NCBI RefSeq assembly: GCF_005222785.1
Contig: NZ_STGH01000002.1
Coordinates: forward strand, 1-64,000
Direction of reading: 5' to 3'
From: Rhodobacter sp. SY28-1
GTDB lineage: Bacteria > Pseudomonadota > Alphaproteobacteria > Rhodobacterales > Rhodobacteraceae
Length of the DNA: 64,000 nucleotides
How positions within the stretch are numbered: the first letter of the stretch is position 1; each line of letters opens with the position of its first letter. Under the pieces are notes generated by a model. It searched no databases. It was not told the DNA's origin and saw nothing but the letters and a program-made list of their open reading frames with translations. The position numbers were made by a program, and so were the translations under genes. This document shows, one piece after another, positions 1-64,000 of the stretch.

Positions 1-202
1 CGTTCATCCGGTTCAGGCAGCGCAGGAAGGTCGACTTGCCGCAGCCCGAGGGCCCGATGAAGGCGGTCACGGCCCGGTCGAGGATATCGACCGACACGTC
101 CTTCAGCGCGTGGTTCTGCCCGTAGTAGACTTGAACGCCCGTCGCCGAGATCTTGGCTGTCGCGCTGTCCAGTCCGGGAGTTGCCCCGCGCAAGTCGTCC
201 AT
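1..202 (-). CDS. pstB: Phosphate ABC transporter ATP-binding protein PstB (5' part only)
   Basis: The first 67 codons of a gene that runs off the left edge. The protein would energise high-affinity phosphate import through the PstCA inner-membrane channel. Visible are the PstB-typical start region with VQVYYG, then a complete Walker A (GPSGCGKST) followed by FLRCLNRMN, which is characteristic of PstB among ABC ATPases. The ATG is preceded by about 220 bp of divergent intergenic sequence carrying a Pho-box-like site, so this gene appears to lead its own transcript. That is odd, because pstB normally lies inside pstSCAB. Substrate assignment is by family resemblance; the rest of the protein cannot be seen. 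Confidence 0.9.
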
Positions 203-269
203 CGTCTGCTCCACGTCCGCGGCCGCCGGAAAGCGCCGCCTGCCTGCCGGTCTAGGACGGCATGGTGAA

Positions 270-304
270 GCATATGCGACGGATTTGTAACAGATGAATG
301 ACGG
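270..304 (-). promoter_or_regulatory. Pho-box-like PhoB site upstream of pstB
   Basis: Read on the minus strand, CCGTCAT-TCAT-CTGTTAC (304 to 287) matches the PhoB consensus CTGTCAT-N4-CTGTCAT at 11 of 14 defined positions. About ten bases downstream is CATATG/TATGCT, a plausible -10 for a PhoB-activated promoter, which usually lacks a good -35. The site lies about 85 bp before the pstB start and also faces the divergent hydrolase gene. Assigned by eye; no binding data. Confidence 0.55.
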
Positions 305-421
305 AACCCGCCCGTGGCGGCTGGACCTCGCCCGCCGGTCCTGCGGCTGGTCCGCAGCACCCCCCTTGCGCAGGGTTGCAGGGCTGGCGCAGTGTCACCG
401 CGACGTGACCGGAGCAATGCC

Positions 422-1222
422 TTGACCCTTCCCCCCTATCGCTGGCCGGACCCCGACCGCGACTATACGAATGGCGCCTTCATCCCCGGCGCAGCCGACT
501 ATCCGCCGCGCTGGACCAAAGAGGCCGCCGCATTCCGGCAGACGATCGGCAAGCGCGCCGATCTGGACCTGGAGTACGGCCCCTCGCCCCGCCAGCGGCT
601 GGACCTTTTCCTACCCGAGGGCCAGCCCAAGGGCGTTGTCATGTTCGTCCACGGTGGATACTGGCACCTGTTTTCCAAGGCGCACTGGTCGCACCTGGCC
701 GCCGGTCCACTGGCGCGGGGCTATGCGGTGGCGATGCCCAGCTATACCCTGGCCCCCGTCGCCCGGCTGGCCGAGATCACCGCCGAGATCGCCCGCGCCG
801 CCTGGTTCGTCGGCACTCGGGTCTCGGGGCCGATCGTGGTGACCGGCCATTCCGCCGGCGGTCACCTGGCGGCCCGGATGGGCTGTGCCGACATTCCGGT
901 CCCGGTCGCGCGGGTGGTGCCGATCTCGCCCCTGACCGAGCTGGGGCCGCTGATCGCCACGGGAATGAATGCGACCCTGAAGATCGACGAGCAGGAAGCC
1001 GTCAGCGAAAGCCCGGCCCGACTGGCCCTGCGGGACGGGGTCAGCGCGCATGTCTGGGTCGGCGGGGAGGAACGCCCGGCTTTCCTCTGGCATGCCCGGG
1101 TGCTGGCCGAGGAATGGGGCTGCGGCTGGACGGTCGATCCGGGGCGGCACCATTTCGATGTGATCGACTGTCTGGCGGACGCGGAAAGCCCTTTGTGCAA
1201 GACCCTGCTTGAAGGTCTCTAG
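422..1222 (+). CDS. Alpha/beta hydrolase, arylformamidase-like
   Basis: A protein of about 266 residues of the alpha/beta-hydrolase fold. It shows the oxyanion-hole motif HGGYW and the nucleophile elbow GHSAGG, with a late acidic residue and a histidine (GRHHFDV) to complete a Ser-Asp/Glu-His triad. HGGYW plus GHSAGG is typical of kynurenine-formamidase-like esterases, but no tryptophan-catabolic neighbour supports that substrate. I prefer the TTG start at 422 because GGAG stands seven bases upstream; an in-frame ATG at 314 would add 36 arginine- and proline-rich residues that do not look like protein. Convergent with the pot operon. Real substrate unknown. Confidence 0.8.
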   Translation: MTLPPYRWPDPDRDYTNGAFIPGAADYPPRWTKEAAAFRQTIGKRADLDLEYGPSPRQRLDLFLPEGQPKGVVMFVHGGYWHLFSKAHWSHLAAGPLARGYAVAMPSYTLAPVARLAEITAEIARAAWFVGTRVSGPIVVTGHSAGGHLAARMGCADIPVPVARVVPISPLTELGPLIATGMNATLKIDEQEAVSESPARLALRDGVSAHVWVGGEERPAFLWHARVLAEEWGCGWTVDPGRHHFDVIDCLADAESPLCKTLLEGL

Positions 1223-1318
1223 CGGCATCTGTCGACGGTGGACATTTTCGGATTCCCGTGCAGAACCAAAGACTTGCCCGCGGACGTCAACCGTTTCTTA
1301 AGACTTGCCCAACACCCG

Positions 1319-1384
1319 CTCGTCGGTGGACTTCGTCCCTCCTCGCTGCGCTCAAGCGAGGAGGAGACGAAGTCGAACGACGAG
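1319..1384. terminator. Long imperfect hairpin between convergent genes
   Basis: Nested inverted repeats: outer CTCGTCG (1319-1325) with CGACGAG (1378-1384), then GACTTCGTC (1329-1337) with GACGAAGTC (1366-1374), then CTCCTCGCT (1339-1347) with AGCGAGGAG (1355-1363) around loop GCGCTCA. It fills the gap between the hydrolase stop (1222) and the potC-like stop (1392). The likely role is a bidirectional transcription terminator; there is no U-tract, so this is inferred from position and structure. Confidence 0.5.
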
Positions 1385-1391
1385 CAGTTCG

Positions 1392-2255
1392 TCAGAGCAT
1401 CGCTTCTTCCGCCCGCCGCGCCTCGGCTTCGCGTTCGGCCTCGATCCGCGCCTTGCGGCGGCGGTTCATCTCGTAGGCCAGGGCCAGCACCAGGGTCAGC
1501 AGGATCAGCAGGAACGCCAGCGCGTTGATCTTCGGCGTGATCCCCGACCGGACCTGGCTGAAGACATAGACCGTCAGCGTCGTCTCGTTCGCCTTGGTGA
1601 ACAGAGTGACGTTGAAGTTCTCGATCGACTGGAAGAAGGCGATGGCCGCCGAAGCCGCGATGGCCGGGTAGAGATGCGGCAGAAGGATGCGCCGCAGCAC
1701 CTGACCGTGGTTCGCGCCCAGGTCCAGCGCCGCCTCCTCCAGCCCCGGGTCAAAGCTTTGCAGCCGCGCCAGGACCAGCAGCATCACATAGGCCGCGATG
1801 TAGCTCACCTGACCCAGCGTCGCCAGATGCAGGCCCCGCCCGAACAGGAAGAAGCCGTTCGCCCCCACCGTCTGGCCCAGCTGGTTCCAGAACAGCACGG
1901 TCGAGATACCGATGACAAGGCCGGGCGCCAGAACCGGGGCAACCATGAAGCCATACAGCGTCGCCCGATACTTGCCGGAAATCGAGTTCAGCACGATGGC
2001 CGCCGCCGTCCCGATCGGCACCGCCAGCGCCACCACGGCCAGCGCCACGACGATCGAGTTCAGGAAGGCCCCCCACATGGTCTGATCGGCGAAAAGCTCA
2101 CCGAACCAGGCCCAGGTGAAGCCCTTCCAGGGCGCAACCGTGGGCAGCTTGCTGTCGTTGAACGCCGCCCCCGCCATCACGATCAGCGGGACCAGCAGAT
2201 ACAGGATGAACAGGCCAAAGTAGAGCTGGCCCAGGAATGCGCGGTTCCGGCTCAT
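1392..2255 (-). CDS. potC: ABC transporter permease, PotC-like (polyamine/organic cation family)
   Basis: A 287-residue inner-membrane protein with several hydrophobic segments and the binding-protein-dependent permease signature EEAALDLGANHGQVLRRILLP (the EAA loop that contacts the ATPase). It is the second permease of a four-gene importer and overlaps the upstream permease by ATGA, indicating translational coupling. It ends in a charged, arginine- and glutamate-rich tail (residues about 262-285). The family is that of spermidine/putrescine permeases; relatives also carry other cations or amino-acid derivatives, so the substrate is inferred. Confidence 0.85.
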   Translation of the reverse strand: MSRNRAFLGQLYFGLFILYLLVPLIVMAGAAFNDSKLPTVAPWKGFTWAWFGELFADQTMWGAFLNSIVVALAVVALAVPIGTAAAIVLNSISGKYRATLYGFMVAPVLAPGLVIGISTVLFWNQLGQTVGANGFFLFGRGLHLATLGQVSYIAAYVMLLVLARLQSFDPGLEEAALDLGANHGQVLRRILLPHLYPAIAASAAIAFFQSIENFNVTLFTKANETTLTVYVFSQVRSGITPKINALAFLLILLTLVLALAYEMNRRRKARIEAEREAEARRAEEAML

Positions 2256-3187
2256 TTGGCGATATCCGACAGTTTGACCTTGAAGAGCCGCATCGCGAGG
2301 ATCACGAAGATGATGCAGACCAGAAGGAAGATCATCGAATAGGCGGCACCCGTGTTCCAGTCGAGCGCGTCATTGAACCAGGTGTAGATCGTCTGCGGGA
2401 ACCAATTGGCCTTCGTTGACCCGACCACGGTCGGCACCAGAAGCGAGCCTGCCGACAGCATGAACACCATCACGCAGCCGGAGGCGATGCCCGGTTTCGC
2501 GTGCGGGATCACCACCCGCCAATGCGTCCGCCACCAGGGCGAGCCAAGGTCCTCGGCCGCCTCGATCTGGTTGGTGTCCAGCGACGTGATCGCCGTGTAG
2601 ATCGGGAACAGCATGAACAGGACGTAGCAGTAGGTCAGCACGATCACGATGGCGTCGTAAGAGGTGAAGACCCCGTTCTGCCAGCGGATTCCCTGATCGA
2701 TGATCCCCAGGCCCTTCAACAGCGCGTTCAGCGGGCCGTTGAAGGTCAGGATGATGTACCAGGCGAAGGCCCGCAGCGCCTCGGACACCCACATCGGGAT
2801 GAAGAGCAGGAGGAGCAGCGTCGGGATCGACCTGGGGCTGGCGACCTTGGCCAGAAAGTAGGCCAGGGGATAGGCCAGGATCAGCGTCATGAAGGTGACC
2901 AGCGCCGAGAAGAACACCGTATCGACGAAGGTGCTGATGTGGACCGGGATCGAGATCGGGATGCCAAACCAGTTCGTCTCGATCGGGTTTGCCAGGATCT
3001 TTTCGTAGTTCTGCAGCGTGAAGACATCCTTCGGCCCGCCCAATTCGGCCACCGGCAGGTAGGGGAAGAAGCTTTCGAACAGCATCGAGAAGTTCGGCAG
3101 GATCACCAGGACGAGGATCCAGAAGGCGACCAGAAGGCAGAAGACTGCGGTCAACCCGGTGCCATAGCGGCGGATAAGGTCCTCCAT
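2252..3187 (-). CDS. potB: ABC transporter permease, PotB-like
   Basis: A protein of about 311 residues that spans the inner membrane, with an N-terminal hydrophobic segment (about residues 15-35) and further segments through to the C terminus. The EAA loop is EAAEDLGSPWWRTHWRVVIP. It is the first permease of the PotBC pair and would form the channel with the downstream gene. The ATG at 3187 starts MEDLIRRYG and lies just past the end of the ATPase gene; the longer reading would add 17 unlikely residues overlapping the upstream gene. Confidence 0.85.
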   Translation of the reverse strand: MEDLIRRYGTGLTAVFCLLVAFWILVLVILPNFSMLFESFFPYLPVAELGGPKDVFTLQNYEKILANPIETNWFGIPISIPVHISTFVDTVFFSALVTFMTLILAYPLAYFLAKVASPRSIPTLLLLLFIPMWVSEALRAFAWYIILTFNGPLNALLKGLGIIDQGIRWQNGVFTSYDAIVIVLTYCYVLFMLFPIYTAITSLDTNQIEAAEDLGSPWWRTHWRVVIPHAKPGIASGCVMVFMLSAGSLLVPTVVGSTKANWFPQTIYTWFNDALDWNTGAAYSMIFLLVCIIFVILAMRLFKVKLSDIAK

Positions 3188-3191
3188 GGCG

Positions 3192-4274
3192 TTACCCCCT
3201 GACGTTTGCGTCGGGCAACAGAAGGGCCCGCGCCGCATCGAAGGTGGCGAACACCTTTTCGCCCACCGCCGGAACCACGGTCACCCCGTCGTTCTTGACC
3301 TCCGCCGAAAGGCGTTTGCCCCCCGCCGCCTGGCCGTGGACCGAGATAAACGCGCCTTCGAAGGCAACCTCGGTCACCTCCATCTCGACCGAGTTCTCGG
3401 CGGCTTTCACTTTGGTCAGAAGCGTGTGTTCGGGGCGGACATACAGCTTCAGCGCCTTGCCTTGCGCCTCGGGCAGGACGCGGGCGCGGAAGCTGCCGTG
3501 CGCGCCGTTCAGGGCAGCCATGCCATCGGCCACCGGGCCCACCTCGCCCTCGAAGATGTTGTTTTCGCCGACGAAAGACGCCACGAAGCCGTTGACCGGG
3601 TTGTCATAAATGTCGCGCGGGGCGGCGATCTGCTGGATGCGGCCCTGGGACATGACGCCCACCCGGTCCGACATCGCCAGCGCCTCGCCCTGGTCGTGAG
3701 TGATGTAGATGAACGTGACGCCCGTCCGTTTCTGGATGGCGCGCAGTTCCGCCCGCATGTGCTGGCGAAGCTTGAGGTCCAGCGCCGAAAGGGGTTCGTC
3801 CAGAAGCATCACCTGCGGCTCCACCGCCAGGGCGCGGGCGATGGCCACCCGCTGCTTCTGCCCGCCGGACAGCTGGCTGACCATCTTGTCGGCAGCGCCC
3901 GGCAGGTCGACGAGTTTCAACAGGTCCTCGGCCTTCTTGCGCCGTGTGGCCTTGTCGACGCCGCGCACTTCCAGCCCGAACGAGATGTTTTCCCAGATCG
4001 GCATCAGCGGGAACAGCGCGAGGTTCTGGAAGATCAACGCAGTCGGCCGCTGGTTGGGCCGCGTGCCCTTCATGTCCTTGCCGCCGATCTTGATCGCGCC
4101 TTGCGTGGGTTCGATGAACCCCGACACCATGCGCAGGATCGTGGTCTTGCCGCAGCCCGACGGCCCGAGGAAGGAAAAGAACTCTCCCGGCTTTATCGAG
4201 ACATTGGCGTTGTCGACGGCGCGGAAGGTGCCGAAGTCGCAGCAGACGTTTTCAAGATCAATTCCCGCGCTCAT
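3192..4274 (-). CDS. potA: ABC transporter ATP-binding protein, PotA-like
   Basis: The motor subunit of the importer, about 360 residues. Visible are Walker A GPSGCGKTT, signature LSGGQKQRVAIARAL, Walker B VMLLDEPLSALD and the switch histidine ITHDQGEAL, followed by a C-terminal TOBE-like domain (from about residue 240, YVRPEHTLL) as in spermidine/putrescine PotA. The chosen ATG (4274) has GGGGGA at a suitable distance; another ATG at 4310 would add 12 residues. A terminator-like hairpin lies between this gene and the upstream binding-protein gene, so its expression is probably lower. Confidence 0.87.
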   Translation of the reverse strand: MSAGIDLENVCCDFGTFRAVDNANVSIKPGEFFSFLGPSGCGKTTILRMVSGFIEPTQGAIKIGGKDMKGTRPNQRPTALIFQNLALFPLMPIWENISFGLEVRGVDKATRRKKAEDLLKLVDLPGAADKMVSQLSGGQKQRVAIARALAVEPQVMLLDEPLSALDLKLRQHMRAELRAIQKRTGVTFIYITHDQGEALAMSDRVGVMSQGRIQQIAAPRDIYDNPVNGFVASFVGENNIFEGEVGPVADGMAALNGAHGSFRARVLPEAQGKALKLYVRPEHTLLTKVKAAENSVEMEVTEVAFEGAFISVHGQAAGGKRLSAEVKNDGVTVVPAVGEKVFATFDAARALLLPDANVRG

Positions 4275-4406
4275 GTCGCGTGGTCCCCCAATCGTAGTCC
4301 CCAGAGTCATTCTTTTTGTTGGTCAGGCTAGCAGGCAACCCGGCCCAAGCAATGGGTATCGCCAGTTCAAGCCCGGTTCTCAGTCCAGGACGATCCGGCT
4401 CTGCCC

Positions 4407-4440
4407 AAAAAAGTCACGCCGAGCCCTTGCGGGCCCGGCG
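4407..4440 (-). terminator. Rho-independent terminator/attenuator between potD-like and potA-like genes
   Basis: On the minus strand, arms CGCCGGGCCC and GGGCTCGGCG (4440-4431 and 4426-4417, one mismatch) flank a four-base loop and are followed by TGACTTTTTT. It follows the binding-protein stop by about 20 bases. Partial termination here would make more binding protein than membrane components, as is common in ABC operons. Confidence 0.75.
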
Positions 4441-4461
4441 CTCTGCAGGTCATAGGCGCAC

Positions 4462-5589
4462 TCAGGCGGCCTTGAACTTGTCGGCATATTCCGACCGCTT
4501 GGCGATGAATTCGGCGGTCTGTTCCGGCCACCACCACAGCTTCGCCAGCGCATCTTCGTTGAAGGTGCCGTTGTAGTAGGTGGCAACGTCCGGCGACATG
4601 AACTCGGCCGAGCCCTTGCCCACCGGGTTCGACGAGAAGGCGGTCGCCCACATCGCGGACCCTTCGCCGGTCGAGACGAACTTGGCGAACTCGTGCGCCT
4701 GCTCGACGTTGGCTGCGTTTTTCATCAGCACGAAGCCCTGGTGCCAGGCAAAAGCACCTTCGACCGGGGCGATGTACTTGTAGCCGTCGTTGCGCAGGTT
4801 GTAGCCGGTCGAATCCCAGCACAGGCCGATCGTGGCACCGTTCGCGGTGAAGCCGGCGTTCGCTTCGTTCTCGCCCGACCACCACTGGACGATGTTGCCC
4901 TTGGACTTGATGGCTTCCGCCAGCGCGATGTCCCACAGCTCGGTCATTGCGGCCATGTCGGTGTAGCCGTCCATCCACGGACGCGGCAGCTTGCCCTGGG
5001 CGTCCAGCCAGCGGCCCATCGCGGCCAGGGCCGAATGCGGACGCAGGACGGCCGGGTTTTCCGGGTTGAACAGGTCACCCAGCGAGGCGGGCGAGGACAG
5101 CTTGGCGTTGGCCTCGTTGACGACCAGCGCCTCGGTGCCCCAGTTCGACGGGACATAGTACAGCTGACCGTCCAGGCGCGACCGCTCACCGGCCGAGCCG
5201 TCGGCCAGACCGGGCAGGTAGTTGTCCATCGCCAGCTTGGATTCGTCCCAGGCCCCCAGCAGGCCGTTCGAGTTCCAGCCACCCCAACGGTCGATGGTCG
5301 GCTCCATCACGTCGATCCCGCCGGTTTCAAGGGCGACCTTGCCCTCGGCGAACATCGTGTCCTGGTCGGGAAGTTCCTTGAAGTTCACCTTGATGCCGGT
5401 TGCGGCTTCGAAGGCCGGGAACACTTTTTCAGCCAGCACCGGATAGCCGGCCCAGCCGATGAAGTTAACTTCGCCCGACGAGGCCAAGGCCTTCGACGAG
5501 ATGATCGCCGGAGCGGCGAGTACGCCCGCACCAGCAGCGGACCCTTTCAGGAACCGGCGGCGGCTGAAGGCAGATTTTTCGTGTGTCAC
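4462..5589 (-). CDS. potD: Periplasmic polyamine-type solute-binding protein, Tat-exported
   Basis: A protein of about 375 residues that captures the substrate for the downstream ATPase and permeases. The N terminus carries a twin-arginine signal (SRRRFLKG, then a hydrophobic stretch ending near ALASSGEV), so it is probably exported folded by Tat. The mature part is a type-2 periplasmic binding fold of the PotD/PotF group (FIGWAGYPVL near the start, VDVMEP-like region near residue 100). The GTG start at 5589 has GGGAGA seven bases upstream; the ATG at 5706 would place 39 odd residues before the Tat signal. First gene of a four-gene operon. Confidence 0.85.
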   Translation of the reverse strand: MTHEKSAFSRRRFLKGSAAGAGVLAAPAIISSKALASSGEVNFIGWAGYPVLAEKVFPAFEAATGIKVNFKELPDQDTMFAEGKVALETGGIDVMEPTIDRWGGWNSNGLLGAWDESKLAMDNYLPGLADGSAGERSRLDGQLYYVPSNWGTEALVVNEANAKLSSPASLGDLFNPENPAVLRPHSALAAMGRWLDAQGKLPRPWMDGYTDMAAMTELWDIALAEAIKSKGNIVQWWSGENEANAGFTANGATIGLCWDSTGYNLRNDGYKYIAPVEGAFAWHQGFVLMKNAANVEQAHEFAKFVSTGEGSAMWATAFSSNPVGKGSAEFMSPDVATYYNGTFNEDALAKLWWWPEQTAEFIAKRSEYADKFKAA

Positions 5590-5875
5590 AGTTAGTCTCC
5601 CTGGTTTGATGGGCAGAGGCGCGGGCTGTCCCCGATTTTTTCGTTCATGCGGGCGCGCTTGCTGCGGTCTAACAGGCACCGTGTAACAGGACCTTGTCAG
5701 TCGCAAGAAGTTGCCGTGCGCGCCGACCTTACTCCCGCTTTGGGTGGGGCTGTCAACGGGGCTTTATGACAGTGCAACCGCAGGTAAGCACGCCACCAGC
5801 GCCCGCCGCGTTTTCAGGCGAAAATCCCCGGAAGCGGAAGCGCATCCGGCCCGACCTGGCGGACGGCGATTCGCA
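5590..5875. other. Intergenic region between modC and the potD-like operon
   Basis: About 286 bp that must hold the promoter of the pot-like operon and the end of the mod operon, both on the minus strand. Apart from the GGGAGA ribosome-binding site next to the GTG start, I see no convincing promoter hexamers, strong hairpin or open reading frame. Confidence 0.4.
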
Positions 5876-6952
5876 TCATCCGGCGGGAGGCAGGCCCCCC
5901 ACATCGGCCTGCGCCACCGCGACGGATTTCAGGACGGCATGCACCGTGACCCCGGGCGCCAGCGCTAGGGCCTGCGCCGATCTGCGGGTCAGGCGGGCCA
6001 GGATATGCTCTTGCCCCACCTCCAGCCGCACCAGGACCCCCGGCCCCTGCCCTTCGTGCAGGGCTGCGACACGGGCGGGCAGTATGTTCAGGGCCGACAG
6101 GCCGACCGGCCGGTCACGCGACAGGATCACATCCTGTGCCGCGATCCGCACCCGCAGGCTGCGCCCCGGCAGCCCAGCAATACGCGGCAGCCACAGCGGC
6201 CCTGCCGCCGTCTCCAGCCGGGTCAGCCCGTCCTCCTCCTGCGCCGCGATCCGCGCCGTCAGGACCGCACCCGCATCGCGCAGCCCCATCAATTGCGCCG
6301 TCGCGGGATCGGACAGGATCTCGGCCGCGGGGCCCAGAGCCTGCACCCGCCCGGCCTCGATCACCGCAATGGTCGTGGCCAGGCGGGCGACCTCGGGCAG
6401 GGCGTGGCTCACATAGAGGATCGGCAGGCCGGTCTCGTCCCGCAAGGCCTCGACATAAGGCAGGATCTCGGCCTTGCGCGCCTCGTCCAGCGCGGCCAAC
6501 GGCTCGTCCATCAGAAGAAGGCGCGGCTGCGACAAAAGCGCCCGCCCGATGGCCACCCGCTGCTTCTCGCCCCCTGACAATGCCGCTGGCCGGCGCGAGA
6601 GCAGCGCCCCGATCCCCAGGAGGTCGACCACCCGCGCCATGCCTTCGACCTTCCGACCGCGGACGCGCGGGGCATAGGTCAGGTTCTCGGCCACCGTCAG
6701 ATGCGGAAACAACCGCGCATCCTGAAAGACATAGCCCACTTCGCGCCGGTGCGGCGGCAGGTTGTCCAGCCGGGCACCGTCCAGCACGATCCGCGCCTCA
6801 TCCGGGCGCAACAGTCCGGCGACCGCGTTCACGATGCTGGTCTTGCCCGACCCCGACCGCCCGAACAGGCAGGTCAGCCCGCCGGGCAGCACCATGTCGA
6901 CCTCCAGCCGGAAGCCGGGAAAGGCGTGGCGCAGGTGAATGTCCAGCGTCAT
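5876..6952 (-). CDS. modC: Molybdate ABC transporter ATP-binding protein ModC
   Basis: A 358-residue ATPase that drives molybdate import. Walker A GRSGSGKTS, signature LSGGEKQRVAIGRALL, Walker B LLLMDEPLAALD and switch VSHALPEVA are all present. A C-terminal MOP/TOBE domain follows (from about residue 290, ALNILPARVAAL), which in this family binds molybdate and can inhibit transport. Last gene of modEABC; its ATG overlaps the modB stop (ATGA). Confidence 0.93.
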   Translation of the reverse strand: MTLDIHLRHAFPGFRLEVDMVLPGGLTCLFGRSGSGKTSIVNAVAGLLRPDEARIVLDGARLDNLPPHRREVGYVFQDARLFPHLTVAENLTYAPRVRGRKVEGMARVVDLLGIGALLSRRPAALSGGEKQRVAIGRALLSQPRLLLMDEPLAALDEARKAEILPYVEALRDETGLPILYVSHALPEVARLATTIAVIEAGRVQALGPAAEILSDPATAQLMGLRDAGAVLTARIAAQEEDGLTRLETAAGPLWLPRIAGLPGRSLRVRIAAQDVILSRDRPVGLSALNILPARVAALHEGQGPGVLVRLEVGQEHILARLTRRSAQALALAPGVTVHAVLKSVAVAQADVGGLPPAG

Positions 6953-7644
6953 CGCCCCGCGATCCTTCTTGCCACCCGGCGTGACAGTGCTTCCGACAGG
7001 ATCAGCGCGACCATCGCCACCGCGACCGAGATCACGACCAGCCGCAGCGCCGCGGCGTCACCGCCCGGGACTTGCAGGAACGCATAGATCGCCGTCGGGA
7101 GGGTCTGCGTCTCGCCCGGAATGTTGGCGACGAAGGTGATCGTCGCGCCGAACTCGCCCATCGCCTTGGCGAAGGCGAGGACCGCGCCCGCGATGATGCC
7201 GGGCAGGATCAGCGGCAAGGTGACGGTCAGGAACACCGTGGGACGCGAGGCGCCAAGCGTTCCGGCGGCTTCCTCCAGCTTCGGGTCCACCGCCTCGATC
7301 GCCAGCCGGATGGCGCGGACCATCAGCGGAAAGGCCATCACCGCTGCGGCAAGCGCAGCCCCGGTCCAGCGGAAGGCGAAGGTAAAGCCGAACCACTCCC
7401 ACAGGGCAGCACCCACCCAGCCCTGCCGCCCGAGGGTCAGAAGGAGCAGGTAACCCGTCACCACCGGCGGCAGGATCAACGGCAGATGCACCAGACCGTT
7501 CAGCAGCGCATGGCCATAGAACCGCCCCCGCGCCAGCAAGAGCGCGACAGCGACCCCGAAGGGAAGGCTGACCAAGGTCGCCACCAGCGACACCCGCAGG
7601 GACAACAAGAGCGCTGTGGTTTCCTCGGGTGAAAGCCAGTCCAT
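6949..7644 (-). CDS. modB: Molybdate ABC transporter permease ModB
   Basis: A 231-residue inner-membrane permease with about five hydrophobic segments. The EAA loop is EAAGTLGASRPTVFLTVTLP, and the AFAKAMGEFGATITF stretch after it is typical of ModB. It forms the channel for molybdate handed over by ModA. It overlaps modC by four bases and lies 30 bp after modA, so the genes are co-transcribed. Confidence 0.93.
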   Translation of the reverse strand: MDWLSPEETTALLLSLRVSLVATLVSLPFGVAVALLLARGRFYGHALLNGLVHLPLILPPVVTGYLLLLTLGRQGWVGAALWEWFGFTFAFRWTGAALAAAVMAFPLMVRAIRLAIEAVDPKLEEAAGTLGASRPTVFLTVTLPLILPGIIAGAVLAFAKAMGEFGATITFVANIPGETQTLPTAIYAFLQVPGGDAAALRLVVISVAVAMVALILSEALSRRVARRIAGR

Positions 7645-7674
7645 CGTCGGGTCACGCTGACATGCGGCCGGACG

Positions 7675-8415
7675 TCATGGCAAGGGGACGAAGCCGTTCG
7701 CCGCGAAGACCGCGGTGGCTTCGGCTTCGGACAGAAGTTCCAGGAAGGCACCCGCCTCCTCGCTTGCGGTGGCAGTCAGCGCGCCTGGATAGACGATGGG
7801 CTGGTGACTGTCGGCCGGAAAGCTGCCCACGACCGAAACCTTCGGCTCCGCAATCGCGTCCGAGGCATAGACGATGCCAAGCGGCGCCTCGCCCAGCGCC
7901 ACAAGATCAAGCGCCGCGCGAACGTTCTCCGTCTGCACGACGCTCGGCTGGATCGCCGCCCACAGCCCAAGGCTTTCCAGCGCCTCCTTGCCGTATTGCC
8001 CTGCCGGGACGGAGTCGACCAGCGCCATCGACAGCTTGCCCCCCGCGAGGAGCCCGACAAGATCCAGCGAAGCGTCCACCGTCGCCGGGGCCGCCCCCGC
8101 CGCACCCACAAGGATCAGCGTGTTGCCCAGAAGGTCCCTGCGGCTGTCCGGCCGAATCAATCCCTTGCCCTCCAGATCGTCCATCCACTGCTTGGAGGCC
8201 GACAGGAAGATATCAGCAGGCGCGCCTTCCGCGATCTGTCTGGCCAGCGCCGAACTGCCGCCATAGGACACTACGACCCTGTTCCCGGTCGCCTCGGCAT
8301 AGTCCGCCGCAATCTCGTCCAGTGCGGTCTTCAGGCTGGCCGCGGCAAAGACGGTGACATCGGCCATGGCGGGCTGGGCCATCAGGACGAAAGCTGCGGC
8401 AAGGATCGGGCGCAT
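7675..8415 (-). CDS. modA: Molybdate-binding periplasmic protein ModA
   Basis: About 246 residues with a Sec signal peptide (hydrophobic to about residue 18, cleavage near AMA-DV) followed by VFAAASLKTALDEI, the ModA signature in which serine contacts the oxyanion. GSSALARQI and LGIVYASDA are further family blocks. ATG at 8415 gives the signal peptide directly; the longer reading adds 18 non-signal residues. A near-palindrome just upstream is a likely ModE operator. Confidence 0.92.
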   Translation of the reverse strand: MRPILAAAFVLMAQPAMADVTVFAAASLKTALDEIAADYAEATGNRVVVSYGGSSALARQIAEGAPADIFLSASKQWMDDLEGKGLIRPDSRRDLLGNTLILVGAAGAAPATVDASLDLVGLLAGGKLSMALVDSVPAGQYGKEALESLGLWAAIQPSVVQTENVRAALDLVALGEAPLGIVYASDAIAEPKVSVVGSFPADSHQPIVYPGALTATASEEAGAFLELLSEAEATAVFAANGFVPLP

Positions 8416-8423
8416 GGGATCTC

Positions 8424-8447
8424 CGATATGTCTGGCCGAACATATGG
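8424..8447. promoter_or_regulatory. Candidate ModE operator upstream of modA
   Basis: CGATATGT-N8-ACATATGG, a near-perfect inverted repeat nine bases before the modA start and 26 bases after the modE stop. Known ModE sites are AT-rich palindromes with TATAT-type arms; this matches in style, with ATATGT/ACATAT arms, though the spacing differs. Binding would repress modABC when molybdate is plentiful. Position and symmetry are observed; the regulator is inferred. Confidence 0.5.
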
Positions 8448-8472
8448 CGAAGGGAGGGCAGCGAGGCAAGCG

Positions 8473-8838
8473 TTATTTCCGGCTGGACATATCCCCAAGG
8501 AGGGCCGCGATGCGCGTGACGCCGGGTTCTGCGGCGGAATCGACGGCTGCCAGCAGATCGCGGTAGGCGGCCAGGACCGCCTGCCCGTCTTCGGACAGCA
8601 CGGCACCGCCACCGCCTGCCCCGCCGCGCACCGACAGGACCAGCGGCGCGCGGAAGGCTGCGTTCATCTCTTCGACCAGCGCCCAGGCGCGCTTGTAGCT
8701 CATCCCCATGGCGCGGCCAGCTGCCGCAATCGACCCGGTCTCGGCGATCCGGGCCAGAAGCTCGCCCTTCCCCGGCCCGAAGACCAGCCGGTCGCCGAAC
8801 AGAAGCCGCAGCCGCAAAGTGACCGGTTGATCCGCCAT
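8473..8838 (-). CDS. modE: ModE-type winged-helix regulator, DNA-binding domain only
   Basis: About 121 residues that match only the N-terminal DNA-binding half of ModE/LysR-type winged-helix proteins (LLARIAETGSIAAAGRAMGMSYKRAWALVEEMN, split here across a helix-turn-helix at about residues 20-50). Full ModE has two additional MOP molybdate-binding domains of about 70 residues each; none follow here. Likely a molybdate-responsive regulator of the adjacent modABC, but it cannot sense molybdate by the classical route. Chosen ATG begins MADQPVTLRL; the longer frame adds 27 unlikely residues. Confidence 0.8.
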   Translation of the reverse strand: MADQPVTLRLRLLFGDRLVFGPGKGELLARIAETGSIAAAGRAMGMSYKRAWALVEEMNAAFRAPLVLSVRGGAGGGGAVLSEDGQAVLAAYRDLLAAVDSAAEPGVTRIAALLGDMSSRK

Positions 8839-8930
8839 CCCGAAAGGATTGCCGCAATGGCCCGGGCTGACAAGGGCCCTGCCGCGAAAGCCGGGTCGCG
8901 GGAGAAACTTGGGCGGCAAGCATCGAATCG

Positions 8931-9015
8931 TTGACCAAAAGCGCTTTGGAGACTATTTCTCTCAAAACGTTTTGGAGGGAGTTGCGATGCTTGCCTTCGC
9001 ATCCAAAGCGTTTTG
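8931..9015 (+). promoter_or_regulatory. Promoter region with three LacI-type operators upstream of the thu operon
   Basis: Three related palindromes: AAAGCGCTTT (8938-8947), CAAAACGTTTTG (8963-8974, perfect) and CAAAGCGTTTTG (9004-9015, one mismatched pair). All have the central CG or GC and A/T-rich arms of LacI/AglR/ThuR operators. TTGACC at 8931 followed 17 bases later by TATTTC is a possible but weak promoter overlapped by the first two sites. This predicts repression relieved by a sugar inducer. No LacI-family gene is encoded in the window. Confidence 0.65.
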
Positions 9016-9061
9016 AATGGAAAGTGGACGCCAACAAGGGCGGCCCTAGGGAGGAAAACCA

Positions 9062-10339
<1,278 letters not shown>

Positions 10340-10367
10340 GTCCTCCCGGACCTGACTGATCCCAAAG

Positions 10368-10400
10368 GCGGGCGGCTTCTGAATTGCGGGGGCCGCCCGC
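10368..10400 (+). terminator. Stem-loop between thuE and thuF
   Basis: Perfect nine-base arms GCGGGCGGC (10368-10376) and GCCGCCCGC (10392-10400) around a 15-base loop. No U-tract follows, so it more likely stabilises the upstream message against 3' decay, or causes partial termination, than fully ends transcription. Such hairpins after binding-protein genes give excess binding protein. Confidence 0.6.
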
Positions 10401-10448
10401 TGTTACAAGACCGGGTCTCGGAGGGGGACCCGATAGGGGAGGGACATC

Positions 10449-11399
10449 ATGGCAACGAATTCGGGGGGCTTGAGCCTTCTGCAACAACGCCAACGCGCGG
10501 CCTTCTGGTTCATCGCGCCCATGCTGGCGGCACTATTCTTCGTCGCGGCCTGGCCGCTTTTGCGGACGATCTGGTTCTCGCTGACCAACACCGCACTGTC
10601 CGACCTGTACGGCGGCGAATTCATCGGGTTCGACAACTATCTGTCGGTCCGTGTCCTGGAGTCGGGTCGCTGGATCTGGCGCGGCACGCTGGTCGATCCG
10701 GCCTGGTGGAACGCGGTCTGGAACACGGTGCGTTTCGCCTTCGTCTCGGTCTTCTTCGAGACCATCCTGGGCCTGATCGTCGCCCTCGTGCTGAACGCCG
10801 AATTCAAGGGCCGCGGCTTCGTGCGTGCCGCGATCCTGATCCCATGGGCCATCCCGACCATCGTGTCGGCCAAGATGTGGGCCTGGATGCTGAACGACCA
10901 GTTCGGGATCCTGAATGACATCATGCTGAACCTTGGCCTGATCGACCAGAAGATCGCCTGGACCGCCTCCGTGGACACCGCGATGTATGCCGTGCTGATG
11001 GTCGACATCTGGAAGACCACGCCCTTCATGGCACTTCTGATCCTCGCCGGTCTGCAGATGGTCCCCCGCGACATCTACGAGGCCGCGAAACTGGACGGCG
11101 TCAATCCGGTCAAGGTGTTCTTCAAGATCACTCTGCCGCTGATCCGCCCCGCGCTCGCCGTCGCGATCATCTTCCGGATGCTGGATGCCCTGCGCATCTT
11201 CGACCTGGTCTATGTGCTGACGCCCAACTCGGCGGCCACCAAGACCATGTCGGTCATCAGCCGCGAGAACATGATCGACTTCGACAAGTTCGCCTACGGG
11301 GCCGCGCAGTCGACGCTTCTCTTCGCGATCATCGCCGTCTTCGTCAGCCTCTACATCTGGCTGGGCAAGGTCGACCTTTCCGGGGAGGGCCAGAAATGA
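10449..11399 (+). CDS. thuF: Sugar ABC transporter permease ThuF-like (MalF family)
   Basis: A 316-residue inner-membrane protein with about six hydrophobic segments, the first at about residues 18-40. The EAA loop is EAAKLDGVNPVKVFFKITLP, the MalF-type form EAAxxDG. It pairs with the next gene to form the channel. ATG is preceded by GGGGAGGGACATC. It overlaps thuG by ATGA. Confidence 0.87.
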   Translation: MATNSGGLSLLQQRQRAAFWFIAPMLAALFFVAAWPLLRTIWFSLTNTALSDLYGGEFIGFDNYLSVRVLESGRWIWRGTLVDPAWWNAVWNTVRFAFVSVFFETILGLIVALVLNAEFKGRGFVRAAILIPWAIPTIVSAKMWAWMLNDQFGILNDIMLNLGLIDQKIAWTASVDTAMYAVLMVDIWKTTPFMALLILAGLQMVPRDIYEAAKLDGVNPVKVFFKITLPLIRPALAVAIIFRMLDALRIFDLVYVLTPNSAATKTMSVISRENMIDFDKFAYGAAQSTLLFAIIAVFVSLYIWLGKVDLSGEGQK

Positions 11400-12229
11400 C
11401 CGCTCAGAAACTTCTGTCCACCGTCGGTTTCTACGCGCTTGTCGTGGTGATCGTCGTCTTCTCGGTCTTCCCGTTCTACTACGCGATCGTCACGTCCTTC
11501 GCGACCGGGACCGAGCTCTTCAAGGTCAACTACCTGCCCAAGTCCTTTGACTGGGGGAACTACGAATCCGTGCTGGGTGGCCGCAACTTCCTGCGGTCCA
11601 TCGTCAACTCGGTCTTCATCGCGACGACGACCGTGGTCTTCGCGCTGTTCCTGGCCGTCACCGCATCCTACGCTCTGGCGCGGGTGCGGTTCCGGGGGCG
11701 CGGGCTTCTGTTGATGATGATCCTCGCAGTGTCGATGTTCCCGCAGATCGCCGTGCTGGCGGGCCTGTTCGAGCTTGTCCGGTTCCTGGGCATCTTCAAC
11801 ACGCCCTGGGCGATGATCATGTCCTATGTGATCTTCACCCTGCCCTTCACGGTCTGGGTGCTGACAACCTTCATGCGCGACCTGCCGGTCGAGATCGAGG
11901 AGGCCGCCATCGTCGACGGCGCCACCCCCTGGATCATCATCACCAAGGTGTTCCTGCCGCTGCTGTGGCCCGCCCTGGTGACGACCGGCCTTCTGGCCTT
12001 CATCGGTGCCTGGAATGAATTCCTGTTCGCCCTGACCTTCACCTCGTCCGAAACGACCCGGACGGTGCCAGTGGCAATCGGCCTTCTGTCCGGCGCAAGC
12101 CAGCAGGAAATCCCCTGGGGTCCGATCATGGCGGCCTCGGTCATCGTGACCGTCCCGCTGATCATCCTCGTCCTCATTTTCCAACGCAAGATCGTCGCGG
12201 GTCTGACCGCGGGCGGCGTGAAGGGCTGA
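11396..12229 (+). CDS. thuG: Sugar ABC transporter permease ThuG-like (MalG family)
   Basis: A 277-residue inner-membrane permease with about six hydrophobic segments and the MalG-type EAA loop EEAAIVDGATPWIIITKVFLP (split: EEAAIVDG then the cytoplasmic helix). The GAWNEFLFALTF block near residue 205 is typical of the family. It forms a heterodimer with the preceding permease and is translationally coupled to it. Confidence 0.87.
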   Translation: MTAQKLLSTVGFYALVVVIVVFSVFPFYYAIVTSFATGTELFKVNYLPKSFDWGNYESVLGGRNFLRSIVNSVFIATTTVVFALFLAVTASYALARVRFRGRGLLLMMILAVSMFPQIAVLAGLFELVRFLGIFNTPWAMIMSYVIFTLPFTVWVLTTFMRDLPVEIEEAAIVDGATPWIIITKVFLPLLWPALVTTGLLAFIGAWNEFLFALTFTSSETTRTVPVAIGLLSGASQQEIPWGPIMAASVIVTVPLIILVLIFQRKIVAGLTAGGVKG

Positions 12230-12233
12230 CATC

Positions 12234-13235
12234 ATGGCAAAGATCGAACTGAAGAACGTCACCAAGTCCTATGGCGCCGTCCAGGTCATCAAGGGCATCG
12301 ACCTGACCATCGAGAAGGGCGAGTTCATGGTCTTCGTCGGGCCTTCGGGCTGCGGCAAGTCCACGCTTCTGCGCCTGATCTCGGGGCTGGAAGAGATCAC
12401 TACGGGCGACATGCTCTTTGACGGGGAACGGGTGAACAACCTGATCCCGTCCAAGCGCGGCATCGCCATGGTGTTCCAATCCTATGCGCTTTATCCGCAC
12501 ATGAAGGTCTACGACAACATGGCCTTCGGGATGAAGCTGGACAAAACCTCGGACGCCGAGATCCGCAAGCGCGTCGAAAGTGCCGCCAAGCTTCTGCAGA
12601 TCGACCACCTTCTGGACCGTCTGCCAAAGCAGCTGTCCGGCGGCCAGCGCCAGCGCGTCGCCATCGGCCGCGCCATCGTCCGCGATCCGCGCGTGTTCCT
12701 GTTCGACGAACCGCTGTCGAATCTGGACGCGGCGCTGCGGGTTCAGACCCGGCTGGAAATCGCGAAGCTCCACCATTCGATGTCCAACGTCACGATGATC
12801 TACGTGACCCACGACCAGGTCGAGGCGATGACCCTCGCCGACCGGATCGCCGTGTTGCGTGACGGGCGGCTGGAACAGGCCGGGTCGCCGGCAGAGCTTT
12901 ACGAAAACCCGAACTCGCTCTTCGTGGCGGGCTTCATCGGCAGCCCGAAGATGAACTTCCTCACCGGCAAATTCGCCGCCGACCACGGCTGCACCACGCT
13001 TGGCGTCCGGTCGGAACACCTTGATGTCGATCCGAACGGCCCCTGGTCGGGTGAGGTCCTGCACGTCGAGGACCTCGGCTCCGACCACTTCCTCTTCGTG
13101 GAAATCGGCAGCGACGAACCTGTCATTGTCCGCCGCCCCGGCAAAGCCGACATCGCGGTGGGCGCGAAGGTGTCCATCGCGCCGAAACCCGGCCACCTCT
13201 ACCGCTTCGACGCCGACGGCAAACCCGTCCGCTGA
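12234..13235 (+). CDS. thuK: Sugar ABC transporter ATP-binding protein ThuK-like (MalK/UgpC family)
   Basis: A 333-residue ATPase with Walker [10 protein letters not shown], signature LSGGQRQRVAIGRAI, Walker B VFLFDEPLSNLD and switch histidine VTHDQVEAM. The C-terminal MalK-type domain (from about residue 235; VRSEHLDVDP) is present but shorter than in E. coli MalK (371 residues). Begins four bases after the thuG stop. It powers the importer. Confidence 0.9.
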   Translation: MAKIELKNVTKSYGAVQVIKGIDLTIEKGEFMVFVGPSGCGKSTLLRLISGLEEITTGDMLFDGERVNNLIPSKRGIAMVFQSYALYPHMKVYDNMAFGMKLDKTSDAEIRKRVESAAKLLQIDHLLDRLPKQLSGGQRQRVAIGRAIVRDPRVFLFDEPLSNLDAALRVQTRLEIAKLHHSMSNVTMIYVTHDQVEAMTLADRIAVLRDGRLEQAGSPAELYENPNSLFVAGFIGSPKMNFLTGKFAADHGCTTLGVRSEHLDVDPNGPWSGEVLHVEDLGSDHFLFVEIGSDEPVIVRRPGKADIAVGAKVSIAPKPGHLYRFDADGKPVR

Positions 13236-13246
13236 CCCTACCCCGT

Positions 13247-13265
13247 GCCCGGGACGTTCCCGGGC
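13247..13265 (+). repeat. Short perfect hairpin between thuK and thuA
   Basis: GCCCGGGA-CGT-TCCCGGGC, an eight-base stem with a three-base loop in the 57-bp gap before thuA. No U-tract follows. It may modulate mRNA stability or read-through from the transporter genes into thuAB; function inferred. Confidence 0.45.
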
Positions 13266-13292
13266 GCGTATCCTTATCCATGGAGACGACTT

Positions 13293-14078
13293 ATGACCAT
13301 ACGAGTCACCGTTTGGGGCGAAAACGTCCACGAGCAGAAGAACAAGGTGGTGGCCGAGGTTTACCCCAAGACCATGCACGGCACGATCGCCGAGTTCCTG
13401 AACAAGGAAGACGGGATCAAGGCGACCAGCGTGACGCTGCAGGACAAAGAGCATGGCATGACCGAAGCCAAGCTCAAGGAAACCGACGTGCTGATCTGGT
13501 GGGGCCATGCCGCCCACGGCGACGTCGATGACAAGATCGTCGAGCGCGTGGCCGAGGCCGTCTGGTCCGGCATGGGCGTGATCTTCCTGCACTCCGCCCA
13601 CTTCTCCAAGCCTTTCAAGCGGCTGATGGGCACGCCCTGCAACCTGTCCTGGCGCGAGGCCGGGGAACGGGAACGCCTCTGGGTCACCAGCCGTCACCAC
13701 CCCATCGCCCGCGGCATCCCCGACCACTTCGAGATCGAATACGAAGAGATGTACGGCGAGCCCTTTGGCGTCCCCGAACCGCTGGAAACCGTTTTCGTTT
13801 CGTGGTTCCAGGGCGGCGAAGTTTTCCGCTCGGGCCTCACCTACCGGCGCGGCGCGGGGAACATCTTCTACTTCCGCCCGGGGCATGAGACCTATCCGAC
13901 CTACCACCAGCCCCTGGTGCAGAAGGTCATCACCAACGGCGTCCGCTGGGCCTACAACCCCGAGGCGCGGCTGGCGAAACCGACCGACGCCCCGAACACC
14001 CCCATCGGCAAGACGCTGGAACCGCTGGAGGAACGCGGCCCCCGCCTGCACCACGACGGCGAGGCGGGGTTCCGCTGA
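13293..14078 (+). CDS. thuA: ThuA-like trehalose utilisation protein
   Basis: A 261-residue cytoplasmic protein of the ThuA family (glutamine-amidotransferase-like fold). The N terminus [14 protein letters not shown], the LIWWGHAAH block near residue 65 and [12 protein letters not shown] near 105 are characteristic. In rhizobia ThuA and ThuB act together in catabolism of trehalose and related disaccharides through 3-keto derivatives. ATG at 13293 has GGAGACGAC before it. The stop overlaps the thuB start (TGATG). Confidence 0.9.
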
Positions 14079-15133
14079 TGCAACCCGTCCGCATCCTGAT
14101 CCTTGGCACCGGCGGCATGGCGAAGAACCATGCCGACCACTTTGCCGCCATTCCCGGCGTCACCGTCGTCGCCGGGATCGACACCCGTCCCGAACAGCTT
14201 GCCGCCTTCCAGCAGGCCCACAACATCCCGCACGGCTTTGCCTCCGTCCAGGACGCCATCGCCTGGGGTGAGTTCGACGCGGTCACGAACGTCACTCCCG
14301 ACGCCGCCCACTATGCGACGACCCTGCCCTTCCTGGCTGCGGGCAAGCATGTCCTGTGTGAAAAGCCGCTCGCCACCAACGCCGCCCATGCCAGCGAAAT
14401 GGCGGCAGCTGCGGCGAAGGCGGGCGTCGTCAACATGGTGAACCTCACCTACCGCAACGTCCCCGCGCTGCAGAAGGCCGCCCAGATGGTCCGCGCCGGC
14501 GCCATCGGCACCATCCGGCATTTCGAGGCCTCCTACCTGCAAAGCTGGCTCACCCAACCCGCCTGGGGAGCCTGGGACAAGGAGCCGCAGTGGCTCTGGC
14601 GCCTGTCGACAAGGCACGGTTCCAAGGGCGTCCTGGGCGACGTCGGCATCCATATCCTCGACTTCGCGACCTTCATTGCCGGGATGGATGCAACGCAGAT
14701 TTCCTGCCTGCTGCAGACCTTCGACAAGGCACCCGGCGGTCAGATCGGCGAATACGTCCTCGACGCCAACGACAGCGCCACGATGCAGGTCCGCCTGTCC
14801 AACGGCGCGCTTGGCACCGTAGCGGCCACCCGCTTTGCGACCGGCCACCTGAACGACCTGCGCCTGCGGCTTTACGGCATGACCGGCGGTCTGGAAGTGC
14901 GGTTCGAAAAAGCGGAAAGCCACCTGCGCGCCTGCTTGGGCGACGACATCAACACTGGCACCTGGGTAGACGTCGACTGCCCCGCCGTCCCCACCGTCTA
15001 CCAGCGCTTCATCGCCGCCATCCGCGGCGAAGGCCCGGCCGACCCCGACTTCGCCCGGGGTGCCGCGCTGCAGGTCCTTCTGGACAAGGCCGAGGCTTCC
15101 GCCGGCCAGGACGGGAAACTGCTGGCCGTCTGA
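14078..15133 (+). CDS. thuB: ThuB-like Gfo/Idh/MocA family oxidoreductase
   Basis: A 351-residue NAD(P)-dependent dehydrogenase of the Gfo/Idh/MocA group. It has the Rossmann motif GTGGMAKNHADH (residues about 8-19), then EKPLATN with the conserved lysine of this family (about residue 95). In the known thu pathway it oxidises the disaccharide at C3. The HGSKGVLGDVGIHILDF block near 185 carries the family histidines. It is last in the operon and followed by a strong terminator. Confidence 0.88.
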   Translation: MQPVRILILGTGGMAKNHADHFAAIPGVTVVAGIDTRPEQLAAFQQAHNIPHGFASVQDAIAWGEFDAVTNVTPDAAHYATTLPFLAAGKHVLCEKPLATNAAHASEMAAAAAKAGVVNMVNLTYRNVPALQKAAQMVRAGAIGTIRHFEASYLQSWLTQPAWGAWDKEPQWLWRLSTRHGSKGVLGDVGIHILDFATFIAGMDATQISCLLQTFDKAPGGQIGEYVLDANDSATMQVRLSNGALGTVAATRFATGHLNDLRLRLYGMTGGLEVRFEKAESHLRACLGDDINTGTWVDVDCPAVPTVYQRFIAAIRGEGPADPDFARGAALQVLLDKAEASAGQDGKLLAV

Positions 15134-15139
15134 CACAAA

Positions 15140-15174
15140 CGGGGCGGGACAACACTCTCCCGCCCCGATTTGCC
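15140..15174 (+). terminator. Rho-independent terminator of the thu operon
   Basis: Perfect ten-base arms CGGGGCGGGA (15140-15149) and TCCCGCCCCG (15158-15167) with loop CAACACTC, followed by ATTTGCCC. It begins seven bases after the thuB stop. The U-tract is short but the stem is very stable. Confidence 0.8.
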
Positions 15175-15199
15175 CATGTCCCAAATACTCCCGCGCGGC

Positions 15200-15222
15200 G
15201 CGCTCTCCGAGGAGGAGGGCGC
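15200..15222 (-). terminator. Possible terminator hairpin downstream of murD
   Basis: GCGCTCTCC and GGAGGGCGC pair as a nine-base stem (one G-T pair) around GAGGA, in the convergent gap between thuB and murD. No U-tract on either strand. The flanking CGACGACGAG resembles sequence around the hairpins at 1.3 and 37.2 kb. Confidence 0.35.
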
Positions 15223-15295
15223 AAGGCCCGACGACGAGACAATAGACTTGCGCGTCAGCGCTCCATCAGAAAACCGCCCGAACCCGCGCTTGAAG

Positions 15296-16696
15296 TCAGC
15301 CGATCAGCGCCTTCACCCGCGCGGTGAAGTCCTCGCCCCGCTTCTCGAAGTTCGGATACTGGTCGAAACTCGCCGCCGCCGGGGCAAGCAGAACCACCTC
15401 CCCCGCCACTGCCTCCTCGGCCGCCCGCGCCACCGCCCGCTCCATCGTCTCACAGATCTCATGCGGCAGGTCGCCGATCTGCAAGGCGAAGTCTCGCGCC
15501 GAATGGCCGATCAGATAGGCCTTCACGACCGAGCCCAGATAGGGCTTCAGCGCCGAAATCCCACCGTCCTTGCCCATCCCCCCGGCAATCCAGCGGATCT
15601 TCGGAAAGGCCTGCAAGGCCTTCGCCGCCGCATCCACATTCGTCGCCTTCGAGTCATTGACGAACCGCACCCCGCCCTTCTCGCCGACCAGCTGGCTGCG
15701 GTGGGGCAAACCGGCAAAGGAATGCAGCGCCCCCTCGATCAGCTTCGGCGCCAGCCCCAGCGACCGGCAGGCCGCATAGGCGGCACAGGCGTTCTGGTGG
15801 TTATGCGCACCCGGCAACCCCTTGATCTCGCGCAGGTCGATGGACGCCACCTGCCGCCCCTTGCGCCATTCCGCCAGAAACCCCTTCCGGGCAAAGACCG
15901 ACCAGCCGTAGCCCTCCAGCTTCTGACCCGACGACACCCGGATCACCCGGTCATCTTGCGGCCCCTGCCCCAGCGCGCCCGCCAGATACCGCCCTTCAAC
16001 CTCATCCACCCCCACCACGGCCCGGTCCGGCCCGCCAAGCATGAACAGCCGCGCCTTGGCAGCGAAATAGCCGCCCATCCCGCCATGCCGGTCCAGATGG
16101 TCCGGCGAGAGGTTCGTAAAGACCGCCACATCCGGCGTCAGCGCCCGGGCAAGCTCGGTCTGGTAGGAGGACAGTTCCAAGACCACCACCTCGCCATCGA
16201 CGGGCGGGTCGATGGACAACACCCCCTTGCCGATGTTCCCCGCCATCTGCGTGGGCTTGCCTGCGACCTGCAGGATGTGGTGGATCAAGGCCGTTGTCGT
16301 CGACTTGCCGTTCGACCCCGTCACCGCCACGATCTTTGGCGGGGTTTCCATCTCGTCCCATTCCGGCCCCGCGGCGCTTTGGAAGAACAGGCCGATATCG
16401 TTGTCGACCGGGATCCCCAGTTCCAACGCCCGGGCGATGATCGGGTTCGGCGCCGGATAGAGATGCGGGATGCCGGGAGATGTCACCAGACAGGCCACCC
16501 CTTCCAGCGCGGCGTGGCGGGTCAGGTCGGTCTGCGTAAACCCCTCGGCCTCGGCCTTGGCCCGCGCCTCGGGACTGTCGTCCCAGAGCAAGGGCTCTGC
16601 CCCCCCGGCCTGCAGCGCCGCCGCCGTCGCCAGCCCCGACCGGCCCAGCCCCAGCACCGCAACCCTCTCGCCCTTGTAACCCTTGACCGGGATCAT
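15296..16696 (-). CDS. murD: UDP-N-acetylmuramoyl-L-alanine--D-glutamate ligase MurD
   Basis: A 466-residue cytoplasmic ligase adding D-glutamate to UDP-MurNAc-L-Ala in peptidoglycan synthesis. It has the N-terminal Rossmann-like domain ([13 protein letters not shown] near residue 12), the ATP-binding [11 protein letters not shown] (about residue 125), and the Mur-ligase block [10 protein letters not shown] (about 325). In relatives murD directly follows mraY; here it is separated by about 6.5 kb and the usual downstream ftsW/murG/murC are absent from the window. Confidence 0.95.
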
Positions 16697-16883
16697 GCCT
16701 TCCCCCTTTGCGCTGAGACAGGGATAGGGGACGCGCTCGACAAGGGAAAGGGGGTGATCGGCCCGGTGCCGCCCGGCAAACCCCGTCCGCCTTGTCTATT
16801 CCCGCCGCCACGGGCATTGTCCCGCCGACAACGGGTCCACCCGGGGCGACAGACCCCTACGGACCGGCCGGACAGGGACGCCC

Positions 16884-17618
16884 ATGCGCAAGGTATTGCA
16901 GAAGATCGGAAATCGCTACTGCCGCTGGCAGCTGGAGCGCGCGCTGCCCGGCATCCATGCCCAGTTGAAGGCCTATTCCAAAGGCTCGACCACCACGGGC
17001 ACTCAAGCCATCACCATGTGGGCAGCGGTCAAGCGCATCCTGAAGCACCGCCCGAACTGGATCCTTGAATCCGGCACCGGCTCTTCGACCCTGATCCTTG
17101 CCGCCGCCGTCCACCGCCTGCGGCGCGAGGACCCGACCTACCAGGGCCGCATCGTCAGCATGGAAAGCGTCCCCGAATGGCACGCGACCGCCGAGACGAT
17201 GCTGCCCGATGCCTGCCGCGACGTGGTCGAGATCGTCCTTGGCCCGCGCGAGAAGTTCGAGATCGCGATGTTCCGCGGCTATATCCACGGCAACATCCCG
17301 AAGCACGATTATGACTTCGTCCTTCTGGACGGCCCGAAGTTCTGGGACGAGCGTGGTCTCGCCTTCTGCGCCGACATCTTCCGCGCGATGGAACTGTCAT
17401 CCGCCCCGGTGATCCACGGGGTGGTCGATGGCCGGGCCAGTTCCGTGATGGTGATCCAGGCGATCTACGGCGTTGCCGCCGCGCGCTATTGGCACTTCCG
17501 TTACGCGGCAGGCTTCTCGCTGCCGAAGATCGACTTCACCGATGCCGACCTGAAGACCTCGCGGGATTTCCGCTGCTCGCCCACCGGCCGGCTCAGCTGG
17601 GTGCATTTCCGCCGCTAG
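16884..17618 (+). CDS. Putative SAM-dependent methyltransferase-like protein
   Basis: A 244-residue cytoplasmic protein of uncertain function. ILESGTGSSTLIL (about residues 55-67) resembles the glycine-rich motif I of class I methyltransferases, VSMESVPEW (about 91-99) has the acidic residue expected at the end of strand 2, and DFVLLDGPK (about 147-155) fits motif IV/post-II. No specific substrate motif is recognised. Transcribed divergently from murD; its stop codon shares CTAG with the converging TPR gene. Confidence 0.6.
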   Translation: MRKVLQKIGNRYCRWQLERALPGIHAQLKAYSKGSTTTGTQAITMWAAVKRILKHRPNWILESGTGSSTLILAAAVHRLRREDPTYQGRIVSMESVPEWHATAETMLPDACRDVVEIVLGPREKFEIAMFRGYIHGNIPKHDYDFVLLDGPKFWDERGLAFCADIFRAMELSSAPVIHGVVDGRASSVMVIQAIYGVAAARYWHFRYAAGFSLPKIDFTDADLKTSRDFRCSPTGRLSWVHFRR

Positions 17619-19168
17619 GCGCCAGCCGCCAGTCCCGGCGCACCGGCCTGCCCGGCGGCCCACAGAGCCTCGACCCCTGGACGGTGGGCCGAGCCCGGCA
17701 GATGCGCCGCGATCAGAGCGCGGAAGTTCCGCGTCACCTTTTGCGTCGCCGGATGCAGGTCACCCAGCGTGGCGCGGAAGATCGTGAGTGCGGCCGCGTA
17801 AAGCTCCTCGGCCTCGGCGGGACGACCCTGCGCCTCGACCACCCCGGCCAGGTTGTTCAGGCCGATGCCATAGTCGCGATGCGCCTCGCCGATGGTCGCC
17901 CGGTCGATCTCCAGCGCCGTGCGGAACAGCGTCTCCGCTTCGGGCAGGCGGCGCTGCGCCCGGACCGCTTCGGCCAGGGCGCAGATGCGCCCGGCGAACT
18001 CGGGATGCGTCCGGCCGATCAGCGTCTGCTCAAGCTGCAGGGCCTGCCGGTAGTGCCGCTCGGCCAGATCGGGGCGGCCGTGCCGTTCGGCCAGTTGCGC
18101 CAGACCGGTCAGACATTCGATGGCCACCGGGTGCGTCCCGCCTGCCAGACGACCCGACAGGTCCAGCGCCTTCAGGTGCAAGGGTTCCGCCTCAGCGTCG
18201 CGATCCTGGGCCTGCAGGATTAGCGCCATCGCGTTCAGCCGGGCGCAATAGTCGGGATGCGCCTCGCCCAGGGTTTCCCGGGTGACCGTCAGCGCCTTGC
18301 GCAGCACGCCTTCGGCATCCGCGAACCGCTCTTGCGCCTCCAGCACCCGGGCCAGTTGCGCCAGGTGCCGGGCATGGTCCACACCGGCAATCCCCGCCGC
18401 ACCGCGCCCCACCAGAACCGCCTTGCGCAGCATCCCTTCCGCCTCGGACAGGCGGTCCTGCGCTTCCAGCGTCAGCGCATGGTCGGCCATCGCCATCGCG
18501 CGGTCCGCGGCCAGACCTGAGGTTTCGGCCAGCACCAGCAGCCCCTTGCCAAAGCGGAAGGCCGCCGTCAGGTCGCTAGTCTGGCAGGCGAGCGCGCGTG
18601 CCTTCTGCAGGGACCGCAGGTCGGGGTTCAACCGCGCGGCCTCCAGGTAGTGGTTTGCCGCCTCGGTCCAGCGCAAGGCGGCTTCGGCGATCACCCCCCG
18701 GGCAAAGGCGAGCCGCCCCGCCAGGTCCGCCGGGGCGGCGTTCAGATCGGCAAGTTCGGCCAGGATCATGTCGGCCGGGCCCATCCGGCCCACCCGCAAG
18801 CCAGCCATCGCCTCGGACAGCCGCACGAGCCCCGTCCGTCCCAGGACCTGCACTGCCTCGACCAGAAGCTGACCGATCTCGGCCTGCTGTTCGGCCAGGG
18901 CCATCCCGTCCCAGGGCCGGTTCGCAACCTGCTGCACCACCGCCATCAGCGCCCGATGCGCGCGCTCCAGCCCGGCCCGCAAGGCAACCGCCTCGGCCGG
19001 ACCCGCCTCACGCAGTTGCAGGAACAGGGCCTCGCACTCACCCCGCAGCACCGCCTTGCGGGCGACCAGCGCCGCCTCGCCCGTATCTGCACCCATGTCC
19101 GAAGCAGTCTCAGGCCAGCCCGATCCGGGGGCCTCGGCAAAGGCAGACATCTGGTTCAGTCGCGTCAC
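17615..19168 (-). CDS. Tetratricopeptide repeat protein (kinesin-light-chain-type repeats)
   Basis: A 517-residue protein built mainly of helical repeats. From about residue 215 on there are at least five repeats of 42 residues with the pattern LGEAHPDY...LA..L..QGR..EAE.L, typical of TPR_10/TPR_12. Such arrays are protein-binding scaffolds. The N-terminal 200 residues are alanine- and leucine-rich helices without a recognised domain; no signal peptide or membrane segment. Start is GTG at 19168 (AGGA upstream) or ATG at 19150. Partner unknown. Confidence 0.7.
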   Translation of the reverse strand: MTRLNQMSAFAEAPGSGWPETASDMGADTGEAALVARKAVLRGECEALFLQLREAGPAEAVALRAGLERAHRALMAVVQQVANRPWDGMALAEQQAEIGQLLVEAVQVLGRTGLVRLSEAMAGLRVGRMGPADMILAELADLNAAPADLAGRLAFARGVIAEAALRWTEAANHYLEAARLNPDLRSLQKARALACQTSDLTAAFRFGKGLLVLAETSGLAADRAMAMADHALTLEAQDRLSEAEGMLRKAVLVGRGAAGIAGVDHARHLAQLARVLEAQERFADAEGVLRKALTVTRETLGEAHPDYCARLNAMALILQAQDRDAEAEPLHLKALDLSGRLAGGTHPVAIECLTGLAQLAERHGRPDLAERHYRQALQLEQTLIGRTHPEFAGRICALAEAVRAQRRLPEAETLFRTALEIDRATIGEAHRDYGIGLNNLAGVVEAQGRPAEAEELYAAALTIFRATLGDLHPATQKVTRNFRALIAAHLPGSAHRPGVEALWAAGQAGAPGLAAGA

Positions 19169-19327
19169 GTTCGTCCTGCAGGTCCACGGCCGTCACGCTG
19201 CGACGGTCCGAAATGGTGTAGGGGACAGGTTCCATTCTCGCAAGAGTTGTCCAATCCGCACCTTTTCACCGAAGCCCCGGGTGACGACGTCCTGCAACAC
19301 CTTGCCGCAAGCCCGCCGCCTTCTGTG

Positions 19328-20392
19328 TCAGGCTACCGGCCCCGAGACCAATGCCTGCGCCTCAGCTTTCATCGGGCGGTACTTGAACCGGGCCGAGATG
19401 ATGCCGTGATCGTTCGTCCCGCTTTCCTTGTGGTCGTCCCAGTTCAGGTGGTCGTTCATCACCACCATCCCGTCGAACAGCCACACCCGCTTGCGGCTGT
19501 TGTCGTAGAACTCCTGGCTGACCAGGATATGGTCCAGGCTTTCCATCATGTCCTGGTGGATATGGGTGTAATAGACATCCCGCGTGTTGCGGTATTCCTG
19601 CAGCGTCTGCGCAGTGTACAGCGCCGCGTCCCCGCCACCGATGCTGTCGCCCACCAGATACTGCGGCTGTTCGGTCAGGATGTTTGCCGTGTTCGACATC
19701 TGGCTGTCGTTGATGTCGCCCAGCACGATGACCGGCGCGTCGTTGCCACGCATCAGCCCGGTCAGCAGGAACCGCAGCGCCGAGGCCTCGGCCGTCCGCC
19801 GGATCGTCGACAGCGCCGCGCCGAGATTGCCCTGATGCGGCCTGTATCGGTCGCGGTCGGCATTGAACCAGCGCTCGCGGAAGACCTTGGTCGGGGCCTT
19901 CGACTTGAAATGGCAGACGAAGACATGGACCAGCGCCTGATCCTCGCGCGGGCGGATGGTGAAATGCAGGACCGGGCGCGAGAAGCTGCGCAGCTTCACG
20001 CTGATCGCCGCGGTCTGCGGATCGTCGCCCCGGCTTTCCAGGACAAAGCCCTCGGGGAAAACGGTGATCCACTCCGGTTGGCCCACCAGCAACCCCTTGG
20101 CCACCATGGCCGCGCAGACGATGCGCTTGCCGTCCGCGTCGGGCGGGATCAGCAGGTCATAATCCGCCGCCAGCCCTGCCGCCGCCACCGCCCGTTCCAG
20201 CGAGGCGCGATGCCACAGTTCCTGAAACCCCATCACATGCGGCTTCAGCCGGGTCATCACTGCCCGGGTCCAGTCGATCTTCCGGTCATAGACATCCTGC
20301 GGCCAGGCATCGTCATCGCCATACAAGGGCAGGCCGGGCTCATTCAGGTTCAGCAGATTGAAGGTGGCGATGTCCAATGCGCGCAGCTTCAT
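19328..20392 (-). CDS. Endonuclease/exonuclease/phosphatase family protein
   Basis: A 354-residue protein with the DNase I-like phosphohydrolase fold. FNLLNLNEPGLP at residue 10 carries the metal-site Asn, GFQELWHRAS (about 55) has the catalytic glutamate, VFVCHFKSKAP (about 150) the substrate histidine, VIVLGDINDSQ (about 225) the Asp-Asn pair, and TNDHGIISARF (about 330) the final His. Relatives cut nucleic acids or hydrolyse phosphodiesters. No signal peptide, so cytoplasmic. Lone gene inside the dcw interruption; substrate unknown. Confidence 0.78.
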   Translation of the reverse strand: MKLRALDIATFNLLNLNEPGLPLYGDDDAWPQDVYDRKIDWTRAVMTRLKPHVMGFQELWHRASLERAVAAAGLAADYDLLIPPDADGKRIVCAAMVAKGLLVGQPEWITVFPEGFVLESRGDDPQTAAISVKLRSFSRPVLHFTIRPREDQALVHVFVCHFKSKAPTKVFRERWFNADRDRYRPHQGNLGAALSTIRRTAEASALRFLLTGLMRGNDAPVIVLGDINDSQMSNTANILTEQPQYLVGDSIGGGDAALYTAQTLQEYRNTRDVYYTHIHQDMMESLDHILVSQEFYDNSRKRVWLFDGMVVMNDHLNWDDHKESGTNDHGIISARFKYRPMKAEAQALVSGPVA

Positions 20393-20562
20393 GGCAAAAT
20401 CCTTTCCGGTTCAATGCCGCAACCTTAGCACGAAACCGGCCCGATTCCGGTGATGATTTTGCCGTCAGGATGCGGCTGGCCCGGCCCGCGAAAGTCGCAC
20501 GGGTCCGGGCCTTATGCCGGGGACGGATGCTGCCAGGCCGTCTGACCTGACAGCCGCTGATC

Positions 20563-21654
20563 CTATTCCTTCGACGTGTTGTGGGCCGAAAGACCCGTCG
20601 CCACGATGTCGTACCATTCTCCGCTTTCCCGCATCTCCTGCAGGCCGCGGTTCACAATCTCGATGTATTCCTTCGCATGCGGGTTGGACTTGGCGATCAC
20701 CAGATGATGCGTGTTGAAGGTCGCCAACGCCGGGTTGAGCTCTACCTTGTCCGTGGCATCCAGCGCCTCGAAGTTGGCTGTGGTGGTCTCGATCTCCAGC
20801 GAATACAGGTCCACTTCGCCCGCCAGCAGCATTTCGGCGCATTCCATCGGCGTCTTCGGGCGCACGAAAGTCACCGTTGGCTCGGCTAGGCCTTCCACCT
20901 CAAGATCGCTGATCGGCCAGCCCTCGGGACGGCAGATCGTGGCGCCCAGGTAGTCGGAGAACGCGCGCGCGCCGGCATACTTGCTGTCGACCAGCGTGTT
21001 GTAGGAATAGGCAACCTCGTAGAGCGGCAGCGAGAATTCGAACTCGGTGCACATCTTGACCGCAAACTCGCCCAGCATGTCCAGCTTGGAACAATCGGGC
21101 TTCGACCAGGCAATCGACATGTCGAAGGCGTTCGACGGCAACAGGGCCTGAATATGGGCATCCCAGTCATCGACGAATGAAATCTTGTGCGCGCTGGCGT
21201 TGCCTGCGCGGTTCAGCGCGGTCACGGTCATCTGCACATAAATGCCGCCCCCGGGCAGGCTTTCATCCGTGAAGGGCTTCCAGTCGTTGCCGGTGACCAG
21301 CTTGATCGGCGGGCTGTAGGGGCGGTTCGGATCGCTCGTCTCGGCCTGCTTGGCGGTTTCGGCAGAGATCACGCTGCTCAGTTCAGAACCGGCGGTCAGG
21401 CGCCCGTCCTCGCAGGGCAGGACCAGTTGCAGGCCGACCGGCAGGTCACTTGGATTGCTGGCAATGGCTTCACGGTTGGCGTTGAAGATCATCTGGTAAT
21501 TGTAGGACCCATAGGCCGCCTGGGCGATCGAGCCCAAGCTGTCCCCCTCCTTGACCGTGTAGGTCGTGCAGGCCTCTTGCGCCATGGCAGCCACAGGCAA
21601 CCCCAGGACAAGCCCGAACGCAGCCCCCACGCCCCCCATCTGTCGCTTCGTCAT
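20563..21654 (-). CDS. LysM plus solute-binding (SBP family 3) fusion protein, paralog 1
   Basis: A 363-residue exported protein. Signal peptide 1-25 (AMA-QE). Residues 31-80 form a LysM domain (TYTVKEGDSLGSIA, then QMIFNANRE and LQLVLP), bracketed by Cys29 and Cys81. From about residue 95 to the end is a family-3 periplasmic binding domain (DESLPGGGIYVQMTVTAL; FVRPKTPMECAEML). LysM normally binds peptidoglycan, so the binding domain may be tethered to the wall. There is no permease or ATPase nearby, so transport is not supported; a sensory or amino-acid-like ligand role is possible. A closely related paralog lies just upstream. Confidence 0.75.
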   Translation of the reverse strand: MTKRQMGGVGAAFGLVLGLPVAAMAQEACTTYTVKEGDSLGSIAQAAYGSYNYQMIFNANREAIASNPSDLPVGLQLVLPCEDGRLTAGSELSSVISAETAKQAETSDPNRPYSPPIKLVTGNDWKPFTDESLPGGGIYVQMTVTALNRAGNASAHKISFVDDWDAHIQALLPSNAFDMSIAWSKPDCSKLDMLGEFAVKMCTEFEFSLPLYEVAYSYNTLVDSKYAGARAFSDYLGATICRPEGWPISDLEVEGLAEPTVTFVRPKTPMECAEMLLAGEVDLYSLEIETTTANFEALDATDKVELNPALATFNTHHLVIAKSNPHAKEYIEIVNRGLQEMRESGEWYDIVATGLSAHNTSKE

Positions 21655-21798
21655 ATCCCGTCACCTCCCTGGCGGTCTGTTTCAGCTTGCGGGACGTTAG
21701 CGGGAATGCGTCAGGTCATTTTCCCGAACATGGGGAATCGCGCAGTCAATACGACTGCTTTTCGATCAAAAACGACACTATTCGGGTCTTTGCCTTGC

Positions 21799-21835
21799 CG
21801 GGGACGGCCAAGACCAGCGGCCCGAACCGTCCCCG
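21799..21835 (-). terminator. Hairpin downstream of LysM-binding paralog 2
   Basis: CGGGGACGG (21799-21807) pairs with CCGTCCCCG (21827-21835) over a 19-base loop, starting eight bases after the stop of the upstream gene on the minus strand. No U-tract. It lies in the 188-bp gap between the two paralogs, which should also hold the promoter or linking leader of paralog 1. Confidence 0.45.
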
Positions 21836-21842
21836 ACCCCAG

Positions 21843-22937
21843 TCACTGGGCGATGTTGTTGTAGGCCGCAAGGCTGGAGGCCACGACATCATACCACTCG
21901 CCTGACTCGCGCATTTCGCGCAGGCCCGCGTTGACCGCATCCAGATAGTCCCGCCCCCGCGGGTTGGACTTCAGGACAACAAAGCCCTGCGGCATGAACT
22001 CTGCCAGGTAGCTGTTCACCACCACGTTCTTGCCGCCCTCCGGGTCCTCCTTCAGGTTCCCCGCGATGAATTCTACATCCATTGCATAGACATCGACTTC
22101 GCCGCTTTGCAGCTTTTCGTAGCATTCGTTGAATGCCTCCGGCCGCACCCAGGTCACCAGCGGTTCCACCAGACCGTTCCGGATCAGGTCCGAGCTTGCC
22201 CAGCCGACCGGACGGCACATGCGCGCCCCGGCGAAATCATCATAGCTCCGCGCCTCGGCGTACTTGCTGTCGGCCATTGTGGCATAGCCATAGACGATCT
22301 CGTAGATCGGGTCCGAGAAGTTGAACTCCAGGCACAGCTTGCGCGCCAGATCGGGCAGCAGGTCCGCGTTGGTGCAGTCCTCGATGTCCCAGGCAATCCC
22401 GACATCGAACGCGCCTGAGGGCAGCAGCGTGTCGATATGGGACACCACGTCGTCGACATAGGACACCTTGTAGGCCATATCGTTTCCGGCCCGCTCCAGC
22501 GCAGTGGTCACCAGACGGACGAACATGCCGCCGCCCGGCAGAGATTCGTCGGTAAATGCGGCCCAGCCATTCGCCGTCAGCACCCGCACCGCCGGGCGGT
22601 AGGCGCCGTCCTTCTTCGGGGCCGCAGCGGCCTTGTCGGCCTCTTGCTGGATGATGGTGCCGACCTCGGCATCAGCCGTAAGGCGCCCGTCCTCGCAGGG
22701 CAGGACAAGCTGGGTCCCGGCGCTCAGGACATTCGCGCCCGAGGCCAGAATCTCGCGGTTCGCGTTGAAGATCAGCTGATAGTCGAAGGTGCCGTAGGCG
22801 GACTGCGCGATCGAGCCCAGCGTATCGCCGTCCTTCACGGTATAGGTGGTGCAAGCCTCCTGCGCCGACGCAAGGGACGGCATGACCAAACCAAGTCCAA
22901 TCGCTACCGCCCAACCCAATCTTTTGTTGCCAAGCAT
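21843..22937 (-). CDS. LysM plus solute-binding (SBP family 3) fusion protein, paralog 2
   Basis: A 364-residue relative of the next gene downstream with the same plan: signal peptide (ASA-QE), Cys, LysM (TYTVKDGDTLGSIA, QLIFNANRE), LPCEDGRLTA linker, then a family-3 binding domain ending MRESGEWYDVVASSL. The LysM block and the linker are nearly identical between the two, while the binding domains differ much more, suggesting tandem duplication followed by ligand-site divergence. ATG at 22937 gives the signal peptide directly. It begins about 250 bp after the mraY stop. Confidence 0.75.
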   Translation of the reverse strand: MLGNKRLGWAVAIGLGLVMPSLASAQEACTTYTVKDGDTLGSIAQSAYGTFDYQLIFNANREILASGANVLSAGTQLVLPCEDGRLTADAEVGTIIQQEADKAAAAPKKDGAYRPAVRVLTANGWAAFTDESLPGGGMFVRLVTTALERAGNDMAYKVSYVDDVVSHIDTLLPSGAFDVGIAWDIEDCTNADLLPDLARKLCLEFNFSDPIYEIVYGYATMADSKYAEARSYDDFAGARMCRPVGWASSDLIRNGLVEPLVTWVRPEAFNECYEKLQSGEVDVYAMDVEFIAGNLKEDPEGGKNVVVNSYLAEFMPQGFVVLKSNPRGRDYLDAVNAGLREMRESGEWYDVVASSLAAYNNIAQ

Positions 22938-23185
22938 CTTGTGTCTCGCAGTTAAAGTTAACACGACAAGTTTCGAGACTACCCGCAAATGGGTCGATAA
23001 CTTTGCGCGTTCGTGACTGAAATAAGGCCTTGCGCCCCTGATTGTTCTCCAAATGGGCGCAATACTCTCGTTACGATTGAATCGATGCGTCGCAATCGGT
23101 TGCAGTCCGGCCCCGCTGGCCGATCACCCTGCGGATTGATTCAGTTCTGCGCCGTCCGAGTGCGGACCCCACCCGGGCCCTGCCG
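22938..23185. other. Intergenic region between mraY and LysM-binding paralog 2
   Basis: About 248 bp, AT-richer than its surroundings. It contains GTTAA-AG-TTAAC (22951-22962), an interrupted palindrome 14 bp before the start codon, and the motif GCATCTTGTGTC (22934-22945) that recurs upstream of mraZ. I see no clear promoter hexamers and no terminator after mraY. A promoter for the LysM pair is expected here. Confidence 0.4.
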
Positions 23186-24268
23186 TCAACGCACCTTCAG
23201 CGTCGCCAGACCGATCATCGCCAGGATCAGGCTGATGATCCAGAACCGGATCACGATCTGCGGCTCGGCCCAGCCCTTCTTTTCGAAATGGTGGTGGATC
23301 GGGGCCATCAGGAAGATCCGCTTCTTGGTCCGCTTGTAGTAGAGGACCTGGATGATGACCGACAAAGCCTCGACCACGAACAACCCGCCGACGATGGCCA
23401 GCACGATCTCGTGCTTGGTGCAGACCGCGATGGCCCCCAGCGCCCCGCCAAGCGCAAGCGACCCGGTATCCCCCATGAACACCGCCGCAGGGGGCGCGTT
23501 GTACCACAGGAAGCCAAGGCCTGCCCCGAACAGGGCGGCGGCAAAGACCATCAGGTCGGATGTGCCTGGCACGTAATGCACGCCCAGGAACGTCGTATAG
23601 TCGACCCGTCCCACGACATAGGAAATGATCCCCAGCGTCCCGGCGGCGATCATCACCGGCATGATCGCCAGCCCGTCGAGGCCATCGGTCAGGTTCACCG
23701 CATTCGCGGCGCCTACGATCACCACCATGCCGAAGGGCACGAAGAACCAGCCCAAGTTCAGCAGCGCGTCCTTGAAGAACGGGAAGGCCAGCTGGTTGGT
23801 CAGCTCGGGCGGGTGGAACATCGCGGCCGCATAGGCCGCCAGCAGCGCAATCAGCAGGCCCATCCCCATGCGCACCCGCGATGAGACGCCCTTGGTGTTC
23901 TGCTTGGTGACCTTGGCATAGTCGTCGGCAAAGCCGATCAGGCCGAAGCCGATGGTGACCAGAAGCACGATCCAGACATAGGGACTGTCCAGCCGCGCCC
24001 AGAGGAGCGTGGAAGAGATCAGCGCCGACAGGATCAACAGGCCGCCCATCGTCGGGGTCCCCGCCTTGGCCAGATGGCTTTGCGGTCCGTCATCGCGGAT
24101 CGGCTGGCCCTTGCCCTGCTTGCGGCGCAGAAGGTCGATCAACGGACGTCCGAACAGGAACCCGAAGATCAACGCCGTGACAAAGGCCCCGCCGGCGCGG
24201 ACCGTGGTATAGCGGAACAGGTTGAAGAAGTCCCCGCCATCGGAAAACTCGGTCAGCCAGTAGAACAT
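23186..24268 (-). CDS. mraY: Phospho-N-acetylmuramoyl-pentapeptide transferase MraY
   Basis: A 360-residue inner-membrane enzyme with about ten hydrophobic segments that makes lipid I from UDP-MurNAc-pentapeptide and undecaprenyl phosphate. The catalytic aspartate region [15 protein letters not shown] (about residues 112-126), [11 protein letters not shown] (about 192-202) and the C-terminal [12 protein letters not shown] histidine motif are all present. It starts at the base before the murF stop codon, so it is translationally coupled. Confidence 0.96.
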
Positions 24269-25708
24269 TTACGCAGATCCTTCTGTCGGCGGCGTGCCCT
24301 GCCCCATTTTCCGTAGCGCGTCAACGACCAGGCTGACCTTCGATCCCTTCGAGCCCTTGACCAGAAGGATGTCGCCCGCATCGACCAGGGTGCGGACACG
24401 GGGGGCCAGTTCCTGCGCGGTCTCGACCCATTCGCCGCGCTGGCGGCGGGGAAGGGCTGCGTGCAGCGCCTGCATACGGGGGCCGACGCAATGGATGACC
24501 TGCACTGCCGCCAGTCCTGGATGCCGGGCAATCTCGGCATGCAGGGCAGCCTCGGTCGGGCCCAGCTCCAGCATGTCGCCCAGGACGGCAATCCGCCGCC
24601 CGCCGCCCACCCGGCCGATGCCGTCGGTGGGCTTGGCCGCGATCAGCACATCCAGCGCGGCGGCCATCGAGGCCGGGTTGGCGTTGAACGCATCGTCGAT
24701 CATGTCGACATAGGTCTCTTCCACGATGTCCAGCACGATCCGTTCGCGCTGACCGCGTCCCGCAGGCGGCATCCAGCGCCCCAGATCATGCGCCGCGATC
24801 ATCGGGTCAGCCCCCAAGGCTTCGGCAACCGCCAGCGCGCCCAGCGCGTTCAGCGTGAAGTGCCGACCGGGGGATGACACCTTGAACAGAAGCGGCTCGC
24901 CGCCCCGCGTGGCCCGGCACACCGTGGCTGTCTCGGAGGGCAGCGCCTCGACCAGCCGCCAGTCGGCATCCGGGCCGGTGCCGAACCGGACGGCCCGCGC
25001 GCCAACCTCGGCGGCCTTGGCCGCCAGAATGTCCGCAGTCGCGATGTCGCCATTCATCACCGCCACCCCGCCCGGGCGCAGCCCCTCGAAGATCGAGGCC
25101 TTTTCCCGTGCGATGCCCTCGACACTGTCGAAGGCCTCCAGATGCGCCGGGGCGACCGTGGTGACCATCGCCACGTCCAGATCGGCCAGCCGCGCCAGGG
25201 GCGCGATCTCGCCCGGATGGTTCATCCCGATCTCGATCACCGCAAACCGGGTCTCGACCGGCATCCGCGCCAGCGTCAGGGGCACGCCCCAATGGTTGTT
25301 GTAGCTCGCTTCCGCCGCATGGGTCGCCCCCTGCCCCGAGAGGATCGCCCGCAGCATCTCCTTGGTCGAGGTCTTGCCGACCGACCCGGTGACACCCACG
25401 ACCTTGGCCCGCGTCCGCGCCCGCGCCGCCGCCCCCAGGGCCGACAGCGCCCGCAGCACGTCCGGCACGATCAGCAGCGGAGCATCCGGGGCCACGCCCT
25501 CAGGCACACGGTCCACCAAGGCCGCTGCAGCGCCCTTCTCCAGTGCCTGCGCCACGAAATCATGCCCATCTCGCACGTCCTTCAGCGCAACAAACAGATC
25601 GCCCTTGGCAATCGTCCGCGAGTCGATCGACACGCCATCGGCTTCCCAGGCGCGTGTCGCCCACCCGCCTGTCGCCGCGACCCCCTCGTACGATGTCCAG
25701 AGCGCCAT
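24269..25708 (-). CDS. murF: UDP-MurNAc-tripeptide--D-alanyl-D-alanine ligase MurF
   Basis: A 479-residue cytoplasmic ligase that adds D-Ala-D-Ala to the peptidoglycan precursor. It has the ATP loop GVTGSVGKTSTKE (about residues 104-116), the NNHWGVPLTL block (about 142) that contacts UDP-MurNAc-tripeptide substrate in MurF, and DAFNANPASM (about 337). Its ATG overlaps the murE stop (ATGA). Confidence 0.95.
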   Translation of the reverse strand: MALWTSYEGVAATGGWATRAWEADGVSIDSRTIAKGDLFVALKDVRDGHDFVAQALEKGAAAALVDRVPEGVAPDAPLLIVPDVLRALSALGAAARARTRAKVVGVTGSVGKTSTKEMLRAILSGQGATHAAEASYNNHWGVPLTLARMPVETRFAVIEIGMNHPGEIAPLARLADLDVAMVTTVAPAHLEAFDSVEGIAREKASIFEGLRPGGVAVMNGDIATADILAAKAAEVGARAVRFGTGPDADWRLVEALPSETATVCRATRGGEPLLFKVSSPGRHFTLNALGALAVAEALGADPMIAAHDLGRWMPPAGRGQRERIVLDIVEETYVDMIDDAFNANPASMAAALDVLIAAKPTDGIGRVGGGRRIAVLGDMLELGPTEAALHAEIARHPGLAAVQVIHCVGPRMQALHAALPRRQRGEWVETAQELAPRVRTLVDAGDILLVKGSKGSKVSLVVDALRKMGQGTPPTEGSA

Positions 25709-27189
25709 CAGATCACCCCATCCAGCGCTGCCACGGCCACGCTCGCCTGTTCCACATCGTCGAACGGATAGACATCGGTCCCGACAATCTGCCCGCTTTC
25801 ATGCCCCTTGCCCGCGATCAGCAGCGCATCGCCCGGCAACAGGGCATCCACCGCCCGCAGGATCGCCTCGGCCCGGTCGCCCACCTCATGCGCCTCGGGG
25901 CAGGCTTCCAGGATGGCACGACGGATGGACGCCGGGTCCTCGGTGCGCGGATTGTCGTCGGTGACATAAAGCACGTCCGCATACTTGCGCGCGGCCTCGC
26001 CCATCAGGGGCCGCTTGGTCCGGTCCCGGTCGCCGCCCGCCCCGAAGACCACCACGATCCGCCCCATCACATGCGGCCGCAGCGCCCGCAGCGCGGTCTC
26101 GATGGCGTCCGGCGTATGCGCGTAGTCCACATAGACCGCCGCCCCGTTCCGCCGCGTCGCCGCCAGCTGCATCCGGCCCCGCACTCCGGTCAGCCGAGGC
26201 AACACGCCCAGCACCGCCTCGGGGGCCTCTCCCGCCGCAATCGCCAGCCCCGCCGCCACAGCGACGTTCTCGGCCTGAAACGCCCCGATAAGCGCAAGCC
26301 GCGTCTGGAACGCCCGGCCCTGCCACAGATAGCGCACCTCCTGCCCCGTTGCATCGGGCCGTGTCGCGGCAATCTGCAGGTCCGCCCCCTGCCCCTTGCC
26401 CACGGTCAGCACCCGAAGGCCCCGGTTCAGCGCCAGTTCCGCCATGTCCGACCCGCGGGCACCGTCGAGGTTCACCACCGCCACCCCGTCCTCGGGCAGG
26501 AGACGGGTGAACAACTGCGCCTTGGCCTCGAAATAGGCCTCCATCGTGCCGTGATAATCCAGATGGTCCTGCGTCAGGTTGGTGAAGCCACCCGCGCACA
26601 GACGCACCCCGTCCAGCCGCCGCTGGTCGATCCCGTGGCTGGAGGCTTCCATCGCCGCATGGGTCACGCCGCCCTGCGCCGCCGCCGCGAGAAGCTTTTG
26701 CAGGGTGATCGGGTCCGGTGTCGTATGGCCGCTCGGGGCCGTCCAGGCCCCCTCGATGCCCGTCGTGCCGATATTGATCGCCTCGCGCCCCAGCGCCGCC
26801 CAGATCTGCCGGGTGAAGGTCGCCACGGACGTCTTCCCGTTCGTCCCCGTCACCGCGACCATCACCTCGGGCTGCGCACCAAACCACAGCGCCGCCGCAC
26901 AGGCCAAAGCGGCGCGCGGATCCTCGGCCACCACCAGCGCCACGTCCGTATCGGCCAAAGCTTCAGCCGCCATCTTCGCGCCCGCCGCATCGGTCAACAC
27001 CGCCGCCGCGCCCTGTTCCAGCACCGCCGGGATGTACTTCGCGCCGTGAGTGACCGTGCCCGGCAGGGCGGCAAACAGCATCCCGGCCCGCACCGCCCGA
27101 CTGTCGGCAGTGATCCCGGACAGCGCCGGATCGCGACCAGCCCGGGCCGTCAGCCCAAGGTCGGAAAGCCGTTTCGCGCGCGCTGCCAT
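25708..27189 (-). CDS. murE: UDP-MurNAc-L-Ala-D-Glu--2,6-diaminopimelate ligase MurE
   Basis: A 493-residue cytoplasmic ligase that adds the third peptide residue. It has the ATP loop VTGTNGKTS (about residue 116), the EASSHG block (about 186) and DDNPRTEDP (about 405), the DNPR motif that marks meso-diaminopimelate specificity, as expected of a Gram-negative. It lies 11 bp after ftsI and overlaps murF. Confidence 0.95.
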   Translation of the reverse strand: MAARAKRLSDLGLTARAGRDPALSGITADSRAVRAGMLFAALPGTVTHGAKYIPAVLEQGAAAVLTDAAGAKMAAEALADTDVALVVAEDPRAALACAAALWFGAQPEVMVAVTGTNGKTSVATFTRQIWAALGREAINIGTTGIEGAWTAPSGHTTPDPITLQKLLAAAAQGGVTHAAMEASSHGIDQRRLDGVRLCAGGFTNLTQDHLDYHGTMEAYFEAKAQLFTRLLPEDGVAVVNLDGARGSDMAELALNRGLRVLTVGKGQGADLQIAATRPDATGQEVRYLWQGRAFQTRLALIGAFQAENVAVAAGLAIAAGEAPEAVLGVLPRLTGVRGRMQLAATRRNGAAVYVDYAHTPDAIETALRALRPHVMGRIVVVFGAGGDRDRTKRPLMGEAARKYADVLYVTDDNPRTEDPASIRRAILEACPEAHEVGDRAEAILRAVDALLPGDALLIAGKGHESGQIVGTDVYPFDDVEQASVAVAALDGVI

Positions 27190-27200
27190 GCCATGAACCC

Positions 27201-28991
27201 TCAGTTGCTGGCGGCTGTTACCGCATCCATGGCAGGGGGTTCAAGTTTGGGTCTCAGACCCATCAGCGGGGCGACGCGCCGGATGATCTCGGCCGCGACC
27301 GGCACCGCCGTCCAGCCCGCCGTGCGGCGCGTCTCGGACAGGGTGTCATCCTGCGGCTCGTCCAGCGTGACGATCAGCACATACTGCGGATTGCTGGCCG
27401 GGAAGACCGAGGCAAAGGTGTTCACCACCTTGTCCTTGTAATAGCCCCCGGATTTCTTGGGCTTGTCGGCCGTCCCGGTCTTGCCTGCGACCTCATAGCC
27501 CGGAACGTCACCCAGGGACGCCGTCCCCTCGGTCACCACGCGCCGCAGCATGGCCACCGCTTCATGCGCGGTCTTCTCGCTCATCACCCGGACGCCCGTC
27601 GTCGGGCCGTCCTTCTTCAGAAGCGTCGGCTTGATCATCACCCCACCATTCGCAATCGCCGCATAGGCCGCCGCAAGGTGCATGGGCGAGGCCGACATCC
27701 CGTGCCCGTAGGACGTGGTGATGGTCACGATCTCCGGCCATTTCTTCGGGATCAGCGGCTTGGCCCCCGGCGCCTCGACCAGTTCCAAAGGCGTCGGATC
27801 GAAAAAGCCCAGCGATTTCAGGAAGGCCTGCTGCCGCAAGGGTCCGATCATCAGCGCGATATGCGCCGTTCCGACGTTCGACGACTTGGCGATGACGTCA
27901 CTGACCGACAGCAGCGGGCCATAGTTCTTGCCCTCGAACTCCTTGATCTTGTGCTTGCCCCACTGCATCGGGGCATTGGCGTCCACCATCGTTTCCGGTG
28001 ACACCAGCCCCAGCTCCATCGCCTGCGCCGCAGCGAAGATCTTGAAGGTTGAGCCAAGCTCATACACCCCCTGCACCGCGCGGTTGAACAGCGGGCTGTC
28101 CCCGGGCTCGGCATTCTTGTCGACCAGCGGGCTTGGCCGGTCATTCGGATCGAAGGTCGGAAAGGACGCCAGCGCCAGGATTTCCCCCGTCCGCGCATCC
28201 ATCAGGATCGCCGCCGCGCCCTTGGCGTTCAGCATCCCCATGCCCGCCGACAACACCTCTTCCATCGTGGACTGCAGCGTCAGGTCGATGGACAAGGCCA
28301 AAGGCTTGCCGCCCTGCGCCGGATCGCGCAACCGGGCATCCAGCGCCTTTTCGATCCCCGCCACACCGATCACTTCCGCCGAATGGACGCCTTCGGCCCC
28401 GAAGGATGTGCCGCCCAATACATGCGCTGCCAGCGCCCCGTTCGGGTAAAGCCGCATCTCGCGCGGGCCGAACAGAAGCCCAGGATCGCCGATCTCGTGC
28501 ACCTGCTGCATCTGTTCGGGCGACAACACCTTGCGCACCCAGACAAAGCTGCGCCCGTCGGTGAACCGCCGCGCCAGGGCCTTTGCGTCAAGTTCCGGGA
28601 AAATCTCGGCCAGCTTTTCGGCTGACCCCTTGGGATCGACCATGACCTTGGGATGCGCATACAGCGCATGGGTGGTCATGTTGGTGGCCAGCACCCGCCC
28701 GTTGCGGTCGGTGATGTCCGCCCGCTGCGCGATGATCTCGGCGCCCGGAGCACTCGCCCGCGGCTCCATCGGCTCGGTCGCGGCCATCAGCCCCATCCGC
28801 GCGCCGATGGCCCCGAACGCCACCACGAAGCTCGCGCACAGGATCACCAGCCGGAACTGCGCCCGCCCCCGCGCCTTTTCCCGCAGCGCCTCGTGCCGGA
28901 TGCGCAGGTTTTCCTTCTCGATGCTGTCGGGGTTCAATCCGTCCTGCCGGGCCTGCAGGATACGGGCCAAGGGGCGAAGCGGCGTGCGCAT
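27201..28991 (-). CDS. ftsI: Division-specific transpeptidase FtsI (PBP3)
   Basis: A 596-residue bitopic inner-membrane protein that cross-links septal peptidoglycan. An N-terminal cytoplasmic stretch of about 45 residues precedes the single membrane segment (LVILCASFVVAFGAIGA). Penicillin-binding motifs are STFK (active serine, about 315), SSN (about 370) and KTGTA (about 508). Between ftsL and murE in the standard order. The C-terminal extension after the KTG domain is short. Confidence 0.94.
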   Translation of the reverse strand: MRTPLRPLARILQARQDGLNPDSIEKENLRIRHEALREKARGRAQFRLVILCASFVVAFGAIGARMGLMAATEPMEPRASAPGAEIIAQRADITDRNGRVLATNMTTHALYAHPKVMVDPKGSAEKLAEIFPELDAKALARRFTDGRSFVWVRKVLSPEQMQQVHEIGDPGLLFGPREMRLYPNGALAAHVLGGTSFGAEGVHSAEVIGVAGIEKALDARLRDPAQGGKPLALSIDLTLQSTMEEVLSAGMGMLNAKGAAAILMDARTGEILALASFPTFDPNDRPSPLVDKNAEPGDSPLFNRAVQGVYELGSTFKIFAAAQAMELGLVSPETMVDANAPMQWGKHKIKEFEGKNYGPLLSVSDVIAKSSNVGTAHIALMIGPLRQQAFLKSLGFFDPTPLELVEAPGAKPLIPKKWPEIVTITTSYGHGMSASPMHLAAAYAAIANGGVMIKPTLLKKDGPTTGVRVMSEKTAHEAVAMLRRVVTEGTASLGDVPGYEVAGKTGTADKPKKSGGYYKDKVVNTFASVFPASNPQYVLIVTLDEPQDDTLSETRRTAGWTAVPVAAEIIRRVAPLMGLRPKLEPPAMDAVTAASN

Positions 28992-28994
28992 GGG

Positions 28995-29351
28995 TTATAG
29001 CCCCTCCTCGGGTTCGGCAAGCGTGCCCTGGATGTCGGTGCTGAAGCTGATCTCGGGCAGTTTCGCCCGCGGATACACGACCTGCGCCGCCGTCCCGAAC
29101 TGCGAGGGCTCCATCGGCAACAGTCCCAGCCGGTCGAAGTTCGCCGTGGTGAGGTCACGCAGACGGTCCGGGCGGTTCAGGTAGGCCCATTCCGCCCGTT
29201 GCACCGACAGCGCCTCGCGCAGGCCGACGATCTGGCGCTGCAGGGCCTCCACCTCTTTCAGGGCGGCCTGCGTCGCATAGTTCTCGCGGTAGGCCCAGAA
29301 GCCCAGCGCGATCAGGCCCAGAAACGACAGCACATACAAAACGGCGCGCAT
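28995..29351 (-). CDS. ftsL: Cell division protein FtsL-like
   Basis: A 118-residue bitopic protein: membrane segment at residues 4-18 (LYVLSFLGLIALGFW), then a coiled-coil-prone region (KEVEALQRQIVGLREALS) and a short periplasmic tail. FtsL proteins are poorly conserved in sequence, so the call rests on size, topology, coiled coil and its place between rsmH and ftsI. It would link FtsI and FtsW to the FtsB/FtsQ complex at the septum. Confidence 0.85.
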   Translation of the reverse strand: MRAVLYVLSFLGLIALGFWAYRENYATQAALKEVEALQRQIVGLREALSVQRAEWAYLNRPDRLRDLTTANFDRLGLLPMEPSQFGTAAQVVYPRAKLPEISFSTDIQGTLAEPEEGL

Positions 29352-30371
29352 CTAGCGGCGTCCTTTCTTCTGAATCTCGGGCAGGCCCAGATCGGCTGCC
29401 GACAGCGTCCGGGCCGGGGCCGCGGTCCGCCGCCCGACCCGCAGCTTGGCCGACCGCGCGCGCGGGTTGCGGGCCACTTCCGCCTCGTCCGGAGCCACAG
29501 CCTTGCGCGTCACCATCTCGAACCTGGCCGCTGTGTCCGCCTTGGCCGGGGCATAGCGGTTGGCGTTCGCCTCATGGCCGCTGGCCAGCTGGAAGAACCG
29601 CTTCACGATCCGGTCCTCAAGGCTGTGGAAGGTCACCACCGCCAAGAGACCCCCCGGCTTCAGCGCCCGTTCCGCAGCGTTCAGCCCCTCGGCCAGTTCC
29701 TGGAATTCCGTATTCACCGCGATGCGGATCGCCTGGAAACTGCGCGTTGCCGGATGCGACTGCCCCGGCTTCGGGCGCGGCAGGCACTTCGCGACGATCT
29801 CGGCCAGCTTTGCCGTCGTCGTGATCGGCTCCATCCCCCGCGCCGCCACGATGGCATGCGCGATCCGGCGCGAGGCCCGCTCTTCGCCGTAGTGATACAG
29901 GATATCGGCCAGCACGCCCTCGTCCGCCGTGTTCACCAGGTCGGCAGCACTATCGCCCGACTGGCTCATCCGCATGTCCAGCGGCCCGTCCTTCATGAAG
30001 GAGAACCCCCGTTCCGCCTGGTCGAGCTGCATCGAACTGACCCCGAGGTCCAGCACCACCCCGTCCAGCAGTTCCCCCGCCAATTCATCAAGGTCCGAGA
30101 ACGTCCCCGCCACCAGACGCACCCGGTCGCCATAAGCTCCGGCCCAGGCCCCCGCCATCTCCAGCGCCAGCGGATCGCGGTCCACGCCGATCACCCGGTC
30201 CGCCCCGGCCGCCAGCAGTGCCCGCGTATAGCCCCCCGCCCCCAGCGTCCCGTCCAGCCAGACACCGGCCACCGGGGCACATTCCCGCAGGATCGCGTCG
30301 ATCAGCACCGGAACATGGGGATCGGGGGTCGGATGGCCAGCGTTGGAGGATCGGGGCAGCGGACCGGGCAT
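29352..30371 (-). CDS. rsmH: 16S rRNA (cytosine(1402)-N(4))-methyltransferase RsmH
   Basis: A 339-residue SAM-dependent enzyme that methylates C1402 of 16S rRNA. It begins [15 protein letters not shown] after a short leader; [14 protein letters not shown] (about residues 40-53) is the SAM-binding loop, [20 protein letters not shown] (about 105-124) and [12 protein letters not shown] (about 257) are RsmH signatures. Two bases separate it from the mraZ stop, and its own stop abuts the ftsL start. Confidence 0.95.
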
Positions 30372-30373
30372 GG

Positions 30374-30886
30374 TCAGCCCCTGCGCTTGTGCATCGAGAC
30401 CAGCCTGCGCGGATCCACGGCACCTTCCTTCTCGACCTTGGAGATATTGCCGAAGGCGGCGTCATAGACATCGCGGCGATAGATCAGGAAACGGTCCGAC
30501 TTGCCGGCAAAGACGACCTCGGCCTTGTCCGGCATCTCGTCGCCGAAGCCGATCTTCTCGCGCACGCGCTGGGGCAGGACGATGCGGCCATCCGGCTCGA
30601 CCTCGACCTTGACCGACCGGGTAATCAGGTTCAGCTCGGCGTCGTCCCGCTCGTCACCTTCCTCCATCGACTCGATGTCGGCGGCCAGGGCCTCGAACGC
30701 CTGCTTGCTGTAGCACTCGACGAAAGTCCGCATCGGCCCGCCGTAGACCATGTGAACACGCGGACGCGCTGCGTCGGGGGCGGTGGGATCAAGTTCTTTC
30801 AGGATCGTGCGGAAGTCGGCCGGGATCGACACCCGCGCCTTGGCATCCACCTTCTGGTAGATCTCGCCTACGAACCGCTCTGCCAT
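30374..30886 (-). CDS. mraZ: Transcriptional regulator MraZ
   Basis: About 170 residues with two AbrB-like MraZ half-repeats: [15 protein letters not shown] near the start and [17 protein letters not shown] near residue 85. MraZ forms a ring that binds direct TGGG-type repeats in its own promoter and adjusts the dcw operon. I choose the ATG at 30886 (MAERFVGE); a GTG at 30922 is in frame but would lie only eight bases from the leader terminator. Candidate operator repeats are at 31161-31194. Confidence 0.93.
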
Positions 30887-30930
30887 CGCCTTGTCGCGAC
30901 CTTCACCTAAACTTCCAAACACCTGCGATG

Positions 30931-30975
30931 AAAAAGAAAAAGGCGGATCGGGTTGCTGCCACTACCCGATCCGCC
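30931..30975 (-). terminator. Rho-independent terminator in the mraZ leader (UpsM 3' end)
   Basis: On the minus strand, perfect 12-base arms (GGCGGATCGGGT and its complement; 30975-30964 and 30953-30942) enclose a ten-base loop and are followed by TTTTTCTTTTT. This is one of the strongest terminators in the window and stands only about 45 bases before the mraZ start, so most transcripts should stop here and only read-through expresses the dcw genes. Confidence 0.93.
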
Positions 30976-31146
30976 GCTGTCCCATCGCTGGGCGTCCAGC
31001 TACGCTTGCCACCTGGGGGAGATGCTGCTCGCTTGCGCGCCGGATCTCTGTTCACCGATGAAAGGGGCTGCCTGTATGAAGCTGCCTTACGCCTTGTTCG
31101 GGGTCTTAAGTCCGCCCCTGATTTTCACTGCCCATCTCATCCGTGT
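30932..31146 (-). ncRNA. upsM: UpsM-type sRNA from the mraZ 5' leader
   Basis: In R. sphaeroides the abundant sRNA UpsM (about 206 nt) is made from the mraZ 5' untranslated region by premature termination. Here the same layout is seen: a strong terminator just before mraZ, and about 210 nt upstream on the same strand TTGCCA (31181-31176) followed after 17 bases by CATACA/ATACAT as a possible promoter. The intervening sequence has no open reading frame. Identity is inferred from position, length and terminator; I did not align it to UpsM. The 5' end is approximate. Confidence 0.72.
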
Positions 31147-31160
31147 GAGATATGTATGAC

Positions 31161-31194
31161 TGGGAAATCATGGGCTGGCAAGGGAAATCTTGGG
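31161..31194. promoter_or_regulatory. Candidate MraZ operator: TGGG-type repeats at 10-bp spacing
   Basis: On the plus strand TGGG starts at 31161, 31171 and 31191, with AGGG at 31181, giving four repeats at exact 10-bp spacing. E. coli MraZ binds TGGGN repeats separated by five bases, which is the same period. The ladder overlaps the proposed -35 element (31176-31181) of the UpsM/mraZ promoter, as expected for autorepression. The pattern is observed; binding is inferred. Confidence 0.7.
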
Positions 31195-31205
31195 AAAGCG
31201 CCCCG

Positions 31206-31309
31206 CATCTTGTGTCGAAAGACCCCTGAATCCAGCATCTTGTGGCGCTTTCAGCCCTAAACCTTCAATCTCTAGGCGAATACCGCCCAAGTCTGCCCTA
31301 CATCTTGTG
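31206..31309. repeat. Three CATCTTGTG direct repeats upstream of the mraZ promoter
   Basis: CATCTTGTG occurs at 31206, 31236 and 31301, the first two exactly 30 bp apart (three helical turns) and all in the same orientation. The third copy extends to CTACATCTTGTGG and partly resembles an NrdR box, but none is a full palindrome. A fourth GCATCTTGTG lies at 22934 at the start of a LysM-binding gene. Probably a regulator site; identity unknown. Confidence 0.5.
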
Positions 31310-31315
31310 GTCCCA

Positions 31316-31339
31316 TCACGGGAGTTGACAGTCCCGTGA
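31316..31339. promoter_or_regulatory. Perfect inverted repeat in the mraZ-tetR gap
   Basis: TCACGGGA (31316-31323), eight-base spacer GTTGACAG, TCCCGTGA (31332-31339). A perfect 8-8-8 inverted repeat, operator-like rather than terminator-like because no T-run follows. It lies about 150 bp upstream of the proposed UpsM start. Regulator unknown. Further left and right, 31340-31480 shows only two TTTCCC copies 10 bp apart (31443, 31453). Confidence 0.45.
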
Positions 31340-31482
31340 CTTGCCGGGAAGTGCTGCGATCAGACCGTGACCGCCCAAAACCCGGGGTCATTCCCACGGA
31401 ATCTGCGCGTGGAAAGGCGTTCGGGCCAGCTTCGGACCGGCGTTTCCCGGATTTTCCCAGAATGTGTGATTCGAAAGCCCCA

Positions 31483-31503
31483 CTTTCCCACGCATGGGGA
31501 AAG
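31483..31503 (-). terminator. Hairpin downstream of the tetR gene
   Basis: CTTTCCC (31483-31489) and GGGAAAG (31497-31503) pair around a seven-base loop, ten bases after the TetR-gene stop on the minus strand. No clear U-tract follows, so termination is only suggested by place and structure. Confidence 0.45.
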
Positions 31504-31512
31504 CGTCCGGGG

Positions 31513-32121
31513 TCAGCGGCCGAACAGCAGCCGCAGATAGCGCTCCAGATGGTCGAAGGCCTCGCGCGCGGGCGCGGGATCATTCAGCGCCTTGGCCAGG
31601 ATGATCCCGCCCTGCGTCGCCACCTGGAACTGCTGCGCCAGGCTGTCAGCCGTGATCCCCGGCACCGGATGCGCCGCCAGCGCCTCTTCCAGATGCCGCC
31701 GGACATGATCGAACCCCGACCGGATGCTGCGTTCCGCCGCAGCCCGGATCGGGGGTGAGGTCTCATAGCTTTCCTGGACCGTGGTCCCGGCCACGCAAGA
31801 GAATTCGGGCAAGGGCTGGCCCAGAAGCTCGCGCCGCAGGTCGATATAGGCAAAGACCCGGTCCAGCGGGTCGGCCTTCGTGTTGTAGGGATGCGCCGCG
31901 AACATCGCCCCGGTCATCGCGGTCCAGTCATCGACCAGCGCGACGCCCAGCGCCTCTTTCGACGGGAAATGGTGGAAGAAGGCCCCCTTCGTCACCCCCG
32001 CCGCTGCGCAAAGCTCATCAACCGACGTTGCCGCAAAGCCCCGGTGGCGGACAAGACTGCGCGCAGCCTCGATCAGCCGCGCGCGCGCTTCGCCCCTTGG
32101 AACCCGGGTCACTGTCGTCAA
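31513..32121 (-). CDS. TetR/AcrR family transcriptional regulator
   Basis: A 202-residue repressor-type protein. The N-terminal helix-turn-helix is typical (ARLIEAARSLVRHRGFAATSV, then ELCAAAGVTKGAFFHHFPSKEAL, residues about 14-58); the C-terminal ligand domain is helical. The start is TTG at 32121 or GTG at 32112; neither ribosome-binding site is ideal. It is the last gene of a VOC-DHFR-like-VOC-tetR operon, and probably binds the palindrome inside that operon's promoter at 33745. Confidence 0.85.
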   Translation of the reverse strand: MTTVTRVPRGEARARLIEAARSLVRHRGFAATSVDELCAAAGVTKGAFFHHFPSKEALGVALVDDWTAMTGAMFAAHPYNTKADPLDRVFAYIDLRRELLGQPLPEFSCVAGTTVQESYETSPPIRAAAERSIRSGFDHVRRHLEEALAAHPVPGITADSLAQQFQVATQGGIILAKALNDPAPAREAFDHLERYLRLLFGR

Positions 32122-32136
32122 TCGGTCACCATCCCC

Positions 32137-32595
32137 TCATGGCTGCTTCTCCCAAAGAGCGGGATCAGGTGTCAACACCGCCCATTTCAGCCCGAACGGG
32201 TCGGACAGAAGCCCCCAGGTATCGCCCCAGAACTGCTTCTCGAACGGGGCGACTACGGTACATCCCGCCGCAACCGCCCGGTCCCACCAGACCTGACCGT
32301 CCGGGACCACCAGCTGCAAATGCCCGCGCGGGATCGGATCAGTTCCGCCGACCGCGCTCGACATCATGTCATTGTCCGTCAACATCAGCGCGCCGCCGTT
32401 GATCTCGACCTGCACGTGCATGAACTGGCCGGGCCGTCCTTCGAACGGCATCCGCCCGATGTCCTTGGCGACGAAAGCCTTCATGTAGAAGTCCGCCGCA
32501 GCACCCGCCTGACCGGGCAGGGCCAGATAGGGGATCACCCCCTGCATGATCCGGTCCTCGGGGCGATAGCGCTGGTCGGCTGGAATGTCGTTCAT
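32137..32595 (-). CDS. VOC family protein, PhnB-like
   Basis: A 152-residue single glyoxalase/bleomycin-resistance (VOC) fold. VIPYLALPGQAGAAADFYMKAF is split as a first beta-alpha-beta module, with GHLQLVVPD near residue 90 and FWGDTWGLLSDPFGLKWAV near 122, the PhnB-type ending. No complete metal-binding His/Glu set is obvious, so enzymatic activity is uncertain. It lies between a DHFR-like gene and tetR in a small regulated operon. Confidence 0.8.
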   Translation of the reverse strand: MNDIPADQRYRPEDRIMQGVIPYLALPGQAGAAADFYMKAFVAKDIGRMPFEGRPGQFMHVQVEINGGALMLTDNDMMSSAVGGTDPIPRGHLQLVVPDGQVWWDRAVAAGCTVVAPFEKQFWGDTWGLLSDPFGLKWAVLTPDPALWEKQP

Positions 32596-32607
32596 CTGAT
32601 CCTCCGC

Positions 32608-33207
32608 TCAATAGCTGCCCAAGCGCATCGCGCCGGCGGGTTGATACCTTGATAGGATGACGCCCGTGGGCGTCGCCTTGCTTTCGATCAAGCGCAGCCC
32701 GGTCGGCTGCCCGATATCCGAGAAGATCCGCTTGCCCCGCCCGATCGTCACCGGGAAGACCAGCAGCAGCACTTCGTCCGCAAGCCCCTCCGAGATGAGA
32801 AGCGGCGTCAGCGTGGAACTGCCCCAGACGATCAGGTCCGGCCCGCCCGCCTGCTTCACCCGCGCGATGCCCGCCGCGATGTCCGATCCAAGGCCTTCCA
32901 CCGGCCCCCAGCCAAGGCTTTCGGGCCGGTGCGTCGCCACGAACTTTCGCGCAGCGTTCAGGCTGTCGGCCATCGGACCGGCCTGTTTCGGCCAGTAGCC
33001 CGCGAAGATGTCATAGGTCTTGCGGCCGAGTAGCAGGTCGAACCCCGTGCCATGCGCGGCGTCGATGGCCGCCCCGCCCTCTTCCGAGGCATGCGGAAAG
33101 GCCCAGCCACCCCAGTCAAACCCGTTCTCCCGGTCCTCCTCCGGCCCGCCCGGAGCCTGGATGACCCCATCCAGTGAGACATGTTCGATAATGCGGAGCG
33201 TCCGCAT
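32608..33207 (-). CDS. Dihydrofolate reductase family protein (RibD C-terminal-like)
   Basis: A 199-residue protein of the RibD-C/DHFR-like fold. VSLDGVIQAPGG at residue 10, DLLLGRKTYDIFAGYWP near 54 and DLIVWGSSTLTPLL near 123 are the family blocks that form the NADPH-binding reductase core. Stand-alone members are found in many soil and water bacteria next to VOC proteins; their substrates are mostly unknown. This gene follows a VOC gene by four bases. Confidence 0.85.
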   Translation of the reverse strand: MRTLRIIEHVSLDGVIQAPGGPEEDRENGFDWGGWAFPHASEEGGAAIDAAHGTGFDLLLGRKTYDIFAGYWPKQAGPMADSLNAARKFVATHRPESLGWGPVEGLGSDIAAGIARVKQAGGPDLIVWGSSTLTPLLISEGLADEVLLLVFPVTIGRGKRIFSDIGQPTGLRLIESKATPTGVILSRYQPAGAMRLGSY

Positions 33208-33211
33208 CAGC

Positions 33212-33685
33212 TCAGGCCACCGCCGCGACGGCGGCCTCGATTGGGGCGAGGTCGATCCGGTTCTGCTTCATCATCTCGGCCGAAGCCGCCGCCGCGATCT
33301 TTCCGTCCGAGTGCATCGTCAATTCGGTCAATCGCCGCGGGAAGACCTGCCATGAGACGCCATAGCGGTCCTTCAGCCAGCCGCACATGCTTTCCTCCCC
33401 ACCGTCGGCGATCAGCGCGTACCACAGCCGGTCGCTTTCCGCCTGATCGTCCGTCTCGACGCTGATCGACACCGCCTCGGTCAGCTGGAAATGCGGCCCA
33501 GCGTCCAGGATCTGGTAGGGCGCGCCGCCCAGCGAGAAATCGGTCACCGAGAATGTGCCCAGGCCGACATCGGCCGAGAAGGTGTGCTCCACCCGGCTGT
33601 TCGGGATCAGGCTGCAGTAGAAGGCCGCCGCCTCGGGTCCGCGACCGTCGCGGAACCACAGGCAGGTGCGGATGGAATTGGCCAT
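33212..33685 (-). CDS. VOC family protein (3-demethylubiquinone methyltransferase-like/PhnB group)
   Basis: About 157 residues. It opens RTCLWFRDGRGPEAAAFYCSLIPNSRV, the form found in the PhnB/'3-dmu-9' VOC subgroup, and has ALIADGGEESMCGWLKDRYGVSWQVFP near residue 90 (quoted in parts: GGEESMCGWLKDRYG, SWQVFP). ATG at 33685 is preceded by AGGGAGGACAAACC. First gene of the operon, directly behind the TetR-operator promoter. Ligand unknown. Confidence 0.82.
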   Translation of the reverse strand: MANSIRTCLWFRDGRGPEAAAFYCSLIPNSRVEHTFSADVGLGTFSVTDFSLGGAPYQILDAGPHFQLTEAVSISVETDDQAESDRLWYALIADGGEESMCGWLKDRYGVSWQVFPRRLTELTMHSDGKIAAAASAEMMKQNRIDLAPIEAAVAAVA

Positions 33686-33741
33686 GGTTTGTCCTCCCTT
33701 TGTGGCGCAGGCCGGTCGTGCGACTCGCATCCTGTGCCACA

Positions 33742-33770
33742 ACTATACCGACTAGTTGGTATGTAATCAA
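33742..33770 (-). promoter_or_regulatory. Promoter with embedded TetR-type operator
   Basis: On the minus strand TTGATT (33770-33765), a 17-base spacer and TATAGT (33747-33742) make a good sigma-70-type promoter. The palindrome ATACCGACTAGTTGGTAT (33745-33762, one mismatched pair about a central CTAG) fills the spacer, so a bound dimer would block polymerase. The transcription start would lie near 33735, about 50 bases before the VOC gene. Confidence 0.8.
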
Positions 33771-33841
33771 CCCGCAACCGCCGGAACGCAAAACCCCGCC
33801 ACGAAGGGCGGGGTTTCGTCAGGTCATCGGATGGTGAAGCC

Positions 33842-34915
33842 TCAGCCCATTCCGCCCGCGATCAGACGGTCGGCCAGCGCCAGATAGGGTGCGGCCAACG
33901 GCCCGTCCGTCGCCGCAATCGGTGTCCCGCTGTCGCCGGCCACCCGCACATCCAGCGCCAGCGGCAGCTCGCCCAGGAACGGCAGGTCCAGCTTCGCCGC
34001 CTCGGCCGCCACCCCGCCATGACCGAAGATATGCGCCTCATGCCCGCAGTTCGGACAGATATAAGTGGACATGTTCTCCACCAGCCCCAGCACAGGGGTC
34101 TTCAGCTTGCCGAACATGTCCAGGGCCTTCCGCGCATCCAGCAGCGCCACGTCCTGCGGCGTCGAGACCACAATCGCCCCCGTCAGCTGCGTCCGCTGGC
34201 ACAGCGTCAGCTGCACATCCCCCGTCCCCGGCGGCAGGTCTATTATAAGGACATCCAGCTTCCCCCAGGCCACCTGCCCCAACAACTGCTGCAAGGCCCC
34301 CATCAGCATCGGCCCACGCCAGACGACCGCCTCGTCTTCCTTCAGCATCAGGCCGATCGACATCATCGTGACCCCATGCGCGACCAAGGGCTCGATGGTC
34401 TTGCCGTCGGGACTGGAGGGCCTGCGGTTCACCCCCATCATCTTCGGCTGGCTCGGCCCATAGATATCTGCATCCAGCAGCCCGACCTTCCGCCCCCGCC
34501 GCGCCAGCGCCACCGCCAGGTTCGAGGCCACCGTGGATTTCCCCACGCCCCCCTTGCCCGACGCCACCGCGATGATCCGGTCGATCCCCGAAATCCGCTG
34601 CGGCCCGCCAGCCTGAGGCGTCGGATGCTGCCCGATCTTCAGCGACGGGGGCGCCGCCTTCGCCGCCGGCCCATGCGCCGTCATCACCACCTGCACCGAG
34701 GTCACCCCCGCCAAGCCCTTCAGCTTCGCCTCCGCCTCCGCCTGCGCCGATCCCAGGGCCCGCGCCTCGTCCGGGGTCGCCGCCTCGATCACAAAGCGCA
34801 CCGCACCGCCTTCGACCGTCAGCGCGCGAATCAGATCGCGGCTCACCAGATCGCCTCCGTCCGGGTGCTTCACCCCGGCCAAGACGCCCAACACCTCGTC
34901 CCGGTCCACCGCCAT
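33842..34915 (-). CDS. mrp: Mrp/ApbC-type P-loop ATPase, Fe-S carrier
   Basis: About 357 residues. The N-terminal MIP18-like domain (residues 1-85) is followed by the deviant Walker [10 protein letters not shown] (about 122-130), [12 protein letters not shown] (about 215), DLPPGTGD (about 242) and CPNCG (about 305), the CXXC that holds a bridging Fe-S cluster in the dimer. The protein is a cytosolic Fe-S assembly and transfer factor. ATG at 34915 with GGAG nine bases before; a GTG at 34942 is possible. Confidence 0.92.
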
Positions 34916-35040
34916 CGTTTCAACTCCGCTGAAGATTTGCACTAAGGTCGTAGCGTTTCAGCCGAAGGGCAAGGTCCGTTGACCAGTTGCTCAAAAAATC
35001 GGCGAAGACCTTGGTAAATCATGACATTTCCGTGACCTCA

Positions 35041-35061
35041 GCCATGCAGTTGCTGCATGGC
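35041..35061. promoter_or_regulatory. 21-bp palindrome between mrp and the DUF1127 gene
   Basis: GCCATGCA-GTTGC-TGCATGGC, perfect eight-base arms. It lies about 20 bp upstream of the proposed RpoH promoter and 126 bp upstream of mrp. TGCATCTGCAGCATG at 35086-35100 is a related half-symmetric sequence. No T-run, so an operator is more likely than a terminator; regulator unknown. Confidence 0.5.
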
Positions 35062-35081
35062 AGCATTGCCGAGGCCCGGTA

Positions 35082-35110
35082 TTGTGCATCTGCAGCATGT
35101 GGCCCATGTT
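35082..35110 (+). promoter_or_regulatory. Heat-shock-type (RpoH) promoter of the DUF1127-CcsR locus
   Basis: TTGTGC (35082-35087), 15 bases, then CCCATGTT (35103-35110). The downstream element matches the sigma-32 -10 form CCCCATNT closely; the upstream element keeps TTG of CTTGAA. In R. sphaeroides the equivalent locus is driven by RpoHI/RpoHII, so the match is expected. Start would be near 35117. Confidence 0.65.
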
Positions 35111-35164
35111 ACCCCTAACAGCGCGACAGAACGTTGCTGACCGAACCAAAGAGGCTTGAGTGAC

Positions 35165-35380
35165 ATGGCATATGTGAACAGCTCCTCCATCGCCCGCAAG
35201 GGTTTCGCCGACCGCCTGGTCGTGCTCCGTGACGCCGTCCTGACGGCAATTGCCCAGCGCCGGACCTACCTGCGCACCGTGGCCGAACTGAATGCGCTCA
35301 CCGACCGCGAGCTTGCCGATCTCGGCATCAGCCGCCTCGGGATCACCGAGATCGCGCATGAGGCCGCCTACGGCAAGTAA
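35165..35380 (+). CDS. ccaF1: Small DUF1127 protein, CcaF1-like
   Basis: A 71-residue basic protein whose C-terminal half is the arginine-rich DUF1127 domain (RRTYLRTVAELNALTDREL, then ADLGISRLGITEIA). In R. sphaeroides the DUF1127 protein CcaF1, encoded just before the CcsR sRNAs, binds RNA and affects sRNA maturation and RNA turnover. The same order is seen here: the stop codon is ten bases before the first CCTCCTCCC hairpin. ATG at 35165 with GAGG ten bases upstream. The name is by synteny and domain. Confidence 0.82.
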   Translation: MAYVNSSSIARKGFADRLVVLRDAVLTAIAQRRTYLRTVAELNALTDRELADLGISRLGITEIAHEAAYGK

Positions 35381-35390
35381 GAATTCGTGA

Positions 35391-35460
35391 GGTCCCCTCC
35401 TCCTCCCTGGGACCGAAACGATATGCGGCGGTGTCCGTCCTCCTCCCTGGACACCGCCGC
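35391..35460 (+). ncRNA. ccsR: CcsR-like sRNA unit 1 (two CCTCCTCCC-loop hairpins)
   Basis: Hairpin a: GGTCCC/GGGACC (35391-35396, 35409-35414) with loop CTCCTCCTCCCT. Hairpin b: GCGGCGGTGTCC/GGACACCGCCGC (35425-35436, 35449-35460), a perfect 12-base stem with loop GTCCTCCTCCCT. CcsR RNAs of R. sphaeroides are about 70-nt processed units with this two-hairpin form. Type X unit in the X-Y repeat. Confidence 0.83.
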
Positions 35461-35495
35461 CCCCATCCGGGGCCGAACAGCCCCAAACCGAGCCT

Positions 35496-35567
35496 GGTGA
35501 CTCACCCTCCTCCCGGGTCACCTGGTCTGCGCGGCGGGACCTCTCCTCCTCCCTGGTCCCACCGCGC
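35496..35567 (+). ncRNA. ccsR: CcsR-like sRNA unit 2
   Basis: Hairpin a: GGTGAC/GTCACC (35496-35501, 35517-35522) around a 15-base loop containing CCTCCTCCC. Hairpin b: arms 35529-35541 and 35555-35567, 13 bases with one mismatch, loop TCTCCTCCTCCCT. Type Y unit: weaker first stem, long GC-rich second stem. It is separated from unit 1 by a 35-nt spacer with CCCC/GGGG self-complementarity. Confidence 0.82.
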
Positions 35568-35580
35568 CACTTCTCCCGAA

Positions 35581-35649
35581 GGCCCCCTCCTCCTCCCTGG
35601 GGCCCAAGGATCGCGGCGATGCCTCTCCTCCTCCCGAGGTCATCGCCGC
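35581..35649 (+). ncRNA. ccsR: CcsR-like sRNA unit 3
   Basis: Hairpin a: GGCCCC/GGGGCC (35581-35586, 35599-35604) with loop CTCCTCCTCCCT. Hairpin b: GCGGCGATG/CATCGCCGC (35613-35621, 35641-35649) with an inner CCTC/GAGG stem presenting TCCTCCTCCC. Type X unit, preceded by the spacer CACTTCTCCCGAA that recurs before unit 5. Confidence 0.82.
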
Positions 35650-35684
35650 CCCCATTCCGGGGCGTGACCGCCCCAAACCTATCG

Positions 35685-35756
35685 GGTGACCTACCCTCCT
35701 CCCGGGTTATCTGGTCTGCGCGGCGGGGCCTCTCCTCCTCCCTGGCCCCTCCGCGC
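35685..35756 (+). ncRNA. ccsR: CcsR-like sRNA unit 4
   Basis: Hairpin a: GGTGACC/GGTTATC (35685-35691, 35705-35711), kept paired by two G-U pairs where unit 2 has Watson-Crick pairs, which supports a selected RNA structure. Hairpin b: GCGCGGCGGGGCC/GGCCCCTCCGCGC (35718-35730, 35744-35756), loop TCTCCTCCTCCCT; relative to unit 2, an A-T pair is replaced by G-C on both sides. Type Y unit. Confidence 0.83.
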
Positions 35757-35769
35757 CACTTCTCCCGAA

Positions 35770-35836
35770 GGCCCCCCTCCTCCTCCCTGGGGCCCAAGGA
35801 TCGCGGCGGTGCCTCCCTCCTCCCTGGCACCGCCGC
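35770..35836 (+). ncRNA. ccsR: CcsR-like sRNA unit 5
   Basis: Hairpin a: GGCCCC/GGGGCC (35770-35775, 35789-35794). Hairpin b: GCGGCGGTGCC/GGCACCGCCGC (35803-35813, 35826-35836), loop TCCCTCCTCCCT. Type X unit. The spacer CAAGGATC between its hairpins is the same as in unit 3. Confidence 0.82.
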
Positions 35837-35875
35837 CCCCATTCCGGGCCGAGAAGGCCCGACCCGTGATCGGGC

Positions 35876-35955
35876 GTCCCAACCTCCTCCCGGGACCTCG
35901 TGTCTTGCGGCGGCTCCCTCTCCTCCTCCCTGGGAGCCGCCGCCTTTCTCCCCTT
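35876..35955 (+). ncRNA. ccsR: CcsR-like sRNA unit 6 with terminal hairpin
   Basis: Hairpin a: GTCCC/GGGAC (35876-35880, 35892-35896) with CCTCCTCCC in the loop. Hairpin b: GCGGCGGCTCCC/GGGAGCCGCCGC (35907-35918, 35932-35943), loop TCTCCTCCTCCCT, followed by CTTTCTCC, so the last hairpin probably also ends the transcript. Type Y unit and end of the array. Confidence 0.8.
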
Positions 35956-36019
35956 GCAGCCCCTGCCCCACCGCGAAATAGTCCCGCGGTCAGCGCGACG
36001 AGCAGCAGCAAGGGACAGG

Positions 36020-37168
36020 ATGCGCCTTTCAGTCATTTCGGCCGCAACCGTGGCCGCCCTTGTCGGCTACGCCTCCTCGGTCGCGATCCTTCTGGCCGCC
36101 GCAACCGCACTGGGGGCGACGCCCGCCCAGACCGCCAGCTGGCTTCTGGCGATCTGTATCGGCAAGGCGATCGGCTCGGCTTTCCTCTCCTGGCTCGCAA
36201 AGGTCCCCGTGGTCCTCGCCTGGTCCACGCCCGGAGCAGCCCTCATCGCCGCCACCTCGGGCATCTCCTTCGCCGAGGGCGTCGGTGCCTTCGTCGTCGC
36301 GGGCCTCCTGATCGCCGCCACCGGCCTCATCCGCCCGCTGGGCGCCCTCGTCGCCCGCATCCCCGATGGCATCGCCGCCGCCATGCTGGGCGGGGTCCTT
36401 TTGCCCTTCTGCCTGAAGGGCGCCACCGCCGCGCAAGGCCTGCCCGCGCTGGTCCTGCCGATGGTCGGCGTGTTCCTGATCGTCCGGCTCTGGAACCCCG
36501 CCTTCGCCGTCCTCGCCGCTTTCGCGACCGGGATCCTTCTGGCGCTCGCCACAGGGTCCGACCTGACCACCCTGCAGCTCGCCGCCCCGGTGCTGGAGCC
36601 CGTCCTTCCTTCCTTCCGCCTCTCGGTCGTCCTCGGCCTCGGCCTGCCGCTCTACCTCGTGACCATGGCCTCGCAGAACCTGCCCGGCTTCGCGACCGTC
36701 CGCGCCGCAGGCTATGAGCCGCCCGTCTCTGCCGCCCTGACAACTACCGGGATCATCTCGACCGTCACCGCCTTCTTCGGCGCGCATACCGTCTCGATGG
36801 CCGCGATCACCGCCGCGATCTGCCTTGGCCCCGATGTCCACCCCGAGAAAGACCGTCGCTGGATCGTCGGCCTGTACTACGCCGCCGCCTGGCTGATCCT
36901 CGGCCTCCTCAGCCCCACCGTCCTCGACCTGATCGCCGCTCTCCCGACCGAGGTCGTCGCCACCCTCGTCGCCCTCGCGCTTCTGTCGCCCCTCACCGGC
37001 GCCCTGACGGGGGCCTTCGCGCATGCCGACCAACGCCTGCCCGCCGCGTTGACCGTAGTCGTCACCGCCTCAGGGATCGCCGCCTTCGGCATCGGCGCGG
37101 CCTTCTGGGGGCTGGTGGTTGGGCTAGCCGTCTGGGGGCTGGACCACCTGAAACTCCGCCGCGCCTGA
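36020..37168 (+). CDS. Benzoate/H+ symporter BenE family transporter
   Basis: A 382-residue polytopic inner-membrane protein with about eleven to twelve hydrophobic segments. VVLAWSTPGAALIAATSG (about residue 70) and LPLYLVTMASQNLPGFAT (about 208), followed by GAHTVSMAAITAAICLG, are BenE family blocks. BenE imports benzoate by proton symport, but no aromatic catabolic genes are near, so the substrate is uncertain. ATG at 36020 with AAGGGACAGG before it; about 75 bp after the sRNA array. Confidence 0.85.
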   Translation: MRLSVISAATVAALVGYASSVAILLAAATALGATPAQTASWLLAICIGKAIGSAFLSWLAKVPVVLAWSTPGAALIAATSGISFAEGVGAFVVAGLLIAATGLIRPLGALVARIPDGIAAAMLGGVLLPFCLKGATAAQGLPALVLPMVGVFLIVRLWNPAFAVLAAFATGILLALATGSDLTTLQLAAPVLEPVLPSFRLSVVLGLGLPLYLVTMASQNLPGFATVRAAGYEPPVSAALTTTGIISTVTAFFGAHTVSMAAITAAICLGPDVHPEKDRRWIVGLYYAAAWLILGLLSPTVLDLIAALPTEVVATLVALALLSPLTGALTGAFAHADQRLPAALTVVVTASGIAAFGIGAAFWGLVVGLAVWGLDHLKLRRA

Positions 37169-37170
37169 CC

Positions 37171-37279
37171 GCTCGTCGTGCACATCGCTTCTCCTCGTCC
37201 GCCACGAGAAGGCGAAGGCGCACGACGAGCTGCCTGAAGCGCAAGTCGCACAACTCTCCTGACACGAGGCTGTCAGGAG
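37171..37279. terminator. Two hairpins between the benE-like gene and ridA-like gene
   Basis: First, GCTCGTCGTGC (37171-37181) pairs perfectly with GCACGACGAGC (37220-37230), enclosing a smaller CTTCTC/GAGAAG stem. Second, CTCCTGACA (37256-37264) pairs with TGTCAGGAG (37271-37279) over CGAGGC. Neither has a U-tract. The first resembles the CTCGTCG/CGACGAG hairpin at 1.3 kb. Probably transcription or mRNA 3'-end structures; they fill most of the 150-bp gap. Confidence 0.5.
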
Positions 37280-37318
37280 CCCGCTGCTAGACCCCCGTGA
37301 CATACCGCAGGAGGTCCC

Positions 37319-37714
37319 ATGCAACGCACCCCGATCAATCCCTGGCCCTGGTCCCTGCCGCTTGGCTACCATCAGGGCGAAGTCATCACCGGCGCGACCC
37401 GCCACCTGACAATCGCTGGGCAGACCGCCGTCGACGCGACCGGCACGCCGCAGCACGCAGGGGACATGCGAGCGCAACTGGCGCTGACGCTCGACAACCT
37501 TGAAGCCGTGCTGCTGGCCGCCGACATGCGCCTCGCCAACCTGACCCGTCTGCAGGTGTTCGCCACTGACGTCGACGCTGCACTGCGCAACTTCGACCTT
37601 CTGGGCCAAAGGCTAGGCGCTGCCGGTGCCATGCCGCCGATGACCCTGGTCGGCGTGACCCGCCTCGCGATCCCACCCCTGATGATCGAGATCGAGGCAA
37701 CCGCTGCCGCCTGA
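37319..37714 (+). CDS. RidA family protein
   Basis: A 131-residue cytoplasmic protein of the YjgF/YER057c/UK114 (RidA) family. GQTAVDATGTPQHAGDMRAQ near residue 34, LDNLEAVL near 59 and the ending PPLMIEIEATA match. The conserved arginine that binds the keto-acid carboxylate in archetypal RidA is not clearly in place, so it may belong to a Rid subfamily with another role. Archetypal RidA hydrolyses reactive enamine/imine intermediates. AGGAGG ribosome-binding site close to ATG. Confidence 0.82.
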   Translation: MQRTPINPWPWSLPLGYHQGEVITGATRHLTIAGQTAVDATGTPQHAGDMRAQLALTLDNLEAVLLAADMRLANLTRLQVFATDVDAALRNFDLLGQRLGAAGAMPPMTLVGVTRLAIPPLMIEIEATAAA

Positions 37715-37812
37715 CCGAGGCTCCGGCGCGGCGGCCCGCATCCGGTGCAGACAGCCGCGCCCGCCCCGTGCTATCCCAGATGCCTGCGCCCCATCACCGC
37801 GAAGGCCCCACG

Positions 37813-38499
37813 ATGCGCCGCGCCGAACGGCTGTTCCGACTGGTCGATGAACTTCGCACCCGGCACGTCACCCGGGCCGACGACCTTGCCCGAACCTTGG
37901 AAGTCAGCCCCCGCACAATCTACCGCGACATCGCGCATCTGCAGGCCTCGGGCCTGCCGATCGACGGCGAGGCCGGGGTCGGCTATCTCCTCCAGCCCGG
38001 CTTTGACCTGCCCGCCATGACCTTCACCCACGACCAGATCGAGGCGTTGGCCCTGGGCCTCGCCATCGCCGCAAGCCTCGACGATCCCGACCTCTCCCTC
38101 GCCGCGCATGAGGCTCGGGCCAAGCTGCAAGCCGCGCTCCCGCGCCCCGAGACCCGCCGCCTGGCGGATGCCCCGTTCTTCGCGCTCCGCCGCTCCACGG
38201 GCGCGCCCGTCCATGCCCGGCTCATCCGCCGCGCGATCCGCCAGCGTCGCGTCGTGCAGATCGACTACACCGACGGTCAGGCCCGGACCTCGACGCGCCG
38301 CCTGCACCCCCTGGCGATCTGGGCGATGGCAGAGGGCTGGATGTTCTCCGGCTGGTGCGAGCTTCGCGCCGATTTCCGCACCTGGCGCTTTGATCGGGTG
38401 CAGGCCCTGATCCTCACTCCGGACTGCTTCCCCGAAGACCCCGCCCGCAGCCTGGCCGCCTTCCTGGCCCGCGAGAGCTGCGACACCGCCGCCCCCTAG
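37813..38499 (+). CDS. HTH-WYL family transcriptional regulator (YafY-like)
   Basis: A 228-residue DNA-binding regulator. N-terminal winged helix (RLFRLVDELRTRHV, RADDLARTLEVSPRTIYRDI, residues 6-45) followed by a WYL domain (VVQIDYTDGQARTSTR near 145, RRLHPLAIWAMAEGWMFSGW near 160). WYL domains bind nucleotides or other small ligands. Target unknown; the nearest candidate is its own upstream region and ridA. ATG at 37813. Confidence 0.85.
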   Translation: MRRAERLFRLVDELRTRHVTRADDLARTLEVSPRTIYRDIAHLQASGLPIDGEAGVGYLLQPGFDLPAMTFTHDQIEALALGLAIAASLDDPDLSLAAHEARAKLQAALPRPETRRLADAPFFALRRSTGAPVHARLIRRAIRQRRVVQIDYTDGQARTSTRRLHPLAIWAMAEGWMFSGWCELRADFRTWRFDRVQALILTPDCFPEDPARSLAAFLARESCDTAAP

Positions 38500-38522
38500 G
38501 CGGAAGGTCGCGCCCGGGTACC

Positions 38523-38546
38523 GCAAAACTTCTCGAAGAGTTTTGC
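38523..38546 (+). terminator. TTCGAA-type palindrome downstream of the WYL regulator
   Basis: GCAAAACT (38523-38530) and AGTTTTGC (38539-38546) around TCTCGAAG. It is one of four similar sites found just after stop codons in this window and probably acts as a terminator. The 150 bp between here and mtnP contain TTAACACCACCCTAACAG but no clear promoter. Confidence 0.55.
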
Positions 38547-38695
38547 CCCTTGGACCCCGCTAGGAGAATCCTTAACACCACCCTAACAGAAAATCGCAAC
38601 CCCTTGAAATTCCAGCCATCACCGCGTTTGTCCACCGTGGACACATGCCGCGCACCCCGCTATCCTCCCGCCCGGCCAACCTGAAGGACAACCCC

Positions 38696-39562
38696 ATGCA
38701 GACCATGCTCGGCGTGATCGGAGGATCGGGGGTTTACCAGATCGACGGCCTGGAAGGGGCCAGCTGGGTGAAGGTCAAGACCCCCTGGGGCAAGCCTTCC
38801 GATGAGGTCCTGGTCGGTCGCCTTAACGGCCTCCCTGTCGCTTTCCTCCCCCGCCACGGCCGCGGCCACGTCCACAGCCCGACCTCGGTCCCCTACCACG
38901 CCAACATCGACGCCCTGAAGCGCCTCGGCTGCACCGACATCCTCGCTGTCTCCGCCGTGGGGTCCTTGCGGGAGGAGTTCGAACCCGGCCACTTCGTCCT
39001 CGTCGACCAGTACATCGACCGCACCACCCAGCGGCCCCCGTCGTTCTTCGGCCCCGGCTGCGTCGCCCATGTCAGCCTCGCCGACCCGACTTGCCCCCGC
39101 CTCGGACAGCTCGCCGTCCAGGCCGCCCGCGACGGAGGCCTGACCGTCCATACCGGGGCGACCTACCTGTCGATGGAAGGCCCCCAGTTCTCCACCCGCG
39201 CCGAAAGCCGGATGTACCGCACCTGGGGTGCCGACGTGATCGGGATGACCGGCTTCTCTGAGGCCCGCCTCGCCCGCGAGGCCGAGCTTTGCTACGCCTC
39301 CCTCGCCATGGTCACCGACTACGACTGCTGGCACGACAGCCACGGCGCGGTGGACGTGGCCCAGGTGATCGCCGTCGTCCACGCCAACGCCGCCGCCGCC
39401 CGTGGCCTCGTCGCCCGCCTGCCCGCCCTCCTCGACCCCGACCGCCAACCCTGCCCCCACGGCTGCGACCGCGCCCTGACCCACGCCATCATGACCGCCC
39501 CGGACAAACGCGACCCCGATCTGCTGGCCAAGCTCGACTCCGTCGCGGCCCGCGTTCTTTGA
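38696..39562 (+). CDS. mtnP: S-methyl-5'-thioadenosine phosphorylase
   Basis: A 288-residue cytoplasmic phosphorylase that splits 5'-methylthioadenosine to adenine and methylthioribose-1-phosphate. [14 protein letters not shown] at the start binds phosphate, FLPRHGRGH (about residue 57) and [15 protein letters not shown] (about 157) are MTAP signatures, and [19 protein letters not shown] (about 182) contacts the base. ATG at 38696 with AAGGA seven bases upstream. Next to apt, which recycles the adenine. Confidence 0.93.
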
Positions 39563-39572
39563 AGGACCGAAG

Positions 39573-40106
39573 ATGAAAAAGACCGTCAAGGACTACATCC
39601 GCACCATCGTCGACTTCCCGCACGAGGGCATCCTCTTCCGAGATGTGACCACCCTCTTCGCCGACCCCCGGGGCTTCCGGATGTGCGTCGACCAGCTTCT
39701 GTCCCCCTACGCGGGCATGCGGATCGACAAGGTCGCGGGGCTGGAGGCGCGCGGCTTCATCCTGGGCGGAGCGGTCGCGCACCAGCTGTCCACCGGCTTC
39801 GTCCCGATCCGCAAGAAGGGCAAGCTGCCCGGCCAGACCATTTCCCAGGCCTACAAGCTGGAATACGGCGAGGCCGTGGTCGAGGTGCACGACGACGCGA
39901 TGCAGCCCGGCGAGAAGGTCCTGCTGGTCGATGATCTGCTCGCCACCGGCGGCACCGCCGAGGCCGGCATCCGCCTGATCGAGCGCCTGGGCGCCGAGGT
40001 CGTCGGCTGCGCCTTCGTCGTCGACCTGCCCGACCTCGGCGGCCGAAAAAAGCTGGAAGCGATGGGAATGGACGTCCACGCGCTCTGCGCGTTCGAGGGG
40101 CTCTGA
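39573..40106 (+). CDS. apt: Adenine phosphoribosyltransferase
   Basis: A 177-residue enzyme that makes AMP from adenine and [21 protein letters not shown] near residue 13 is the typical APT start, [12 protein letters not shown] near 57 and the PRPP loop [14 protein letters not shown] near 113 are present. Ten bases after mtnP, so the pair forms a short purine-salvage unit. Confidence 0.95.
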
Positions 40107-40199
40107 CGACCGGGAAAGCTGGCCCCAGGGAAAGCCGCGACCGCAGTCTCGCAGAAGTCGATTGATCGGACGCTGTGGCGGGCCTTCGTTAACCTTCTT

Positions 40200-40330
40200 T
40201 AAAGAGAATCACCCTACACCTTGGCTTGTCAGGGCTACCCACCCTGGCCGCGCTGCTACCCACAGCGTGATCCACACACCCCCCAAAGCACCCCGTCGCA
40301 GGCTTCCTGCGGCGGGGATGTTTGATTTCG
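40200..40330 (+). ncRNA. Candidate sRNA with twin CTACCCA-loop hairpins
   Basis: In the 331-bp gap between the convergent apt and FAD-oxidase genes: hairpin CAGGG-CTACCCA-CCCTG (40230-40246), hairpin CGCTG-CTACCCA-CAGCG (40251-40267) with the identical seven-base loop, then a terminator at 40291-40317. Upstream is AT-rich TTAACC..TTTAAAG (about 40188-40204), a possible promoter area. No reading frame is present. The layout is like CcsR-type RNAs but with a different loop. Boundaries approximate; comparison with the Rfam suhB/MmgR family is advisable. Confidence 0.55.
40291..40326 (+). terminator. Rho-independent terminator in the apt/FAD-oxidase gap
   Basis: CCCCGTCGCAGG (40291-40302) pairs with CCTGCGGCGGGG (40306-40317) with a three-base loop and one G-T pair, followed by ATGTTTGATTT. 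It is 185 bases after the apt stop, which is far for an apt terminator and fits better as the 3' end of a separate small transcript. Confidence 0.7.
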
Positions 40331-40437
40331 GGCGCTCGTCGATCGCGTCGTGCCCTCCTCGCGTCTCGATCCCGGCCTCTTGATCCAAGGTCCGCCGCTC
40401 TGTGACGCGTGCACGACGTGCTGGAGGAGTTGCCCTT

Positions 40438-41847
40438 TCAGCCCAGCACCGCCCCCGGGTTCATGATACCCGCAGGGTCCAGTGCCGCCTTGATCGCCCG
40501 CATCGCCGCCAGCTTCCCCGGGTCCGCATAGCGCGCAAGGTCGGAAACCTTCAGCCGACCCACCCCGTGTTCCGCCGCGACCGATCCGCCCAGGCCATGC
40601 ACCAGGTCATGCACCACCCGCTTCACCTCGTCCCGCACGCCCTCGTGCTCTGCCTTCGTGTGCCCCGTTTCGGGGAAGACGTTCCAGTGCAGGTTGCCGT
40701 CACCCAAGTGCCCGAAGCAGTTCACCCGGAACGCCCCCAGACTGGCAATCGTGCGTGGCGCCTCCTCGATGAACCCCGGGATCGCCGACAGCGGCAAGGA
40801 GATGTCGTGGCTCGACACCGCCCCCACCTTGCGGTTGGCCAAGGGAATGGTCTCGCGCAGCGCCCAGATCGCCGCCGCCTGCGCCTCGGACGTGGCGATC
40901 ACCCCATCCGTCACCAGCCCCGCTCCGGCCCCGGCTTCATAGACCGTGGCCATCGTCACCTCGGGCTCCAGCCCCACCGGCAATTCCAGTTCCAGAAGCA
41001 CCAGCCACTCGGGCACCGGATCAAAGGGCGCGCGCAGGTCAAACCCGGTCTCCGCCAGGAAGTCGATCCCCATCCGGTGGATCAGTTCGAAGGCCGAGAC
41101 CATCCCCGCAGCCCGCTCACCGCACAAAGCCAGAAGCTCAAGCGCCGTTGCAGGCGAGGGCACGGACAAAAGCGCCACGACCCGTGCTGCCGGCTGGGGG
41201 AACAGCTTCAGGCTCGCCGCCGTGATGACGCCAAGCGTGCCCTCGGACCCGATCAGAAGGTGGCGCAGATCATAGCCCGCATTGTCCTTGCGAAGCCGGG
41301 TCAAGCCGTTGAAAATGCTGCCATCCGGCAGGACCGCCTCCAGCCCCAGGCACAGGTCCCGCGCATTGCCATAGCGCAGGACGGCCGTCCCCCCGGCGTT
41401 CGCGGCGAGGTTGCCGCCGATCCGGCAACTGCCCTCTGAGGCAAGCGACAGGGGAAACAGCCGACCGACCTTCTCTGCCTCGGCCTGCACATCCGCCAGC
41501 ACCATGCCCGCTTCGACCACCATGGCATTCTCGTCGGGCCAGACCCCGCGCAAGGCACTCATCCGCTCCAGCGACAACAAGAGCGGCGAGGCCCCCCGCA
41601 CCATGATCTGCCCGCCGACAAGCCCGGTGCCGCCGCCATAGGGCACCACGCCCACCCGTGCCGCCGCGCAGGCCCGGACGATGGCCGCCACCTCGCCCGT
41701 GGTCCGGGGCCGGGCCAGAACCCCCGCCTGCCCCGTCCAGCGACCCCGCGGCTCTTCCAGATGCCGGGGCTCGGGCGATGACAGCGTCCCTTCGGGCAGG
41801 TCTCCGGCCAGACGGGTGACGAAATCGGTATCGCAGGGGTTCAGCAT
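40438..41847 (-). CDS. FAD-linked oxidase, GlcD/D-2-hydroxyacid dehydrogenase type
   Basis: A 469-residue flavoprotein of the VAO/GlcD family. The FAD-binding loop VPYGGGTGLVGGQ (about residues 66-78) and GLEAVLPDGSIF (about 168) lie in the N-terminal PCMH domain; HLGDGNLHWNVFPE (about 375) and AAEHGVGRLKV (about 420) mark the C-terminal catalytic domain. Relatives oxidise D-lactate, glycolate or D-2-hydroxyglutarate. No glcE/glcF partner genes are near, so it is a stand-alone D-2-hydroxyacid dehydrogenase. Confidence 0.85.
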   Translation of the reverse strand: MLNPCDTDFVTRLAGDLPEGTLSSPEPRHLEEPRGRWTGQAGVLARPRTTGEVAAIVRACAAARVGVVPYGGGTGLVGGQIMVRGASPLLLSLERMSALRGVWPDENAMVVEAGMVLADVQAEAEKVGRLFPLSLASEGSCRIGGNLAANAGGTAVLRYGNARDLCLGLEAVLPDGSIFNGLTRLRKDNAGYDLRHLLIGSEGTLGVITAASLKLFPQPAARVVALLSVPSPATALELLALCGERAAGMVSAFELIHRMGIDFLAETGFDLRAPFDPVPEWLVLLELELPVGLEPEVTMATVYEAGAGAGLVTDGVIATSEAQAAAIWALRETIPLANRKVGAVSSHDISLPLSAIPGFIEEAPRTIASLGAFRVNCFGHLGDGNLHWNVFPETGHTKAEHEGVRDEVKRVVHDLVHGLGGSVAAEHGVGRLKVSDLARYADPGKLAAMRAIKAALDPAGIMNPGAVLG

Positions 41848-41897
41848 CGGCGGCCTCCTGCCCTCACCTACCGCGTGCGCGGCACAGGGACCAGAGG

Positions 41898-42698
41898 TCA
41901 GTCGATATAGGCGGGTTCCAGGACCATGATCGTCGGCTGCGACGGCAGGTCGTCCAGCGACAGCGCAATCTGCGCCCCGCCCGTCTCGACCACGGTGAAT
42001 TCCGCCGACATCTCGGACAGGAAGGTCTGCAGCGAGCCCTGGCTGAACCAGTGCATCGGGATCACCACGCTTGACCGCAGCCGACGCACGACCCCCGCCA
42101 TATCCTCAAGCCGCATCGTGTAGCCGCCGTCGACCGGCACCATCACCACATCCAGCCGCCCGATCACGGCATACTGCTCGTCCGAGGGGATCTGGTGCAG
42201 GTGCCCCAGATGCCCGATGCAGAGGCCCCCGGCCTCGAAGATGAAGATCGAGTTGCCATCCCGCCGCGCACCTTCGCCGAACGGTCCCCGCGTGTCGGTC
42301 GTGACATTGCGGACCAGCATCGACCCAAGGTCCAGCCGGTGCTGCGCCGGACCCGCGCCTTCGGGCCAGCCTTGCAGAATATTCGGGATGCGCGGGTCGG
42401 GGGCGGCGGTCCAGTGCGTGGAATGGGCGTTGTTCATGGTGACGACATCCGGCACCAGGTCCGCCGTCCCGAGATAGCCGGTGTAGTCGGTGACCGCCAC
42501 GGTCCCGTCCGCCGTGACGATGGCAAAGCTTGCGTGGTCGATATAGCGGATCAGGACGCTGTCCTCGTCCAGCCCCTCCTCCAGCGCCACCGGAACCACG
42601 CTTGGCTGTCCCGCCGCGACCGCGATGCAGTGTGAGGGAATGCGCTCTTGACTTAAGGCCGGGGTGGCAAGCAGGAACAGGGCGGCAAGCAGGCGCAT
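41898..42698 (-). CDS. Exported MBL-fold metallohydrolase, UlaG-like
   Basis: A 266-residue protein with a Sec signal peptide (residues 1-16, TPALS-QE) and a metallo-beta-lactamase-like fold of the UlaG type: VLIRYIDHASFAI near 48, NNAHSTHWTA near 89 in place of the usual HxHxDH, GLCIGHLGHLHQIP near 157, and VVIPMHWFSQG near 216. The metal site looks altered, with NNAHSTH instead of the canonical HXHXDH. Periplasmic location is predicted; substrate unknown. Confidence 0.7.
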   Translation of the reverse strand: MRLLAALFLLATPALSQERIPSHCIAVAAGQPSVVPVALEEGLDEDSVLIRYIDHASFAIVTADGTVAVTDYTGYLGTADLVPDVVTMNNAHSTHWTAAPDPRIPNILQGWPEGAGPAQHRLDLGSMLVRNVTTDTRGPFGEGARRDGNSIFIFEAGGLCIGHLGHLHQIPSDEQYAVIGRLDVVMVPVDGGYTMRLEDMAGVVRRLRSSVVIPMHWFSQGSLQTFLSEMSAEFTVVETGGAQIALSLDDLPSQPTIMVLEPAYID

Positions 42699-42761
42699 GG
42701 GTCACCTCCGGTTTGGCAGAAAGGGTAACCCGGATTGCCCTTGCGTCACGCGGCTCAGCGA

Positions 42762-43289
42762 TCACGGATGCGCGATCATGTCCTGCAGGGCGGCCAGCGT
42801 GCGCAAATTGCGGGCAGTCATCGGCTGCGGCAAGAGACGCGGCAGGCGCTCTGCCAGTTTCGAAGTGCCATAGCCTCCCGGCGTGTGCAGCGTGAACCGG
42901 CATGGCCCGATGTGCCAGCCGTCCCCGGGCAGGGCAAGCGCCCGCAAAGCCGCGTCGTCCGGCGCAGGTGTCTCGCGCAGGAAACAGGCATGGACGAACT
43001 TCGGATCGGCCCCGGCATAGGGATGGTCGGTCAGTGCCGCAGTGATCTCCTCTGCCGTCATGACGAAGGTCTCCGGCGCAAAGCCGAACCGCGCCGCCAC
43101 AGCGTCCCGGATCGCTGCCTCCAGCTCCGCCGCAGGCCGCTCACTCTCGAACACCGCATTGCCTGACTGGATATAGGTCCGCACCGCCCCCAGCCCGAGG
43201 CCCGCCAGCATCGCCCGGAACTCCACCATCGGCAGCTTCCCCGCGCCCGAGACGTTCACCCCGCGCAGCAGCGCAACCCAGACGCCCAT
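42762..43289 (-). CDS. DUF1697 family protein
   Basis: A 175-residue protein that matches DUF1697 from start to end: MGVWVALLRGVNVSGAG, RTYIQSGNAVFES near residue 37, and ARNLRTLAALQDM at the C terminus. The family is widespread but its function is unknown; no catalytic motif is evident. ATG at 43289; the longer reading upstream is the shadow of the acetyltransferase gene. Confidence 0.85.
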   Translation of the reverse strand: MGVWVALLRGVNVSGAGKLPMVEFRAMLAGLGLGAVRTYIQSGNAVFESERPAAELEAAIRDAVAARFGFAPETFVMTAEEITAALTDHPYAGADPKFVHACFLRETPAPDDAALRALALPGDGWHIGPCRFTLHTPGGYGTSKLAERLPRLLPQPMTARNLRTLAALQDMIAHP

Positions 43290-43410
43290 GGTTTTCCCTT
43301 CGCCAAACATCCCCGCCAGAGGCCAAACCCGAGCGGTCTGGCGTCCTTCACGCAAGACCGCGAGAAAAAGGGCGCGCCGCAAGGCGCTCGATTCAGCATC
43401 CGCCCCGACC

Positions 43411-43995
43411 TCAGCCGACGTCGGTCCGCCCGCGCCGGTCGCCGCGCAGGTTGGCGTACAGCACATGATTGCGCCAGCGCCCGTTGATCTGCAGATAGCT
43501 CTGCGCCACGCCCTCATACTTGAAGCCGCATTTCTCCAGCACCCCGCGCGAGGCGACGTTCTCCGGCAGGCAGGCCGCCTCCAGTCGGGACAGGTCCATC
43601 CGGGTGAAAGCATGATGGGTCAGCGCCACCAGCGCCTCGCGCATGTATCCCTGCCGGGCGAAGGGCTCGCCGATCCAGTAGCCGAAGGTCCCGGTCTGCG
43701 ACGGGCCACGCCGGATATTGTCCAGCGTCAGCGCGCCCAGAAGCTGCTGGTCCTCGCGCCGGATGAGAAGCATCGGCAGCGCCGTCCCCTGCGCCTCGGC
43801 CCTTTGCGCCCAGTAGACCCGGTTGGTGAAGGCCCGCCGCGTCAGGTGGTCGTTGGCCCAGACTGGCTCCCATTTCACCAGGAACTCGGCCGAGGCCTCG
43901 CGCACCTCGGACCATTGCCGCCAGTCGCCGTGTTCCGGCAGCCGCAGCGTCATCCGCTCGGTCTCGACCCGGACGCGACGCTTCAGCCCCAGCAT
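43411..43995 (-). CDS. GNAT N-acetyltransferase, RimJ/RimL-like
   Basis: A 194-residue acetyltransferase. ERMTLRLPEHGDWRQW at residue 13, FGYWIGEPFARQGYMREAL near 104 (the acetyl-CoA pyrophosphate loop, here Q/RxGxM) and NVASRGVLEKCGFKYEGVA near 145 are typical of the RimJ branch that acetylates ribosomal-protein or other N termini. It overlaps the M16 peptidase gene by ATGA and ends the cox-thrC operon. Substrate inferred only at family level. Confidence 0.85.
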   Translation of the reverse strand: MLGLKRRVRVETERMTLRLPEHGDWRQWSEVREASAEFLVKWEPVWANDHLTRRAFTNRVYWAQRAEAQGTALPMLLIRREDQQLLGALTLDNIRRGPSQTGTFGYWIGEPFARQGYMREALVALTHHAFTRMDLSRLEAACLPENVASRGVLEKCGFKYEGVAQSYLQINGRWRNHVLYANLRGDRRGRTDVG

Positions 43996-45251
43996 CAGGC
44001 GCCCAGACCCCGGCGAACGTCGTCGATGCCCGGCGCCTGCGCCACCGGGCCATAGATCGCCAAGGCCGACCGGGCCGCGGTCAGCTCGCCCGCATAGGAC
44101 CGGACCGCGGCGGTATCGACCGCGTCGATCTTCGCCACCGCCTCGGCCACGTCCGGAATCCGGCCCCAGATCGACAGCAGCCGCGCATTGCGTTCCGCCC
44201 GCGACGACGGGCTTTCCAGCCCCATCAACAGGCCCGCGCGCAGCTGGGCCCGGGCGCGCGCGACTTCGGCCTCGGTCATGTCCTCGGCCGCCCTCTTAAG
44301 CTCGTCCACCGTCAGCTGAGTCAACTCACCGATCTCAGCCTCCGACGTACCCGCATAGACCGTGATCTGCCCGGTATCTTCATAGGCCGCGGACTGCGCA
44401 TAAATTGAATAGCACAGACCCCTATCTTCGCGGATCTTCTGGAACAGGCGCGAGGACATGCCGCCGCCCATTGCCGTCGCATAGACCTGCGCCGTGTAGA
44501 CCTTGTCGTCGCGGTAGCCTGGAGCTTCGAACTGCAATGCGAAATGCACCTGTTCAAGATCCTTCACCTCGCGCCGCTCGCCGCCGATGAATCGGGCGGC
44601 TTCAACTTTCGAGGCACCAACCGGCTTCAGCCCGCCGAAGATGCGCTCTGCCGCAGCGACGATGGCGTCATGCTCCACGCCACCCGCCGCAGACAGGATC
44701 ATCTGGTCGGGACCGTAGTGCGCGCCAGTGAAGCCCTCAAAATCTGCCTTGCGGAACGACGCGACCCGTTCTTCCGGCCCCAGGATCGTGCGCCCGAACG
44801 GCTGATCGGGGTAGCTGACTTCGTGCAACCAGTCGAAGATGATGTCGTCAGGGGTGTCCAGCGCCTGGCCGATCTCTTGCAAGATGACGTGGCGCTCGGT
44901 CTCGATGTCGGCCTTGCGGAACACCGGGTTCAGCACGATGTCCGCGATCACATCCAAGGCCATCACCACGTCGCCCGACAACACGCGGGCGTAGTACGCC
45001 GTCATCTCGCGGCTGGTGTAGGCGTTGATGTAACCGCCCACATCCTCGATCTCTTCCGCGATCCGCAAGGCCGACCGCCGCCGCGTGCCCTTGAACGCCA
45101 TATGCTCCAGGAAGTGCGCGATGCCGTTCTGTTCGGGCGTCTCGTGGCGCCCCCCCGCCTCGACCCACAGGCCGACCGATGCGGATTGCAGCCCTGGCAT
45201 CGCCTCAGTGACGATGCGGAAGCCGTTCGAAAGCGTGTGCAGTCTCTGCAT
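43995..45251 (-). CDS. M16 family zinc peptidase (processing-peptidase-like)
   Basis: A 418-residue protein related to mitochondrial processing peptidase beta. The inverted zinc motif HFLEH is at residues 46-50, with the distal glutamate in HVILQEIGQ about 76 residues later. The second half is the inactive M16 domain with FALQFEAPGYRDD near 240 and GGGMSSRLFQKIREDRGLCYS near 270 (in parts). ATG at 45251 overlaps the thrC stop. Alphaproteobacterial members are kept in this operon; the substrate is unknown. Confidence 0.9.
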   Translation of the reverse strand: MQRLHTLSNGFRIVTEAMPGLQSASVGLWVEAGGRHETPEQNGIAHFLEHMAFKGTRRRSALRIAEEIEDVGGYINAYTSREMTAYYARVLSGDVVMALDVIADIVLNPVFRKADIETERHVILQEIGQALDTPDDIIFDWLHEVSYPDQPFGRTILGPEERVASFRKADFEGFTGAHYGPDQMILSAAGGVEHDAIVAAAERIFGGLKPVGASKVEAARFIGGERREVKDLEQVHFALQFEAPGYRDDKVYTAQVYATAMGGGMSSRLFQKIREDRGLCYSIYAQSAAYEDTGQITVYAGTSEAEIGELTQLTVDELKRAAEDMTEAEVARARAQLRAGLLMGLESPSSRAERNARLLSIWGRIPDVAEAVAKIDAVDTAAVRSYAGELTAARSALAIYGPVAQAPGIDDVRRGLGA

Positions 45252-46636
45252 CAGTGTCGGGTCCTTTCGCGGACCAGGGACTGCAGCGCAGCCAGTTCGT
45301 TCGGCACCCGGGACATCCGTTCCGGTTTGTCGAAGAGGTCCGCGATGTGCGGTGGCAGGCCCGGCCTGATCCCGGTCGCACGCTGGACGGCGTCCGGGAA
45401 CTTCGCCGGATGCGCGGTGGCCAGCGTGATCATCGGCGCGCCGCCCAGATGCTCCTCGGCGACCTTCACGCCCACGGCAGAATGCGGGCATAGGAGTTCC
45501 CCCGTCGTCTTCCAGTGCCGCGCAATCACGGCGAGCGTTTCGTCCTCGTCGCAGCGGCCCGAGGCAAACGTGCTGCGCAGGCTTTCGATCGCCCCCTGGC
45601 TGATCCTGAACCCGCCAGCCTTCAGTTCGCCCATCAACTGCGCCACCGCCGCGCCATCGCGGCCATAGGCGTCAAACAGCGCACGTTCAAAGTTCGAGGA
45701 GACCTGAATGTCCATCGACGGGCTGATCGAGGGCCTGACCCCGTTCGTCCGATAGTCTCCCGACCGCAAGGCGCGGTCCAAGATATCGTTCTGGTTCGTC
45801 GCGATCACCAGCTTGTCGATCGGCAGACCCATGCGTTTCGCGATATAGCCCGCGAAGATGTCGCCGAAATTGCCCGTCGGGACCGTAAAGCTGACCTCGC
45901 GGTGCGGCGCACCCAGCGCCGTCCCGGCGTAGAAATAATAGACCACCTGCGCCAGCACCCGCGCCCAGTTGATCGAGTTCACCCCCGCCAGCCGCACCCC
46001 GTCGCGGAAGGCAAAGTCGTTGAACATCGCCTTGACCTGCGCCTGGCAGTCGTCGAAGTCGCCGTCCATCGCCAGCGCATGGACGTTCGCCTCGGACGGA
46101 GTGGTCATCTGCCGCCGCTGCACATCGCTGACACGCCCGTGCGGGAACAGGATGAACACATCCACATTCGCCAGCCCCCTGAACGCCTCCATCGCCGCCG
46201 ACCCGGTATCGCCTGAGGTCGCGCCGACGATGGTGATCCGCTCCCCGGTCTTGGCCAGCGCCGCCTGCATCATCTGGCCGATCAACTGCATGGCGAAGTC
46301 CTTGAAGGCCAAAGTGGGCCCGTGGAACAGCTCCAAGAGGAAGTGGTTCGCCCCCAGTTGCACCATCGGCGCGCGGGCGGCGTGGTGGAAGCCCTGATAG
46401 GCCTTGGCGATCAGGCCACGGAACTCGTCATCGGTGAAGAAGCCGCCCAGATAGGGCCGCATCACCTTGAACGCGACCTCCTCATAAGGCGCGCCCGCCA
46501 GCGCCGCGAATTCCGCCTTGGACAGGACCGGCACCGTTTCCGGCACATAAAGCCCGCCGTCTCGGGCAAGGCCGGTCATCATCGCCTCGCCGAAGCCAAG
46601 GACGGGCGCCGCACCACGGGTCGAGATATACTGCAT
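45251..46636 (-). CDS. thrC: Threonine synthase
   Basis: A 461-residue PLP enzyme converting O-phosphohomoserine to threonine. MQYISTRGAAP start, GLYVPE near 27, the PLP-lysine block LAFKDFAMQLIGQ near 107 and GATSGDTGSAAMEAF near 134 are all canonical of the long (class I) form. It lies 11 bp after surf1 in the cytochrome oxidase operon, an order usual in this family of bacteria, and is coupled to the peptidase gene. Confidence 0.95.
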   Translation of the reverse strand: MQYISTRGAAPVLGFGEAMMTGLARDGGLYVPETVPVLSKAEFAALAGAPYEEVAFKVMRPYLGGFFTDDEFRGLIAKAYQGFHHAARAPMVQLGANHFLLELFHGPTLAFKDFAMQLIGQMMQAALAKTGERITIVGATSGDTGSAAMEAFRGLANVDVFILFPHGRVSDVQRRQMTTPSEANVHALAMDGDFDDCQAQVKAMFNDFAFRDGVRLAGVNSINWARVLAQVVYYFYAGTALGAPHREVSFTVPTGNFGDIFAGYIAKRMGLPIDKLVIATNQNDILDRALRSGDYRTNGVRPSISPSMDIQVSSNFERALFDAYGRDGAAVAQLMGELKAGGFRISQGAIESLRSTFASGRCDEDETLAVIARHWKTTGELLCPHSAVGVKVAEEHLGGAPMITLATAHPAKFPDAVQRATGIRPGLPPHIADLFDKPERMSRVPNELAALQSLVRERTRH

Positions 46637-46647
46637 CGGTATCGCCT

Positions 46648-47316
46648 TCAGATCTTCCGGCCCCTGATACGCCAGAGCAGGAACAGTGTCATCCCCGCCC
46701 AGGTCGCTGCCAGCAGAAACCACTGGATGGCATAGCCCCAATGGTCGTTGGGTATTCCCGACGTGTCCACCGGCATCGGCGCGATCCCGTCGCCGGTCGG
46801 TGCGCTGGCGACGATCAGTGTCGGTTCCGTCTTCAGCTTTGCCGCCATCGCCGGAACATCCCGGGCGAACCAAAGGCCGGTCTTCTCGTCTGGCGGCGGT
46901 GTGGAGCTGCTTGTGTCGTCCGGCCAATGCAAGTTGCCCTCGACCTTCGCCTCATGCGGCGGCCGCGGCACAGACCGCGCCTCCTCTTCGACAAAGCCGC
47001 GCTGGACCATGATCCGTCGGCCGTCCGGCAGGGCAAAGGCCTCGATCACCATCACGCCAGGGCTGGCACCCTTCTGGCCCGCCAGCACCTCCAGGTATTC
47101 CCCGGTGAAGGTCCCCTCGGCAACGACTGCCTGGAACTTGTCGCGGCCCTCATCGGGCACCGCGGGCAACGGGATCGGCGCATTGGAGATCCTCGCCTCG
47201 ATCTCGTCGAGGTAGACCCGCTTCTCCTCCATCCGTCTTAGCTGCCAGAAGCCAAGGCTCATCAGGATCGCGACCCCGACGATGCCCATCAGGACCGGAA
47301 AGACGTAACGGCGCAT
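46648..47316 (-). CDS. surf1: SURF1 family cytochrome oxidase assembly protein
   Basis: A 222-residue inner-membrane protein with two hydrophobic segments, residues 5-25 and about 195-215, flanking a periplasmic domain. LGFWQLRRMEEKR (about 21-33) and the ending NDHWGYAIQWFLLA are SURF1 signatures. SURF1 proteins bind heme a and deliver it to subunit I of aa3-type oxidase. It follows ctaE by about 65 bp. Confidence 0.92.
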   Translation of the reverse strand: MRRYVFPVLMGIVGVAILMSLGFWQLRRMEEKRVYLDEIEARISNAPIPLPAVPDEGRDKFQAVVAEGTFTGEYLEVLAGQKGASPGVMVIEAFALPDGRRIMVQRGFVEEEARSVPRPPHEAKVEGNLHWPDDTSSSTPPPDEKTGLWFARDVPAMAAKLKTEPTLIVASAPTGDGIAPMPVDTSGIPNDHWGYAIQWFLLAATWAGMTLFLLWRIRGRKI

Positions 47317-47382
47317 CGGATACCCCGGAATGAAAAGCGCAGGCCCGAAGGCCCGCGCTGCTGTCCTGTCAAAGGCGAAGGA

Positions 47383-48186
47383 TCAGCCCTGACCCCAGAC
47401 GTAGACGGCGGCGAACAGGAACAGCCAGACCACGTCGACGAAGTGCCAGTACCAGGCGGCGGCTTCGAAGCCGACGTGCTTTTCGGGGGTGAAATGCCCC
47501 TTGTAGACGCGGATCAGGCAGACGGTCAGGAAGATCGTCCCGATGATGACGTGGAACCCGTGGAAGCCCGTCGCCATGAAGAACGAGGCGCCGTAGATGT
47601 TGCCGGCAAAGCCGAAGGCCGCGTGGCTATATTCGTAAGCCTGCATGATCGTGAACACGACGCCCAGCGCGATGGCAAGGATCAGGCCATTCTTCAGGTC
47701 CTTGCGGTTGTTCTCATGCACCAGCGCATGGTGCGCCCAGGTGGCGGCGCAGCCCGACAGAAGCAGGATCAGCGTGTTGATGAAGGGCAGATGCCACGGG
47801 TCGAAGGTCTCGATCCCGGCCGGCGGCCAGACGCCGTCGATGGCCGGGCTGTCCGGCCCCATCGGGTACATGCGGTGCTTGAAGAAGGTCCAGAACCAGG
47901 CCGAGAAGAACATCACTTCCGACATGATGAAAAGGATGAAGCCATAGCGCAGGCCCAGCCGCACGACCGGGGTATGATCGCCGACCTGGCTTTCATGCAC
48001 CACTTCCGCCCACCAGGCGTACATCACATACAGCACCCCAGCGAGGCCGATCAGACCCATCCACGGGCCCGAGCCGTGCATCCACAGCACCGAGCCGAAC
48101 AGCATCACAAAGCCCGCTACCGCGCCCAGAAGCGGCCAGATCGACGGTGGCAGAACGTGGTAATCGTGGTTCTTCGCGTGGGCCAT
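47383..48186 (-). CDS. ctaE: Cytochrome c oxidase subunit III
   Basis: A 267-residue inner-membrane protein with seven hydrophobic segments. [13 protein letters not shown] at the start, [14 protein letters not shown] near 99, the conserved [13 protein letters not shown] near 160, [14 protein letters not shown] near 215 and [16 protein letters not shown] near the end are canonical. It stabilises proton uptake and turnover of the aa3 oxidase. Subunit I is not in this window. Confidence 0.96.
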
Positions 48187-48212
48187 GGCCGGTTTCCCCT
48201 CGTTTCTTCTCT

Positions 48213-48806
48213 TCAGTTCACCGCAGCTGCGTCGTCTGCGGCGGATGGTTGCAGTGCTGCCTGATCCTCCGGCAGCGGCGTTTCGTGGAAGGTATAGCTG
48301 AGCGTGATCTCACGCACAAATGCCGCATCCGGGTCGTCCACGACCGACGGATCGACGAAGAACGTCACCGGCATCTGCACCGTCTCGCCCGGCTGCAGCA
48401 CCTGTTCGGTAAAGCAGAAACACTCGATCTTGGTGAAATAGCCGCCTGCCGTGTCCGGGAAGACGTTGAAGCTGGCCGTCCCCGCGATCGGCCGATCGGT
48501 CGGGTTGTGCGCCTCGTAAAAGGCAAGGCCCGTCTCGCCGATCCGCAGTTCCATCGACCGGACCACCGGCTTGAAGCTCCAGGGCATTCCGGCCTCGACC
48601 GACGCGTCGAAGCGGACCTTCACCGTCTGGTCCAGGATCGTGTCGGAAGCGGTCTCGGCCACCTGGGGCGTGCCGCCATAGCCGGTCACGCGACAGAACC
48701 AGTCGTAGAACGGCACCGCCGCAAAGGACAGCGAACCCATGGTCACCACCACGGCCACCAGTTGCGCCGCGGTCCGGTTCTTGCCCTGCAGCTTCGGGAA
48801 GATCAT
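48213..48806 (-). CDS. ctaG: Cytochrome c oxidase copper chaperone CtaG (Cox11)
   Basis: A 197-residue protein with one N-terminal membrane helix (about residues 10-30) and a periplasmic copper-binding domain. The CFCF motif (about residues 124-127, IECFCFTEQ) is the copper ligand that inserts CuB into subunit [16 protein letters not shown] follows the helix as in all Cox11 proteins. ATG overlaps the preceding small gene by four bases. Confidence 0.95.
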
Positions 48807-48997
48807 GGCTGGGCCTCCTCCTTCGGCAGCATGGCGGGGGAATAGCTGTGGTCAAAGCCCTGCATCGGATCGCCGCGCTTGACCTTGACCACGGTCAGCG
48901 CAAAGACCAGCGCCACAAAGGCCGCCAGCGTCAGGCCCAGCCCCAGGTTGCGGCTGAACCGGCGCTTGTGCAGCTCGTGTTCCGGGCGGAAGGTCAT
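48803..48997 (-). CDS. Small membrane protein of the cox operon (CoxF-like)
   Basis: A 64-residue protein: basic N terminus ([11 protein letters not shown]), one membrane helix at about residues 18-36 ([18 protein letters not shown]), then [18 protein letters not shown] short gene of this kind sits between ctaB and ctaG in many alphaproteobacteria and is annotated as CoxF or a hypothetical oxidase-associated protein. Function unproven; probably helps oxidase assembly by context. Confidence 0.75.
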
Positions 48998-48998
48998 C

Positions 48999-49943
48999 TC
49001 ACCAGCCCCCGATCCCGGCCGATTTCAGCGCCGCTTCCGCCAGGAAGGCCGCGAAATGCAGGAAGAGGTAGAGGAGCGAGAACCGGAAGAACGCCTTCTC
49101 GACCGCATATTTGTCGGCCTCGGCCATCGCCTCGTCGCGTTTCCAGATGCGGAAAGCCCCAATCACGAACCAGGCGTTCAGCGCCACGGCCACGGCCAGC
49201 GTCAGCGGCCCGCCAATCGATGTCAGCGCCGCGCCGACGGCTACCGGGACCAGAAGAAGTGTGTAGACCAGGATATGCACCCGCGTCGACTTGCGGCCAT
49301 GCGTCACCGTCAGCATCGGCACGCCGGCGGTGTGGTAGTCTTCCTTCATGAACAGCGCCAGCGCCCAGAAATGCGGCGGCGTCCACATGAAGATCAGCGC
49401 GAACATCAGCACCGCCTCGACCGAGACCGAACCCGTCGCGCAGACCCAGCCGATCATCGGCGGGAAGGCCCCGGCCGCGCCCCCGATGACGATGTTCTGC
49501 GGGGTCGTCCGTTTCAGCCACATCGAATAGACGACGGCGTAAAAGAAGATGGTGAAAGCCAGCAAAGCGGCGGCCATCAGGTTTGTCGCCAGGCCCAGCA
49601 TCACGACGCTGATCCCCGACAGCGCCAGACCCACGGCCAGCGCCTCGCCCGCCTGCACCTTGCCCGCCGGAACCGGCCGCCGCGCCGTGCGCTTCATCAC
49701 CGCGTCGATGTCGGCGTCCCACCACATGTTCAAGGCGCCACTGGCACCTGCCCCAAGCGCAATGAACAGGATCGCGGAAAACGCCTCGACCGGATGCAGG
49801 CCCACTGGCGCAACCAGAAGCCCCACCAGCGCGGTGAACACCACCAGCGACATGACGCGTGGCTTCAGAAGCTGCACATAATCGCCGAACCCCGGCTCAT
49901 GGGCAGAGGCAGTCACGCCCTGATATGCTGAGGTCTCGCTCAT
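48999..49943 (-). CDS. ctaB: Protoheme IX farnesyltransferase
   Basis: A 314-residue polytopic inner-membrane enzyme that makes heme O from heme B and farnesyl diphosphate. [17 protein letters not shown] at about 25 is the family start, [19 protein letters not shown] near 75 contains the Asp-rich prenyl-diphosphate site, and the second polar loop [17 protein letters not shown] near 190. ATG at 49943. About 70 bp after ctaC. Confidence 0.95.
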
Positions 49944-50015
49944 CCCGGCCCTTCTTTGGCGAACCGGGGCCTGACCCCCGGCCAAGCCCCGTCACATGGT
50001 CGCAATCCTGGTGCG

Positions 50016-50927
50016 TCAGTCGTTCGACGCAACCTGCACGTCGGCCGGCGTGGCAACCGAGGACAGCTGCACGTCGCCCGCCTTCGCCTTGGCCAGCCAC
50101 TCGGCATAGGCGGCTTCCGACACGACCTTGACGGTGATCGGCATGTAGGCATGCATTTGCCCGCACAGCTCCGAGCACTGGCCGAAGTAGATGCCTTCCT
50201 GCTCCGCCGTGAACCACAGCGCAGCGGTCCGGCCCGGAACGGCGTCCTGCATCACGCCGAAAGCGGGGATCTTCCACGAATGGATCACGTCTGCCGCCGT
50301 GACCTGCACCACAACGGTCTTGCCCACCGGGACGACCACTGCGGTATCGGTGGCCAGAAGGAACTGCTCCTTCGAATAGCCCGCCGCAGTCAGCTGCGCC
50401 TCGACCTCGGGGGTCAGCATGTTGGTGCCGCCGGTCGCAGGCGAGCCGATCATGTAGCTGTCGAAGGCGATGCCCTCGTCGACATATTCATAGCCCCAGT
50501 ACCACTGGTAGCCGGTAGCCTTGATCGTCACGTCCCCCACCGGAATTTCCTGCTGCTTGAACAGGATCGGCAGCGAGAAGGCCCCGATGAACACGAGGAT
50601 CACGATCGGGATCAGGGTCCATGCCACTTCCAGCGGCGTGTTGTGGGTGAACCGGGCCGGCGTCGGGTTGGCGCGGCGGTTGAAGCGGACGATGGTGTAG
50701 ATCAACAGCGCGGTCACGAAGACGACGATGGCACCGATGATGTAGTTGATCATCGTGTCCAGCCAGACGATGTCATGCTTCAGCTCGGTCGCCGACGGCT
50801 GGAACCCCATGCCACCCTGCTCGGGCTGCCCGATGATTTCCAGGGCCTGCTGCGCAAGGACCTGCCCTGCAACGAGCGTGGTCATCCCTGCTGCGGCGAT
50901 TCCGCCGATCACTGTCGAAAGACGCAT
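50016..50927 (-). CDS. ctaC: Cytochrome c oxidase subunit II
   Basis: A 303-residue protein with a signal peptide (cleavage near VLA-QQ), two membrane helices (about residues 50-75 and 95-115) and a periplasmic cupredoxin domain. The CuA ligands are present in [14 protein letters not shown] (about 250-263), with the first histidine in [11 protein letters not shown]. It accepts electrons from cytochrome c. First gene of the ctaC-ctaB-ctaG-ctaE operon. Confidence 0.96.
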
Positions 50928-51103
50928 GCTTTTGTTCCCGTGCACATCGCGGCTTGGCGCCGCTTTCACGGAACCCCGGCCCAAAGGTCAGAATCCCGCC
51001 GTTTCCCACGGCCCTCAAACCATATTAGCTTGGCCACGACAAGCAAAACCGTCGCGACAAATCGGCGCTTTGCACCCCGCCCCCGGCACAAGGATTGCCC
51101 CTC

Positions 51104-51913
51104 GTGACCTTCGTCAAGCTGACCCTCGTCACTTTCGGCCTGGTCTATGCCGTCGCCCTGTCCGGGATGTACGCCTTCCAGCGCGATCTGCAATATTTCC
51201 CGACCCGCCGCGACCCCACGCCGATGGCAGTCGGGCTGACCGGGGTAACCCGGATCACGCTGCCCACGCCGGACGGCGAAACCCTTGTCCTGTGGGAAAG
51301 CCCGCCCCGGGGCGACCGGCCGGTGATCCTGTTCCTGCAGGGCAACGCGGGCGAGATCGCCGACCGCGCCGACCGCCTCGCCTTCTACCAGTCGCAGGGC
51401 TTAGGCACCCTCTTCCTCAGCTATCGCGGCTATGGCGGCTCGACCGGGACCCCCTCGGAACGCGGGCTTCTGATCGACGCCAAGACTGCCTATGACCATC
51501 TGCGCGCCCAAGGCATCCCCGCCGACCGCATCGTCCTGGTCGGCGAAAGCCTTGGCACCGGCCCCGCCGTCCTTACCGCCGCCGCAAACCCCGTCGCCGC
51601 CGTGGTGCTGGAGGCCCCCTATTCCGCCGCTGTCGACATTGCCCGCCAGGCCTACCCTTGGGCGCCCGTGGGCCTGCTGATGAAGGACCAGTTCCGCTCG
51701 CGCGACCAGATCGACCGCATCAACGCGCCCCTCCTCATCCTGCACGGCGACGACGACCGCGTCATCCCTCAGGGCTTCGGCAAACGCCTGTTCGATGCCG
51801 CCCGCGATCCGAAGACCTTCCTGTCGCTGGGCCCCGTCGGGCACGAGGCACTGTTCTCTCCCAACACCTGGGCCAGGGGCGCGGACTTCATCGACCGGAC
51901 GGTCGGTCCTTGA
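51104..51913 (+). CDS. Membrane-anchored alpha/beta hydrolase (BEM46/YfhR-like)
   Basis: About 269 residues. An N-terminal signal-anchor (residues 3-22) precedes RDLQYFPTRRDP, then LFLQGNAGEIADRADR (oxyanion region, about 76), the nucleophile elbow VGESLGTGPA (about 145), LILHGDDDRVIP (Asp, about 207) and GPVGHEALF (His, about 245). This pattern is that of BEM46-type hydrolases on the inner membrane, mostly without known substrate. I prefer GTG at 51104 with AAGG ten bases upstream; TTG at 51095 is possible. Divergent from ctaC. Confidence 0.82.
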   Translation: MTFVKLTLVTFGLVYAVALSGMYAFQRDLQYFPTRRDPTPMAVGLTGVTRITLPTPDGETLVLWESPPRGDRPVILFLQGNAGEIADRADRLAFYQSQGLGTLFLSYRGYGGSTGTPSERGLLIDAKTAYDHLRAQGIPADRIVLVGESLGTGPAVLTAAANPVAAVVLEAPYSAAVDIARQAYPWAPVGLLMKDQFRSRDQIDRINAPLLILHGDDDRVIPQGFGKRLFDAARDPKTFLSLGPVGHEALFSPNTWARGADFIDRTVGP

Positions 51914-51963
51914 CCCTTCCCGCGCTGCGGCCCATCTGTGATGCCTGACCTGATGAGGCCCAA

Positions 51964-53385
51964 ATGACCGACGCCCCCTTCCGCCCGTTCGAGACCCACC
52001 TTGACGAAGCCGCCGCGCTGGCCACCCTGCGCGAGGCGACGGCGGGGGCAGACGATGGCGAGTTGTTCCTGGAACGCCGCCGGGCCGAAAGCATCGTCCT
52101 TGACGACGGACGCATCCGGCAGGCGACCTATGACGCGTCCCAGGGCTTCGGCCTTCGCGCGGTCAGGGGAGAGGTCGCAGGCTATGCCCATTCGACCGAA
52201 ATCACCGAAACGTCGCTTCGCCGCGCCTCCGAGACCGCCCGCCTTGCCGTGGGACAAGGTGGCGGGACCCTCGCCCCGCCGCCACGCGGCACCAACACCC
52301 GGCTCTACCGGGCTGATGACCCGATGGCCGAGGCTGCCTTCCCGGTGAAGATCGAGCTTCTGCGCGAAATCGACGCCTATGCCCGCGCGCTTGATCCCCG
52401 TGTGGTGCAGGTTTCGGCCACCCTCTCGGCCAGCCTGCAAGAGGTCGAGATCCTCCGCCCCGAAGGCAGCCGCCTGGCCGACATCCGCCCGATGGCGCGC
52501 ATCAACGTCAGCGTGATGCTGGAGGAGAACGGCCGCCGCGAACAGGGCGGCATGGGCAAGGGCGGCCGCCATGGCCTGGCGACGCTCATGTCCCCCGACA
52601 CCTGGAAACCGATGATCGCCGAGGCGCTGCGCATCGCCCAGGTCAACCTTGGCGCCGTCGAGGCCCCGGCAGGCGTGATGGACGTCGTCCTCGGCCCCGG
52701 CTGGCCCGGCATCCTTCTGCACGAAGCCATCGGCCACGGGCTGGAGGGCGACTTCAACCGCAAGGAAACCTCGGCCTTTGCCGGGTTGATGGGGAAACAG
52801 ATCGCATCCAAGGGCGTGACTGTCCTTGATGACGGCACAATCCCCGACCGTCGCGGCAGCATTTCCATTGACGACGAAGGCACGCCCTCGGGCAAGAACG
52901 TGTTGATCGAGGATGGCGTGCTGGTGGGCTACATGCAGGACCGCCAGAACGCGCGCCTCATGGGTGTCGCCCCCACCGGGAACGGCCGCCGCGAAAGCTT
53001 TGCCCATATCCCGATGCCGCGGATGACCAATACCTACATGCTCTCCGGCCCCGACGACCCCAAGGGCATCGTGGCCAGCCTCAAGGACGGCATTTACGCC
53101 GTGGGCTTCGGCGGTGGCCAGGTGGACATCACCAGCGGCAAGTTCGTCTTCAGCTGCACCGAGGCCTACCGGGTCCGGAACGGCGTCATCGGTGAAGCCG
53201 TGAAGGGTGCAACCCTGATCGGCGACGGAGCGACGGCGCTGACAGGCATCCGCGCCATCGGCAATGACCTCGCTTTGGACCCCGGCATCGGCAACTGCGG
53301 CAAGGCCGGTCAATGGGTCCCGGTCGGCGTCGGCCAGCCGACCCTGATGATCGGCGGGCTGACCGTCGGCGGCGCAGCAGCCTGA
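51964..53385 (+). CDS. tldD: Metalloprotease TldD
   Basis: A 473-residue cytoplasmic zinc protease subunit. The metal motif HEAIGHGLEGDFNRKETSAF (about residues 252-271) contains HEXXXH, and GGGQVDITSGKFVFSCTEAYR near 380 is the TldD/PmbA cysteine-bearing block (in parts: GGGQVDITSGKF, FSCTEAYR). TldD works with TldE(PmbA) to trim peptides such as microcins and unfolded termini; pmbA is not in the window. Confidence 0.94.
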   Translation: MTDAPFRPFETHLDEAAALATLREATAGADDGELFLERRRAESIVLDDGRIRQATYDASQGFGLRAVRGEVAGYAHSTEITETSLRRASETARLAVGQGGGTLAPPPRGTNTRLYRADDPMAEAAFPVKIELLREIDAYARALDPRVVQVSATLSASLQEVEILRPEGSRLADIRPMARINVSVMLEENGRREQGGMGKGGRHGLATLMSPDTWKPMIAEALRIAQVNLGAVEAPAGVMDVVLGPGWPGILLHEAIGHGLEGDFNRKETSAFAGLMGKQIASKGVTVLDDGTIPDRRGSISIDDEGTPSGKNVLIEDGVLVGYMQDRQNARLMGVAPTGNGRRESFAHIPMPRMTNTYMLSGPDDPKGIVASLKDGIYAVGFGGGQVDITSGKFVFSCTEAYRVRNGVIGEAVKGATLIGDGATALTGIRAIGNDLALDPGIGNCGKAGQWVPVGVGQPTLMIGGLTVGGAAA

Positions 53386-53392
53386 CGGGGGC

Positions 53393-53437
53393 CAAAACCT
53401 TTCGAAAAGTTTTGTCAAAATCCTTCGAAGGATTTTG
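53393..53437 (+). terminator. Tandem TTCGAA palindromes after tldD
   Basis: Two 22-nt palindromes separated by one base: 53393-53414 (arms CAAAAC/GTTTTG, one mismatched pair inside) and 53416-53437 (perfect, arms CAAAATCCTTC and its complement). They begin eight bases after the tldD stop. Each forms a hairpin ending in TTTTG, so a tandem terminator is likely. Same layout as at 54122 and 60884. Confidence 0.7.
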
Positions 53438-53484
53438 CCCGCATCGGCTAGCCTCACCTCCGACCTCAACCGGAGCAGCCCCAG

Positions 53485-54111
53485 ATGATCCTCGTCGGCC
53501 AATACGACAGCCCCGTCACCCGCCGCGTCGCCGTGGCATTGCATCACTACGGCAGGCCCTTCACCCGCGACACCCGGTCAATCTTCGGCGAGGCTGAAGC
53601 GGTGGGCAAGATCAGCCCCCTGACCCGCATCCCCGCGCTGGTGCTGGACGATGGCGAGGTCCTGATCGACAGCGCCGCGATCCTTGATTACCTGGACGAA
53701 CTGTCGGGGGACCGGGCACTTTGCCCTGTATCCGGCCCATCCCGCCGCCAGGTCCTGCAGATGACCGCACTGGCGCAAGGCACGCTGGAAAAGGCCGCCG
53801 CCGTGGTCTACGAGCGCCACTTCCACCACGCTGCAAACCAGAGCGCCGAATGGCTGTCCCGCTGCCTCGGACAAGCCCGCGCGGGGCTGGACGAACTGAC
53901 CCGCCGTCTGGACCGCCCCTACGCCTGCGGGGCCGCGCTCAGCCATGCCGACGTGATGATCACAACGCTGATCTGGTACATGCAGGACCGGATGGACGAA
54001 GTCCTGTCCCCCTCCGCCCATGCCCCGCTGATCGCGCTGGCACAGCATTGTGAAACACTCCCCGCCTTCCGCGCCGCCGCGATCAGCGACTTCGAGAAGA
54101 TGCCGAAGTGA
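53485..54111 (+). CDS. Glutathione S-transferase family protein
   Basis: A 208-residue protein with an N-terminal thioredoxin-like domain (MILVGQYDSPVTRRVAVAL, then PALVLDDGEVLIDSAAILDYLDE with the cis-Pro and glutathione-gamma-glutamyl Ser/Asp site near residue 62) and a helical C-terminal domain. SPVTRRV in place of CPxC-type motifs indicates a serine/tyrosine-type GST rather than a thiol transferase. Substrate unknown. Confidence 0.86.
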   Translation: MILVGQYDSPVTRRVAVALHHYGRPFTRDTRSIFGEAEAVGKISPLTRIPALVLDDGEVLIDSAAILDYLDELSGDRALCPVSGPSRRQVLQMTALAQGTLEKAAAVVYERHFHHAANQSAEWLSRCLGQARAGLDELTRRLDRPYACGAALSHADVMITTLIWYMQDRMDEVLSPSAHAPLIALAQHCETLPAFRAAAISDFEKMPK

Positions 54112-54121
54112 CGGGAGGACC

Positions 54122-54169
54122 CAAATTCCTTAAGCAAGGAATTTGACAAATTATTCCTCAAGAAATTTG
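54122..54169. terminator. Tandem palindromes between convergent GST and ferritin-like genes
   Basis: A perfect hairpin with arms AAATTCCTT/AAGGAATTT (54123-54131, 54136-54144), then one base, then CAAATT/AATTTG (54147-54152, 54164-54169). Same two-palindrome design as at 53393 and 60884 but in the reverse order, so it probably belongs to the minus-strand gene or serves both. The following 90 bp to the next gene show nothing else. Confidence 0.65.
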
Positions 54170-54259
54170 GCTCCTGGCGGGTCCGACGCGCACTGGCCGC
54201 ACCAGCCACCCTTTGACCATCAGGCGCACCGAACCGGCACGCCTGATGCTTCTCCGGCG

Positions 54260-54766
54260 TCAGGCCGCCTTCGCGTTCAGCTGCCCCTCGGCCAGCGCCG
54301 ACAGCGACTTGTCGGCCGCGTATTCCTGGTCAAGGATGCCCTTCAGCAGGCCAGCTGCCTCTTTCATCTTCAATTGCACCGCATAGGCATGCATCGAGCC
54401 ATACCGGCTGATCTCGTAATGCTCGACCGCCTGGGCCGAGAAGATGATCGCCGAGTCGTTCGCCGCCCCGCCGGTGAAATCTTCCAGAAGGCTCGTCGCC
54501 TCTTCCAGGATGCCGTCCATCGCGTCGCATTTCTCGGCCTTCGGGCGCTTGCCGATCAGCTCGAACACCTGTTCCAGAGCTTCAATCTGGCCCTGCGTCT
54601 CGTCGCGGTGGGCGGACAGCGCCTCTTTCAGCATCGGATCATTGGCCGCCTTGATCATCTTCGGCAGCGAGCGGTAGATCTTCTTCTCCGCGTAATACAT
54701 GTCCTTCAGCGCATGTTCGAACAGCGCTTCAAGCTCCATCGGGTCTTTCGGTTTCGTCGTAGCCAT
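54260..54766 (-). CDS. Ferritin-like DUF892 (YciE/YciF) protein
   Basis: A 168-residue four-helix-bundle protein of the DUF892 family. LFEHALKDMYYAEKKIYRSLP (about residues 15-35), EALSAHRDETQGQIEALEQVF (about 48) and AVEHYEISRYGSM (about 113) carry the Glu/His ligands of a di-iron site. YciF-like proteins are stress-induced, possibly binding iron or ROS-related metals. ATG at 54766 with GGAGATCCACG before it. Solitary gene. Confidence 0.88.
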   Translation of the reverse strand: MATTKPKDPMELEALFEHALKDMYYAEKKIYRSLPKMIKAANDPMLKEALSAHRDETQGQIEALEQVFELIGKRPKAEKCDAMDGILEEATSLLEDFTGGAANDSAIIFSAQAVEHYEISRYGSMHAYAVQLKMKEAAGLLKGILDQEYAADKSLSALAEGQLNAKAA

Positions 54767-54889
54767 CGTGGATCTCCTGCTATGGCGGCCAAACGCCGCG
54801 ATGCAGGGAAAACGCCGTTGCACGTCAGTCGTTCCGGGCAAACCGGGACGTGCCACGCTGACCGGCGGTTGTCCGCCACCCAGCCGCCG

Positions 54890-57202
54890 CTACCGCCCGA
54901 ACTTGCCCTTTAGCGCATCGGCAAAAGCGTTGCCGCCGCCCTGCGGACCCGACTGCGGCCCGCTCTGCATCGGCCCCCGCACGGGCTTTTGCGGCCCCGG
55001 CCCCCGCTCGCGCGCCTGATCCTTAGCGCTGGCTCCTCCGTCCGACTTCATCGTCAGCCCGATCCGCTTGCGGGGCACGTCGACCTCGACCACCCGGACC
55101 TTGACCACATCACCCGCCTTCACCACCGCATGCGGGTCCTTGACGAAGCTGTCGGACAGTTGGCTGACATGCACCAGCCCGTCCTGATGCACGCCGATGT
55201 CCACGAAAGCGCCAAAGGCCGCGACGTTGGTCACCGTGCCCTCCAGCACCATCCCCGGCCGCAGGTCGCCGATCTCGTCCACCCCATCCGCAAAGGTCGC
55301 CGTCTTGAACGAGGGCCGGGGGTCGCGGCCCGGCTTCTCCAGTTCTGCCAGGATGTCCTTCACCGTCGGCAACCCGAACCGCTCGTCCACGAAACTGGCC
55401 GGGTTCAGCTGCTTCAGCGCCGCCCCGTCACCCATCAGGCTGCGGATGTCCCGCCCGCAGGCCGCGACGATCTTGCGCGCCACGTCATAGGCCTCCGGGT
55501 GGACGGATGAGGCATCCAGCGGCTCTTTCCCGCCCGAAATCCGCAGGAACCCTGCCGCCTGTTCGAACGCCTTCGGACCCAGCCGTGCGACCTTCAGAAG
55601 GTCCTTCCGCGTGGCAAACGGCCCGTTCTGGTCGCGATGCGCGACGATGGCCTCGGCCAGCCCCGGCCCCACGCCCGAGACCCGCGCCAGCAAGGGGGCC
55701 GAGGCAGTGTTCAGGTCCACCCCCACCCCGTTCACCGCGTCCTCGACAACCGCATCCAGCGATTTCGCCAGCCGGTGCTGGTCCACGTCGTGCTGATACT
55801 GGCCGACCCCAATCGCCTTCGGCTCGATCTTCACCAGTTCCGCCAGCGGGTCCTGCAATCGGCGAGCGATCGACACTGCCCCGCGCAGAGACACGTCCAG
55901 ATCTGGAAACTCCCTGGCCGCCAGTTCGGACGCGGAATAGACCGAGGCACCCGCTTCGGACACGATCACCTTCGTCGGTTTCTCTGCGCCCGCAGGCAGC
56001 AGCGCCAGCAGGTCGGCGACCAGCTTCTCCGTCTCCCGGCTGGCGGTCCCGTTGCCGATAGCGATCAGCTTGACGCCGTGCTGGCCGATCAGACGGGCAA
56101 TCGCGACCTGCGCGCCCTTCAGGTCCAGCTTCGGCTGGAAGGGATAGACCGTATCCGTCGCCACGACCTTTCCCGTCGCATCGACAACCGCGACCTTGAC
56201 CCCGGTCCGGATGCCCGGGTCCAGCCCCATCGTGGCCTTCCCCCCTGCCGGGGCCGCCAGCAGCAAGTCCTTCAGGTTCCGCGCGAAAACCCGGATCGCT
56301 TCGGCCTCTGCCGCCTCGCGCAGTTCGGCCATCAGGTCCAGCGTCAGGCTGGTCTTCAGCTTCACCCGCCAGGCCCATGCCGCCGCTTCACGCAGCCACT
56401 TGTCCCCCGCACCCTGCCCCGCAGCGCCGACCGCCGCCCCGCAGGCCCGTTCCGCCGGGCTTTCGCCGCGCGGGGCCTCGGCATCGACCTCAAGGTCCAG
56501 CACCAGCACCTCTTCGTTCCGCCCCCGGAACATCGCCAGCGCCCGGTGCGACGGCACGCGGGCAAAGTCCTCGGTATGCGCGAAGTAGTCCGAGAATTTC
56601 GCCCCGGCGGCCTCTTTCCCCGGCACCACCTTCGCCGCCAGCTTCCCGGCCTTGCGCATATGATCGCGCAACCGGCCCAGAAGGCTCGCATCCTCGCTCA
56701 AGCCCTCGGCCAGAATGTCCCGCGCGCCTTCCAGCGCAGCCTTGGCATCGGGAAACCCTTCCGACAGGAACCCGCCCGCCAGCGCCACCGGGTCCGCCGC
56801 CCGGTTGGCCAGGATCGCATCATACAGCCCCTGCAACCCCGCCTCGCGGGCGATCATCGCCTTGGTGCGGCGCTTGGGCTTGTAGGGCAGGTAGATGTCC
56901 TCAAGCTCGGCCTTCGTCACCGCCCCGGCAATCGCCCGGGCAAGCTCATCGGTCATCTTCCCCTGTTCGGTGATCGACCCGACAATCGCCCCCCGCCGCG
57001 CCTCGAGCTCGCGCAGATAGCCCAGCCGTTCCTCCAGCTTGCGCAGCTGCGTGTCGTCCAGCCCCCCCGTCACTTCCTTCCGATAGCGCGCGATGAAGGG
57101 CACCGTGGCCCCCCCGTCCAGCAACTCAATCGCAGCGCTCACTTGTGCGGGCGTGGCAGCGATTTCCGTGGCGATCAGGCGAGGGATTTGGGTCAGGCTC
57201 AT
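54890..57202 (-). CDS. tex: Tex family transcription accessory/RNA-binding protein
   Basis: A 770-residue cytoplasmic protein. It has the N-terminal Tex helical region ([23 protein letters not shown] near 25), a YqgF-like domain ([20 protein letters not shown] near 325), helix-hairpin-helix modules ([20 protein letters not shown] near 500) and a C-terminal S1 domain ([20 protein letters not shown] near 648). The low-complexity Gly/Pro/Gln tail is usual. Tex binds nucleic acids and influences transcription elongation. ATG at 57202 with GAGGATTCGC before it. Confidence 0.94.
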
Positions 57203-57271
57203 GCGAATCCTCAAAGGCAGGGGTGGGCACCTTAGCCGCGCCTCCCCGCAGGGTGAAGCCTGCCCGCCCCC

Positions 57272-58291
57272 TCAGCGCGTCCGCGCCGGGCTCTGGCCAA
57301 ACCGCTTCTTGTAAGCCTTGGAGAAACTTGACCGCGAGTTGAACCCGGTCGCCACCGCCACCTCCAGGATCGACAGCGTGGTGTCCGACAACAGATCCCG
57401 CGCCTCTTCCAGCCGCAGCCCCAGGTAATAGCCCTTGGGCGTCTCCTGCACGACCGACTGGAAGATTCGCTCCAGATGCCGGGGCGACCGGCCGAAGACC
57501 TCGGCCAACGCCTCGCGATCCAACGGAGTCGCAATATTCGCCTGCATCGCCGCTATCACCCGCGCTACCGCCGGATTTCGGGCCAGCATCGGCGCCGGGT
57601 AGACCTTCTTCTGCGTGGCACTCGCCTCACGCCGCCGCGAATGCAGGCACATCTCGGCCACCGCATCCGCCAGTTTCGGCCCATGGTCCCGGGTGATCAG
57701 CGCCAGCATCAGGTCCACCCCGGCCTCGCCCCCCGCGCAGGAAAAGTGCTTGCGGCCAATCACATAGATCTGCTGCAGCGGCTCAACGTCGAACAGCTCC
57801 CGGTAGGCCGGCCGGTTTTCCCAATGCACGGCAGGGGCGTCGTCCCCCAGAAGCCCCGCACGGGCCAGGGTATAGGCTCCGGTGCAGATCGCCCCCAAGC
57901 CCCCTCCGCGCCGGGCATGGTCGCGCAGCCAGGCCAGCACCTTCTTGTCCGCTGCCAGGCTGGCATCGGTGCCGGAACAGACAATCGCCGTGGTCTCCCG
58001 GCTCAACGGCTCCAGGCCCTGGTCGACCTCGATCCGCACCCCGGCCGAACTTTCCACCGGCTGCCCGTCCATGCTGACCAGCCGATAGTTGTACAGCGGC
58101 TGTTGCGTCAGCTGGTTGGCGATGCGCAGGGGCTCGATGGCCGAACTGAACGCCAGCAGGGTGAACCGCGGCAGGACCAGAAAGGCGAAGTCCCGCGTGA
58201 CCACGGGCCCATCAAGCCGCACATGCGCCACCCCGCGCGGGATCACCGCGCTGGCCCGGACAAAGGCTTTGTCATCAGAGGGACGGCTCAC
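57272..58291 (-). CDS. GlxA family AraC-type transcriptional regulator
   Basis: About 339 residues: a DJ-1/PfpI-like N-terminal domain (FLVLPRFTLLAFSSAIEPLRIAN near residue 38; AICTGAYTLARAGLL near 130) with the nucleophile-elbow cysteine kept, and a C-terminal AraC pair of helix-turn-helices (LAEVFGRSPRHLERIF near 260, VAVATGFNSRSSFSKAYKKRFG near 310). GlxA-type regulators often control carnitine, glycine-betaine or amino-acid catabolism. GTG at 58291 has AGGA eight bases upstream; ATG at 58366 would add 25 residues. Target unknown. Confidence 0.85.
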   Translation of the reverse strand: MSRPSDDKAFVRASAVIPRGVAHVRLDGPVVTRDFAFLVLPRFTLLAFSSAIEPLRIANQLTQQPLYNYRLVSMDGQPVESSAGVRIEVDQGLEPLSRETTAIVCSGTDASLAADKKVLAWLRDHARRGGGLGAICTGAYTLARAGLLGDDAPAVHWENRPAYRELFDVEPLQQIYVIGRKHFSCAGGEAGVDLMLALITRDHGPKLADAVAEMCLHSRRREASATQKKVYPAPMLARNPAVARVIAAMQANIATPLDREALAEVFGRSPRHLERIFQSVVQETPKGYYLGLRLEEARDLLSDTTLSILEVAVATGFNSRSSFSKAYKKRFGQSPARTR

Positions 58292-58415
58292 CGGCAGGTG
58301 TCCTTTGCTGGCAAGGCAGACAAATGCGACATCTCCGCTTCTGCGCCCGGGATGAGCCCCTGTCAATTCCCGGCTTGCCGAGTGGCAGGGCGCAGAAAGC
58401 CTGCCCCTTACGCAC

Positions 58416-60104
58416 CTAGCGCGGCTGAAGATCGCTCAGATGCTCGATCAGGCGCTTCTCTGTCTCGGCGTCCCAACCCTCCGGGGCCAGCGTGGCGGCC
58501 CAGGCGGGGATGTAATGCCGCGCGGCATAGTCGTGCCCGTATCCCAGAGTGCCGACGGCGACCGCCATGTCGACGCCCACCTGAAGCATCGTGACGACAG
58601 GCACCCATTGCATCATCGGCGACACGTCCGGGGCGCGGGACGCGCCAAGCCAGTCCGGCCGCCGCCAGGCCAATGACCAATCGAAGAACACGATCGGATC
58701 ACTGCCATATTGCAGGAACACCAGCCGCATCGGCCCCCAGTCGGCCGCCGCTGTCGCAAAGCTTGCAGCCTGATTGTCAGCCCGGATGAGCGACCCATTG
58801 CCGAACTCCGGCCGCCACGCCGGACTGCCGCTTTGCCTGCGATCCACCACCATGCGCCAGAAATCGCTCAGAAACGGCGAACCGGCCCACAAGGCTCCGT
58901 TCGGCATGTCGCCCAGCACATCCAGCAAGGGCATGGTTTCCTGCGACAGGAAGGCCCCAAGGCTCAGCCCATGCAGATAAAGCCGGGGCCGCCTGTCCTT
59001 TGGCATGGCCGTCCAGCGCCGGTAGACCAGATCGAACAGTGCCTGTGCCTCGGCGATGCCATGCGTCGGATCAACCGCAACGGATACCGGGCTTGGCAGG
59101 TAACTGTACTGGACCGCCACCGTGGCGACATCGCCCCGCGTGATATAGTCCAGCGTGTCCATCGCGCCGGGGTCCAGCCAGCCAGACCCGGTGGGCATCG
59201 CAACCACCAGCACCTCGCGATCGAAGCCCCCGACACGCTCCAGTTCAGCCAGTGCCAATGCGGCACGGTCCTCTGCCGTGGGGGCCGCATTCAGGCCGAC
59301 ATAGACCCGGATCGGCGGCCTTGCGGGTGCGTTCCAGAACGCGGCAATCTCCGCCTCACCGGGGCCAGAGGTGACAAAGTTGCGCCCCCAGCGTCCCAGA
59401 TCCTCCCACGACACAAGCGAGGCCGCGCTGCCCGTCTTGCTCGGGTCCTCGGGCGGCATGACATCCGGCGGAATGAGTGAATCCGCAATCTGCGCCGAAC
59501 GGTCGGCACCGCGCAGCACCGACCGGAACAGGACCCCGTCGACCAAAGCGGCAAGAAGCGCAAACGCGATTGCCAGCCCGACAAGATTGGCCAGCCTCGG
59601 CGGCAGATAGCGCGTGCTCTTCCGGCTCCAGCGCCGGGACAAGCCAGCAAACACCCGCGCCACCATCAGAAGGATCAGAAAGACTGCCGCCGCAATGCCC
59701 GCCACCGTGAACGGAGCGACCGAGTCGACATCCGGAAGGTTCCACACGCTGCGGATCGAGTTCTGCCAGACAACACTGCGCCAGAGGCACCAAATCGAAC
59801 CGATGACGCTGGCCGCAAGGGCCGCACGGGGGATCCAAGGGGATACCGGCCAGGCGGGACGTCCGTCCCACAGCCAGTCGAGCATCCCGCGCAAAAGGGA
59901 CCAGACCCCATAGCCGAAGGCGAACACGACGCCGGACAGAACGCCCTGAAGTTCCGGCTGGCGCGGCACCATCGAGGGCGTCAATGACAGGCAGGCCAGA
60001 ACCGCGCCCGCAGCCAGCCCACCGACGCTGACCCGCTGGAACATCCACACCCCCAAACCGACCGAAGGCCCACCCTTCCTTGATTTGCGGTCGCCTTCCG
60101 ACAA
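58416..60104 (-). CDS. Membrane alpha/beta hydrolase (Abhydrolase_9/DUF2319-like)
   Basis: A 562-residue protein with about five to six N-terminal hydrophobic segments (to about residue 200) followed by a hydrolase domain. The domain has LYLHGLSLGAFLSQE (nucleophile elbow GLSLG, about 376) and VGLNAAPTAEDRAALALAELERVGGF near 268. This architecture is that of a family found in actinobacteria and some proteobacteria with unknown substrate, presumably lipid-like given the membrane anchor. Composition is slightly less GC-rich than neighbours, and the adjoining 330 bp next to tRNA-His looks like non-coding debris. Confidence 0.75.
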   Translation of the reverse strand: MSEGDRKSRKGGPSVGLGVWMFQRVSVGGLAAGAVLACLSLTPSMVPRQPELQGVLSGVVFAFGYGVWSLLRGMLDWLWDGRPAWPVSPWIPRAALAASVIGSIWCLWRSVVWQNSIRSVWNLPDVDSVAPFTVAGIAAAVFLILLMVARVFAGLSRRWSRKSTRYLPPRLANLVGLAIAFALLAALVDGVLFRSVLRGADRSAQIADSLIPPDVMPPEDPSKTGSAASLVSWEDLGRWGRNFVTSGPGEAEIAAFWNAPARPPIRVYVGLNAAPTAEDRAALALAELERVGGFDREVLVVAMPTGSGWLDPGAMDTLDYITRGDVATVAVQYSYLPSPVSVAVDPTHGIAEAQALFDLVYRRWTAMPKDRRPRLYLHGLSLGAFLSQETMPLLDVLGDMPNGALWAGSPFLSDFWRMVVDRRQSGSPAWRPEFGNGSLIRADNQAASFATAAADWGPMRLVFLQYGSDPIVFFDWSLAWRRPDWLGASRAPDVSPMMQWVPVVTMLQVGVDMAVAVGTLGYGHDYAARHYIPAWAATLAPEGWDAETEKRLIEHLSDLQPR

Positions 60105-60434
60105 ACGGGCACCTCAGCCTCAAATGATGTCGGATCACAGTTAGGCAGGTATTGCCCATCCGACAAATGCAATCTTGCAAGGTCCTCGATGGCCTTCAAG
60201 ATTGGCTTCTCGGCAACCTTTCCTTGCATCCGGTCGTGCCCAATCAGGGGGCCGACGATACGGCGAAGCGCGCCGCGACCGCTTTCGCACGCCTGTCCGA
60301 AGGGCAACTCTCTTCCAGCCTTACCGAATCCGGTTGGCTGCACGGTCGGTCAGCCCTGTGCAAGCTGACAGCAAACAGCAAAGCGCCGGTCGCCTCTGGC
60401 TGACCGGCCCTGCAAATCAACTATCTGATTTGGA
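60105..60434. other. Gene-free stretch next to tRNA-His
   Basis: About 330 bp between the membrane hydrolase start and the tRNA-His 3' end. Short overlapping frames exist on both strands (for example 59981-60343 minus and 60152-60403 plus), but neither has a ribosome-binding site, recognisable domain or convincing codon pattern. It may hold the hydrolase promoter and a decayed gene fragment, as is common beside tRNA genes. Confidence 0.4.
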
Positions 60435-60511
60435 TGGTACAGCTTCCCCGGCTCGAACGGGGGACCCCCAGATCCACAATCTGGTGCTCTAACCAACTGA
60501 GCTAAAGCTGC
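60435..60511 (-). tRNA. tRNA-His (GTG anticodon)
   Basis: 77 bases including encoded CCA. The acceptor stem is GCAGCTT with AAGCTGT (first pair G-T), followed by TA and the D arm AGCTCAGTTGGTTAGAGC, anticodon loop ATTGTGGAT with GTG, T arm CCCCG-TTCGAGC-CGGGG, discriminator A73. The base before G1 is T, so the genome-encoded G-1 typical of bacterial tRNA-His is missing and A73 replaces C73, as known for alphaproteobacteria. Confidence 0.95.
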
Positions 60512-60646
60512 ACTTGAGGCGCGATTTAGCCCCGCTCCCCCCGGAATGCAAGCACCTTCACCCGTTCCAGCGCGGCCCGACCGACGGTTTTTTCTTGCAC
60601 CGCCCCGCGCCTGCCGATACCCGATCAGCAAAGCCGGAGCATCCCC

Positions 60647-60865
60647 ATGGGCATCAATTCCCCCAGCGACATCGCCGCAAACATCCAGATCGGGCCGACC
60701 GACACTGGCATGGTTCGCATCTACATCGAAGCCGAAGGCGGGATCGAACTGCCGCTGGATTTCGACCCCGAAGAAGCCGAAGAAATCGCCGAGGAACTGC
60801 GCGCCGCCGCCGAAGCCGCGCGGGTGATGGGCGACCGGCCCTCGCCCAAGCCGAAGAAGCGCTGA
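60647..60865 (+). CDS. Small acidic protein, DUF6324-like
   Basis: A 72-residue soluble protein: MGINSPSDIAANIQIGPTD, then a short beta region (MVRIYIEAEGGIELPLDF) and an acidic helix (DPEEAEEIAEELRAAAEAAR) ending in a Lys/Pro-rich tail. Homologous small proteins are found throughout Rhodobacteraceae under DUF6324, function unknown. ATG at 60647 with GGAG seven bases before it. Confidence 0.78.
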   Translation: MGINSPSDIAANIQIGPTDTGMVRIYIEAEGGIELPLDFDPEEAEEIAEELRAAAEAARVMGDRPSPKPKKR

Positions 60866-60883
60866 CGCCGGACGCAGGGCGGA

Positions 60884-60927
60884 CAGAATTTTTCGAAGAG
60901 ATCTGCAAATTCCTTCGAAGGAATTTG
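60884..60927 (+). terminator. Tandem TTCGAA palindromes after the DUF6324-like gene
   Basis: Two adjoining 22-nt elements: 60884-60905 (imperfect, arms CAGA/TCTG about TTCGAA) and 60906-60927 (perfect, arms CAAATTCCTTC and its complement). They begin 19 bases after the stop codon. Imperfect copy first, perfect copy second, exactly as after tldD. Probably a tandem terminator. Confidence 0.68.
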
Positions 60928-60999
60928 GCCCGCCCAGCCGGTTGACCGCATCCCCCCGCACCGTCACGATACCGCCGCACGACCCCGGAGGATTCTTCC

Positions 61000-62571
61000 A
61001 TGGCCGCAGACGGACCTGCCCCCCAGCCCGACGACGACGACGACGCAGGCGACTGGGGTCCCTTCGGCAAACCCCTGTTCGACGACCCTTCCGCCCGCGC
61101 GCTTTCCCGGGTCGGCGTGGTCGATGTCGGCTCGAACTCGGTCCGGATGGTGGTCTTCGATGGGGCGGCCCGCAGCCCGGCCTATTTCTACAACGAAAAG
61201 ATCATGTGCGGCCTTGGCAAGGGCCTGGCCGAAACCGGCCGACTGAACCCCGAAGGCAAGCTCCGCGCGTTGGCCGCGCTGAAGCGCTTCTCGCTCCTGG
61301 CCAAGGGCATGGACATCAACCCCTTCACCGTCGTCGCGACCGCCGCTACGCGCGAGGCCGCCGACGGGCCCGAGTTCCAGGCCCAGGTCCTGCGCGAAAC
61401 CGGCCTCAGGCTGCACGTCATCGACGGCTCGGAAGAAGCCCGGCTTTCCGCGCAGGGCGTGCTTCTGGGTTGGCCCGAGGCCAAGGGCATCGTCTGCGAC
61501 ATCGGCGGCAACTCGATGGAACTCGCGCGCATCGGCGACGGCCGCGTCGGCAAGCGCGTCTCGACCCCGCTCGGCCCCTTCCGCCTGCAACAGGTTTCGT
61601 CCGACCCGAAAAAGCGGAAAGCGCACATCGACGCCATCCTCGAAGCCGCCGCGAAAGAGATCAAACCCGACAGTGACCGCATCTACCTTGTCGGCGGCTC
61701 CTGGCGCGTCATCGCGCGTCTGGACATGGAACGGCGCAACTACCCGCTGACCGTCCTGCACGAATACCGCATGACGCCCGACAACCTCAACGCCACGCTC
61801 GACTGGCTGGCCACCACCGACCTCCCCGCGCTCCGCGGGCGCACCGGCACCAGCGCCGAACGGATGGAGCTGGTCCCCCTCGCCTGCGAGGTCCTGCGTG
61901 AGATCATCCGTGTCCTGAAACCGTCTGAGATCGACATCTCCGCCTATGGCATCCGCGAGGGCCTTCTCTACGAACAGATGCCCGAGAAACTCCGCGCCCG
62001 CGACCCGCTGATCGAGGCCGCACGGATGACCGAACTGACCCAGGCCCGCATCCCCGGCTTCGGCAAGAAGCTCTTCACCTTCCTCGAACCCCTGTTCAAG
62101 GGCGCGACCGAGGAACGCCTGCGCCTCATCAAGGCCGCCTGTCTTCTCCACGACACAACCTGGCGCGCCCACCCCGACTACCGGGCCGAGGCCTGCTTCG
62201 ACAACGCCACCCGCGCGAACCTCGGCGGCCTCGACCACCCCGGCCGGGTCTTCCTCGGCCTCGCCCTTCTCCACCGCTACAAGAACAGCCGCGCCGGCAG
62301 CCGGATGGAACCGCTGTTCCGCCTCCTCTCCGAGACGGACATCCAGGAGGCCGAAGCCCTGGGCAAGGCCATGCGCTTCGGCGCCATGTTCTCGATCGGC
62401 GACCCGTCCAAGGCGGGCGAGCTGCGCTGGAACCCGAAAAAGCGCCAGCTGACCCTCTCCCTCACCGACGACGGTGTCGGTCTCTTTGGCGAGGTCGCCC
62501 AGGCCCGCTTTGCCGCTCTGGCTCTCGCCCTGAAAGCCCAGACCAAGGTCACGCTGAAGGCGGAAGAGTGA
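61000..62571 (+). CDS. ppx: Exopolyphosphatase (Ppx/GppA family)
   Basis: A 523-residue cytoplasmic phosphatase of the ASKHA fold. VVDVGSNSVRMVVFDG (about 38-53) is the first phosphate loop, TVVATAATREAADG (about 110) and VCDIGGNSMELARIGDG (about 165) the second, and the C-terminal HD-like helical domain continues to the end. It hydrolyses polyphosphate from its ends and/or ppp(p)Gpp. The first 30 residues are acidic and proline-rich. GGAGGATTCTTCC precedes the ATG. Its stop overlaps the next start (TGATG). Confidence 0.92.
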   Translation: MAADGPAPQPDDDDDAGDWGPFGKPLFDDPSARALSRVGVVDVGSNSVRMVVFDGAARSPAYFYNEKIMCGLGKGLAETGRLNPEGKLRALAALKRFSLLAKGMDINPFTVVATAATREAADGPEFQAQVLRETGLRLHVIDGSEEARLSAQGVLLGWPEAKGIVCDIGGNSMELARIGDGRVGKRVSTPLGPFRLQQVSSDPKKRKAHIDAILEAAAKEIKPDSDRIYLVGGSWRVIARLDMERRNYPLTVLHEYRMTPDNLNATLDWLATTDLPALRGRTGTSAERMELVPLACEVLREIIRVLKPSEIDISAYGIREGLLYEQMPEKLRARDPLIEAARMTELTQARIPGFGKKLFTFLEPLFKGATEERLRLIKAACLLHDTTWRAHPDYRAEACFDNATRANLGGLDHPGRVFLGLALLHRYKNSRAGSRMEPLFRLLSETDIQEAEALGKAMRFGAMFSIGDPSKAGELRWNPKKRQLTLSLTDDGVGLFGEVAQARFAALALALKAQTKVTLKAEE

Positions 62572-63182
62572 TGCTGCACCTGGATCACCTCGCCATATCC
62601 GCCGCCACGCTCGAGGACGGCGCGAATTGGGTCGAAACCGCCCTTGGCGTGCCCCTCGCAGGCGGCGGCAAGCACCCGCACATGGGCACCCACAACCGGC
62701 TGCTCAGCCTTGGTGACCTCTACCTTGAAGTCATCGCCATCGACCCCGCCGCCCCAAAGCCCGCCCATCCTCGCTGGTTCGACCTCGACCATTTCCGCGG
62801 CCCCCCGCGCCTGACGAACTGGATCTGCCGCACAGATGACCTCGACGCCGCCCTCGCCGCCGCGCCCCCCGGCACCGGCACCGCGACCGACCTCTCGCGC
62901 GGCGACTACCGCTGGCGCTTCGCCGTGCCCGCCTCGGGCTGCCTCCCCTTCGACGACTGCCACCCCGCCCTCATCCAGTGGCAGGGCGAGCTTCACCCCG
63001 CGAAATCGCTCCGCGACCACGGCATCCGCCTGACCCGGCTGGAGATCACCCACCCCGAAGCCCCAACCCTGCGCTCCGCGCTCAAGGGCCTGACCGATCC
63101 CCGCGTCCAAATCCAGCTTGGCCCCTACCGCGGCTTCCGCGCCACATTCGACACCCCGCACGGCCCCCGCGTCCTGACATGA
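62571..63182 (+). CDS. VOC family protein (Glyoxalase_3-like)
   Basis: A 203-residue protein whose start LHLDHLAISAATLEDGANWVE, NRLLSLGDLYLEVIAID near 44 and C-terminal KGLTDPRVQIQLGPYRG match the glyoxalase-like Glyoxalase_3 domain. The histidine in LDHLAI and glutamate in YLEVI are the usual metal ligands. Substrate unknown. It is coupled to ppx upstream and overlaps the acetyltransferase gene by ATGA. Confidence 0.82.
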   Translation: MLHLDHLAISAATLEDGANWVETALGVPLAGGGKHPHMGTHNRLLSLGDLYLEVIAIDPAAPKPAHPRWFDLDHFRGPPRLTNWICRTDDLDAALAAAPPGTGTATDLSRGDYRWRFAVPASGCLPFDDCHPALIQWQGELHPAKSLRDHGIRLTRLEITHPEAPTLRSALKGLTDPRVQIQLGPYRGFRATFDTPHGPRVLT

Positions 63183-63664
63183 TCCGCCCCGCCCGCGCCG
63201 CCGACGCCCCCGCCCTCGCGGCGCTGCTGAACCACTGGATCCTGCACACCGCCGTCACCTTCAACCCAGTCCCGAAGACCACGGCCGACATCCTTGCCAT
63301 GATCGCCGACAAGGACGCTGCCGAGCACGCCTTCCTGGTGGCCGAGGACGCAGGCACCGTGATCGGCCAGGCCAGCTATGGCCAGTTCCGCGGCGGCGCA
63401 GGGTACAGGACCTGCATGGAACACTCGATCTCCCTTCTCCCCGGCACGCCCAGCCGCGGCCTCGGACGCGCCCTCCTTACCGCTGTCGAGGACCACGCCC
63501 GCGCCACAGGTGCCCACCAGATGATCGCCGGCGTCTCGGGGGAAAACCCCGATGGCCAGGCCTTCCATGCCCGCATGGGTTATGCCCACATCGCCACCGT
63601 CCCGCAGGCGGGCTACAAGTTCGGGCGCTTCATCGACCTTGTGCTGATGCAGAAGTTCCTCTGA
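63179..63664 (+). CDS. GNAT N-acetyltransferase, phosphinothricin-acetyltransferase-like
   Basis: A 161-residue acetyltransferase with MIRPARAADAPALAALLNHWI, TAVTFNPVPKT near 24, VIGQASYGQFRGGAGYRTCMEHSISL near 62 (in parts) and RGLGRALLTAVEDHA near 98, the acetyl-CoA loop R/Q-x-x-G-x-G/A. This is the pattern of the PAT/Bar group that acetylates methionine-sulfoximine-like amino acids. Real substrate unknown. ATG overlaps the VOC stop. Confidence 0.85.
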   Translation: MIRPARAADAPALAALLNHWILHTAVTFNPVPKTTADILAMIADKDAAEHAFLVAEDAGTVIGQASYGQFRGGAGYRTCMEHSISLLPGTPSRGLGRALLTAVEDHARATGAHQMIAGVSGENPDGQAFHARMGYAHIATVPQAGYKFGRFIDLVLMQKFL

Positions 63665-63695
63665 CATCCGCCGCCGCCCCCGCTATTCTCCCCCC

Positions 63696-64000
63696 ATGTC
63701 AATCTGGACCCGCATAACCGAGGCCCTCGCCGCCCTTGTTCAGGGCGAGCCCCTTTCGGTGGTCTTCGATCGCCTGCGCGCTGACCCCGCGCCCGAACAA
63801 TCCATCGGCTTCACCATCGCCGTCCTTGCCCTTGGCGCCAAGATGGCCAAGGCCGATGGCACCGTGACTCGCGACGAAGTCACCGCCTTCCGCCGCATCT
63901 TCACCTTTCCGCCCGGCGAGGAAGAACACGCCGCCCGCGTCTACAACCTCGCCCGCCAGGACGTCGCGGGCTTCGACGCCTACGCCCGCAAGATCGCCCG
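63696..64000 (+). CDS. TerB/DjlA-like protein (5' part only)
   Basis: The first about 101 residues of a gene running off the right edge. VLALGAKMAKADGTVTRDEVTAFRRIF (about 45-71, quoted in parts: GAKMAKADG, VTRDEV) is the metal-binding TerB motif, and VYNLARQDVAGFDAYARKI follows as in DjlA-type co-chaperones, where a C-terminal J domain would come next. Only the TerB-like half is visible. ATG at 63696; no strong ribosome-binding site. Confidence 0.75.
   Translation, partial: MSIWTRITEALAALVQGEPLSVVFDRLRADPAPEQSIGFTIAVLALGAKMAKADGTVTRDEVTAFRRIFTFPPGEEEHAARVYNLARQDVAGFDAYARKIA

Follow-up and report, generated by a model that had tools for sequence, protein, structure and literature searches.

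A probable ccaF1-CcsR-type operon in Rhodobacter sp. SY28-1: twelve motif-loop hairpins behind a conserved promoter with a predicted LsrB-type box

The window analysed here, a 64-kb stretch of DNA, contains a locus that we read as a ccaF1-CcsR-type (CIN1) operon, in which a stress promoter would give rise to processed small RNAs (sRNAs) that pair with ribosome-binding sites; we assign this reading a probability of roughly 0.75. The features of such a locus are present, namely a DUF1127 gene upstream, two-hairpin units with CCUCCUCCC loops, and an RpoH-type promoter by sequence match. The array itself is a sound but unexceptional example of an established class, relatives having larger ones, and the part of the locus worth testing is the promoter circuit. 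If our reading of the promoter is true, a LysR regulator published as confined to Rhizobiales would be family-wide in Rhodobacteraceae, and it would control stress sRNAs which the available text of the R. sphaeroides papers credits to RpoH-type sigma factors only.

A short DUF1127 gene accompanied by CcsR-like RNAs is known in alphaproteobacteria as the CIN1 locus (quoted in the accessible part of PMC10253847). The same part of that source describes, for R. sphaeroides, an operon of ccaF1 and CcsR1-4 with an RpoHI/RpoHII promoter and processing by RNase E, CcaF1 being a protein of 71 aa (PMC10253847). The gene in the window has 71 codons counted from its ATG, and a longer frame from 35156 matches Pfam PF06568 with 43.8 bits (cutoff 23.3). 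Its stop codon ends at 35380 and the first motif lies at 35399, a gap of 21 nt by the measure of the 64-locus table described below, so that the DUF1127 gene reported directly upstream of the array in an earlier note, made from the letters of the DNA, is borne out. That note also named the array as CcsR-type and proposed a covariance-model search, which was run with Rfam: the CcsR1 model (RF02791) matches all six units with 35.0-43.6 bits (E 1.3e-6 to 3.8e-9), all of them below the gathering score of 65.3 bits, and the best ar14 (RF02344) score in the window, 41.2 bits, is below the gathering score of 58.8. Genome G077, which appears to be close kin of R. sphaeroides judging from its CcsR1 and SorY matches, has seven CcsR1 matches in a row; one of these, at 106.2 bits, exceeds the gathering score, and a SorY match of 115 bits likewise exceeds its own. 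The promoter and layout in G077 are the same as those of the window. Together with the gene and the six sub-gathering matches, this upholds the CcsR-type identity. With ccaF1-CcsR1-4 of R. sphaeroides (Cereibacter; RF02791) the window has in common the 71-codon DUF1127 gene, the array directly after it, two-hairpin units with CCUCCUCCC loops and an RpoH-type promoter. It differs by its six units in X-Y pairs, by covarying spacer hairpins, by the sub-gathering Rfam score, and by a two-box LTTR element that finds no mention in the accessible portions of the R. sphaeroides papers.

Table 1. Features of the locus, in coordinates of the window
Feature	Position	Strand	Remarks
Box 1, TGCAGTTGCTGCAT	35045..35058	+	TGCA-N6-GCAT; predicted LsrB-type LTTR site; -73 to -60 from predicted start
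Palindrome TGCTGCATGGCAGCA	35051..35065		overlaps box 1
-35 core TTG	35082..35084	+	predicted RpoH-type
Box 2, TGCATCTGCAGCAT	35085..35098	+	TGCA-N6-GCAT; 40 bp after box 1, between -35 and -10
-10 CCATGT	35104..35109	+	predicted RpoH-type: C-14, C-13, A-12, T-11, T-9
DUF1127 gene, CcaF1-like	35165..35380	+	71 aa + stop; Pfam PF06568
H1 (unit X1, hairpin A)	35391..35414	+	motif loop; local folds; absent from global fold
H2 (unit X1, hairpin B)	35425..35460	+	motif loop; local and global folds
S1, spacer hairpin without motif	35469..35484	+	global fold; in local fold a different 3-bp hairpin
H3 (unit Y1, hairpin A)	35496..35522	+	motif loop; local and global folds
H4 (unit Y1, hairpin B)	35529..35567	+	motif loop; local and global folds
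H5 (unit X2, hairpin A)	35581..35604	+	motif loop; local and global folds
H6 (unit X2, hairpin B)	35613..35649	+	motif loop; local and global folds
S2, spacer hairpin without motif	35659..35674	+	global fold; in local fold a shifted 5-bp hairpin
H7 (unit Y2, hairpin A)	35681..35715	+	motif loop; local and global folds
H8 (unit Y2, hairpin B)	35718..35756	+	motif loop; local and global folds
H9 (unit X3, hairpin A)	35770..35794	+	motif loop; local and global folds
H10 (unit X3, hairpin B)	35803..35836	+	motif loop; local and global folds
S3, spacer hairpin without motif	35845..35861	+	global and local folds
H11 (unit Y3, hairpin A)	35875..35900	+	motif loop; weakest stem, -7.2 kcal/mol; absent from global fold
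H12 (unit Y3, hairpin B)	35907..35943	+	motif loop; followed by CTTTCTCCCC, candidate terminator

A DUF1127 protein scan gave 63 named loci, of which 37 with at least two exact motifs were retained; the 26 that were dropped (the motif is absent from 23 and single in 3) are mostly remote DUF1127 genes. The 64-locus table consists of these 37 loci, the window, 6 further pieces from the genus and 20 family loci found by the motif, and its entries are not all from separate genomes (L032 and L104 come from G022, L105 and L106 from G024). A DUF1127 gene lies upstream of 61 of the 64 arrays, 37 of which were found through the gene itself, and upstream of all 20 family loci found by the motif alone; the three arrays lacking it (L104, L105, L107) are pieces close to the end of a contig. 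A run of three exact motifs is found in 13 of 32 genus genomes and 92 of 296 family genomes, figures which are lower bounds because exact motifs were required. The unit number varies widely among relatives: the largest cluster of a locus holds from 1 to 26 motifs, again as lower bounds since contig ends cut several arrays, and at least 12 are present in 10 of the 63 tabulated loci other than the window. Hence six units are within the usual range. The comparison of unit number in relatives had been proposed in connection with the view that a six-unit array is a special expansion, and this view is not supported by it, the size of the window's array being ordinary. The largest tabulated array (L111) comprises 26 exact motifs, whose spacings recur as about 42, 47 and 51 nt. 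The short DUF1127 gene with CcsR-like RNAs is also the common ground with the cuckoo RNA family (CIN1 locus) of Reinkensmeier and Giegerich from 2015, whose members reportedly comprise 2 to 4 adjacent hairpins, whereas the arrays tabulated here run to 26 motifs. As a side observation, the 14 motifs of an array in Tropicimonas (L080, 2137-2626) belong to a repeat that is about 110 nt long and contains three hairpins (spacings 41, 29, and 41 or 40), a unit design that differs from that of the window. Furthermore, an entry titled as an Exiguobacterium profundum MAG (L062, CP059262.1) contains a seven-motif DUF1127 array of the Rhodobacteraceae type, and the title of the entry looks wrong.

The approximately 100 nt upstream of the DUF1127 gene are strongly conserved and contain, at 35045-35109, promoter elements that the earlier note had overlooked. 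For RpoHI and RpoHII, a TTG at -36 to -34 is described as important, as are C-14, C-13, A-12, T-11 and T-9 in tests with RpoHI (accessible part of PMC3441632). The TTG and all five positions of the -10 region are present in the window at the right spacing, and from this a transcription start at about 35118 is predicted. The core is not recognised by the pattern in 3 of 61 loci; over the remaining 58 the -10 bases are conserved to different degrees (C 28, C 40, A 47, T 43, T 52), and 39 of the 58 cores agree with a loose -10 pattern. Consensus scans of 34940-36100 returned 0 matches for sigma-70 promoters and 0 for terminators, including none at the candidate CTTTCTCCCC after H12.

Of 61 loci, 60 have at least one TGC(A/G)-N6-GCAT element ahead of the gene, compared with 1 of 479 background windows, and both boxes are found in 56 of the 58 core-bearing loci, 39 or 40 bp apart. 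Searched for as one pattern, the two boxes plus TTG turn up in 192 of the 296 genomes of the family, and the control gives no match. Thirty loci located by this pattern were examined, several of which already sit in the 64-locus table: 28 have a DUF1127 gene no more than 600 nt away, and two or more exact motifs lie downstream in 27. In S. meliloti, LsrB activates the sRNA NfeR1, whose loops carry the same motif, via TGCA-N6-GCAT at -72 to -60 or -57 (accessible part of PMC10746234). Box 1 agrees with this LsrB site in sequence and in position, as counted from a start that in the window is predicted and not mapped, and it is this NfeR1 box that constitutes the near-universal match in the promoters. 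An older VtlR/LsrB consensus derived from Brucella and Agrobacterium, GCAT-N3-TG-N3-T, was tried as the near-universal element and rejected, as it occurs in 19 of 61 promoters (background 9/486); in the window it is present at 35035-35047 on the reverse strand. With ar14/NfeR1 of Sinorhizobium meliloti (RF02344) the window has in common CCUCCUCCC in every hairpin loop and the LsrB box near the same place before the start (PMC10746234, as far as accessible). NfeR1 stands free as an sRNA of three hairpins and has a sigma-70 promoter; in the window the hairpins follow a protein gene, and the promoter core is RpoH-like.

These data suggest that an LsrB-like LysR protein probably controls the promoter of the window via box 1, although the position of box 2, between -35 and -10, is odd for an activator. 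A candidate for this regulator is encoded in the same genome. The palindrome TGCTGCATGGCAGCA has one other exact copy there, flanked by a LysR gene on one side and a SorX/SorY-like sRNA on the other. At this locus (L135, 1332-2409; C3 of the same genome, outside the window) the LsrB-like LysR gene is followed on the same strand by the sRNA, whose SorX match of 52.0 bits is above the gathering score, and both a TGCA-N6-GCAT box and the palindrome lie between the two. The LsrB-like protein scores 248.8 bits against PDB 9HH1, which is the LsrB of A. tumefaciens (PMC11975290, available text), and 109.7 bits against the next PDB chain, while the closest other LysR protein of this genome scores 125.7 bits against it. 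By eye, the printed alignment with LsrB displays 51 identities in the first 65 residues. Since closeness was judged among PDB chains and this genome only, LsrB-like is the safe name. LsrB is said to occur solely in Rhizobiales (PMC11975290, available text). Each of 80 family genomes gave a match to the LsrB-like protein with E 1e-60 or better, at 48-89% identity when the genome of the window is set aside, and three of the 80 contain an internal stop. A SorX-like match lies beside the gene in 28 of 29 family loci, an Rfam SorX or SorY match at E 0.01 or better is present in 14 of the 15 LsrB-like loci searched, and the box is found near the end of the gene, between gene and sRNA, in 21 of 29 family loci (background 5/498). 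An LsrB-like gene adjoining an sRNA gene is likewise the arrangement of the lsrB/vtlR-abcR locus of Rhizobiales (PMC8844928, in part); here, the neighbouring sRNA is SorX/SorY-like by Rfam, and the protein is devoid of cysteine. As none of its 301 residues is a cysteine, redox-active or otherwise, thiol sensing in the style of LsrB appears unlikely.

The exact palindrome TGCTGCATGGCAGCA is present in 27 of 32 genus genomes (43 sites). Among 30 of the genus sites, 17 precede DUF1127 arrays, 11 adjoin the LysR gene and sRNA, and 2 are next to neither. The palindrome is found at the LsrB-like gene in 0 of 29 family loci; hence its sharing between array and LsrB-like gene is a feature of the genus. 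In the genome of the window, the one-mismatch sites L133 and L134 adjoin neither gene. At the loci L139 and L142 the exact palindrome occurs without array or LsrB-like gene, and these, which gave no Rfam match at E 0.01, are possible further sites of the same regulator.

Alternatively, the upstream boxes may be bound by another regulator, or the RpoH core alone may matter, the boxes being other promoter sequence. We regard this as quite possible, although we lean against it. The boxes are deduced from sequence only, the palindrome is missing beside the LsrB-like gene in all 29 family loci, and the R. sphaeroides papers, in their accessible portions, describe RpoHI/HII control of the ccaF1-CcsR operon and do not mention a LysR protein. 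On the other hand, the box and its near-identical position coincide with those at NfeR1, where gel shifts demonstrated the LsrB site (PMC10746234, in part), the genus places the exact palindrome both before DUF1127 arrays and beside the LsrB-like gene with its SorX-like sRNA, and the first 65 residues are largely those of LsrB. In one library of open-licence publications we found none joining LsrB with CcsR, which does not establish absence from print. On control by the LsrB-like protein a broader view can be built, to which we give even odds: an ancient circuit of Alphaproteobacteria would connect an LsrB-type LysR regulator to sRNAs with CCUCCUCCC loops (in rhizobia, NfeR1; in Rhodobacteraceae, CcsR arrays), with the regulator gene beside a second sRNA (AbcR in the former, a SorX/SorY-like one in the latter); in Rhodobacteraceae the regulator would act without thiol sensing via an RpoH core, and loop number would be tuned by tandem duplication.

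Turning to the array, exact CCTCCTCCC occurs in 12 copies at 35399-35930, all on the + strand, and nowhere else in the 64-kb window, while the shuffle control has a mean of 1.55 and a maximum of 6 copies. The genome as a whole holds 84 copies and the reversed-pattern controls 99, so that the cluster is rare and the motif alone is not. Three pairs of nearby copies (C1, C4, C5) were considered as further arrays in this genome and rejected, as no matching arms are visible by eye; this inspection covers 6 of the 72 other copies. All 12 copies in the window form a local hairpin around the motif when the motif is forced to be unpaired, and, left unconstrained, 12 of 12 chosen stretches fold as motif-loop hairpins (-7.2 to -28.0 kcal/mol). 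The region 35381-35960 (580 nt) folds at -293.6 kcal/mol (z = -11.35), and 0 of 100 shuffles is as low. In this unconstrained global fold the motif lies in a hairpin loop in 10 of 12 cases; H1 and H11 are missing because their arms pair mutually. This pairing across the array may be a switch, or else an artefact of similar stems. The twelve stem-loops first described, each with the motif in its loop, are thus recovered, and the motif scan, the repeat spacing and the local folds confirm their grouping into six two-hairpin units. Of the composite repeat proposed earlier, the three copies stand and the length does not, the spacing being 188-190 nt and not 189-191 nt.

Compensating stem changes are seen between copies, with GGGACC/GGTCCC in H4 and GGGGCC/GGCCCC in H8. 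In an arm-swap test, each hairpin with its own arms was compared to hairpins with arms exchanged between loci (30 rounds, up to 34 loci). Hairpins A reach -15.86 with their own arms and -10.08 with swapped arms (standard deviation of swap means 0.29; n = 141, 34 loci), and hairpins B -23.87 and -16.86 (0.33; n = 142, 34 loci). The gap amounts to about 20 (A), about 21 (B) and 7.6 (spacer hairpins, see below) standard deviations of the swapped means, values which are not independent-sample p-values as the sequences are kin. Both lines of evidence support selection on RNA structure in the array hairpins, as had been argued from the stems of the window, and the stem changes of relatives, which on that argument should not break pairing, are found to preserve it.

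The alternation of X and Y is a difference in linkers: the motif-to-motif distance is about 65 nt after X units and about 43 nt after Y units, and alternating long and short linkers are also found in relatives, e.g. L032, L033, L034, L038 and L040. The long linkers, those after X units, contain a small hairpin without the motif that was overlooked at first reading. A middle hairpin of at least 4 bp is present in 98 of 102 long linkers (S1 of the window is among the four without one in the local fold) versus 4 of 356 short ones; these counts alone are modest evidence, because 1322 of 2040 shuffled long linkers also fold one. For hairpins of at least 5 bp, the numbers are 95 of 102 and 994 of 2040 shuffled. 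As a MAFFT alignment, judged by eye, had misaligned the spacer stems, arm swapping was used here as well, giving -10.69 for own and -7.97 for swapped arms (standard deviation of swap means 0.36; n = 70, 28 loci). It may be argued that the spacer hairpin is merely a motif hairpin that has decayed and plays no part: the motif is absent from it, the loop is variable, short linkers manage without it, and the middle hairpins of L116 and L130 are plainly motif hairpins with an altered loop. This appears rather unlikely to us, given that long linkers exceed their shuffles at both thresholds and that the arms of the spacer hairpin co-vary across 28 loci.

As to candidate targets, the genome of the window has 23 sites where an ATG comes 3-10 nt after GGGAGGAG (reversed control 6); 15 of these sites open frames of at least 100 aa, and eight open shorter ones. 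The 15 include pyruvate dehydrogenase E1 alpha (pdhA; TIGR03182, 511 bits, cutoff 393.85), acetate-CoA ligase, a 3-oxoacid CoA-transferase subunit, acetoacetyl-CoA reductase, a GFA-family protein, four solute-binding proteins, and one frame (L249) with no family match. Within 25 nt of the pdhA start, the contiguous complement to the loop is 8 nt in 22 of 29 genus loci and 7 nt in 5, the genome of the window being among these 27, and it is below 7 nt in the other 2; these genomes are closely related, and pdhA was picked after the match in the genome of the window had been seen. In the control, 109 mechanical open reading frames of the window, taken at the best of their alternative starts, 4 reach 7 nt and none reaches 8. 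This complementarity makes pdhA the best predicted target of the loops. By its title, one paper ascribes to CcsR RNAs a modulating effect on the pyruvate dehydrogenase complex and C1 metabolism, and the match at the pdhA ribosome-binding site would offer a direct mechanism for the effect named in that title. An anti-Shine-Dalgarno mode has been described for related RNAs (accessible parts of PMC10746234 and PMC3927594), and such a mode for the window's array would fit these papers on relatives.

Structure, co-variation, conservation of locus and promoter, and the complementarity of loops and pdhA are computed directly. Based on this dataset, we hypothesize that a single RNA is transcribed from a stress promoter with an RpoH-like core, which the LsrB-like LysR protein probably activates through box 1. 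RNase E, with involvement of CcaF1, would cut the 3' UTR as reported for R. sphaeroides, yielding six RNAs of about 70 nt, each of two hairpins with CCUCCUCCC loops. These loops would pair with purine-rich ribosome-binding sites (GGGAGGAG), so that genes for uptake and central carbon metabolism, with pdhA as the best predicted target, would be translated less; more units would mean more loops per transcript. The spacer hairpin after X units would probably separate the folding of neighbours and position the cut, which is the weakest step of the model. That the hairpins mainly form an RNase-resistant 3' UTR protecting or timing the DUF1127 mRNA, or a sponge for CcaF1, with loops that have no regulatory role in trans, seems improbable: the first motif does follow the gene by 20-25 nt in 45 of 61 loci, and the stems vary freely yet keep pairing, but a fixed loop is not expected from a purely structural role (although the fixity of this 9-mer is partly a selection effect, as the motif served to choose many loci), loci found through the promoter alone also have the motif downstream (27 of 30, some of them already tabulated), and in NfeR1, which has the same loop, repression is lost on loop mutation (PMC10746234, in part).
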